Shown piece after piece: positions 1 to 33,162 of a stretch of DNA of 33,162 nt. The translations under genes were made by a program, and so were the position numbers. Positions within the stretch are counted from its first letter, which is position 1. Every line of letters begins with the position of its first letter. The stretch is from a virus: positions 1-33,162 of IMG/VR virus record IMGVR_UViG_3300043449_000757; one strand, written 5' to 3'. Below the pieces are notes generated by a model that did not search any database, was not told the DNA's origin, and saw nothing but the letters and a program-made list of their open reading frames with translations.

Positions 1-117
1 GCTGACACGGGCAAAGTGCTTGACAGTGTCGAGCGCGAGAAAGACCCGGCTTTTGATTCTGGCGTGGCCGAACCTCCCCCGGACATTTTCGAGATCGACC
101 GTGGCGACGACACCTGA
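1..117 (+). CDS. C-terminal end of an unknown protein (partial)
   Basis: An open frame enters at the first base and stops at TGA 115-117. The 38 visible residues form a charged tail, rich in Asp and Glu, with a PPPDIFEIDRGDD ending. The reading frame overlaps the probable GTG start of the nuclease gene by 17 bases, a common arrangement for co-transcribed phage genes. No domain can be recognised in so short a tail. The next gene is a VRR-NUC nuclease, which in other phages often follows helicase genes, but nothing in these residues shows a helicase. The start lies outside the window. Confidence 0.5.
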   Translation, partial: ADTGKVLDSVEREKDPAFDSGVAEPPPDIFEIDRGDDT

Positions 118-502
118 GGCGCGATTCTCTGCACGTGTGCGGGATGGCTTGAAAGGTGTTGGCTGCGACATTGAGCGAATCGAAAACCGCGTGAACCTTG
201 GCGTGTCCGACATGCTGGTGGGCGTGCTCGATTGCTTTGTCACGGTGGAATTAAAGGTTGTCTCCCGTGGCTTGAAGGTGACATTGCGACCGCACCAAAT
301 TGCTTTTTTGACTCGGCATGCGCTGATGGGGCGGCCCTGCTTTGTGCTTGTTTTGAATGTCGACCGAATATTGCTCTACCATGGCCGTGATGCGGTTGCC
401 CTTGCTGCCGATGGCTTGCGGCTGCCGCCGATGGCGGAGTGGAAATCCCGGGGCATGGACTGGCTGACCCTGAGGGAATATCTATCGGGGCGGCTTAGTT
501 GA
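101..502 (+). CDS. VRR-NUC-type PD-(D/E)XK nuclease
   Basis: This is a 133-residue protein if started at GTG 101. It has the compact VRR-NUC / Holliday-resolvase-like nuclease pattern: a conserved Asp in GVSDMLV, the E-x-K pair in VTVELKVV, and the downstream Gln in LRPHQIAFL, followed by a hydrophobic strand (CFVLVLNV). These are the residues that bind the catalytic metal in PD-(D/E)XK enzymes, so DNA cleavage of branched or replicating DNA is the likely activity. The frame is open upstream to TTG 20, but that stretch overlaps the preceding gene and has no nuclease similarity, so GTG 101 is preferred. The length is typical of phage VRR-NUC proteins. The in vivo substrate is unknown. Confidence 0.8.
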   Translation: MATTPEARFSARVRDGLKGVGCDIERIENRVNLGVSDMLVGVLDCFVTVELKVVSRGLKVTLRPHQIAFLTRHALMGRPCFVLVLNVDRILLYHGRDAVALAADGLRLPPMAEWKSRGMDWLTLREYLSGRLS

Positions 503-544
503 TCGAAAGAAACAATTGGACAATTTGCCCGGCTTTGGCAAAAT
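501..544 (+). promoter_or_regulatory. Sigma70-like promoter P1 with A-rich upstream block
   Basis: An A-rich block GATCGAAAGAAACAA (501-515) is followed by TTGGAC (516-521), a 17-base spacer and CAAAAT (539-544). It begins right at the stop of the nuclease gene. The same block and a similar -35 box recur before later genes at 1605, 3001, 3528 and 3866, which makes a functional promoter much more likely than the hexamers alone would. Confidence 0.6.
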
Positions 545-550
545 CAGAGC

Positions 551-586
551 TGCTGAAATAATTCAGCAAACAGAAAGGATAGATTC
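551..586 (+). promoter_or_regulatory. Leader hairpin plus AGAAAGGATAG ribosome-binding leader
   Basis: A 7-bp inverted repeat TGCTGAA / TTCAGCA (551-557, 562-568) lies between the -10 box and the shared leader AGAAAGGATAG (572-582), which ends four bases before ATG 587. The AGGA core is a good Shine-Dalgarno match at normal spacing. Confidence 0.6.
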
Positions 587-820
587 ATGAAAAAACCGGT
601 TTGTGTTTATTGGGCGCATTCTCGCCGTGAGGATGCCTCGAAAATATTTCGACTGAAACGTGAGGCGTTACAGTGGGGGCGCGATTATTTCGACGGGCTT
701 TTTATCGTTGAACCGATCAATAAAGCCAAGCTATCGGAGCGGCTGGATTATTTAAAAAATCAATTTGGCATTGTGCCGGAGCTGGCCTATACTGGCCGCT
801 CACAAATCAAGAAAGGATAG
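587..820 (+). CDS. Small phage protein, unknown function
   Basis: This is a 77-residue soluble protein that I do not recognise. The N-terminal part has a beta-type start (CVYWAHSRREDASKIFRLKREAL), followed by YFDGLFIVEPINKAKLSERLDYLKNQFG and a basic tail. It starts at ATG 587 four bases after the shared leader. Its last codons, AAA GGA TAG, are themselves the ribosome-binding leader of the next gene, so the leader's TAG is the stop codon of this protein. That geometry implies translational coupling with the downstream gene, which has no promoter block of its own. Confidence 0.75.
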   Translation: MKKPVCVYWAHSRREDASKIFRLKREALQWGRDYFDGLFIVEPINKAKLSERLDYLKNQFGIVPELAYTGRSQIKKG

Positions 821-824
821 AGTC
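810..824 (+). promoter_or_regulatory. AGAAAGGATAG leader embedded in the end of the upstream gene
   Basis: The 11-base leader (810-820) overlaps the last three codons of the 77-residue gene and sits four bases before ATG 825. It decides the start of the next gene at 825 rather than at the farther upstream in-frame alternative near 765. Confidence 0.7.
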
Positions 825-1526
825 ATGCTGAAAACCGTTGCAATTTCTGCCAACAAAAAAACCGGCCCCATCGCAGTCACTTATCGCGCGGGTGAACATG
901 AGACCTATGGCACGTGCCCGCGCACGTGTGCGCTACATCCGAAAAGTGACACCGGCACCGACCATATCGACGCGGATTATTTGGCCGCTGTATATGACGC
1001 GGTCCCGCGCCGTGGTGTTGCATGGGCTTATTCGCACTTTCCCGCTGAGGCGCTGCCGACACCGGCACCGGGTAAAACGACAATTAACGCGAGCTGCGAC
1101 ACTATCGCGGACGCGGTGCGCACTGTAGAGCTGGGCCGTCCCGCTGTATATGCTGCCCCGGTGGACACTGCCGAGAGCTGGCCGCGCAAAATACACGGCG
1201 TGACATTTGCACGCTGCCCCGCTGAGCTGGCCGAATCATTCACTTGCGCGGACTGTGGCAACGGTTCCCCGTTGTGCGCACGTGGTGAACGGGACTTTGT
1301 TGTTGTATTTGTTGCCCATGGCACCGGAAAAAAACGAGTAGGCACCGACGCGGCGGGTGGGTGTTATGCAGCCAGCGGCCCGACGGCTATTCAGTGGCAC
1401 GGTACGCGCAAAACCGGACATGCGAACGACGCGCAAACCGTGCGCGATTTTGCCCGCTCGCTGCCGGTGGGCTCGATGCTGCGGCACCATATCGCGGGCG
1501 ACATTGGGCGCGAGGTGGCCGCATGA
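825..1526 (+). CDS. Cysteine-rich gp88 / DUF7227-like phage protein, apparently permuted
   Basis: This is a 233-residue protein starting at ATG 825. The N-terminus has TGPIAVTYRAG followed by TCPRTC, as at the front of phage gp88/DUF7227-type proteins. A long middle part follows (GVAWAYSHFP, TINASCDTIADAV, FARCPAELAESFTCADCGNGSPLC, VVFVAHGTGKKR). The last 55 or so residues carry GGCYAASGPTAIQWHG and SLPVGSMLRHHIAGDIG. As I remember the family, the GCYA...AGD block lies directly after the first CPxxC and before the middle part, so here it seems to have moved to the C-terminus. The paired cysteines suggest metal or Fe-S binding, and the biochemical role is unknown. The family assignment rests on remembered motifs. 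Confidence 0.65.
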   Translation: MLKTVAISANKKTGPIAVTYRAGEHETYGTCPRTCALHPKSDTGTDHIDADYLAAVYDAVPRRGVAWAYSHFPAEALPTPAPGKTTINASCDTIADAVRTVELGRPAVYAAPVDTAESWPRKIHGVTFARCPAELAESFTCADCGNGSPLCARGERDFVVVFVAHGTGKKRVGTDAAGGCYAASGPTAIQWHGTRKTGHANDAQTVRDFARSLPVGSMLRHHIAGDIGREVAA

Positions 1527-1588
1527 TATTAATCGGCGCGGTTTTACTCTGGCTTTTTATTGGGTGGCTGCTCGATAGATATGGCTAA
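1523..1588 (+). CDS. 21-residue membrane micro-ORF
   Basis: ATG 1523 overlaps the TGA of the upstream gene (ATGA), the classic geometry for translational coupling. The 21 codons encode MILIGAVLLWLFIGWLLDRYG. This is one hydrophobic segment long enough to cross a membrane, ending in a short DRYG tail. Single-pass micropeptides of this kind occur in phages as holin-like or membrane-modifying products, but no function can be assigned. It may be a chance ORF, although the overlap and the clean hydrophobic composition argue for a real product. Confidence 0.45.
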   Translation: MILIGAVLLWLFIGWLLDRYG

Positions 1589-1604
1589 TTGAAGGCCCCG
1601 AATC

Positions 1605-1648
1605 GATCGAAATAATTCAATTGACCGGTGCGGACAATAGACTAGAAT
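1605..1648 (+). promoter_or_regulatory. Sigma70-like promoter P3
   Basis: The block GATCGAAATAATTCAA (1605-1620) is followed by TTGACC (1621-1626), a 16-base spacer and TAGAAT (1643-1648). The block matches those at 501, 3001, 3528 and 3866. Confidence 0.65.
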
Positions 1649-1655
1649 TCAAACC

Positions 1656-1697
1656 ATCGATGACCGGGCGGTTATCGATTCAACTCAGAAAGGATAG
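1656..1697 (+). promoter_or_regulatory. Leader hairpin plus AGAAAGGATAG leader
   Basis: A 10-bp stem with one G-T wobble, ATCGATGACC / GGTTATCGAT with a GGGC loop (1656-1679), lies 7 bases before AGAAAGGATAG (1687-1697). The start codon follows at 1702. The hairpin is close enough to affect ribosome access. Confidence 0.55.
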
Positions 1698-1701
1698 CAA
1701 C

Positions 1702-2658
1702 ATGGCACACATGATCGACACAACAACTGGCACCGCTGCAATGGCATACGCGGGCAAAACCCCATGGCACGGCCTCGGCCAAACCCTGAGCGCGGATGCG
1801 TCAATTGAGACGTGGACACGTGAGGCGGGTTTAGCGTATAGCGTGCTTGAATCCCCCGTACTGTTCCGCACTGCTGCGGCCACTGAGCCCGAATTATTCA
1901 AGGGGCGCAAAGTGTTACACCGTAGCGACACCGGCGCACCTTTGGCCGTGGTATCGGACGGTTACCACGTAGTGCAGCCCGCCGAGGTTATGGGCTTTTT
2001 TGATAATTTGGTCAAGCTGGGCGGCTTTCAAATGGAAACAGCGGGCGCGCTCAGTTACGGGCGGCGCGTGTGGGCGCTGGCATCGGTAGGCGCTGGCGCG
2101 GACATTGTCGAGGGGGACACCGTCAAGCCTTATTTACTGCTTGGCACCTCATACGATGGCACCATGGCCACAGTGGCGAAATTCACCACGGTTCGCGTGG
2201 TATGCAATAACACCATCACGGCGGCGCTAGGTGACAATACTGCCTCGGTTCGTGTGCTGCACAGTGAGCGGTTCGACGCGGACGCGGTGCGATTAGAGCT
2301 GGGCATTGTGGCCAACAACTGGGAGCGCTTTTTAGTTGAATCGCGCAAGCTGGCGGGCGAGCCCATGGGCGCGGATGAGGCGGACGCGTTTGTATCGGAG
2401 CTGCTCAAGCCTTATCACACTGGCAAAATCGACATCAGCGAATCACGTGCTTATAAGCGAATCATTCAATTATTCGATGGCGCGGCCATTGGTTCGGACA
2501 TTGGCGGCGTGACTGGCACGCGCTGGGGGATGCTCAACGCGGTGACTGAATTAGTCGATCATGAGCGAGGCCGCAGCGACAATACGCGCCTCGAATCGGC
2601 ATGGTTTGGCACCGGCGCAGCGATTAAAAACCGAGCTTTGGAATTGCTCGCGGCTTAA
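1702..2658 (+). CDS. DUF932 / TIGR03299 phage-plasmid protein
   Basis: This is a 318-residue protein. The N-terminus MAHMIDTTTGTAAMAYAG followed by KTPWHGLGQTL is the signature of the DUF932 (TIGR03299, phage/plasmid-like) family. Further family-like blocks are VLHRSDTGAPLAVVSDGYHVVQPAEVMGFFDNL, a YLLLGTSYDGT core, and TTVRVVCNNTI. The near-300-residue length is normal. The family is widespread in phages and plasmids and has no established biochemical role. The start at ATG 1702 follows the shared leader AGAAAGGATAG by four bases. An upstream in-frame TTG at 1621 is rejected because it is the -35 box of the promoter. Confidence 0.88.
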   Translation: MAHMIDTTTGTAAMAYAGKTPWHGLGQTLSADASIETWTREAGLAYSVLESPVLFRTAAATEPELFKGRKVLHRSDTGAPLAVVSDGYHVVQPAEVMGFFDNLVKLGGFQMETAGALSYGRRVWALASVGAGADIVEGDTVKPYLLLGTSYDGTMATVAKFTTVRVVCNNTITAALGDNTASVRVLHSERFDADAVRLELGIVANNWERFLVESRKLAGEPMGADEADAFVSELLKPYHTGKIDISESRAYKRIIQLFDGAAIGSDIGGVTGTRWGMLNAVTELVDHERGRSDNTRLESAWFGTGAAIKNRALELLAA

Positions 2659-2686
2659 CTAATCGGCTTTTTTGCACGCTATCGAG

Positions 2687-2717
2687 GGGGATCGGTCAAA
2701 TTAATTGATCGATCCCC
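2687..2717 (+). terminator. Hairpin after the DUF932 gene, possible weak terminator
   Basis: GGGGATCG (2687-2694) pairs with CGATCCCC (2710-2717), and TCAA / TTGA extends the stem inward. Only a short TGTTAATTT follows, so termination would be weak. An RNA-processing or stabilising role is equally possible. Confidence 0.4.
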
Positions 2718-2761
2718 TGTTAATTTGCCCAGCGTAAACCAGTCCCCGAGCCTCGGCGCTT

Positions 2762-2924
2762 GCACCGCGTGAAACGTGGCGCGGTGCGTGGAGCGGGGCG
2801 CGTGATTCGCGCCCCGTGTTGCCCGTGGCCTTGGCCACGGTTCGCGCACCGGCGGCAGCCGGTGCGCGGTTGCTGGCGCTTTGCCCTTTGCCATTGCTTC
2901 GCGGTTCGCGCTGCGCGAACCGCG
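2762..2924 (+). ncRNA. Array of five perfect GC-rich hairpins (candidate structured RNA)
   Basis: Five back-to-back inverted repeats have no mismatches. They are GCACCGCG/CGCGGTGC (2762-2769, 2780-2787); CGGGGCGCG/CGCGCCCCG (2794-2802, 2808-2816); CCGTGGCC/GGCCACGG (2823-2830, 2833-2840), which forms a CUUG-type tight loop; 11 bp CGCGCACCGGC/GCCGGTGCGCG (2843-2853, 2858-2868); and 11 bp CGCGGTTCGCG/CGCGAACCGCG (2900-2910, 2914-2924). The last is followed by a T-rich tract. No protein reading is convincing. I see no strong promoter just upstream, so it may be the 3' end of the DUF932 transcript, a separate RNA, or a structured DNA site. Confidence 0.5.
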
Positions 2925-2936
2925 TTTGTTTTTTCC
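2900..2936 (+). terminator. Strong intrinsic terminator ending the hairpin array
   Basis: An 11-bp perfect GC-rich stem with a CTG loop (2900-2924) is followed directly by TTTGTTTTTT (2925-2934). This is the textbook layout of a Rho-independent terminator. Confidence 0.8.
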
Positions 2937-2940
2937 CTAA

Positions 2941-2970
2941 TTGGTGGCGGCGGGGGCGGGTGGGCTCGCC
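2941..2970. repeat. G-rich element, copy A
   Basis: This 30-base G-rich stretch (core GGCGGGGGCGGGTGGG) matches 4945-4974 at 27 of 30 positions by eye. Its several G-runs could form a quadruplex in DNA or RNA. It starts a few bases after the terminator U-tract. Confidence 0.7.
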
Positions 2971-3000
2971 GTGGTAAGAATCTATTGCTGGCGCTTTGTC

Positions 3001-3044
3001 GATAGAAACAATTCATTAGACACGGGCGCTGGCGCTGGCACAAT
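3001..3044 (+). promoter_or_regulatory. Sigma70-like promoter P4
   Basis: The block GATAGAAACAATTCA (3001-3015) is followed by TTAGAC (3016-3021), a 17-base spacer and CACAAT (3039-3044). The block and -35 box are identical to those at 3866-3886. Confidence 0.55.
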
Positions 3045-3071
3045 TGAGGCCTCAACATTCAGAAAGGATAG
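3044..3071 (+). promoter_or_regulatory. Leader palindrome plus AGAAAGGATAG leader
   Basis: A 12-base palindrome TTGAGGCCTCAA (3044-3055) begins at the end of the -10 box and precedes AGAAAGGATAG (3061-3071), four bases before ATG 3076. Confidence 0.5.
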
Positions 3072-3075
3072 AGAT

Positions 3076-3507
3076 ATGGGACTCGATATGTATTTAAGCG
3101 CTAAGCGCTATTTGTGGAGCGAGGAACGCGAAGGCGTGAAGGTTTCCGGCGTTGATATTCCCGCTCCGTTGGAATTGTGCGAGGTTCGCTGCCGCGCTGC
3201 CTACTGGCGCAAAGCAAATCAGATACACGGCTGGTTTGTCAAAAACGTGCAGGATGGTGAAGACGATTGTCAGCCTTATGAAGTAGGGCGCGAGGACTTG
3301 CAGGCGCTGGTAGATTTGTGCCGCAAAGTGCTTGACAATCGCAAGCTGGCCAAAAAGCTTTTGCCCCCAAATGAGGGTTTTTTCTTTGGCGGGTATGAAT
3401 ATGGCGACTACTATTTTTCTGAGCTCCAACGCACTGCGGACGAGCTGGCCAAATTACTCGAGGCCGTGGACGATAGCTGGACATTCGAGTATCAATCGAG
3501 CTGGTAG
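3076..3507 (+). CDS. Conserved phage protein (MGLDMYL family), unknown function
   Basis: This is a 143-residue protein starting MGLDMYLSAKRYLW. Other conserved-looking blocks are AYWRKANQIHGWFVKNVQDGEDDCQPYEV, LPPNEGFFFGGYEYGDYYFSEL and the C-terminal FEYQSSW. I recognise this pattern from uncharacterised phage proteins in which MGLDMYL, YWRKAN-IH and GFFFG-YYY blocks co-occur. No enzymatic residues are assigned. The aromatic-rich, cysteine-containing, soluble character suggests a small globular protein made early to act on a host target, but this is only inference. The start is fixed by the shared leader four bases upstream. The open frame extends back to 2941, which is rejected because it would cross the promoter and the G-rich repeat. 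Confidence 0.75.
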   Translation: MGLDMYLSAKRYLWSEEREGVKVSGVDIPAPLELCEVRCRAAYWRKANQIHGWFVKNVQDGEDDCQPYEVGREDLQALVDLCRKVLDNRKLAKKLLPPNEGFFFGGYEYGDYYFSELQRTADELAKLLEAVDDSWTFEYQSSW

Positions 3508-3508
3508 T

Positions 3509-3532
3509 CTATCGGGGCGCGAGCCCCGATAG
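3509..3532 (+). promoter_or_regulatory. Upstream hairpin CTATCGGGGC with GCGA loop
   Basis: A 10-bp perfect stem, CTATCGGGGC / GCCCCGATAG, closes a GCGA (GNRA-type) tetraloop. It starts two bases after the stop codon. Its 3' arm runs into the A-rich block of promoter P5. There is no T-tract, so classic termination is unlikely. A sister copy at 3847-3870 preserves pairing with a different base pair. Confidence 0.7.
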
Positions 3533-3571
3533 AAACAAACCATTGGACGCGGGCACTGGAGCGCCTATACT
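3528..3571 (+). promoter_or_regulatory. Sigma70-like promoter P5
   Basis: The block GATAGAAACAAACCA (3528-3542) is followed by TTGGAC (3543-3548), a 17-base spacer and TATACT (3566-3571). This is the best match of the set. The -10 box lies in the loop of the 8-bp inverted repeat GGAGCGCC / GGCGCTCC (3558-3580). Confidence 0.75.
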
Positions 3572-3585
3572 GGGCGCTCCACAAC

Positions 3586-3600
3586 AGAAAGGATAGAGCG
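3586..3600 (+). promoter_or_regulatory. AGAAAGGATAG ribosome-binding leader
   Basis: An exact copy of the 11-base leader at 3586-3596, followed by AGCG and ATG 3601. Confidence 0.7.
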
Positions 3601-3846
3601 ATGACAATCACCAAACAATATTGGTTCCTAAGAATCGGCGATGATTACCTCGATGACGCGCTCTGCTATCGAACAAAGCAGGCAGCGATTAATAAATATC
3701 AGCGAGTCGCGCAAGAGCTGGCGCGGTATGAGCAGCGAATCGAAGCTTCGCTGCATCGCGCTTCACGGCGCGAGACCCTCGACGAATATCCTGATTGTTT
3801 GTTGTCGCTCGGTCCACGTGGCGGCGTAAGAATCGAGGGCTGCTGA
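3601..3846 (+). CDS. Small conserved phage protein, unknown function
   Basis: This is an 81-residue protein starting MTITKQYWFLRIGDDY. It has a central charged helix (AAINKYQRVAQELARYEQRIEASLH) and a C-terminal YPDCLLSLGPRGGVRIEGC. The SLGPRGGVR ending is one I associate with short uncharacterised phage proteins. No catalytic motif or membrane segment is visible. The gene sits alone between two promoter cassettes, so it is probably transcribed as its own unit as well as by read-through. Confidence 0.72.
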   Translation: MTITKQYWFLRIGDDYLDDALCYRTKQAAINKYQRVAQELARYEQRIEASLHRASRRETLDEYPDCLLSLGPRGGVRIEGC

Positions 3847-3870
3847 CTATCGGAGCTTACGCTCCGATAG
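3847..3870 (+). promoter_or_regulatory. Upstream hairpin CTATCGGAGC with TTAC loop
   Basis: A 10-bp perfect stem, CTATCGGAGC / GCTCCGATAG, with the loop TTAC. It is the sister of 3509-3532. The stem differs at one pair (G-C there, A-T here) with both sides changed, and the loop is unrelated. The arm runs into the A-rich block of promoter P6. Confidence 0.7.
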
Positions 3871-3910
3871 AAACAATTCATTAGACGCGAACCACAGGCC
3901 GTGATGTAAT
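3866..3910 (+). promoter_or_regulatory. Sigma70-like promoter P6
   Basis: The block GATAGAAACAATTCA (3866-3880) is followed by TTAGAC (3881-3886) and, with an 18-base spacer, TGTAAT (3905-3910). The -10 box lies within the inverted repeat CCGTGA / TCACGG (3899-3904, 3915-3920). Confidence 0.65.
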
Positions 3911-3939
3911 TCATTCACGGTCTGATTGAGGCCGCACTC

Positions 3940-3954
3940 AGAAAGGATAGAGAA
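3940..3954 (+). promoter_or_regulatory. AGAAAGGATAG ribosome-binding leader
   Basis: An exact copy of the leader at 3940-3950, followed by AGAA and ATG 3955. Confidence 0.7.
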
Positions 3955-4413
3955 ATGAAAAACCCTTTAGCTTGTTACCGTAACGACTTGTTCGGCAGCC
4001 GTGGCGTGGACGTGGCTGCTGCTCTCGAATACGTGGATCAGTTGGCAGCCGCCAGCAGCGACGCAGTGGCAGTGCAAACAGCAGCACGCGTGCTGCTCAA
4101 TACTGTACTGGGTGCCATGGATCAGGTGCTAAATGTCCAGAGCCCCGAGCGCTTAGCACTGATCGAGTTGATCGACGAACGGATCAAGGCCAACAGCAGC
4201 GACATCGACCAGCAGATCAGCGATTGGATGGACAACAATGTGGATCATGACCACCTGATCAGCGAATGGTTGTCCGATAACTTCGACGTGAATGACTACA
4301 ACGTCGACGACGTGGTGGACGATAAGATCAAGGAATGGGCATCGGACAATCTGGCCGATGAAGTGGAAGCAGTGATTAAAAATAGTTTGACATTCAACGT
4401 AATAGTCAATTAA
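3955..4413 (+). CDS. Acidic helical phage protein, unknown function
   Basis: This is a 152-residue protein. The N-terminal third (MKNPLACYRNDLFGSRGVDVAAALEYV) leads into an Ala-rich helix. The C-terminal half is strongly acidic, with repeated W-x-x-D/N-N/D patterns (SDWMDNNVDHDH, SEWLSDNFDVNDYN, KEWASDNLADE) spaced about 20-24 residues apart, so it looks like a short internal repeat. Such acidic proteins can mimic DNA or bind basic host proteins, but that is speculation without a homologue. The start is fixed by the leader. The last codons carry the next promoter. Confidence 0.7.
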   Translation: MKNPLACYRNDLFGSRGVDVAAALEYVDQLAAASSDAVAVQTAARVLLNTVLGAMDQVLNVQSPERLALIELIDERIKANSSDIDQQISDWMDNNVDHDHLISEWLSDNFDVNDYNVDDVVDDKIKEWASDNLADEVEAVIKNSLTFNVIVN

Positions 4414-4416
4414 AAT
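4387..4416 (+). promoter_or_regulatory. Consensus promoter P7 inside the end of the acidic-protein gene
   Basis: TTGACA (4387-4392), an 18-base spacer and TAAAAT (4411-4416). The -35 box and most of the spacer lie within the coding sequence of the acidic protein. The A-rich block seen at the other promoters is absent. Confidence 0.6.
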
Positions 4417-4420
4417 ACAA

Positions 4421-4466
4421 GCACTGGATCAGCCGATCCAGTGCAACCAACCTAGAAAGAATAGAG
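4421..4466 (+). promoter_or_regulatory. Leader hairpin plus variant AGAAAGAATAG leader
   Basis: A 10-bp perfect stem GCACTGGATC / GATCCAGTGC with an AGCC loop (4421-4444) is followed by AGAAAGAATAG (4454-4464), one base different from the other six leaders and only two bases before ATG 4467. The hairpin has no T-tract. Confidence 0.6.
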
Positions 4467-4757
4467 ATGAAAACATTAAAGACAATCAACATCAACGGTA
4501 ATAACTTCGCGCTGCCTGAGGGAATGTCCGGTAAAGACATTCAAGCCTTGGCAGGGTTCCTCTGCACACTGACCGAGGTGGGCAGAGAATACGATTACGA
4601 CACCGGTGAATCCATTTACTTTGAATCACTGACCGGTGTCAGTGTCCAAGTGTCCGAGCTGCGGGTCACTACTAAAGAGGACGCACGCAAACAAGCCACT
4701 GAATCACGCGAACGCTACCAGCAGCGGCGCGAGATGGAGAAGTCCGAGCAGGCCTGA
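4467..4757 (+). CDS. Small phage protein, unknown function
   Basis: This is a 96-residue protein. The N-terminus is beta-like (MKTLKTININGNNFALPEGMSGKDIQALAGFL) and contains NxNGxxFxLP, followed by a Tyr/Asp-rich stretch (REYDYDTGESIYF). It ends in a highly charged helix (RKQATESRERYQQRREMEKSEQA). No family is recognised with confidence. It is the last gene before the terminator cluster and the terminase. A small-terminase role can be considered from position only, and nothing in the residues supports it. Confidence 0.7.
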   Translation: MKTLKTININGNNFALPEGMSGKDIQALAGFLCTLTEVGREYDYDTGESIYFESLTGVSVQVSELRVTTKEDARKQATESRERYQQRREMEKSEQA

Positions 4758-4765
4758 TCCCCCCA

Positions 4766-4827
4766 ACTGGTCGGCAGCGCCGACCAGTCCCGACCCGAGA
4801 AGCCCAGACTGTACAGTCTGGGCTTCT
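4766..4827 (+). terminator. Tandem hairpins closing the accessory module
   Basis: ACTGGTCGGC / GCCGACCAGT (4766-4775, 4779-4788) is followed by a 30-base perfect palindrome (4798-4827) with 13-bp arms AGAAGCCCAGACT and a GTAC centre. A pyrimidine-rich TTACTTTCCCC follows. Being symmetrical, the palindrome could also act on the other strand or bind a dimeric protein. Confidence 0.65.
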
Positions 4828-4875
4828 TTACTTTCCCCTTTAGAATCAACAACTTACAGCATCATAGGGAAAGTT

Positions 4876-4903
4876 AATCAGCGCGGACGCGCTGATTGTT
4901 TTT
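4876..4903 (+). terminator. Intrinsic terminator
   Basis: AATCAGCGC / GCGCTGATT with a GGAC loop (4876-4897) is followed by GTTTTTATTTG. This is a clear Rho-independent layout. Confidence 0.75.
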
Positions 4904-4944
4904 ATTTGCTTGACAACTTTGATTTTCTATTATCCTTCCCACAA

Positions 4945-4974
4945 ATGGTGGTGGCGGGGGCGGGTGGGCACGCC
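4945..4974. repeat. G-rich element, copy B
   Basis: This matches 2941-2970 at about 27 of 30 positions, including the unbroken GGCGGGGGCGGGTGGG core. Like copy A it lies downstream of an intrinsic terminator and upstream of a promoter. Confidence 0.7.
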
Positions 4975-5113
4975 GGAACACCAGACTCAGAATCCCTCAG
5001 GGGGGAGGGCCACTTTAAGCCCCGTCAGCGCCAGCGGAAGACGTAGGCCAAGTTTTAGACAAACAAAAAGCTTTTGAAAACCTGACCCCTCCCCCACCCG
5101 GTCCCCCATAAAA

Positions 5114-5154
5114 CCACCCCCTTGTTTGGAAAAAGGCATGGGGTGGGGTATATT
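5114..5154 (+). promoter_or_regulatory. Promoter of the terminase/late genes with an overlapping inverted repeat
   Basis: TTGGAA (5126-5131), a 17-base spacer and TATATT (5149-5154). CCACCCC (5114-5120) and GGGGTGG (5140-5146) form an inverted repeat that brackets the -35 box and ends in the spacer, an operator-like placement. Confidence 0.6.
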
Positions 5155-5184
5155 TGCAAAAATTCAGAACCTGAAGGTCTGCCC

Positions 5185-6657
5185 GTGAATACCACGCAAC
5201 AAGAAGATATTGAAACCGAGCGCCTGCGCCTCGAGCTGCGACTCCAGCTACTGGAGGCACAAGAGAAAGCCACAACCAACTTCCTCGACTTCTGCAAATA
5301 CGTGTGGCCCGAGATGCTCGTTGGGGAACACCATAAGATCATTGCGGAAGCCTTTGACCGCGTCATTGCTGGTAAATGCAAGCGCCTGATGATTGCCATG
5401 CCACCACGGCACGGTAAGTCCCAGCTCGGCAGCTATCTGTTCCCGGCCTATGTCATGGGAAAAATCCCCGACAGCAAACTCATCGTTGGCTCGCACACCG
5501 CCGAACTTGCCCAACGCTTCGGTCGCATGATCCGTAACCTCGTTGACGAAGACAAGTACAAGGAACTCTTCCCCAGCATTGGCCTGTCCGCTGACTCCAA
5601 GGCTGCTGGCCGGTGGAACACGAAGGGTGGTGGTGAAGCGTTCTTCATCGGCAAGGGCGGTGCCATGACCGGACGCGGCGGCAACATCGTGATCCTTGAC
5701 GATATCTTGGATGAGCAGGACGCTTTGTCCGAGACTGCGATGGAGAACACGTGGGAGTGGTACACGTCTGGCCCCCGTCAACGCTTGCAGCCAAACGGCT
5801 CGATCATCGTCATCAACACACGCTGGAAGACTGACGACCTGAGTGGGCGCTTACTCAAGCAGCAGGGCCAACTTAAGTCCGATCAGTGGGAGGTGATCGA
5901 GTTCCCTGCCATCCTGCCCAGCGGCAAGCCCCTTTGGCCGGGATACTGGAGCCTTGACGAGTTAGAGAAGGTCAAGGTTTCCATCGGCATGAAGAAATGG
6001 AATGCCCAGTGGCAACAGGCCCCGACGAACGATGAGGGTGCCATACTGAAGCGCGAATGGTGGCGCAAGTGGAAGTCCGATGAACCACCTCCCTGTGAAT
6101 ACCTGATCCAGACGTACGACACGGCCTACAGCAAAAAGGAGAGTGCTGACTTTTCTGTGATCAGCACGTGGGGCGTGTTCTATCCCAATGCTGACTCTGG
6201 CCCGAACTTGATTTTGTTGAACGTCAAGAAGGGACGCTGGGATTTCCCTGAACTCAAGCGCATTGCCAAGGCCGAATACATGTACTGGAATCCTGACAAC
6301 GTCTTGATCGAAGCCAAGGCGACTGGCACGCCGCTCCAGCAGGAGTTGCGCAAGATTGGAATCCCCGTCACGATGTACAGCCCCGGCGGCAGAAGAACCG
6401 GGCAGGACAAGATCAGCCGGGCCAATGCGGTTGCTCCTTTGTTGGAGTCAGGCATGATCTGGTACCCTGAAGATATTGAGTGGGCGCAGGACATGGTGGA
6501 AGAATGCGCGGCGTTCCCCAACGGCGCACATGATGACCAAGTGGACTCAGCGGTCATGGCTTGGATGCGCTTTCGTCAGGGCAACTTCATTACCTTGGCG
6601 GACGACGATAACGAGGAACCTGAACCGGCCACGGACCAGCACGAATACTACGGTTGA
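5185..6657 (+). CDS. terL: Large terminase subunit (TerL)
   Basis: The DNA-packaging motor is 490 residues if started at GTG 5185. The ATPase domain shows Walker A MPPRHGKSQ (about residues 72-80), Walker B NIVILDD (167-173) and a coupling region near NTRWKTDDLSGRL. The C-terminal RNase H-like nuclease shows YDTAYSKKESADFS (D312), VLIEAKATG (E376) and a final HDDQVDS with paired Asp (450-451). The start follows GAAGGTCT and lies after the promoter at 5126-5154. A longer in-frame TTG start at 5122 is rejected because it precedes the promoter's -35 box. No recognisable small terminase gene is adjacent. Function and completeness are near certain. Confidence 0.96.
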   Translation: MNTTQQEDIETERLRLELRLQLLEAQEKATTNFLDFCKYVWPEMLVGEHHKIIAEAFDRVIAGKCKRLMIAMPPRHGKSQLGSYLFPAYVMGKIPDSKLIVGSHTAELAQRFGRMIRNLVDEDKYKELFPSIGLSADSKAAGRWNTKGGGEAFFIGKGGAMTGRGGNIVILDDILDEQDALSETAMENTWEWYTSGPRQRLQPNGSIIVINTRWKTDDLSGRLLKQQGQLKSDQWEVIEFPAILPSGKPLWPGYWSLDELEKVKVSIGMKKWNAQWQQAPTNDEGAILKREWWRKWKSDEPPPCEYLIQTYDTAYSKKESADFSVISTWGVFYPNADSGPNLILLNVKKGRWDFPELKRIAKAEYMYWNPDNVLIEAKATGTPLQQELRKIGIPVTMYSPGGRRTGQDKISRANAVAPLLESGMIWYPEDIEWAQDMVEECAAFPNGAHDDQVDSAVMAWMRFRQGNFITLADDDNEEPEPATDQHEYYG

Positions 6658-6681
6658 CACGCTCCTCGCCGCCAGTAGAAT
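6654..6681 (+). promoter_or_regulatory. Consensus promoter overlapping the terL stop codon
   Basis: TTGACA (6654-6659) contains the TGA stop of terL. A 16-base spacer and TAGAAT (6676-6681) follow, about 36 bases before the next ATG. This would let the downstream virion genes be expressed apart from terL. Confidence 0.6.
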
Positions 6682-6717
6682 CGGGCGATATTCGCCGTAA
6701 CCCAAGGACCCCGGACC

Positions 6718-9435
6718 ATGGCCCAAGAACCGTCTTCCAAAGATTTGCTAGAGGCTGTCAAGCAACAAGAAAGTGGTGGCCGTCGTTACAAAGCAGATGG
6801 GAAAACGCTGCTTGAAGGTCCGATGACCAAGTACGGTACTGCCAAAGGCGAAATGCAGGTTCTTGACATGACGACCAAGGACCCCGGCTATGGGGTCAAG
6901 CCTGCCAAGGACGACAGTGCTGACGAGCGAGCGCGGGTCGGTAGGGATTATTTGAATGCCATGGTCAAAAAGTATGGCGACAGACAGACTGCTTTGGTTG
7001 CCTATAACTGGGGACCGGGGAACACGGACAAGTGGTTGAAGAAGGGTGGCGACTTCTCCAAGCTACCGGCGGAAACGCAGAACTACGTCACCAAAATCAC
7101 TGGCGCTCTTGGCGAAACAAAGCTTGCTCGGGCCTCGGCCCCTGCTACTGCCGTCGCCGCCGCAGCTCCCAAACCAAAGTCTGGCCTACAGCGTGCTGTG
7201 TACAAAGCGGCACCTTTGACCCATCCGATGCTGTCGCAGCTCGGCCCCAACTTCCAAGCCGCCATGGCTGTGTCGATGTTGGCGGACGAAGGGGAGAAGG
7301 AAGGCAAGAGTGAGTATGAGCCAAGCGAAGCGGAGAAGATGCTGACGGAAGCCGCTGCGCGGCCCGTGGCCCTCGCTTCAGCAGACTTAGGCTATCAGTC
7401 CCCATTCCCCGTCGTTGCTCCCAAATCAAGCGCCCCGGCCAAGCAGCAGTTGCAGTCATTCAAGCATGGCGGCGCGGTGCACATGGCCGATGGTGGGGAG
7501 CTGGATTATTTCCAAGACCCCATGGGTGCGCCCAGTGCGCCCATCACCGCAGATACGTTTGCCAAGGGCAAGGAATTCAAGGCAGCCGATGCGCTGAGGG
7601 CGGCCAAGGAAGTGGGAAGAGGTGTGGTTCGCACGGGCAAGGCGATTGCTCAGGGCGTGTCCGAAACCCCGTACAACTTGCTCGGTGGTGTGGCGGACGT
7701 GGGCAACATGGTATTGACACCGCTTGGTCTGGGATCAGCGGAACCCGCGCTGGGCAGTGCGCACCTGAAACGCTTGGCTTTGGAAAGAGGCATTCGTCAA
7801 GCCCCGCCGACCGATCCCCGCGATCTGGGCTTTTACACGATGGGTGAGCTTGGTGCGAGTGTCGTGAACCCCGGACCAATAGCTGCCAAGGTTGGCCAAG
7901 CAACGGAGAAGGCGGTGGCCACGGGCGGCAAGGCGGTGGCCAAGGAAATGCTGCGCGGTATGGAAGGCCAAGGCGTTCTTGCTCCTGTCAGCCCACAAGA
8001 TGCAATCATGTACGCCGTCAAGCCAAGGGGTGGTACGTTTTTGACTTCTGGCTCCATGGATAAGCCACCGATTTCGAAGTTGGATAAGACAATTGAAGTG
8101 TGGTTTGATCGTGCTGCACAGGAGGCACCGGATGCCGAGTCTACAAAGGCTATCAGGGAGTTCCTTGACAAGAAAGCACGCAAGTACTTGACCACAGAAT
8201 TTGGCACAGGCGCAGACCCCGTTCGCACGGCCATTGCATCTGGCGAGTTGGTTCCGATTGGATCAGATATCGACAGGTTCCCCGAATACCTATTGCATGC
8301 TGCCCGTACTCCGGAAGCGCCGGGCCATGCCCAAGCTAGGCGCGATTTGGAAAAGGCCTATGACAGCGCAACCACTGTTGAGGGGCGCATCATGGGAAGG
8401 CATGATCCTGCTGATGCAGATGAGCGTCGTCGCTTCAATCAAGCAATTGCTCAAGCTGAAGCAAAGGCTGGCCAAACCATGGCGCAAGAAGGCGTACCAC
8501 AGGAACTTCAAAACTTCCGCTTTACTGGCGTGGCCGGAAACGATTTGGATGCATCGTACAACGCCAACTTGGTGAATGCGGCCAACGCACCACAGGAATT
8601 CCCCGCTGTCGCGGGAGCCGTGGAGCGCGGTCAACCCGTCTACGACCTTGGCTATCACACCACGTACATGGACATGTTCTCACCCAAGTATGTGGCAGAG
8701 AACATCAACGCCATACCACCAAACAAGTTGAAGAACATGAGCTTTGCTGACGCGATGATCGAAGGATCAAAGCGTATGGAAGTTGCACGCAACTATGACA
8801 AGGCGGTGGAGTTGGTGGCCAAAGGTGCGAACGTGCCCAAGGAAGTTTTATTGCAATACACCAAACCTGTCACAGCAACAGATAATGGCCAGTGGGTGCA
8901 GATCACTGACAAGTTGGCTACCAAAATGGAAGGCAAGATGCTGCATCACTCTGTTGGAAGCTATGCAACAAGTGATACCTATGGCCTTGGCGGAAAACGA
9001 GGTTTTGATACAGGCGCTGCAAATGTGTTCTCTTTGCGTGACCCCAAAACAGGGTTGGCCAAGGTCACACTCGAGGCCGCGAAGCTGGACGATGGTTCTT
9101 TGATGTTCAGCCAACACAAAGGCAACTTCAATTCGTTCCCAGAAAAAAGTGTAGAGGACGCATTTAAACTTTTTGACAAACTCGGAAAAGACAAGAACAT
9201 TTCTTTTTCAAAATATGCTGAGGGATATCCTAATGATCCTACCGGCACACCCTTGCCAAGACCTGTTTATTTTGACTGGGGCAAGGCATATCAGAGCTGG
9301 AAAGATACAGGTACACTGCCGCCAATTCCTAATGCATTTGGAGATGTTTTGCCTCCGCCTCCCGCACAGATAAACATTCCATTTGCCAAAGGCGGTATGG
9401 TAGAACGTCAACCCAGCACTGCCCGATACATTTAA
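6718..9435 (+). CDS. Large virion protein with N-terminal lytic transglycosylase domain
   Basis: This is a 905-residue protein. Residues about 9-128 form an SLT-type lytic transglycosylase: catalytic Glu in QQESGGR (E18), GEMQVLDMTTKDPGYGV, ALVAYNWGPGN (92-102) and ETQNYV. It would cut peptidoglycan locally, most likely during genome entry. An Ala/Pro linker follows, then LQSFKHGGAVHMADGGEL near residue 250, a long helical part, and a C-terminal half (residues about 560-870) of unknown fold containing YHTTYMDMFSPKY and ANVFSLRDPKTGLAKVTLE. The end is FAKGGMVERQPSTARYI. Internal virion (ejection-type) protein is the best guess. Its place between terL and portal is unusual for ejection proteins of P22 or T7, where they sit with the tail genes. 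The start is ATG 6718 with AAGGA upstream. Confidence 0.85.
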   Translation: MAQEPSSKDLLEAVKQQESGGRRYKADGKTLLEGPMTKYGTAKGEMQVLDMTTKDPGYGVKPAKDDSADERARVGRDYLNAMVKKYGDRQTALVAYNWGPGNTDKWLKKGGDFSKLPAETQNYVTKITGALGETKLARASAPATAVAAAAPKPKSGLQRAVYKAAPLTHPMLSQLGPNFQAAMAVSMLADEGEKEGKSEYEPSEAEKMLTEAAARPVALASADLGYQSPFPVVAPKSSAPAKQQLQSFKHGGAVHMADGGELDYFQDPMGAPSAPITADTFAKGKEFKAADALRAAKEVGRGVVRTGKAIAQGVSETPYNLLGGVADVGNMVLTPLGLGSAEPALGSAHLKRLALERGIRQAPPTDPRDLGFYTMGELGASVVNPGPIAAKVGQATEKAVATGGKAVAKEMLRGMEGQGVLAPVSPQDAIMYAVKPRGGTFLTSGSMDKPPISKLDKTIEVWFDRAAQEAPDAESTKAIREFLDKKARKYLTTEFGTGADPVRTAIASGELVPIGSDIDRFPEYLLHAARTPEAPGHAQARRDLEKAYDSATTVEGRIMGRHDPADADERRRFNQAIAQAEAKAGQTMAQEGVPQELQNFRFTGVAGNDLDASYNANLVNAANAPQEFPAVAGAVERGQPVYDLGYHTTYMDMFSPKYVAENINAIPPNKLKNMSFADAMIEGSKRMEVARNYDKAVELVAKGANVPKEVLLQYTKPVTATDNGQWVQITDKLATKMEGKMLHHSVGSYATSDTYGLGGKRGFDTGAANVFSLRDPKTGLAKVTLEAAKLDDGSLMFSQHKGNFNSFPEKSVEDAFKLFDKLGKDKNISFSKYAEGYPNDPTGTPLPRPVYFDWGKAYQSWKDTGTLPPIPNAFGDVLPPPPAQINIPFAKGGMVERQPSTARYI

Positions 9436-9444
9436 GGACACAAC

Positions 9445-11814
9445 ATGCCCATCGAAAAACGCATCACAGGCGATGACTACCCCGAAGGCGGGGCCGATAT
9501 TGAAATCGAATCGCAAGAGGCTCCTGAGAATTTGCCTGATGTCGAAATTCAGTTTGACGCTGAAACCGGCGACTTGTTGGTCAACATAGGCAAGGAAGAA
9601 GACGCGGATGTGCCTTTTGATGCCAACTTGGCCGAGGTCATCGATTCAGACGTATTGGGCAAGATCAGCGCAGACTTGATGCTGTTGTTCGATGCCGATC
9701 GCTCTTCACGCAAGGATTGGGAAGACCAGTACAGCAAGGGCATCAAGCTCTTGGGCTTCACCATGGAAGAGCGCACCAAGCCGTTCAAGGGCGCAAGCGG
9801 CGTGAGCCACCCCCTACTGACCGAGAGCATTGTGCAGTTTCAGTCTACTGCGCTCAAAGAACTCTTGCCTGCTGAAGGCCCCGTGCGCACACAGGTGATG
9901 GGCAAGGAAACCCGCGAGAAGCTCATGCAGGCCGACCGCGTGCGTGACTTCATGAACTACCAGATCACTTCGGTGATGGAAGAGTACACCCCTGACTTCG
10001 ATCAGCTCTTGTTCTACACCGGATACGGCGGCTCAACCTTCAAGAAGGTCTACTACGACGAGAACAAGGGCCGCATGGTGAGCGCATTGGTGCTGCCAGA
10101 CAACCTGTACATCCCGTACTGGGGCAGCTCTGTCATGAGCGAATGCGAGCGCATCATCCACCGCGTTCCAATGACCACCAACGATTACAAGAAAGCAGTC
10201 GTGCGTGGTCAGTATTTGGATGAAGCACAACCTCAATCCTTGAACGACAACGGCCAAAGCACGATCAAAAAGGCAGTGGACAAGGCCATGGGCATGTCCC
10301 CCAATGCCGAGGAAGAAGAAATCAGCCTGCTTGAGTTCCAGTTGGACTACGACCTGTATGGATTCGAGCACAAGGATGAAAACGGTGAAGTCACCGGCAT
10401 TGCGCTGCCCTACATCATCACGTTGGACGAGAACACCGGCGATGTCGTCGGTATCCGCCGCAACTGGAAAGAGGGCGACAAACTCTTCAAGCGCAAGCAG
10501 TACTACATCCACTACCGCTTGGTCCAAGGCCCGGGAGCCTATGGCCTTGGCTTCTTGCACTTGGTCGGCAACCTGTCCAAGACCGCCACTGCTGCACTGC
10601 AACAATTGCTCGATGCTGGCACGTTGGTGAACCTGCCTGCGGGCTTCAAGGCCAAGGGCGCACGGATCATGAACGATGACGTGCCAATCCAGCCGGGTGA
10701 ATGGCGCGACATGGATGCGGGTGGTATGGAACTGCAATCATCTTTGTTGCCGCTGCCGTACAAAGAGCCGAGCCAAACGCTCATGGCGCTGCTTGGGTTC
10801 TGCGTGCAGGCTGGTCAGCGCATGGCCAGCATCTCGGACATGCAAGTTGGCGACAGCAATCAAAACGCTGCTGTCGGAACGACGATCGCTTTGCTGGAGA
10901 AGGGCAGCTCGGTCATGTCGGCCATCCACAAACGGTTGCACTACAGCCAAAAGCTGGAGTTCCAATTGCTCGCCAAGGGCTTTGCTGAGTACTTGCCGGA
11001 CGAGTATCCGTACGATGTCCCCGGCGAGAGCCGCACCATCAAGAAGGCAGACTTCGATGACCGCATCGATGTGTTGCCTGTCTCTGATCCCAACATCTTC
11101 TCTGTTGCGCAGCGCATCACCATGGCGCAGACCCAGTTGCAACTGGCCCAAAGCGCACCGCAGATGCACAACATGTACGAAGCCTATCGCCGCATGTACG
11201 AAGCGATTGGTGTGCGCGATATCGATCAGATTTTGAACACACAGAATGTGGACAAGCCCAAGGACCCTGCCAGCGAAAACGCACAGGCTTTGGACGGCTC
11301 ACCACTCAAAGCATTTGCTGGCCAGCAGCACGATGCACACATCATGACTCACATCTTGTTTGGCTTGTCGCCCATGATGCAGGGCATGCCAAACGTTGCT
11401 GTGAATCTACAGAAGCACATCTTTGATCACATCCGCCTGAAGGCCGAAGAGGATACGGAAGCCGAATTGTTCCAGCAGTACGGTACCGATCCAGACAGCA
11501 TGGTCTCTGCGTTGCAACGCGAAGCGATGATCGCTACAAAGGTGGCCAAGGGCTTCCAAGAGGTCAAGGATTTGCAAGAAAAGATGTCGGGCAATCAGGA
11601 AGACCCACTGGTGGCGCTCAAGAAACAAGAGCTCGAGCAGTCCGCACAGCGTGATCAGGCCAAGATTGGCATTGATCAGGCCAAGTTGCAGCTCGATCAA
11701 CAGAAGGAACAGGCTGACCAGCAAGAAAGTCAGGCCAAACTGATGCTGTCGGTGCAGAAAATGCAGGCAGACACGGCCAAAATGGCAAACCAAGGAGCCA
11801 AAAATGCGCAATAA
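9445..11814 (+). CDS. Portal protein (P22-like)
   Basis: This is a 789-residue protein. The core contains DADRSSRKDWEDQYSKGIKLLGF, TKPFKGASGVSHPLLTESIVQFQSTALKELLPAEGPVRT, a YGGSTFKKVYYDE strand pair, and LVNLPAGFKAKGARI further on. This is the pattern of long podoviral portal proteins that also serve as head-tail connector. The length is close to that of P22 portal. The last hundred or so residues are Gln/Lys/Asp-rich coiled coil (QAKIGIDQAKLQLDQQKEQADQQ) and would form the barrel pointing into the capsid. The first 60 residues are acidic. The start is ATG 9445, with AAGGA just after the preceding stop. The end overlaps the next small gene by 11 bases. Confidence 0.92.
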   Translation: MPIEKRITGDDYPEGGADIEIESQEAPENLPDVEIQFDAETGDLLVNIGKEEDADVPFDANLAEVIDSDVLGKISADLMLLFDADRSSRKDWEDQYSKGIKLLGFTMEERTKPFKGASGVSHPLLTESIVQFQSTALKELLPAEGPVRTQVMGKETREKLMQADRVRDFMNYQITSVMEEYTPDFDQLLFYTGYGGSTFKKVYYDENKGRMVSALVLPDNLYIPYWGSSVMSECERIIHRVPMTTNDYKKAVVRGQYLDEAQPQSLNDNGQSTIKKAVDKAMGMSPNAEEEEISLLEFQLDYDLYGFEHKDENGEVTGIALPYIITLDENTGDVVGIRRNWKEGDKLFKRKQYYIHYRLVQGPGAYGLGFLHLVGNLSKTATAALQQLLDAGTLVNLPAGFKAKGARIMNDDVPIQPGEWRDMDAGGMELQSSLLPLPYKEPSQTLMALLGFCVQAGQRMASISDMQVGDSNQNAAVGTTIALLEKGSSVMSAIHKRLHYSQKLEFQLLAKGFAEYLPDEYPYDVPGESRTIKKADFDDRIDVLPVSDPNIFSVAQRITMAQTQLQLAQSAPQMHNMYEAYRRMYEAIGVRDIDQILNTQNVDKPKDPASENAQALDGSPLKAFAGQQHDAHIMTHILFGLSPMMQGMPNVAVNLQKHIFDHIRLKAEEDTEAELFQQYGTDPDSMVSALQREAMIATKVAKGFQEVKDLQEKMSGNQEDPLVALKKQELEQSAQRDQAKIGIDQAKLQLDQQKEQADQQESQAKLMLSVQKMQADTAKMANQGAKNAQ

Positions 11815-11947
11815 ACCCAAAATGATGCCAAAAGTCGTTCAAAAAACCCAAAAGAAGGTGCCAAAAGCACCTCCTAGCGGCAAAAACCCGCCGGGTGTGA
11901 CGTACGTTTACCGAAAAGATGCGTTCAACAAGGTAAAAATCGCGTAA
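11804..11947 (+). CDS. 47-residue basic protein overlapping the portal gene
   Basis: ATG 11804 is preceded by AAGGAGCCAAAA, the strongest Shine-Dalgarno in the neighbourhood, lying inside the end of the portal gene. The product starts MRNKPKMMPKVVQKTQKKVP, is very Lys-rich, and contains a PPSGKNPPGVTYVYRKDAFNKVK segment ending in KIA. Similar tiny basic ORFs are found next to portal genes in podoviruses. I do not recognise a named family. Its charge suggests binding to DNA or to the acidic portal or scaffold surface, which is only inference. Confidence 0.65.
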   Translation: MRNKPKMMPKVVQKTQKKVPKAPPSGKNPPGVTYVYRKDAFNKVKIA

Positions 11948-12013
11948 GTTGTCGTATGATGTGAGTACACCCTTCGGACAGGGGCCATACTGTCTGCTTC
12001 ATTGGAGTAATCC

Positions 12014-12199
12014 ATGCTTGAATTTGCAGAAACCGTTCTATCTTCCGTTCGTCGCCTTCAAAGGGAGACGCATGAGACGATTTTGGGCGGTGGGATACGG
12101 GATATGGAGCAGTACAAGTTCCTGATGGGCCGTCTTGAGGGTTATCGCTTTGTCGAAGAGGCTGTGAAAGACCTCCTCAACAAAAATCCCAACCTTTGA
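12014..12199 (+). CDS. Small helical phage protein
   Basis: This is a 61-residue protein (MLEFAETVLSSVRRLQRE then EQYKFLMGRLEGYRFVEEAVKDLLNK). It is predicted to be mostly alpha-helical with a heptad-like C-terminal half. GGAGTAA precedes ATG 12014 at good spacing. The EQYKFLMGRLEG pattern with a helical neighbour is typical of short proteins between portal and scaffold genes of environmental podoviruses. No function is established. A 66-base gap separates it from the previous gene. Confidence 0.7.
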   Translation: MLEFAETVLSSVRRLQRETHETILGGGIRDMEQYKFLMGRLEGYRFVEEAVKDLLNKNPNL

Positions 12200-12209
12200 G
12201 GACCAACAC

Positions 12210-12683
12210 ATGACAGGAACCACTGCACTGGAAGAACGATGGGCTCAAGAAGCGGCTGAGGAAGCCGCAGCAACGGCTGCAAGGGCCGTTGCCGATGCTG
12301 CTGCATCTGCTGAGGCCAGAAAAGACCACGAAGACCGCGTTGAGAACATCAAAGACCACCTGCCCAAGGCTACGGGTTGGCGAGTCATTGTTCTACCCTA
12401 CCGTGGCGCACGCAAAACCAAGGGCGGCATCGAATTGGCCGACCAAACCCTTGAGCGTCAGCAACTCACAACGACCTGTGCCTATGTTTTGGCCGTAGGC
12501 CCCTTGGCCTACAAGGACGAAGCCAAGTTCCCCACCGGCCCTTGGTGCAAGGAGGGGGATTGGATCATTTTTGGCCGTTACGCGGGTGCGCGTATGGCCA
12601 TTGACGGCGGCGAGATTCGGATTCTGAACGATGACGAAATCTTGGCCACGATAAAAGACCCAGAAGACATTCTGCACATGTGA
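12210..12683 (+). CDS. GroES-like co-chaperonin (Cpn10) with N-terminal helical extension
   Basis: This is a 157-residue protein. Residues about 52-150 match the Cpn10 fold: GWRVIVLPYRGARKTKGGIELAD (first strand plus mobile-loop region that contacts GroEL), CAYVLAVGPLAYKD, a KEGDWIIFGRYAGARMAIDG strand pair and GEIRILNDDEILATI. The first 50 residues are an Ala/Glu-rich helix that ordinary GroES (about 97 residues) lacks. Phage co-chaperonins such as T4 gp31 replace host GroES so that the host GroEL can fold the capsid protein. Here the gene lies directly before the scaffold-like and capsid genes, which fits that role. No GroEL gene is seen, so it presumably works with the host GroEL. Confidence 0.88.
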   Translation: MTGTTALEERWAQEAAEEAAATAARAVADAAASAEARKDHEDRVENIKDHLPKATGWRVIVLPYRGARKTKGGIELADQTLERQQLTTTCAYVLAVGPLAYKDEAKFPTGPWCKEGDWIIFGRYAGARMAIDGGEIRILNDDEILATIKDPEDILHM

Positions 12684-12691
12684 GGTAACCA

Positions 12692-13636
12692 ATGGCAACA
12701 GCAACAGTACCTGATAGTCAGTTGGAATTCGATCTCGGTGAGAACGAAGTTGCAACCGACATCTCTATCAACGAAGAAGGCAAGGCAGAGGTTCAAGAAG
12801 CGGCCCCAGAGTCTGTGGAACCTGCATCAAACCGCGAAGAGCTTGAGACCATCAGCGATAACGTCCAAAAACGCATCGCCAAGCTCACCGCCCGCATGCG
12901 CGAAGCCGAGCGCCGTGAGCAAGCTGCAATTGAATACGCCAAGGGCCTGCAAACACAGACCCAGACGCTTCAGCAAAAGCTTGTCAACACCGACTACAGC
13001 CGCCTGAACGAGGCCAAGACCCGTCTGGAGACACAGCAGGCCACCCTCAAGGCCATCATCCGCAAAGCACGCGAAGAAGGCGACATTGACACGGAAACCG
13101 AAGCGCAACAGCGCCTTGCAGACCTTGTCTATGAGCAGCGTCAAGTCGCAGGATGGCTGCAAGACCAGCAACAACAGGTTGAGACCTACAAGCAGGCCCC
13201 CCAGCCTCAACAGCAGGCCCCTCAGCCTCAACAGGCCTATCAACCGCCCGCTCCTCAACAGCCCCGCCCGAGCCCACAAGCAGAAGAATGGGCGGAGCGC
13301 AATCCATGGTTTGGTCAAGACCGTGTCATGACCTATGCTGCATGGGGTATTCATGAAACATTGGTAAGTCAAGAAGGTATTGACCCCAATTCCGATGAAT
13401 ACTATACTGAACTGGATCGTAGACTCGTTGAAGAGTTTCCGAACAAGTTCCAGAACCGCAGTTCTGCCCAACAACCAACCAGACAACAGCGTCCCGCACC
13501 CGCTGTTGCACCTGCCACCCGTAGTTCGGGGATCAATAACGTGCGCCGTACTGTTCGGCTTTCGCCGAGTCAGGTTGCCATTGCAAAGAAACTGGGTGTT
13601 CCGATTGAGGAATACGCCAAGTACGTCAAGGAGTGA
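12692..13636 (+). CDS. Scaffold-like protein
   Basis: This is a 314-residue protein with a low-complexity acidic N-terminus, a long coiled coil (about residues 45-165; NVQKRIAKLTARMREAERREQAA, then LVYEQRQVAGWLQDQQQQVE), and a Pro/Gln linker with APQPQQ repeats. A second helical part (WAERNPWFGQDRVMTYAAWGIHETL) and a conserved-looking C-terminal helix (LSPSQVAIAKKLGVPIEEYAKYVKE) follow. This layout and its place between portal/co-chaperonin and capsid genes are those of capsid scaffolding proteins, which drive procapsid assembly and leave or are degraded at maturation. Sequence similarity is weak, so position and architecture carry the call. Confidence 0.75.
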   Translation: MATATVPDSQLEFDLGENEVATDISINEEGKAEVQEAAPESVEPASNREELETISDNVQKRIAKLTARMREAERREQAAIEYAKGLQTQTQTLQQKLVNTDYSRLNEAKTRLETQQATLKAIIRKAREEGDIDTETEAQQRLADLVYEQRQVAGWLQDQQQQVETYKQAPQPQQQAPQPQQAYQPPAPQQPRPSPQAEEWAERNPWFGQDRVMTYAAWGIHETLVSQEGIDPNSDEYYTELDRRLVEEFPNKFQNRSSAQQPTRQQRPAPAVAPATRSSGINNVRRTVRLSPSQVAIAKKLGVPIEEYAKYVKE

Positions 13637-13638
13637 AC

Positions 13639-14118
13639 ATGAGCAAAGAGCAAATCACCATCGATAGAGCTTCCCGTGCGGCTTCAACCCGCGAGAAGGA
13701 AGAGCGTCGCAAGCCATGGAAACCACCTTCACGCTTGGATACACCCCCGCCCCCTGAAGGCTATGGATATCGTTGGATTCGTGCAGAAGTCAACGGTTTC
13801 ATCGATAAGCAAAACGTCTATAGCAGTTTGCGCGAAGGTTATGAACTCGTGCGACTGGAAGAACTCCCTGAGGAGTATCGCGACATGTTGCCGACCATTG
13901 AGGAAGGTAAACATGCCGGAGTGGTTTCGGTTGGGGGCTTGCTCCTTGCCAAAATCCCTAAAGAGACTGCCGAAGAGAGAAATGCTTATTTCCGACAGAG
14001 GGCCCGTGACCAGATGACGGCAGTGGATAACGAGATGATGCGAGAAAACGCTCACTCTACAATGCGCATTGAGAACCCCGAGAGAAGTTCAAGGACGACT
14101 TTCGGACCCCGGGCGTAA
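13639..14118 (+). CDS. Conserved head-region phage protein, unknown function
   Basis: This is a 159-residue protein (MSKEQITIDRASRAAS). Its core reads KPWKPPSRLDTPPPPEGYGYRWIRAEVNGFIDKQNVYSSLREGYELVR, then PTIEEGKHAGVVSVGGLLLAKIPKETAEERNAYF. I recognise this pattern from uncharacterised proteins found next to capsid genes in many podoviruses of aquatic bacteria. ATG 13639 is preceded by AAGGAG at good spacing, and the in-frame GTG 13633 is too close to that Shine-Dalgarno. It is probably a virion or assembly protein; no catalytic residues are seen. Confidence 0.78.
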   Translation: MSKEQITIDRASRAASTREKEERRKPWKPPSRLDTPPPPEGYGYRWIRAEVNGFIDKQNVYSSLREGYELVRLEELPEEYRDMLPTIEEGKHAGVVSVGGLLLAKIPKETAEERNAYFRQRARDQMTAVDNEMMRENAHSTMRIENPERSSRTTFGPRA

Positions 14119-14150
14119 TCCCGGTATCCACAACCTTTTAGGAGCTTCAA

Positions 14151-14738
14151 ATGGCAAATACCAATAAGCCTTTTGGACTGCGTCCGCTTGGTAACTTGTC
14201 TGCTACTGGTGCCCAGAAGCAGTACGGTTATCAAATCGCTGACAACCAGTCCGGAGCCATCTATCAAGGCGACCTCGTTGTCGTCTATGATGGTTACATC
14301 ATCAAGTACGACGCTTCCACACATGCTGCCCCCACAGGCGTATTTAATGGTTGCCAGTACAACGACCCAACTCGCGCCAACAAGCCGACTTGGAAAAACT
14401 ACTACCCCGGTAGCGTGGACATCACCACTGGCACCATTGACTGCGAAGTGATCGATGATCCTAACCAGTTGTTCTTGGTCCAAGCTGATGGCGCAGTGAC
14501 TCAAGCCAACATTGGCAAGAACGCTGATCCCACAGCCTCTACCACAGGAAGCACCACCACTGGTATTTCCAACGGTAGCCTCAGTTCCGCTTCAATTGCA
14601 AAAACTGCCGCATTGACCATGAAGATTGTTGGCTTGTCCACAACTCCTGACAATGCATTGGGCACCTATGCACAAGTGGTTGTGAAACTTAATCAACACC
14701 AGTACGGTAGCGTCGGTGTTGCCTCTGACGGAGCTTAA
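14151..14738 (+). CDS. Decoration-like head protein
   Basis: This is a 195-residue beta-rich protein starting MANTNKPFGLRPLGNLSATG. It includes IYQGDLVVVYDGYIIKYDAS, GVFNGCQYNDPTRANKPTWKNYYPG, a short Ser/Thr-rich insertion near residues 125-145 (ASTTGSTTTGISNGSLS) and a C-terminal YAQVVVKLNQHQYG. Immediate placement two bases before the major capsid gene and the beta-sandwich character suggest a capsid decoration or cement protein. Homologues of the PFGLRP / GDLV / DGYI pattern occur beside capsid genes in other podoviruses. TTTTAGGAGC gives a good ribosome-binding site. Confidence 0.72.
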   Translation: MANTNKPFGLRPLGNLSATGAQKQYGYQIADNQSGAIYQGDLVVVYDGYIIKYDASTHAAPTGVFNGCQYNDPTRANKPTWKNYYPGSVDITTGTIDCEVIDDPNQLFLVQADGAVTQANIGKNADPTASTTGSTTTGISNGSLSSASIAKTAALTMKIVGLSTTPDNALGTYAQVVVKLNQHQYGSVGVASDGA

Positions 14739-14740
14739 TC

Positions 14741-15655
14741 ATGGCAATTACACGTTCACAACTCGTTAAGGAACTCGAGCCCGGTCTGAATGCCTTGTTT
14801 GGCATGGAATACAACCGCTATGAGAACGAACACGAAGAGATTTTCGACATCGAAACCTCTGACCGTGCGTTTGAAGAAGAGGTGATGTTGACCGGTTTTG
14901 GCACTGCCCCAGTGAAGACTGAAGGTGCTGGTGTTCAGTACGATACCGCTTTGGAATCGTTCACTGCTCGCTACACCCACGAAACCATCGCTATGGCGTT
15001 TGCGTTGACCGAAGAAGCTGTCGAAGATAACCTCTACGACCGTCTCTCTGGCCGCTACACCAAGGCATTGGCTCGTTCCATGTCTCAAACCAAGCAGGTC
15101 AAGGGCGCAAACGTCCTGAACAACGCTTTCACCGGTGGCGCATATGCTGGCGGCGACGGTGTTGCTCTGTGTGCGACCAACCACCCCACAGCTCTGGGTC
15201 CCAACTTCGCCAATACGCCTGCAACACAGGCCGACTTGAACGAAACCTCTCTGGAGCAAGGCATCATCGACATCGCAGCGTTCACTGACGAACGTGGTTT
15301 GAAGGTCGCTCTGACTGCCCGCAAGATGATCGTACCTAAGGAACTTCAGTTCACCGCTGAACGCCTGATGAAGTCAACTCTGCGCACTTCCACCGCTGAC
15401 AACGATATCAACGCGATCAAGTCCATGGGCTTGATTCCCGAAGGTTACGCTGTCAACCACTTCTTGACCGATACAAACGCTTGGTTCTTGATCACCGATG
15501 CGCCAAACGGCTTGAAGATGTTCCAACGCTCACCAATCAAAACAGCCTTTGAAGGCGACTTTGACACTGGTAACGTGCGTTACAAAGCTCGCGAGCGTTA
15601 CAGCTTCGGCTGGTCTGACCCACGCGGCATCTACGGCTCTTCAGGTTCGACCTGA
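14741..15655 (+). CDS. Major capsid protein (HK97 fold, Mu gpT-like)
   Basis: This is a 304-residue protein. The order of blocks is typical of the gpT-like branch of HK97-fold capsid proteins: SQLVKELEPGLNALFGMEYNR, an E-loop region with GTAPVKTEGAGVQYDTALESFTARYTHETIAMAFALTEEAVEDNLYDRL, AARSMSQTKQ-type helix (ARSMSQTKQVKGANVLNNAF), the conserved LCATNHPT, KMIVPKELQFTAERL, and a C-terminal YKARERYSFGWSDPRGIYGS. Length and position after the decoration-like gene agree with this. It is followed by a strong terminator, so it probably ends the most heavily expressed transcript. Confidence 0.92.
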   Translation: MAITRSQLVKELEPGLNALFGMEYNRYENEHEEIFDIETSDRAFEEEVMLTGFGTAPVKTEGAGVQYDTALESFTARYTHETIAMAFALTEEAVEDNLYDRLSGRYTKALARSMSQTKQVKGANVLNNAFTGGAYAGGDGVALCATNHPTALGPNFANTPATQADLNETSLEQGIIDIAAFTDERGLKVALTARKMIVPKELQFTAERLMKSTLRTSTADNDINAIKSMGLIPEGYAVNHFLTDTNAWFLITDAPNGLKMFQRSPIKTAFEGDFDTGNVRYKARERYSFGWSDPRGIYGSSGST

Positions 15656-15665
15656 TGAGACGATG

Positions 15666-15695
15666 AAAAAGGGGCCTTGTGCCCCTTTTTCTTTT
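15666..15695 (+). terminator. Intrinsic terminator after the capsid gene
   Basis: AAAAAGGGGC (15666-15675) pairs with GCCCCTTTTT (15681-15690) around a CTTGT loop, followed by CTTTT. The stem carries its own A and T tracts, so it could also work in the reverse direction. Confidence 0.85.
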
Positions 15696-15703
15696 GGTGT
15701 ATA

Positions 15704-15770
15704 TTGAACACATTCCGGGGTTTCCGGTGTATCTGACAGTCCCGGCTGACGACATGCAGACAGATACGCC
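15704..15770 (+). promoter_or_regulatory. Possible promoter and structured leader before the next virion gene
   Basis: TTGAAC (15704-15709), an 18-base spacer and TGTATC (15728-15733) form a weak promoter. GGTGTATCTG (15726-15735) pairs with CAGATACGCC (15761-15770) with one G-T wobble. The hairpin lies 13 bases upstream of the AAGGA of the gene starting at 15795. Confidence 0.35.
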
Positions 15771-15794
15771 ACAACTTGCATGTAAGGAAAAAAC

Positions 15795-16334
15795 ATGGCA
15801 CGCACTACATTCAGCGGTCCCGTCCGATCCATGGGCGGCATCTATCAACAAGGCCCCGGCTCCGTTGTTGCAATCACAGCGGACACCACATTGAACCCTG
15901 TCAGTCATGGCGGACGCATTCTTTCTGTCGGCGGTACTTTGGCAGCCGATGTGACCATCACATTGCCCACCATCGTGGCCGCATCTGACGGTGTCAGCTC
16001 CGGCCCCGGTCGTGACTACAACACCACCAGCAACATTGGCGTGCTGTACACCATTTGGGTTCCTACCACAATTGCTACCAGCTCATTGAAGATTGGCACA
16101 GATGGCACTGACAAGTATGTTGGTTCCTTGCTGTCTGTCGACACCGATACCAGTGGCGCAATGGTTGGTTTTACCGCTGCTGCTGCCAACGATTTCATCA
16201 ATTTGAACGGCGGCACCACCGGTGGCGTTGCAGGTACATGGATCGAGATTCGTGCTTTGGCCGCGTTGAAATACATGGTCACTGGCGTGGTTTTGGGTAC
16301 TGGAGTTGTGGCTACACCGTTTGCCAACGCTTAA
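15795..16334 (+). CDS. Beta-rich virion protein, unknown function
   Basis: This is a 179-residue protein (MARTTFSGPVRSMGGIYQQ). It is Gly/Thr/Ala-rich with alternating hydrophobic strands (VVAITADTTLNPVSHGGRILSVGGTLAADVTITLPTIVA, LYTIWVPTTIATSSLKIG, TWIEIRALAALKYMVTGVVLG). It has no membrane segment or catalytic motif. Composition and position after the capsid gene suggest a capsid decoration or fibre-like structural protein. AAGGA precedes ATG 15795. Confidence 0.65.
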   Translation: MARTTFSGPVRSMGGIYQQGPGSVVAITADTTLNPVSHGGRILSVGGTLAADVTITLPTIVAASDGVSSGPGRDYNTTSNIGVLYTIWVPTTIATSSLKIGTDGTDKYVGSLLSVDTDTSGAMVGFTAAAANDFINLNGGTTGGVAGTWIEIRALAALKYMVTGVVLGTGVVATPFANA

Positions 16335-16346
16335 TAGGAGGCCGAC

Positions 16347-16640
16347 ATGGGCTTTCAATATGATGTAAAAGCGAAAACGGTGACCGCTACCGGTGCCTCT
16401 GGCATCGGTACGCCCCGTGCTCGCATCAAAGCGGTGTACGCCCTATTGGGTGCCTCCGCTGGCTCGGTATCTTTCACAGATGGCAGCGCTGGCGGTACAG
16501 AACTTCTTAAGTTTGACACCCCTACAAGCTCCGCTACAGGCTATATGTACGCTCTCATTCCCAATGATGGTGTGCGGTTTGAAGCAGACCCCTATATCAC
16601 TCTCACGAACGTGACCTCCGTCACGTTCTTCTACGGATAA
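16347..16640 (+). CDS. Small beta-rich virion-associated protein
   Basis: This is a 97-residue protein (MGFQYDVKAKTVTATGASG). It contains ARIKAVYALLGASAGSVSFTDGSAGGTELLKFDTP, then MYALIPNDGVRFEADPYITLTNVTSVTFFYG. It has an all-beta, single-domain look, as in small head- or tail-decoration proteins. TAGGAGG just before ATG is a very strong ribosome-binding site, which implies high expression. Family not recognised. Confidence 0.65.
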   Translation: MGFQYDVKAKTVTATGASGIGTPRARIKAVYALLGASAGSVSFTDGSAGGTELLKFDTPTSSATGYMYALIPNDGVRFEADPYITLTNVTSVTFFYG

Positions 16641-16650
16641 GGAGCCCACC

Positions 16651-16836
16651 ATGGGACGTGCAGCAAAAATGTCGATTCCTGAGTACCAAGGCGAAGTTCA
16701 GCCCGGTGCCAACAAGCAGGACATGGGTAAGGGCGGTCCAAAACAGGTCGCCCGCAAAAGTGGCCCTAAGCCCTCTAGCTCATTCTCTCCACGCGGTGTA
16801 GGCATGGCTCGCAACAAGCCGTGCAAGATGTACTGA
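16651..16836 (+). CDS. Small basic Gly/Lys-rich protein
   Basis: This is a 61-residue protein (MGRAAKMSIPEYQGEVQPGANKQ) with MGKGGPKQVARKSGPKPSSSFSPRG in the middle and NKPCKMY at the end. It is predicted to be disordered and basic. AAGGAG precedes the start. It belongs to a run of four tightly packed small genes (16651-17703), three of which are very basic. Not recognised as a named family. Confidence 0.6.
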   Translation: MGRAAKMSIPEYQGEVQPGANKQDMGKGGPKQVARKSGPKPSSSFSPRGVGMARNKPCKMY

Positions 16837-16837
16837 G

Positions 16838-17083
16838 ATGGCCAAAACGCCTGCTTGGCAGAGGAAAGAGGGTAAGAGCCCGACTGGTGGTTTAAATGCC
16901 AAGGGTCGGGCTTCTGCCAAGAAACAGGGTATGAACCTGAAGCCTCCTCAGCCCGAAGGCGGAGCCAGAAAGAAATCGTTTTGTGCCCGCATGGAGGGCA
17001 TGAAGAGCAAACTGACAAGCGAGAAGACTGCAAAAGACCCGGACAGCCGGATCAACAAGAGTCTTCGGAAGTGGAAATGCTAG
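16838..17083 (+). CDS. DUF6321-like small basic protein
   Basis: This is an 81-residue protein. AWQRKEGKSPTGGLNAKGR, GMNLKPPQPEGGARKKSFCARMEGM and KTAKDPDSRINKSLRKWKC form the pattern I know as DUF6321, found in many phages of aquatic bacteria. The first and last blocks are nearly invariant in that family as I remember it. Its function is unknown. The strong positive charge and conserved SFCARM and KWKC cysteines suggest nucleic-acid or metal contact. It starts one base after the preceding stop, so it is probably translationally coupled. Confidence 0.78.
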   Translation: MAKTPAWQRKEGKSPTGGLNAKGRASAKKQGMNLKPPQPEGGARKKSFCARMEGMKSKLTSEKTAKDPDSRINKSLRKWKC

Positions 17084-17326
17084 ATGGACATGAATTCAAT
17101 TTGGTCAGCCGCGCTATCCGTCCTGTTGGGCGGATTGTGGTTCTTCATTCGTGAAAAATTTGACGAGTTGAAGCGGCTGGACATTCTGCTCAACAAGACC
17201 CGGGAAGAGAATCATCGGGACTTTGTCACCAAAGCCGAGGTTCAGCGCATCACAGATCACATCGACCAGCGATTCAACAAGTTGGAAGAAAAAATTGACC
17301 GACTTCTTCAAGCAAAGGTCGCATAA
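17084..17326 (+). CDS. Membrane-anchored coiled-coil protein (holin/spanin-like candidate)
   Basis: This is an 80-residue protein. Residues about 4-23 (NSIWSAALSVLLGGLWFFIR) form one membrane segment, followed by a long charged coiled coil (DELKRLDILLNKTREENH, ITDHIDQRFNKLEEKIDRLL). The topology resembles short phage membrane proteins of the XhlA or i-spanin type, with the helix on one side of the inner membrane. No signal peptidase site or lipobox is seen, and no partner spanin gene is evident nearby. It starts directly at the stop of the preceding gene and overlaps the next start by one base. Confidence 0.65.
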   Translation: MDMNSIWSAALSVLLGGLWFFIREKFDELKRLDILLNKTREENHRDFVTKAEVQRITDHIDQRFNKLEEKIDRLLQAKVA

Positions 17327-17703
17327 TGCCAGCAAAGTCCGCAAAACAGAAACGATTGATGGATGCGGCAGCGCACAATCCAGCATTTGCAAAGAAAGTG
17401 GGCATCCCACAGTCCGTGGCGATGGATTTCAGTAAGGCCAGCAAGGGCAAAAAGTTTCAAAAAGGTGGTGAATCCATGAAGAAATCAGCAAAAGCAATGC
17501 CCTTTAAAGGCATGGAAACCAAAATGGAAGAAAAGGCTGAAAAGAAGGCCAAGGGCTACAAGAGCGGTGGCGCAGCAATGCGTGGCCAAGGTATTGCCAA
17601 GCGAGGCTTTGCCAAAGGCGGCACGGTTGGTGGCGGTGGCTCTCAGGAAGTACAAGTGCGTGGCGTGGGTGCTGCGCGTGCCCGTACAGCCAAAATTTGC
17701 TAA
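17326..17703 (+). CDS. DUF3008-like N-terminus with basic Gly-rich tail
   Basis: This is a 125-residue protein. The N-terminal 40 residues (MPAKSAKQKRLMDAAAHNPAFAKKVGIPQSVAMDFS) match DUF3008, a small domain of phages and bacteria with unknown role. The rest is Lys/Gly-rich: KGKKFQKGGESMKKSAK, YKSGGAAMRGQGIAKRGFAKGGTVGGGGSQ and a final RARTAKIC. The FAKGG[TM]V segment also occurs at the C-terminus of the 905-residue transglycosylase protein. The protein is probably a DNA- or capsid-binding virion component, by composition only. Confidence 0.7.
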   Translation: MPAKSAKQKRLMDAAAHNPAFAKKVGIPQSVAMDFSKASKGKKFQKGGESMKKSAKAMPFKGMETKMEEKAEKKAKGYKSGGAAMRGQGIAKRGFAKGGTVGGGGSQEVQVRGVGAARARTAKIC

Positions 17704-17706
17704 TCC

Positions 17707-18384
17707 ATGACCACTTCAGGCGTAGCCAACTTTGATCTTCAGTTTGATGATCTGATTGCCGAAGCGTACGAACGCTGCGGCATAGAGGTCAGGGCTGGCT
17801 ACGACATGAAAACGGCCTTGCGGTCGTTGAATATCATTTTTGCTGAGTGGGCCAATCGCGGGTTGAACCTTTGGACGATTGAGCAGCGCCAGCAGGTGCT
17901 AACGGCGGGGGTGTACGAATACAACCTGCCCAGCGACACCATCAATGCCTTGTCAGCGGTCATTCGCACGAATGCAGGCTTGTCTACACAGCAAGACATC
18001 ACCATTGACCGTATCAGCCGCGCAGAGTGGCTGCATATTCCAAACAAAAACACCCAGTCCAGACCCGCTCAATACTACGTACAGCGGTCTGTTCCAACCA
18101 CGGTGTACCTGTACCCCTCCCCTGACGATACACAGACGTGGACGTTTGTGTATTACGCCATCAGGCGGATTGAAAACGCAAACACTTACACGGAGACGGC
18201 AGATATCGTCTTCCGTTTCCTGCCTGCTTTGGTTGCCGCGTTGGCGTTCCATTTGTCGGTCAAGAAGGCACCAGACCGCATGATTGCATTGAAGCAGTTG
18301 TACGAAGAAGAATTTGCTCGGGCGGCAGCCGAAGATCGAGACACAGCCAGCGTCTTTTTGACCCCAACCTATACGGCGAGGTAA
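17707..18384 (+). CDS. Head-tail adaptor-like protein
   Basis: This is a 225-residue mostly helical protein. LQFDDLIAEAYERCGIEVRAGYDMKTALRSLNIIFAEWANRGLNLWTIEQ followed by TAGVYEYNLPSDTINALSAVIR is the pattern of podoviral connector proteins of the P22 gp4 type, which attach beneath the portal. The C-terminal half has a beta insertion (PTTVYLYPSPDDTQTWTFVYYAIRRIENA) and a helical end. The location next to a second adaptor-like gene supports this. Exact family unverified. Confidence 0.7.
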   Translation: MTTSGVANFDLQFDDLIAEAYERCGIEVRAGYDMKTALRSLNIIFAEWANRGLNLWTIEQRQQVLTAGVYEYNLPSDTINALSAVIRTNAGLSTQQDITIDRISRAEWLHIPNKNTQSRPAQYYVQRSVPTTVYLYPSPDDTQTWTFVYYAIRRIENANTYTETADIVFRFLPALVAALAFHLSVKKAPDRMIALKQLYEEEFARAAAEDRDTASVFLTPTYTAR

Positions 18385-18386
18385 GC

Positions 18387-18722
18387 ATGGGCGCGGGCTA
18401 CGCTTCAGGCAAGTTCGCAATTGCACTGTGTGACCAGTGCGGTCAGCGGTACAAGCTGCTTGCTTTGATCAAGGATTGGAAAGGCTTCAAGGTCTGCATT
18501 GAGTGCTATGAGCCCAAGCATCCACAGTTGGAACCTAAGCGCAATATTACCGAGCCACAGGCTTTGTACCAGCCTCGTCCTGAGTCGAGGTTGTATGTCA
18601 CGGTGTATGTAGGCTTGACGGCGGACTCTTCATTTGCGAGCATTGGCATGCAGCCGATGCCGTATTCCAAGCAATTGGTGGCAGCCGGAGTGCTGTCACC
18701 TGTAACCACGTCGATCACATGA
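18387..18722 (+). CDS. Zinc-ribbon-type phage protein
   Basis: This is a 111-residue protein. MGAGYASGKFAIALCDQCGQRYKLLALI and FKVCIECYEPKHPQLEP place two Cys-x-x-Cys pairs about 24 residues apart, a zinc-ribbon layout. The rest is PQALYQPRPESR followed by a beta-rich tail. I recognise the GKFAIA-CDRCG / CPECW-PDHPQL pattern from conserved podoviral proteins of the connector region. The role may be structural in the neck. It shares four bases (ATGA) with the next gene. Confidence 0.72.
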   Translation: MGAGYASGKFAIALCDQCGQRYKLLALIKDWKGFKVCIECYEPKHPQLEPKRNITEPQALYQPRPESRLYVTVYVGLTADSSFASIGMQPMPYSKQLVAAGVLSPVTTSIT

Positions 18723-19558
18723 ACTACGCCCAACTCACTGCTGCGATTGAGGACTACACCGAGAACACGTTCACGGCGACAGAGCTTTCTATTTTTGTAA
18801 AGCAGGCCGAGCAACGCATCTACAACATGGTGCAGTTGGCCAATTTGCGTAAAAACCAGACTGGCACAATCACTTCAGGCAACAAGTATTTGTCGGCACC
18901 AAACGATTTCTTGTCGGTGTATTCCTTGGCCGTGTACACCTATGCCACCCCAACAGCTACTGGAACATCAGGGCAATTCACCATCGTTGTGAGCAGTGCA
19001 TCTGACATCGTGGTTGGCCAAATGGTCACGGGTTCTGGTATTGGCTCAGGTGCGCAAGTGGCGGAGATTAATGGCACCACGGTCACTCTGTCGGTGGCCA
19101 ACAGCAGCACTGTCTCTGGCACGATCGTGTTCCAAGGCGACTATTTGTATCTGTTGGACAAGGATGTCAACTTCATTCGTGAGGTCTACCCCAATCCCAC
19201 CAGCAAAGCTGAGCCAAAGTACTATGCCATCTTTGGACCACAGTCCACGGATGTGAACGAGTTGTCATTCATCCTTGGCCCCACGCCTGACCAGACTTAC
19301 AAGGCCGAGCTGCATTACTACTATTACCCAGAGTCCATTGTGGATGCCGGAACGTCTTGGCTGGGCGACAACTTTGATTCAGCCTTGCTGTATGGCTCGT
19401 TGGTCGAGGCATATACCTTCATGAAGGGTGAACAGGACATGATGGCTCTTTACGACACCAAGTACAAAGAGGCGATGGCGCTCTTGAAGAACTTGGGTGA
19501 CGGCAAACAACGGTCAGACACTTATCGTGATGGCCAAGTCAAGGTCAAGGTGCAGTAA
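18719..19558 (+). CDS. Tail adaptor-like protein with inserted beta domain
   Basis: This is a 279-residue protein. The helical N-terminus (YAQLTAAIEDYTENTFTATELSIFVKQAEQRIYNMVQLANLRK) and C-terminus (LYGSLVEAYTFMKGEQDMMALYDTKYKEAMALLKNLG) match adaptor (T7 gp11-like) proteins of podoviruses. Between residues about 75 and 140 an all-beta segment (GTSGQFTIVVSSASDIVVGQMV, ingTTVTLSVANSSTVSGT) interrupts the beta core. It looks like an inserted Ig-like or glycine/threonine domain, as the strand before it (LAVYTYATP) continues after it (DYLYLLDKDVNFIREVYP). The start overlaps the previous stop. Confidence 0.7.
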   Translation: MNYAQLTAAIEDYTENTFTATELSIFVKQAEQRIYNMVQLANLRKNQTGTITSGNKYLSAPNDFLSVYSLAVYTYATPTATGTSGQFTIVVSSASDIVVGQMVTGSGIGSGAQVAEINGTTVTLSVANSSTVSGTIVFQGDYLYLLDKDVNFIREVYPNPTSKAEPKYYAIFGPQSTDVNELSFILGPTPDQTYKAELHYYYYPESIVDAGTSWLGDNFDSALLYGSLVEAYTFMKGEQDMMALYDTKYKEAMALLKNLGDGKQRSDTYRDGQVKVKVQ

Positions 19559-19974
19559 TGATCACAGCAGGCCTCACAACCAGTTTTAAAAGGGAAGTCC
19601 TGTTAGGTATACATGACCTAGACACAGACGTTCTTAAGATTGCTCTGTACACAGCAGATGCCAATCTTGGCCCAGACACGACCGTGTACTCCGCCACTAA
19701 TGAGGTATCTGGCACAGGGTACACCGCAGGCGGCGAAGTGCTGCTGAACGTAATTGTCCAGCAGGGCAACGGTACGGGATATGCCACTTTTGACGATCCC
19801 TCATGGCCGGGCGCAAACTTCACAACCCGTGGTGCTTTGATCTACAACTACACCAAAGGCAACAAGTCTATTGGTGTGTTCAATTTCGGCACCGATCAAT
19901 CGATGACCAACCAAGGTTTCACCATTCAGTTACCAGCGGATAATCCGGAGACCGCTGTAATTCGGATCATTTAA
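19558..19974 (+). CDS. Beta-rich virion protein, paralogue A
   Basis: This is a 138-residue protein. LLGIHDLDTDVLKIALYTADANLGPDTTVYSATNEVSGTGYTAGGEVL is the core. GALIYNYTKGNKSIGVFNFGTDQSMTNQGFTIQLP forms the second half. The EVSGTGYTAGGE motif and the order of strands recur in the gene at 20190, so the two are paralogues. The family is common in podovirus tail regions and is probably a small virion or tail-surface protein. One base overlaps the preceding stop (TAATG). Confidence 0.68.
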   Translation: MITAGLTTSFKREVLLGIHDLDTDVLKIALYTADANLGPDTTVYSATNEVSGTGYTAGGEVLLNVIVQQGNGTGYATFDDPSWPGANFTTRGALIYNYTKGNKSIGVFNFGTDQSMTNQGFTIQLPADNPETAVIRII

Positions 19975-19984
19975 GGAGAAAACG

Positions 19985-20179
19985 ATGCTGGTAACGACAA
20001 CAAAAGGTGAAATGGACGATTCTTTGCTTGAAAAGCGAGAAGGTACCGTGGACAATGAGAACGAATTGACCACTTGGGTGGAATACTGGCTGGATGGAGA
20101 ACTTGTTCACCGTTCTGCGCATGTGACATTGAAAAAGATGCCCGGTTTTGCGGGCGCAGAAGCAGCTTCAATCGGCTAA
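19985..20179 (+). CDS. Small acidic protein between two paralogues
   Basis: This is a 64-residue protein (MLVTTTKGEMDDSLLEKREG). It has DNENELTTWVEYWLDGELVHRSAHVTLKKMPG, a single beta-hairpin-like core. AAGGAGAAAACG precedes ATG 19985. Similar short WVEYWLDGELVHRS proteins lie beside tail genes in related phages, to my recollection. Function unknown. Confidence 0.65.
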   Translation: MLVTTTKGEMDDSLLEKREGTVDNENELTTWVEYWLDGELVHRSAHVTLKKMPGFAGAEAASIG

Positions 20180-20189
20180 AGGAAATATC

Positions 20190-20666
20190 ATGGCAAACAC
20201 ACAAAGTATGTGCACTTCGTTTTTGGGCGAATTGCTAACTGGCACCCACAACTTTGGCACTGCTCCTGTGCGTGCTACGGGCACCGCTGACGCATTTAAG
20301 GGGGCGTTGTATTTGGCAAGCGCCACATTGAACGCCTCTACGACTGCCTATTCTTCTACAGGAGAGGTTACTGGTACCGGGTATTCTGCTGGCGGCGAGG
20401 CGGTTACAAATGCAACCCCTCCTACCGCTGCAAACACTTCTGCAACGGCGGGAACCGCATATTGGACCCCTTCGGCCAGTTTGGTGTTCTCCAGTGTGAC
20501 CTTGACTACAGCCTTTGACACCGTGTTGATCTACAACTCAACTCAGAGCAATAAGGCAGTGAGCGTCCATACGTTTGGTTCTCAGACCATCACAGCGGGC
20601 AACTTCACCCTGACAATGCCGTCCAACACCTCCTCCACAGCCCTGTTGCGGTTGGCCACCACCTAA
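20190..20666 (+). CDS. Beta-rich virion protein, paralogue B
   Basis: This is a 158-residue protein starting at ATG 20190 after TAAAGGA. FLGELLTGTHNFGT, AFKGALYLASATLNASTTAYSSTGEVTGTGYSAGGEAV and a second half (VLIYNSTQSNKAVSVHTFGSQTITAGNFTLTMP) align block by block with the gene at 19558. A Thr/Ala-rich loop makes it about 20 residues longer. An in-frame start at 20148 is rejected because it lies within the preceding gene and has no ribosome-binding site. Confidence 0.68.
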   Translation: MANTQSMCTSFLGELLTGTHNFGTAPVRATGTADAFKGALYLASATLNASTTAYSSTGEVTGTGYSAGGEAVTNATPPTAANTSATAGTAYWTPSASLVFSSVTLTTAFDTVLIYNSTQSNKAVSVHTFGSQTITAGNFTLTMPSNTSSTALLRLATT

Positions 20667-20676
20667 GGCCTAAAAC

Positions 20677-21825
20677 ATGGCTACCGCATGGGGCGACGGC
20701 ACATGGGGTACAGGTCCTTATGGCGGCAGCCAAGGGGTAATTACTGGGTGGGGCGCAGGTCCTTGGAGCAGTAACTCTTGGGGCGGCGCAGGAGGCGTAT
20801 ATCCTGATGGGGTTGCGGCCACAGGTGCCGTAGGCTCTGTCACACCCATTGTTGATGTCATCATTGCCCTTACGGGGGTAGCGGCATCCGGTGCAGTGGG
20901 CACCGCACAGCCCCTTTCTGATACAGCTCTTACAGGTTCTCAAGCACAGGGTGTTGTTGGCACCATGGTTGCAACGCCCCAACTGGCGTTGACAGGGCAA
21001 AACGCAGTTGGAACGGTAGGCTTGCTCTTGCCATCTTCGGATGTTCCCGAAACAGGGGATGTGGCCAATGGCTATGCGGGAACGGTTGTTTCTGCAATTG
21101 CCGTAGCGATCAGCGGTGTTGCGGCAGCCGCAGAGGTGGGTTCTGTAGACAACGAAATCTCCCCCGTCTTGTCTGGGGTTGTTTCCACAGGCACAGTTGG
21201 GACTGTGCTGCCCTCTTCAGAGGAGGTCGAGACAGGGGATGTGGCCAATGGGTATGTTGGCACCGTGGTCTCCAATATTGCAGTTGCGCTTTCTGGGTCC
21301 GCAGGCCAAGGCGCAGTGGGATCGGTTATTGGTGCCGTAGCGGGTATTTTGAGCGGAGTTGCTGCAACAGGCACGGTTGGAACAGTTTCGCCCAGCAGCT
21401 CTGAAGACGAGACCGGGGATGAAGCTACGGGCGAAGTTGGAACAATAACTTCCAAAATTGAGATCACCCTGAGCAGCGTTTCTGTGAGCGGAAACGCAGG
21501 TACCGTGATTGGCGGAAAGTCCGCCATACTGACCGGTTCTGGGGCAACAGCAGCAGTGGGATCGTTGGAAGGAACCAAGTCGTTTTCTCTGACTTCTGTC
21601 TTGGCAACAGGACAGGTCGGTGATACATTTGCGGTATATTGGAAACTGATTGACAATCAGCAAATCCCTGACTGGAACGCCCTAGTCAATGCGCAGACTC
21701 CAAACTGGAGTGAAGTGAGTGACAGCCAGATCGCAAACTGGCAAAATATTGGCAATACACAGACTCCTGACTGGACTGACATCGACACAGTGAGTGTGTC
21801 AGATTGGGAAGAAGTCACAACGTGA
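20677..21825 (+). CDS. Repeat-built tail fibre-like protein
   Basis: This is a 382-residue protein in three parts. The N-terminus is Trp/Gly-rich (WGDGTWGTGPYGGSQG, ITGWGAGPWSSNSWGG). The centre is about thirteen copies of a 19-21-residue unit reading roughly L-[ST]-G-V-x-A-x-G-x-V-G-T-V, with a larger register in which LPSS...ETGDVANGY recurs at about 60 residues. The C-terminus has at least four 11-14-residue units with a Pro-x-Trp or x-x-Trp core (QQIPDWNALVNAQTPNW, TQTPDWTDIDTVSVSDW). A trimeric, beta-structured fibre is likely. No enzymatic motif is seen. Repeats at the DNA level (21050 and 21230 regions) suggest growth by duplication. Confidence 0.68.
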   Translation: MATAWGDGTWGTGPYGGSQGVITGWGAGPWSSNSWGGAGGVYPDGVAATGAVGSVTPIVDVIIALTGVAASGAVGTAQPLSDTALTGSQAQGVVGTMVATPQLALTGQNAVGTVGLLLPSSDVPETGDVANGYAGTVVSAIAVAISGVAAAAEVGSVDNEISPVLSGVVSTGTVGTVLPSSEEVETGDVANGYVGTVVSNIAVALSGSAGQGAVGSVIGAVAGILSGVAATGTVGTVSPSSSEDETGDEATGEVGTITSKIEITLSSVSVSGNAGTVIGGKSAILTGSGATAAVGSLEGTKSFSLTSVLATGQVGDTFAVYWKLIDNQQIPDWNALVNAQTPNWSEVSDSQIANWQNIGNTQTPDWTDIDTVSVSDWEEVTT

Positions 21826-21833
21826 GGTAAAAC

Positions 21834-22628
21834 ATGACGACAGCAGCAACATCACTCTTGGGGCTTGCGCTCCCAGTAACAGGGGAACTAAGTGGCACAT
21901 GGGGCGATACCGTCAACAATGCTATCACCTCGTTGCTTGATACAGCGGTAGCCGGTACAACAACCCTCAGTACCGACGCAGATGTCACCCTGACCACAAC
22001 CACACTTGCAGCCAATCAGGCACGACAGGCCATTTTGCTGTGGAATGCATCAGGCACGGTGACCCGCACGATCACTGCTCCGGCGCAGTCCAAGGTCTAT
22101 GTTGTCCACAACAAGACGGGCAGCACCCAATCCATCAAATTGGTTGGAGCAGGTCCCACCACAGGCGTGACGATTGTTGCGAATGAATCGGCAGTTTGCG
22201 CATGGAACGGCTCTGATTTTGTCAAGATTGCCAGCACGGCAGCCGTATCCTCATTCAGTGCAGGAACAACCGGGCTGACCCCCAGCACTTCCACCACAGG
22301 GGCTGTAACGCTTGCAGGCACGTTAGGGACTGCAAATGGCGGAACAAACCTGACATCTTTCACTTCCGGTGGCGCTGTTTATGCCACTTCGACCAGTGCG
22401 TTGACCACAGGCACTTTGCCCAACACCGCAGGAGGCACTGGACAATCCAGTGCCTTTACCCAGTGGGGCGTGACATATGCAAGCTCAACAACGGCATTGG
22501 CGACAACAGCGGCTGGAACGGCTGGGTATATTTTGACCAGTAACGGGACATCTGCTCCCACATTCCAGCAAAACACAGGCATTTCAACAGGCAAATCCAT
22601 CGCGATGGCGATGATCTTCGGGGGTTAA
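21834..22628 (+). CDS. Tail fibre-like protein
   Basis: This is a 264-residue Thr/Ala/Gly-rich protein. The N-terminal part (SLLGLALPVTGELSGTWGDTVNNAITSLLDTAVAGT) resembles the particle-binding start of phage fibre proteins that carry LPTTGDLSGTWG-like motifs. A middle beta-part (VYVVHNKTGSTQSIKLVGAG, VCAWNGSDFVKIAS) and GG-T-rich repeats (GTANGGTNLTSF, TAGGTGQSS, GTAGYILTSNGTSAPTFQ) follow. The GTGNGGTG-YLTSNG pattern is common in fibre shafts. The final 20 residues (GKSIAMAMIFGG) match the conserved ends of such proteins. Adjacent to other fibre genes. Confidence 0.75.
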   Translation: MTTAATSLLGLALPVTGELSGTWGDTVNNAITSLLDTAVAGTTTLSTDADVTLTTTTLAANQARQAILLWNASGTVTRTITAPAQSKVYVVHNKTGSTQSIKLVGAGPTTGVTIVANESAVCAWNGSDFVKIASTAAVSSFSAGTTGLTPSTSTTGAVTLAGTLGTANGGTNLTSFTSGGAVYATSTSALTTGTLPNTAGGTGQSSAFTQWGVTYASSTTALATTAAGTAGYILTSNGTSAPTFQQNTGISTGKSIAMAMIFGG

Positions 22629-22631
22629 AAA

Positions 22632-23009
22632 ATGGCAAATCCAAATATCGTCAACGTCACGACAATCTACGGCAACACGTCCACCACGGCGTTGAGTACC
22701 ACTTCAGCGACTTCGATTGCAAGCAATGCCGCATCAAGCGGCAAGGTTTACAAGATCAATTCGATTGTGGTGGCAAACAACAATGGCACGACAGCGGCTG
22801 ACATCACGATCAATGTGTACTCTGCTGCATCGCTGGGCGGCACTGCTTACCCGATTGCATCGACCATTTCTGTTCCTGCTGATTCCACGTTGGTGGTGAC
22901 TGACAAGACCACCACGTTTTACTTGTTGGAAGACAAGTCAATCGGAGCCACGGCGGGTACTGCAAGCTACTTGACCGTTACTGCAAGCTGGGAAGAAATC
23001 AACAGCTAA
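22632..23009 (+). CDS. Small beta-rich tail protein
   Basis: This is a 125-residue protein. Ser/Thr-rich N-terminus, then VYKINSIVVANNNGTTAADITINVYSA, SVPADSTLVVTDKTTTFYLLEDKSIGATAG and LTVTASWEEI. The pattern looks like a single beta-sandwich found beside fibre genes, perhaps capping or bridging them. The gap from the previous stop is three bases (TAAAAAATGG). Confidence 0.68.
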   Translation: MANPNIVNVTTIYGNTSTTALSTTSATSIASNAASSGKVYKINSIVVANNNGTTAADITINVYSAASLGGTAYPIASTISVPADSTLVVTDKTTTFYLLEDKSIGATAGTASYLTVTASWEEINS

Positions 23010-23018
23010 GGATAGTCC

Positions 23019-25517
23019 ATGTCACAGCGTTACCTTGGTGGTGTCATCACCGCAAACCCAACAACGCCTACCTTGTCGGCGGCGACGGGGGTGTGGACGA
23101 TGGAACAGCAGTTTCAGAATATTGCAAACTGGCCTAAGTCAACTGGCTTGGTAAGCCGCAGTGTGCGCCTGCGTTCAAGTGCAAGTGCTTATTTGAATCG
23201 CACACCGACAGTCGCTGGCAATAGACAAAAGTGGACTTGGAGTGGGTGGGTTAAGCGAGGGTCATTATCTGCAACTCAAGTTCTTTTTGGTGCATTACAA
23301 AACAGTACAACAGGACTTGGTTTTGGTTTTCAATCTACAAACACTTTTTATTATTCAATAAGTGGTGTAGGTAACTATGAAACAAGTGCGATCTATCGTG
23401 ACCCTTCCGCTTGGTATCACGTTGTTTTTGCTTTTGATTCAACACAAGCCACTCAAGCAAATCGTGCCATTGTGTACATAAATGGTGTCAATGTTGCATT
23501 TGCTACAAATGGTATTGTTCTTAACACCAACTACGACATTAACAACACAATCGCTCAGTACCTTGGGCAAAGTGGCGTATCTACTCAATATCTTGACGGC
23601 TACCTTACCGAAATCAACTTCATTGACGGTCAAGCCCTGACACCTTCTTACTTCGGATTCACCGATGGCAATGGCGTATGGCAACCAGCCACATACAGTG
23701 GCACATACGGCACTAACGGCTTTTATCTGAACTTCAGCGACAACTCTGCCGCCACTGCTACCACCATAGGCAAGGACTATTCTGGTAACGGTAACAACTG
23801 GACTCCTAACAACATCAGCGTGACTGCTGGTGTGACCTACGACAGCATGACCGATGTGCCTACACTGACAAGTGCGACAGCGGCAAACTTTGCGGTGATG
23901 AATCCGCTGGCGTTACCTCCCTCTGGATATTCTGCTGGTACATTTGCAAGTGGCAATCTGCAATTTACAACTGGTGGAGTGAAGATAGCAAAGTCAACTA
24001 TTGCATTTCCTGCAACTGGGAAATGGTATGTTGAATGTAGGTCTAGTGGAACAAGTTCTACTATTGATTGGATATTTGGCTTAACAGGAATGTCTGCGGC
24101 TACCCCTGTAAATCATTCAAACCCCGGTGTTAATTTATATATATCTGATACTGCTTACTGGCTGTTAAATGCTTCAACACAATTTTCGCAAGCTGGCGCT
24201 ATATCTTCTAGCGATGTTTTCCAAATTGCTTATGATTCAAGCACAGGAAAAGTATGGCTAGGAAAAAATAATACCTATTACACATCGGCTGGTGCTGGTA
24301 CTGGAAACCCATCTGCAGGCACAAATGAATTTGGTACGATTTCTACTGCAACAGAATATTGTGCTTACACAGGTGGAAACTCAGGAACAACCACTAGTTC
24401 TATTAATTTCGGTCAACAGCCCTTTGCCTACACACCACCATCAGGCTTTGTTGCACTGAACACCCAGAACTTGTCAGCGCCAACCATCAGCAATGGCGCA
24501 AGTTACATGGCGGCTACTACTTACACAGGCACAGGGTCATCGTTAACCATTGCAAATACTGTTGGTAGTGCATCATTTCAACCAGATTTTGTGTGGGTAA
24601 AAGGTAGAAGTGGCGCAACTGACCACGCTTGGTATGACGCAGTGCGTGGTGTGCAAAAACAATTAGAGAGCAATACAACAACAGCAGAGACAACAGAAAC
24701 AACAGGCTTAACTGCATTTGGCAGCACAGGATTTACGATTGGTGCGTTGGCTCAGATGAACACAAATGCCGCCACATATGTCGGTTGGCAATGGAACGCT
24801 GGCGGATCGACGGTTACCAACACCAACGGCTCTATTTCAGCACAGGTAAGAGCAAACACGACTGCTGGTTTTTCGATTGTTACCTACACGGGTAATGGAA
24901 CATCTGGCGCAACAACTGGGCATGGATTAGGTGTTACTCCAAGCATGGTTATTTTGAGGCGCAGAGACGTTGGTTCAAATTGGCAGGTTAAACATACTTC
25001 TCTTAATGCCAACCAAAACCTTGTTTTAAATGACACAGCGGCAGTAGACACTGCACCGGGAAGCGGCTACATATCTGCAATCAGTTCAACAACATTGACA
25101 TTGTTAAACGGCGGCTCTGCAATTACAAACGTAAACGCAAGCGGTAGTACCTACGTTGCCTACTGCTTTGCCGCAGTAGCTGGCTATTCCAAGTTTGGTA
25201 GCTACACAGGTAATGGAAGTGCTGATGGGCCTTTTGTGTACTTGGGGTTTAGGCCAAGGTTTGTGATGGTAAAAAACATAACTAATAGTGCTGGCGCAAC
25301 AAATTGGGTTATGCAAGATTCATCAAGAAACGGGTTTAATCCCAACAAAACAATTTATGCAAATGCCGCTAGTGCAGAAGATTCGTCTGCATATTTCGAT
25401 ATATTATCTAATGGCTTTAAAGTGAGAGATACATTTAGAGATGCAAACACTTCTGGCGATACATACATATACGCTTGCTTTGCCGAAAACCCATTCAACA
25501 TTTCCAGAGCGAGATAA
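23019..25517 (+). CDS. LamG/SPRY-like tail protein, tandem copy 1
   Basis: This is an 832-residue protein. Residues about 47-215 form a LamG/concanavalin-like sandwich (RSVRLRSSASAYLNR, KWTWSGWVKRGSL, RDPSAWYHVVFAFDSTQ, YLDGYLTEINFIDGQALTPS). A linker (KDYSGNGNNWTPNNISVTAGVTYDSMTDVPT) leads to a SPRY-like part (GKWYVECRSSG, FQIAYDSSTGKVWLGKNN). A third beta region has SFQPDFVWVKGRSG, GWQWNAGGS, GHGLGVTPSMVILRR and KFGSYTGNGSADGPFVYLGFRPRFVMVK, followed by an end SNGFKVRD. Sugar- or receptor-binding tail appendage is the likely role. TAAGGATAG precedes ATG 23019. The next gene is its paralogue. Confidence 0.82.
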   Translation: MSQRYLGGVITANPTTPTLSAATGVWTMEQQFQNIANWPKSTGLVSRSVRLRSSASAYLNRTPTVAGNRQKWTWSGWVKRGSLSATQVLFGALQNSTTGLGFGFQSTNTFYYSISGVGNYETSAIYRDPSAWYHVVFAFDSTQATQANRAIVYINGVNVAFATNGIVLNTNYDINNTIAQYLGQSGVSTQYLDGYLTEINFIDGQALTPSYFGFTDGNGVWQPATYSGTYGTNGFYLNFSDNSAATATTIGKDYSGNGNNWTPNNISVTAGVTYDSMTDVPTLTSATAANFAVMNPLALPPSGYSAGTFASGNLQFTTGGVKIAKSTIAFPATGKWYVECRSSGTSSTIDWIFGLTGMSAATPVNHSNPGVNLYISDTAYWLLNASTQFSQAGAISSSDVFQIAYDSSTGKVWLGKNNTYYTSAGAGTGNPSAGTNEFGTISTATEYCAYTGGNSGTTTSSINFGQQPFAYTPPSGFVALNTQNLSAPTISNGASYMAATTYTGTGSSLTIANTVGSASFQPDFVWVKGRSGATDHAWYDAVRGVQKQLESNTTTAETTETTGLTAFGSTGFTIGALAQMNTNAATYVGWQWNAGGSTVTNTNGSISAQVRANTTAGFSIVTYTGNGTSGATTGHGLGVTPSMVILRRRDVGSNWQVKHTSLNANQNLVLNDTAAVDTAPGSGYISAISSTTLTLLNGGSAITNVNASGSTYVAYCFAAVAGYSKFGSYTGNGSADGPFVYLGFRPRFVMVKNITNSAGATNWVMQDSSRNGFNPNKTIYANAASAEDSSAYFDILSNGFKVRDTFRDANTSGDTYIYACFAENPFNISRAR

Positions 25518-25520
25518 CAC

Positions 25521-27992
25521 ATGACCCAATACTCTGGCAAGATCATTCGCAAGACCCCGGTCGTACCATCGCAGACATCGGCCTCCGGCGTGTGGACCAC
25601 GGCTGATGCCGCTGCCGCAGTAAAGACCAATACATGGCCCGTTGCTGGTGTGCCTAATCCAATCAGCCGCAGTGTGCGTCTGCGTTCAAGTGCAAGTGCT
25701 TATTTCAATCGGACATTAACTACACCGACACTTGGTACAAAGTGGACTTGGAGTGGATGGCTCAAGCGTGGCACTTTAGGTGCGGCACAAACATTGTTTG
25801 GCGGAAGCAGTGATGTAAACAACTGGGGTTACTTTGGTTTTCTCTCTGGTGATACTTTAACATTCCAACAAGCTGATGCCGCTTCTGTCACATCTACCGT
25901 CACAACAACACAGTTATTCCGTGACCCTGCCGCTTGGTATCACATTCAAGTTGCATTTGATTCGACACAGGCTACTGCCGCAAATCGTTTAAAAATGTAT
26001 GTAAATAATGTGCAAATCACTGCATTTGGAACTGCAACCTACCTTGCACAAAATACAGCTTCAAGAATAAATCAAGCAGTTGGTCATACTATTAACAGAC
26101 TCCCGTATTCTGCGGCTAACTACTTTGACGGATACCTGACCGAAGTCAACTTCATTGACGGTCAAGCTTTAACACCATCATCCTTTGGCACAACCGACTC
26201 GCTCTCGGGCGCGTGGATCCCGATGCCTTACACAGGCACCTATGGCACAAATGGTTTTTACTTGAACTTCAAGGACAACACCAGCACCACGACCATCGGG
26301 TATGACTACAGCGGCAACAGCAACAACTGGACTGCAAACAACATCAGCCTGACCGCAGGCACGACCTACGACAGCATGGTGGACGTTCCAACGCTTTGGA
26401 TGCCATACAACACCGCTGGTGATGTGGGTGCAACGGTGCGGGGGAATTACTGTGTGATGAACCCGCTTTCTGTTGTTTCTCCAACAACTATTGCAAATGG
26501 CAATCTTGATGTAACTACTGGAACTACAGGTGGTGGTGGTGCATTTAGCACAATTGCAATTCCATCATCTGGAAAATATTATTTTGAATTTTTACCAACT
26601 TCGGCAACAACTGTTGCAGACAATATTCGTGTTGGAGTTTCTAATTCAACGGTTGGAAGTTATGTTCTTTATAAAAGTGACGGAAATAAAGTCGTTGATG
26701 GGTCTACTACATCTTATGGTGCAACATTCACAACCAACGACACAATAGGATGTGCAGTTGATGTTGATGGTGGAACAATTACTTTTTATAAAAATAACTC
26801 AAGTCAAGGGTCAATTACTTACGCAACAAGTAGTGGTAATTTTTTTGCGTATACGCAAGATGGCTCAGGAACTGTATCTGTTGTTGCTTCATTCAACTTC
26901 GGCCAACGCCCCTTTACCTACACTCCTCCATCTGGATACAAGTCGCTGAACACTTTCAACCTGTCTGCCCCCACCATCAACAATGGTGCGAGCTACATGG
27001 CGGCTACGCTGTATACGGGTAATGGAACAAGTCAATCAATCAGCAATTCTGTCAATGGCGTTTCATTCCAACCTGATTTTGTTTGGTACAAGTCTCGCAG
27101 TGCGGCAAGAAACAATGTTCTTTTTGATTCTGTTCGTGGAATTTACAAAAAATTGTATTCAAACGCTACAGATGCAGAAGCAAGCGACAGTCAAAGTCTG
27201 ACGGCATTTAACTCTAACGGCTTTTCGGTTGGCTCGGATAGCGACAGTAATTTGAATGCGGCTACATTTGTTGGTTGGCAATGGAAGGCGGGTGGTACAG
27301 CAGTTACAAATACAGACGGCACTATTACTACAACTGTAAGTGCAAGCCCATCTTCTGGGTTTTCTGTAATGACTTACACAGGAACTGGAATAGACAATAA
27401 AACCATAGGTCATGGACTTAACGCAGTTCCAAAATTCTTGATTTGGAAACCCCGTGCTTCTGTCACTGATTGGATGGTATGGCATACAGGGTTATCTGGT
27501 TACAACTACGATGTGCGATTAAATACAACAGCGGCTCAGAGCACTGGTGCTAATCCACTAAACAATACAGCGCCATCCTCTACTGTCATTACGCTTCGTA
27601 ATCAGGGCGATGTCAACGGAAGCGGGACTACCATTGTTTGCTATGCCTTTGCCGCAGTCGCTGGCTATTCAGCATTTGGTAGCTACACAGGCAATGGAAG
27701 TGCTGATGGGCCTTTTGTGTTCTTGGGGTTTAGGCCGAGGTTTGTAATTATTAGACGAATAGATGCAGGAAATAATTGGCATTCATACACTAGCACAATT
27801 GACCCATCCAACGTAGTAGCAAAAACTCTATACCCTAATACATCAGGAACGGAAGGGACAGAAAATGACCTTGATTTTGTTTCAAATGGGATGAAGATGA
27901 GAGACACTGGAACACACACAAACGCCAGCGGTGGTACATACATTTATGCCGCCTTCGCAGAGAATCCCTTCAAATACTCAAACGCTCGTTAA
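25521..27992 (+). CDS. LamG/SPRY-like tail protein, tandem copy 2
   Basis: This is an 823-residue paralogue of the previous gene, with the same domain order: RSVRLRSSASAYFNR, KWTWSGWLKRGTL, FRDPAAWYHIQVAFDSTQ, YFDGYLTEVNFIDGQALTPS, DYSGNSNNWTANNISLTAGTTYDSMVDVPTL, a SPRY-like part (GKYYFEFLPTS, VDVDGGTITFYKNNSSQG) and the same third region (FQPDFVWYKSRS, GWQWKAGG, AFGSYTGNGSADGPFVFLGFRPRF). Protein identity is high at the domain edges and low in the SPRY-like core. The two stops and starts are three bases apart. Two diverged copies suggest two adhesins with different ligands. Confidence 0.82.
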   Translation: MTQYSGKIIRKTPVVPSQTSASGVWTTADAAAAVKTNTWPVAGVPNPISRSVRLRSSASAYFNRTLTTPTLGTKWTWSGWLKRGTLGAAQTLFGGSSDVNNWGYFGFLSGDTLTFQQADAASVTSTVTTTQLFRDPAAWYHIQVAFDSTQATAANRLKMYVNNVQITAFGTATYLAQNTASRINQAVGHTINRLPYSAANYFDGYLTEVNFIDGQALTPSSFGTTDSLSGAWIPMPYTGTYGTNGFYLNFKDNTSTTTIGYDYSGNSNNWTANNISLTAGTTYDSMVDVPTLWMPYNTAGDVGATVRGNYCVMNPLSVVSPTTIANGNLDVTTGTTGGGGAFSTIAIPSSGKYYFEFLPTSATTVADNIRVGVSNSTVGSYVLYKSDGNKVVDGSTTSYGATFTTNDTIGCAVDVDGGTITFYKNNSSQGSITYATSSGNFFAYTQDGSGTVSVVASFNFGQRPFTYTPPSGYKSLNTFNLSAPTINNGASYMAATLYTGNGTSQSISNSVNGVSFQPDFVWYKSRSAARNNVLFDSVRGIYKKLYSNATDAEASDSQSLTAFNSNGFSVGSDSDSNLNAATFVGWQWKAGGTAVTNTDGTITTTVSASPSSGFSVMTYTGTGIDNKTIGHGLNAVPKFLIWKPRASVTDWMVWHTGLSGYNYDVRLNTTAAQSTGANPLNNTAPSSTVITLRNQGDVNGSGTTIVCYAFAAVAGYSAFGSYTGNGSADGPFVFLGFRPRFVIIRRIDAGNNWHSYTSTIDPSNVVAKTLYPNTSGTEGTENDLDFVSNGMKMRDTGTHTNASGGTYIYAAFAENPFKYSNAR

Positions 27993-28004
27993 GGAGAAAA
28001 AACC

Positions 28005-28619
28005 ATGAGCTTCGCAGTCGTTCAAAATGGCGCAGTCCGCCAAATGCTTCAAATGGATATGCCCTTCACCGTGGGGGACAAGCAGTATTCCAGCAAGTTC
28101 CTTCGCTCATCCACACCCGAGGAAAAGTTGCAAGCCGGTGTGTGGGAGATTGTCGAGGGCGTTCGCTCCGATGACCGCTTCTACTGGGTGTCCCCCGCTG
28201 ATTACCGTGTCAACGAAGTCAACAGCACTGTTGAGGCATCCTACGCCGCGACGGCCAAAGAACTCAACGACAGGGAAGAGTCGGACGAACAAGGCAATCC
28301 CCTGTATGTGCAGGTTTATGACGCAACCGCAAACAACGGTCAAGGCGGCATGGTCAACACAGCACAGCGCCTGATCGCCAAGGGCTTGAAGTCTCAGTGG
28401 ACCGCCCAAATCAAGGAAACCGCCAACAAGCTGATGTCAGCCACTGACTGGATGGTGATCCGCAAAGTTGAGCGCAACGTGGACATCCCTGCCGCAACAG
28501 CCACGTACCGTGCCGCAGTGATCACCGAATGCACCCGATTGGTTGCAGCCATTGCTGCTGCCACAGACGTGCCTGCTTTGATGGCCGTGTTGGATGCACA
28601 GAACTGGCCTGAAGCTTGA
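28005..28619 (+). CDS. Tail-fibre-assembly-like protein
   Basis: This is a 204-residue protein. The N-terminal half (MSFAVVQNGAVRQMLQMDMPFTVGDKQYSSKFLRSSTPEEKLQAGVWEIV) has the beta-strand start seen in phage proteins encoded beside fibre genes. The C-terminal half has SATDWMVIRKVERNVDIPAATATYRAAVITECTRLVAAI, the DW-x-x-R...IP...YR pattern of tail fibre assembly / DUF4376-like proteins. Position straight after the two LamG genes supports a chaperone or attachment role for those proteins. AAGGAG precedes ATG 28005. Confidence 0.68.
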   Translation: MSFAVVQNGAVRQMLQMDMPFTVGDKQYSSKFLRSSTPEEKLQAGVWEIVEGVRSDDRFYWVSPADYRVNEVNSTVEASYAATAKELNDREESDEQGNPLYVQVYDATANNGQGGMVNTAQRLIAKGLKSQWTAQIKETANKLMSATDWMVIRKVERNVDIPAATATYRAAVITECTRLVAAIAAATDVPALMAVLDAQNWPEA

Positions 28620-28667
28620 AACCGTGAGAAACTTGCACGTGTTTAACTGCTGCCAGTGAGGTGAGAG

Positions 28668-30794
28668 ATGCCCTTACAGAAAATACTTCCAAAGCCCGGG
28701 GTGAATCGGGAGAACACCCGCTACACCAATGAGGGCGGGTGGTACGAATCTGAAAAGATCAGATTCCGTCAGGGCACACCAGAGAAAATTGGCGGCTGGC
28801 AGCGCATCTCTGCGGCAGTTTTTCAAGGGGTTTGCCGTTCCTTGTGGAACTGGGTCACACTGGGTTCCCAGAACCTTTTAGGTGTTGGTACCAACCTCAA
28901 GTTCTACATCAGCAACGGCGGAAACTATTACGACATAACCCCCATCCGTAGAACAGTCACCCTGACTGCCTACGACGGCTCACATCCGACAGGGGGACCG
29001 TTCACGGCCACTACGGGCTCTTCCGTCGTCAGCGTTTATGACCCCGACCACGGCTGCATCACAAACGACTTTGTGACCTACAGCGGTGCAGGAATCACGG
29101 GCCTTGGCGGAAACATCACGGCAACCATCCTGACCAACGAGTTTCAAGTTTCAGTTGTCAACACCAACGTCTATACCATCACCGTCCCCGTGGTTGCCAC
29201 GGCAGGCGACACGGGCCACGGCGGAAGCGTCGTGGCGCAGTACCAAATCAACACCGGCTCCGCCTCAGCCATCCCCATCACCGGTTGGGGCGCAGGACCG
29301 TGGGGTGCTGGTACATGGGGCAATGGCCTGTCCTCCACAAACCCCATCCGTCTTTGGAGCCAAAACAACTTTGGCGAAGACTTGATCTTTGGGCCACAGA
29401 ACAACGGCATCTATTACTGGAACGCCAGCTATGGCGTTTCTGGTGTCGTGGCCAGTGTCACAATTGCTTCGCCTGCGGTGCTGTCTTCCACCATCAATTT
29501 AATTGATGGAGAGGCGTTGTCCTTGACGACAACAGGAGAGCTGCCAACAGGGTTGTCCGTGGGCACGGTCTACTATGTGCTCAACTCCACTGGAACAACT
29601 TGCAACTTGTCCGCCACTTACGGCGGCGCAGCCATCACTACAACAGGGACACAGTCGGGGGTACATACCATTTCTCCCCGCGCCCTTCCCTTGTCCGCCT
29701 TGGCCGGAGCGTCTGATACACCAACCATACAGGAAACCCTGACCATTTCGGATACCAGCCGTTTTGTTTTGGCGTTTGGTGCAAACGAGATTGGTTCTAC
29801 TTCCCAAGACCCCATGGTGATTCGTTGGTCGGACCAAGAGAATGCGGCGGACTGGACACCGACTGCCACCAATCAGGCAGGCAGTGTGCGCCTGTCACAT
29901 GGATCGAGGATTGTTGCCACCGTTCAGGTCCGCCAAGAGATTGTGGTTTGGACAGACTCATCGCTGTACTCTTTGCAGTATTTGGGCCCGCCCTATGTCT
30001 GGGGATCTCAGCTTTTGGGCGACAACCTGTCAATTGCCAGCCCCAATGCAGCAATCATTGCTTCGGGTGTGGCCTTTTGGATGGGCGTGGACAAGTTCTA
30101 CATGTATGACGGTAGCGTCAAAACACTTCGCTGCGATCTGCGCCAATACATTTTTAAGGACCTCAACCCACTACAGTACCCACAGGTTTTTGCAGGGACA
30201 GTGGAATCTTTCAACGAAGTGTGGTGGTTCTACTGTTCTGCCAACAGCTCAACGATTGATCGGTATGTGACATACAACTACTTGGAAGATGTGTGGTGCT
30301 ATGGCACGATGGAAAGAACTGCATGGCTGGATTCTGGCTTGCAGGAATATCCAATTGCAGCGACCTACTCCAACAATTTGGTGCAGCATGAAAACGGCCT
30401 GAACGACAACGTCACGGGCACTGATTTGCCTATTGAGGCGTACATTACCTCTGCGCAGTTCGATATTGGTGACGGCCACAACTTTGCGTTCATCTGGCGC
30501 ATGATTCCTGATATCACCTTCCGTGGATCAACCGCCGCGTCCCCCACAGCAACATTCACCTTGTTGCCGTTGCAAAACTCCGGCTCTGGGTACAACGACC
30601 CAGCATCAATTGGCGGATCAAATTCAGCGCCTGTTGTTCGTACTGCGGAGATTCCAGTAGAGCAGTTCACCGGTCAGGTGTACACACGCGTGCGTGGTCG
30701 CCAGTTGTCTATTAAGGTCCACTCTAATCAAGTCGATACAACGTGGCAGTTGGGCGCACCTCGTATTGATATCCGTCAGGATGGCAGACGATGA
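28668..30794 (+). CDS. Tail nozzle/hub-like structural protein
   Basis: This is a 708-residue, mainly beta protein. The start MPLQKILPKPGVNRENTRYTNEGGWYESEKIRFRQGTPEKIGGWQ resembles a podoviral family near tail-hub genes (P22 gp10 or T7 gp12 analogues). The central region has ITGWGAGPWGAGTWGNG, then LWSQNNFGEDLIFGPQNNGIYYWNAS. Blade-like strands follow in the second half (SHGSRIVATVQVRQEIVVWTDSSLYSLQYLGPP, AFWMGVDKFYMYDGSVKTL, NEVWWFYCSANSSTIDRYVTYNYLEDVW), suggesting a beta-propeller. A segment near residues 270-345 (EALSLTTTGELPTGLSVGTVYYVLN) looks like an inserted beta domain. It shares four bases with the next gene. Confidence 0.65.
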   Translation: MPLQKILPKPGVNRENTRYTNEGGWYESEKIRFRQGTPEKIGGWQRISAAVFQGVCRSLWNWVTLGSQNLLGVGTNLKFYISNGGNYYDITPIRRTVTLTAYDGSHPTGGPFTATTGSSVVSVYDPDHGCITNDFVTYSGAGITGLGGNITATILTNEFQVSVVNTNVYTITVPVVATAGDTGHGGSVVAQYQINTGSASAIPITGWGAGPWGAGTWGNGLSSTNPIRLWSQNNFGEDLIFGPQNNGIYYWNASYGVSGVVASVTIASPAVLSSTINLIDGEALSLTTTGELPTGLSVGTVYYVLNSTGTTCNLSATYGGAAITTTGTQSGVHTISPRALPLSALAGASDTPTIQETLTISDTSRFVLAFGANEIGSTSQDPMVIRWSDQENAADWTPTATNQAGSVRLSHGSRIVATVQVRQEIVVWTDSSLYSLQYLGPPYVWGSQLLGDNLSIASPNAAIIASGVAFWMGVDKFYMYDGSVKTLRCDLRQYIFKDLNPLQYPQVFAGTVESFNEVWWFYCSANSSTIDRYVTYNYLEDVWCYGTMERTAWLDSGLQEYPIAATYSNNLVQHENGLNDNVTGTDLPIEAYITSAQFDIGDGHNFAFIWRMIPDITFRGSTAASPTATFTLLPLQNSGSGYNDPASIGGSNSAPVVRTAEIPVEQFTGQVYTRVRGRQLSIKVHSNQVDTTWQLGAPRIDIRQDGRR

Positions 30795-32176
30795 GCTTGA
30801 TTGTCACCACGGAGTTTGAACTCAACCGGGTAGCTGCGCCAAACTTGCCGCGTGCGCCGGTTCAATACAACGCGCAATATCAGGAGCAGTTCAACAACGT
30901 CTTGCGTCTGTACTTCAACCGTCTTGACAACCTATTTGGGCAGCTTATGGCAAACATAGACACACTCCCAGTTTCAATTAACGGCACCAATACGGATGCT
31001 TTTGGTCGTTTGCGCACCAGCACACCCTATTCCTTGTTTGACAGCCAAAACAGGTACGCGATTGACAATCAATTTAGCACTGCCACAACAGGCACAGGAT
31101 CAGCCACTTTTGTGACCAATCAGTCCTCTGTGGCCATGGCGGTCACAGCAGGGGGTGTTGGCTCCGTGGTCCGTCAAACATACCGCAATATGCTGTATCA
31201 ACCGGGCAAAAGCTTGCTGGTGTTGGCAACCTTTGTGATGGACTCCAGCAACAGCCTAGACCTTACCCAGCGTGTTGGGTATTTCAATACCCAAAACGGG
31301 GTGTTCTTCCAAAAGATCGACGGCACGTTGTCCTTTGTGCTTCGCTCCTACACATCCGGCACAACCAGCGATGCGCGGACCGTGAACCAAGCTGACTGGA
31401 ATGGGGACAAGCTTGATGGCACAGGTGCTTCTGGCCTGACCTTGGATGACTCTAAGGCGCAGATTTTGTGGATGGATTTTGAATGGTTGGGCGTAGGCTC
31501 TGTTCGCTGTGGTTTCATCATCAATGGCGCATATATTGTGTGCCACACCTTTCAAAACGCTAACGAAATAACCTCGGTGTACATGACCACGGCCATCTTG
31601 CCTGTGCGGTACGAAATCACTTCTACGTCTGCTCTTGCTGCAACGCTGACACAGGTCTGCTCCTCTGTTGTATCCGAGGGAGGATTTGAGGCAATTTCCG
31701 TGGAACACATTGCACGGCGCACGACCATTTTCAACACCATCAACACTGCGGCAAACTTCTTCCCGATTGTGTCCATCCGCTTGGCTTCGTCAGCTTTGGG
31801 CGCAGTGGTCATTCCAAAATCTATTCAGTTCCAGCCAACCACTTTGCAAAACTATGAGATTGCATTGATCAAGAATCCCACATTGACGGGGGCCACATGG
31901 GCGGCCACCGTTCCCTCGGACAGCAATGTTGAGTATGACGTTGCTGCTACCGCCATCTCTGCGGCAGGGACGATTGTTCAAAATGGCTACATTTCCAACT
32001 CAGGCGGCGGCGGCCAAACCAGCACAATTGAACCAACAGGTTACAACTGGGATTTGCAGCTTGGCGTGTCGTTGACGAATGTCAGCGATATTTATACCCT
32101 TGGGGTACGAACCATTTCCGGAGCCACGACAGGCGACGGGCTTGGCGCTATTTCGTTTTTTGACCTAACCCAATAG
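30791..32176 (+). CDS. Tail or virion structural protein, unknown function
   Basis: This is a 461-residue protein. The N-terminus has a short helix (NAQYQEQFNNVLRLYFNRLDNLFGQLM) of the kind that anchors podoviral appendages. The rest is beta-rich: FGRLRTSTPYSLFDSQNRYAIDNQFST, GYFNTQNGVFFQKIDGTLSFVLRSYTSGT, MDFEWLGVGSVRCGFIINGAYIVCHTFQN and EAISVEHIARR. The WLGVGSVRCGF-type core is one I recall in phage appendage or exolysin-like proteins of unknown role. No catalytic motif is identified. ATGA overlap with the previous gene implies coupled translation. Confidence 0.65.
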   Translation: MSLIVTTEFELNRVAAPNLPRAPVQYNAQYQEQFNNVLRLYFNRLDNLFGQLMANIDTLPVSINGTNTDAFGRLRTSTPYSLFDSQNRYAIDNQFSTATTGTGSATFVTNQSSVAMAVTAGGVGSVVRQTYRNMLYQPGKSLLVLATFVMDSSNSLDLTQRVGYFNTQNGVFFQKIDGTLSFVLRSYTSGTTSDARTVNQADWNGDKLDGTGASGLTLDDSKAQILWMDFEWLGVGSVRCGFIINGAYIVCHTFQNANEITSVYMTTAILPVRYEITSTSALAATLTQVCSSVVSEGGFEAISVEHIARRTTIFNTINTAANFFPIVSIRLASSALGAVVIPKSIQFQPTTLQNYEIALIKNPTLTGATWAATVPSDSNVEYDVAATAISAAGTIVQNGYISNSGGGGQTSTIEPTGYNWDLQLGVSLTNVSDIYTLGVRTISGATTGDGLGAISFFDLTQ

Positions 32177-32203
32177 AATAGCTCATCTGTAAAAGGAACC
32201 ACC

Positions 32204-33162
32204 ATGGCAACAGCAAATCCTCAAGGCATTATGGCTCTCCCCGCAGAGAGCGCATCGGCCCAGCCTCAATTGGGATTAGACGATTCCTACGATGCAGTCC
32301 AACAGGGTTTGCAAAATGCCAGTCCAGATGCATATGCAGCGGTCAACGCTGAATTAGGCAAACTTGCCCCCGCATTGGACCAATTGCCCGATGAAACGTT
32401 GGACCAGTTGCTGCAAATCGTGCAGTACATGCACGATAACCCCAATGAATACGCGCAGTGCTTGAAGGACATGATTGAGGCAGGAATCGTCTCTGAGGGC
32501 GATTTCCCCGAAGAATACGACCCTGAGTTTTTGGCCACTGTGGGCATGGTTATCATGCAGGCCAGAAAAACCCGCCAAGGTGCACAGGGTGCTGCTCCCG
32601 TAACCCCTGCACCAATGCCACCTGCTGGCATGGCCAGAGGTGGAATTGCTGAGGCAGCTCATTTAGTTGCTTCCAAAGGTCGCGGCAAAGACACCATGCT
32701 GGCGCATATCACCCCCAAAGAAGCCAAGATGCTTCGTGCCAAGGGAGGCATGGGGACCATCAACCCTGCCACAGGTTTGCCCGAATATGGCTGGTTTAAG
32801 GATACGCTTAAAAGTGTCGGTAACGCCGTAGGCGGAGCTGTCAAGAGTGTCGCCGGAGCCGTCAAGGGTGTCGCCGGAGCCGTCAAAAATATTGTCTCTA
32901 GCCCGATTGGCCGTGTCTTGGGCACGGTTGCGTTGGCCGCGTTCATTGGACCGGGAGCCTTTGGCCTTACTGGAGCCGCTGGCGCTGCCGCACAAATGGG
33001 TTTGGCCTCTGGTGCGATAACGGCGTTGGGTGGTGGCAATATCAAGGATGTGCTCAAGAGCGCCGCAATCGGTGGCGCAACTGCCTTCTTTGGCGCACCC
33101 GGCGGTGCCGTTTCCAACTTTGTAGGCGGTGCGGTGACCAACGCCGCTGCCAATGCAGCGAT
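32204..33162 (+). CDS. Hydrophobic internal virion protein, N-terminal part (runs off the window)
   Basis: An open frame of at least 319 residues starts at ATG 32204 after AAAAGGAACC and is still open at the last base. The N-terminal 120 residues are helical and acidic (PDEETLDQLLQIVQYMHDNPNEY-like region). Then comes MARGGIAEAAHLVASKGRGKDTMLAHITPKEAKMLRAKGGMGTINPATGLPEYGWF, a signature I recognise from internal or membrane-interacting virion proteins of environmental podoviruses. Gly/Ala/Val-rich amphipathic segments follow: VGNAVGGAVKSVAGAVKGV repeats, then GAFGLTGAAGAAAQMGLASGAI. It may act in genome ejection across the membrane. The true length is unknown. Confidence 0.78.
   Translation, partial: MATANPQGIMALPAESASAQPQLGLDDSYDAVQQGLQNASPDAYAAVNAELGKLAPALDQLPDETLDQLLQIVQYMHDNPNEYAQCLKDMIEAGIVSEGDFPEEYDPEFLATVGMVIMQARKTRQGAQGAAPVTPAPMPPAGMARGGIAEAAHLVASKGRGKDTMLAHITPKEAKMLRAKGGMGTINPATGLPEYGWFKDTLKSVGNAVGGAVKSVAGAVKGVAGAVKNIVSSPIGRVLGTVALAAFIGPGAFGLTGAAGAAAQMGLASGAITALGGGNIKDVLKSAAIGGATAFFGAPGGAVSNFVGGAVTNAAANAA

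Follow-up and report, generated by a model that had tools for sequence, protein, structure and literature searches.

In cluster K mycobacteriophages, the SAS is a short asymmetric motif, kept in one orientation a few nucleotides from the ATG, which is more conserved than the ribosome-binding site and is found only at non-structural genes of unrelated families. An inverted repeat often lies upstream of it, and each phage cluster has its own motif. The ESAS is a conserved 17-bp inverted repeat in which the changes lend no support to pairing at the RNA level, and a sigma70/SigA-like promoter lies within this upstream repeat region (PMC11373665). The PeSLs of T4-type myovirus genomes combine an early promoter with a terminator stem-loop and are repeated between the shuffled small genes of variable regions (the original papers are cited in PMC4503421).

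The stretch of viral DNA considered here (33,162 nt, hereafter the window) contains a system that works like both of them, yet lacks defining features of each. As in cluster K, a short asymmetric leader occurs in a single orientation (seven copies, all on the + strand, 2–4 nt from the ATG), is more conserved than the ribosome-binding site, serves only non-structural genes of unrelated families, often follows an inverted repeat with a sigma70-type promoter in the repeat region, and differs between phage groups. However, its sequence is AGAAAGGATAG and not the cluster K consensus GGGATAGGAGCCC or GGGAAAGGACCCC, its hairpin is free in sequence and covarying, unlike the ESAS repeat, and the orthologous genes of sister lineages are seen here with different leaders; the two phage groups are unrelated as far as tested. 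The repetition of a promoter and a stem-loop between small genes is shared with the PeSLs. Unlike the latter, the stem-loops of the window lack a T run and do not serve as terminators. The main hairpin is located 3′ of the promoter, at the 5′ end of the mRNA, a start leader belongs to the unit, and the nearest relatives are not T4-type myoviruses but Phage DSL-LC04 and HTVC023P/027P. At N4-type promoters, small hairpins serve a giant RNA polymerase carried in the virion; the window has ordinary −35/−10 boxes, and its largest ORF, on a contig that is a fragment, encodes 905 aa.

The carriers of this system are a group of uncultivated freshwater phages related to Phage DSL-LC04, which among named genomes comes closest (TerL 63.5%, DUF932 69%, DUF7227 68%) and has been assigned to ‘Dishuiviridae’ (PMC10611076). 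This phage likewise has a start leader, but of another sequence, CATACAGGAGA; a term search of its description (PMC10611076) returned no mention of a promoter or ribosome. In Pelagibacter phage HTVC027P, two genes can be recognized by eye to have TAGAAAGGTAT, again a different leader, before the ATG, together with TTGACA and a small inverted repeat. No named phage nearly identical to the window was found. The host is probably a member of Pseudomonadota; DUF932 in bacterial genomes, considered as a prophage or host clue, was uninformative, the one match (45%) being to a MAG of Mucilaginibacter.

The leader AGAAAGGATAG is the most frequent 11-mer of the window. Its six exact copies (572..582, 810..820, 1687..1697, 3061..3071, 3586..3596 and 3940..3950) each end 4 nt before an ATG, and a variant with one change, AGAAAGAATAG, occupies 4454..4464 with a gap of 2 nt. 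All seven are confined to 572–4464, 5′ of the terminase gene, and the final bases of the copy at 810 double as the stop of the ORF that starts at 587. The repeated leader claimed in the initial annotation is real; dinucleotide shuffles yield about 0.007 exact copies (0.0067). Nor does it recur before later genes: each of the 28 downstream starts examined lies at least three mismatches away from the leader, and most of them carry ordinary AAGG/AGGA/GGAG-type sites, as had been stated for this region.

The genes behind the leaders, all on the + strand, encode proteins of 77 aa (587..820), 233 aa (825..1526; DUF7227, E 1.5e-31), 318 aa (1702..2658; DUF932, E 2.7e-55), 143 aa (3076..3507; phrog_7971, of unknown function), 81 aa (3601..3846), 152 aa (3955..4413) and 96 aa (4467..4757). 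Neither Pfam nor PHROGs returned a family for the 77-aa protein, those of 81 and 152 aa are likewise without a match, and the 96-aa protein has none at the curated cut-off. No family match in these databases was informative about what the small proteins do.

Promoter-like sites are enriched in the region 1–5400, where 11 are seen and 3.4 expected. Those of the cassettes, all on the + strand, are TTGGAC-17-CAAAAT at 516..544 (in another register TGGACA-16-CAAAAT), TTGACC-16-TAGAAT at 1621..1648, TTAGAC-17-CACAAT at 3016..3044, TTGGAC-17-TATACT at 3543..3571, TTAGAC-18-TGTAAT at 3881..3910 and TTGACA-18-TAAAAT at 4387..4416. The gene at 825 had been described as having the leader alone, which is incorrect: it has its own promoter within the final part of the ORF that starts at 587, TTGGCA-17-TATACT at 765..793 on the + strand (boxes 765–770 and 788–793), among the best promoter matches. 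The A-rich block noted ahead of five genes was borne out, as the window holds five matches to GATAGAAACAATTCA at up to three mismatches, all of them where claimed (0.89 expected; none of 100 shuffles reached five). On the + strand, the block is exact at 3001..3015 and 3866..3880, and has two mismatches at 1605..1619 and 3528..3542 and three at 505..519.

The inverted repeat that had been placed after the −10 box of each cassette does not lie there in all of them. A foldable hairpin lies 3′ of the −10 at the leaders 572, 1687, 3940 and 4454, namely TGCTGAA-ATAA-TTCAGCA at 551..568 (−8.2 kcal/mol, z −2.8), a 10-bp stem with one G-U pair at 1656..1679 (−14.1 kcal/mol), a small 6-bp stem at 3918–3934, and a 10-bp stem with the tetraloop AGCC at 4421..4444 (−19 kcal/mol, z −6.6), the first, second and fourth being listed on the + strand. 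At leader 3061 the repeat is a 10-bp palindrome with no loop, and at 3586 an 11-bp repeat (3557..3581) straddles the −10 box, which lies in and around its loop; with no clear 5′ hairpin at these two, a hairpin in every cassette was rejected. Further repeats surround the −10 at 3895..3924, where the 3′ arm is overlapped by the small 5′ hairpin, and occupy the promoter spacer at 524..542 (TTTGCC..GGCAAA). Upstream of two promoters are TCTATCGGGGC-GCGA-GCCCCGATAGA (3508..3533) and CTATCGGAGC-TTAC-GCTCCGATAG (3847..3870), which share CTATCGG..CCGATAG; in both places the A-rich block begins with the 3′ arm of the repeat. A terminator role of the cassette hairpins was also rejected: on the + strand they have no T run, and no terminator-like match falls on any of them; such matches with strong stems occur elsewhere (2686–2718, 2900–2924 and 4875–4898). 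Rfam returned no match to a known RNA family.

Across the relatives, the unit consists of a sigma70-type promoter, a 5′-terminal hairpin, the leader and the ATG. Inverted repeats peak there at a centre +20 from the −10 box (28 stems against 0.55 in shuffles; 31 against 0.78 with looser stems), and the 5′ arm mostly begins 4–9 nt past the −10. The hairpin covaries: 85% of cells are paired, no slid version exceeds 36%, and double changes number 56 against 17 in shuffles, although the sequences are related, so these counts are not independent events. The promoter spacer also has an excess of repeats, with 19 in the bins −20 to −10 where about 3 would be expected, and some repeats straddle the −10. 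Together with a leader that is asymmetric and constant, this would suit sites in the DNA at which a phage regulator finds an operator or anchor, a role proposed for the cluster K ESAS. Such a role is, however, quite unlikely. The repeats differ in sequence between cassettes, and the covariation of the 5′ hairpin includes G-U pairs, which fits poorly to one protein-binding sequence, and the leader is retained at internal genes that have no promoter of their own.

The leader lies at ribosome-binding distance and contains AAGGA, and the DSL-LC04-type leader contains AGGAG; it might therefore be a reused strong ribosome-binding site, selected for Shine-Dalgarno pairing alone. This explanation is unlikely, and the leader as an optimised Shine-Dalgarno sequence was rejected by letter shuffles and by orthologous DUF932 starts. 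At 79 such starts, the core base G7 has changed 16 times and the non-pairing flanking bases G2, A3, T9 and A10 never. The duplex energy with the anti-SD is no better for the A leader (AGAAAGGATAG) or the B leader (AGAAAGCGAGAA) than for shuffles of their own letters, B has no normal core, the frequent AAAGAA variant pairs poorly (−0.9 kcal/mol), and the leader is not employed at later genes in the window. On the upstream side, the conservation drops just outside the leader, and the tract shared between unrelated cassettes spans about 11–14 nt. The list of families was seeded with the leader itself; the test at DUF932 starts and a seed of AAAGGA only are independent of the full leader, and the latter recovered AG..TAG flanks in 265 of 357 cases.

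Each lineage has a leader of its own, and the difference between lineages is en bloc. Sister lineages carry AGAAAGCGAGAA or CATACAGGAGA at the same orthologous genes, gene families common to several lineages bear the local type, and on contigs with a typeable DUF932 leader, 589 of the 591 other leader genes match that type. A private start code per lineage, in which a factor, probably phage-encoded, reads the leader and has changed in step with all leaders of the genome, is a tentative possibility. If it holds, genes arriving from a sister lineage must adopt the local leader to be expressed. The lineage-specificity was not visible in the single sequence from which the initial annotation was made.

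The relatives also document the reuse of the unit. Exact leader copies precede an ATG-initiated ORF in 368 of 370 cases, and leader genes with at most one change, in 339 unique cassettes, belong to 55 unrelated families, a count part of which could reflect mis-called starts. Near-identical upstream cassettes are common to 104 pairs of unrelated gene families. Nine insertion types were found, each with exactly one small gene and one leader gained or lost and with junctions located in the leader. In the best example, the pair L016/L027, identity is 100% across the 80 nt upstream and 99% across 150 nt downstream, and the extra piece of 177 bp is one 52-aa gene with its leader. The junctions and the single leader version per contig could mean that the leader is mainly a recombination handle, one version of which is spread through each genome by gene conversion. 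This is improbable: a tract of such length is short for gene conversion, and a pure handle would not need to stand directly before the ATG, as the copies nearly always do.

The proposal that small genes are added in a modular way is strongly supported by the family pairs and insertion types; its second part, that each gene arrives with a whole private control unit, often does not hold. Only 70 of the 151 nonredundant cassettes pass a strict promoter test, so many leader genes have a weak promoter or none of their own, and genes inserted behind another gene keep the leader without a promoter. The gained unit is often a gene and leader placed behind an existing promoter, which results in a short operon. 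The ‘early’ timing that had been suggested is plausible from the host-type promoters and the non-structural block.

We consider it likely that these elements form a modular expression unit, composed of a promoter, a 5′ hairpin and a leader that acts in the mRNA and is probably read by something that differs between lineages, with gene exchange at the leader. The host-type sigma70 promoter would start an mRNA whose first bases fold as the hairpin, followed by an unpaired linker of 3–10 nt, the purine-rich leader of 13–14 nt (AGAAAGGATAGAG) and the ATG. The hairpin may shield the 5′ end of the short mRNA and hold the start region open. The leader, which contains a modest Shine-Dalgarno core, would act at translation start, and is conserved beyond this core probably because its reader, be it a phage factor or the context of the host ribosome, differs between lineages. 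As the identical leader stands at all genes, recombination between leaders could insert a small gene that is expressed at once behind the existing promoter. Both the early timing and the way in which the leader acts are inferred from sequence.

SAS-type sequences have lacked an assigned role since 2011. The phages described here provide many contigs, orthologous genes with three versions of the leader, families common to several lineages that bear the local version, and clean pairs of gain and loss. Such material makes it testable what reads the sequence around the ribosome-binding site, and how new small genes join a working control unit.

The leader described in the initial annotation was recovered in the window, where AGAAAGGATAG (leader A) is present as six exact copies and one copy with a single change, each before an ATG. 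It tops all 11-mers of the window by count, with only 0.0067 exact copies expected on both strands. The A-rich block likewise stands, as five copies are present at three or fewer mismatches and none of 100 shuffles has as many, and promoter-like pairs occur at about three times the shuffle frequency. The gene at 825, to which the leader alone had been ascribed, has its own promoter at 765-793 that was overlooked. The common placement of an inverted repeat after the -10 box was over-generalised: at 3586 the repeat straddles the -10, and at 3061 there is merely a short palindrome.

The virus record has 33,162 bases, the same as the window, and is probably a fragment of a genome. The small-gene block is followed by the terminase large subunit gene at 5185. 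Between them, at 4800-4825, lies a perfect palindrome, AAGCCCAGACTGTACAGTCTGGGCTT, followed by CTTTACTTT, a possible terminator closing the block ahead of the terminase gene. A G-rich element (GGTGGCGGCGGGGGCGGGTGGGC and close variants) is present at 2941-2972 and 4945-4976 and is frequent in relatives ahead of the gene next after DUF932; it is possibly a G-quadruplex, a packaging site or a recombination site. At the left edge (2-502), the encoded protein matches phage helicase/endonuclease families (phrog_2165, phrog_93). A search of the window's first 15 kb gave no DNA-level match among phage records. Among named genomes, Phage DSL-LC04 is the nearest (TerL 63.5%, DUF932 69%), a metagenome assembly from a lake, assigned by its authors to the proposed family 'Dishuiviridae' (PMC10611076). 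It is followed by Pelagibacter phages of HTVC023P/027P type.

With the DUF932 protein as query, 365 relatives were found, and 80 of them were retained. Across the window, these 80 loci, six long relatives and DSL-LC04, exact leader A precedes an ATG-initiated ORF in 368 of 370 cases. Leaving DSL-LC04 aside, the 339 unique cassettes (at most one mismatch) represent 55 protein families by blastp. In the long relatives the copies lie mostly within one region; the exceptions include a leader-bearing gene that three of these relatives have 11-14 kb upstream. Left of the block, relatives carry a divergent leader-bearing gene of 72 or 82 aa on the opposite strand (e.g. L009 1040 -, L074 4576 -), whose place in the window would fall beyond the left end. 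In 104 pairs of unrelated families, the 100 nt ahead of the leader are at least 75% identical. Nine insertion types, in which a promoter precedes a gene directly in one contig and a second gene plus a leader intervenes in another, are pairwise differences that do not tell gain from loss. The clearest, between relatives L016 and L027, has flanks 100% and 99% identical and a difference of 177 bp, which is one 52-aa gene and one leader.

Conservation of the leader was followed at 79 DUF932 starts located via the protein, independently of the leader. Leader A is exact at 47 of them; the Shine-Dalgarno base G7 is changed 16 times, and G2, A3, G6, A8, T9 and A10 never. DUF7227 starts behave alike (G7 changed 15 times, n=71). 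When AAAGGA alone is used as the seed, the AG and TAG flanks are found at 265 of 357 sites. With one sequence per unrelated family, and with the positions inside leader A fixed by the seed, information drops to 0.5 bit immediately upstream and tails off past two or three bases downstream.

In 151 cassettes left by redundancy reduction, perfect stems of at least 6 bp occur at 0.74 per 100 nt, compared with 0.20 in dinucleotide shuffles. Relative to the -10 of the 70 cassettes with a clear promoter, stems are centred at +20 (28 vs 0.55 expected), in the promoter spacer (14 vs 1.75, two main bins) and at -50 (7 vs 0.60), a distribution that holds with looser stems. The +20 stems start mostly 4-9 nt past the -10, that is, at the expected transcription start, and thus would form hairpins at the mRNA 5′ end. 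In 24 aligned regions, picked for a visible stem and a promoter-to-leader distance with room for a hairpin, a selection favouring structure, 85% of the helix cells are paired, both sides are changed at all ten pairs, and doubly changed cells number 56 vs 17 in shuffles. Slid versions of this helix pair at 26-36%, and unguided RNAalifold recovers it. Inverted repeats of unrelated sequence between -35 and -10 (e.g. 524-542 in the window; cassettes of L043, L064 and G002) are far commoner than shuffles predict. We know of no function for such sequence-free palindromic promoter spacers.

The systems closest in working and layout include the SAS/ESAS of cluster K mycobacteriophages (PMC3203893), Microbacterium cluster EF (PMC7302621) and the promoter-stem-loop cassettes of T4-type phages. 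The window's system differs from SAS/ESAS in consensus and repeat type, and from the T4-type cassettes in terminator function and phage type, and is therefore filed under neither. A limited literature search found no description of it. In Pelagibacter phage HTVC027P, a similar promoter, a small inverted repeat and the leader TAGAAAGGTAT stand ahead of two genes (19205-19285, 19757-19837).

A second search, with the DSL-LC04 DUF932 protein as query, revealed that the same start sites carry other leaders: B, AGAAAG[CTA]GAGAA (256 of 259 before an ATG-initiated ORF, 24 families), and C, CATACAGGAGA (51 of 53, 12 families). With the anti-Shine-Dalgarno sequence, A forms a duplex of -5.4 kcal/mol and B one of -4.9 kcal/mol; 38% of letter shuffles do as well for A, and 45% for B. 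A is the sole leader in 86 of 156 contigs, B in 55 and C in 11; one contig combines B with C, and three carry none. Placed on the DUF932 tree, the leader labels need 5 changes vs 45.7 when shuffled, a figure weakened by near-copies and a quick tree method. Excluding DUF932 itself and one gene whose contig's DUF932 leader was untypable, 589 of 591 leader genes carry a leader of the same type as the DUF932 gene in their contig. Eight families span two or more lineages and, with one exception, wear the local leader. In an alignment made by eye, A and B have AGAAAG and GAGAA in common and differ in the middle (AGAAAG-GATA-GAGAA vs AGAAAG-C-GAGAA); hence, judging from the sequences, one may derive from the other via a short change that spread to all genes.
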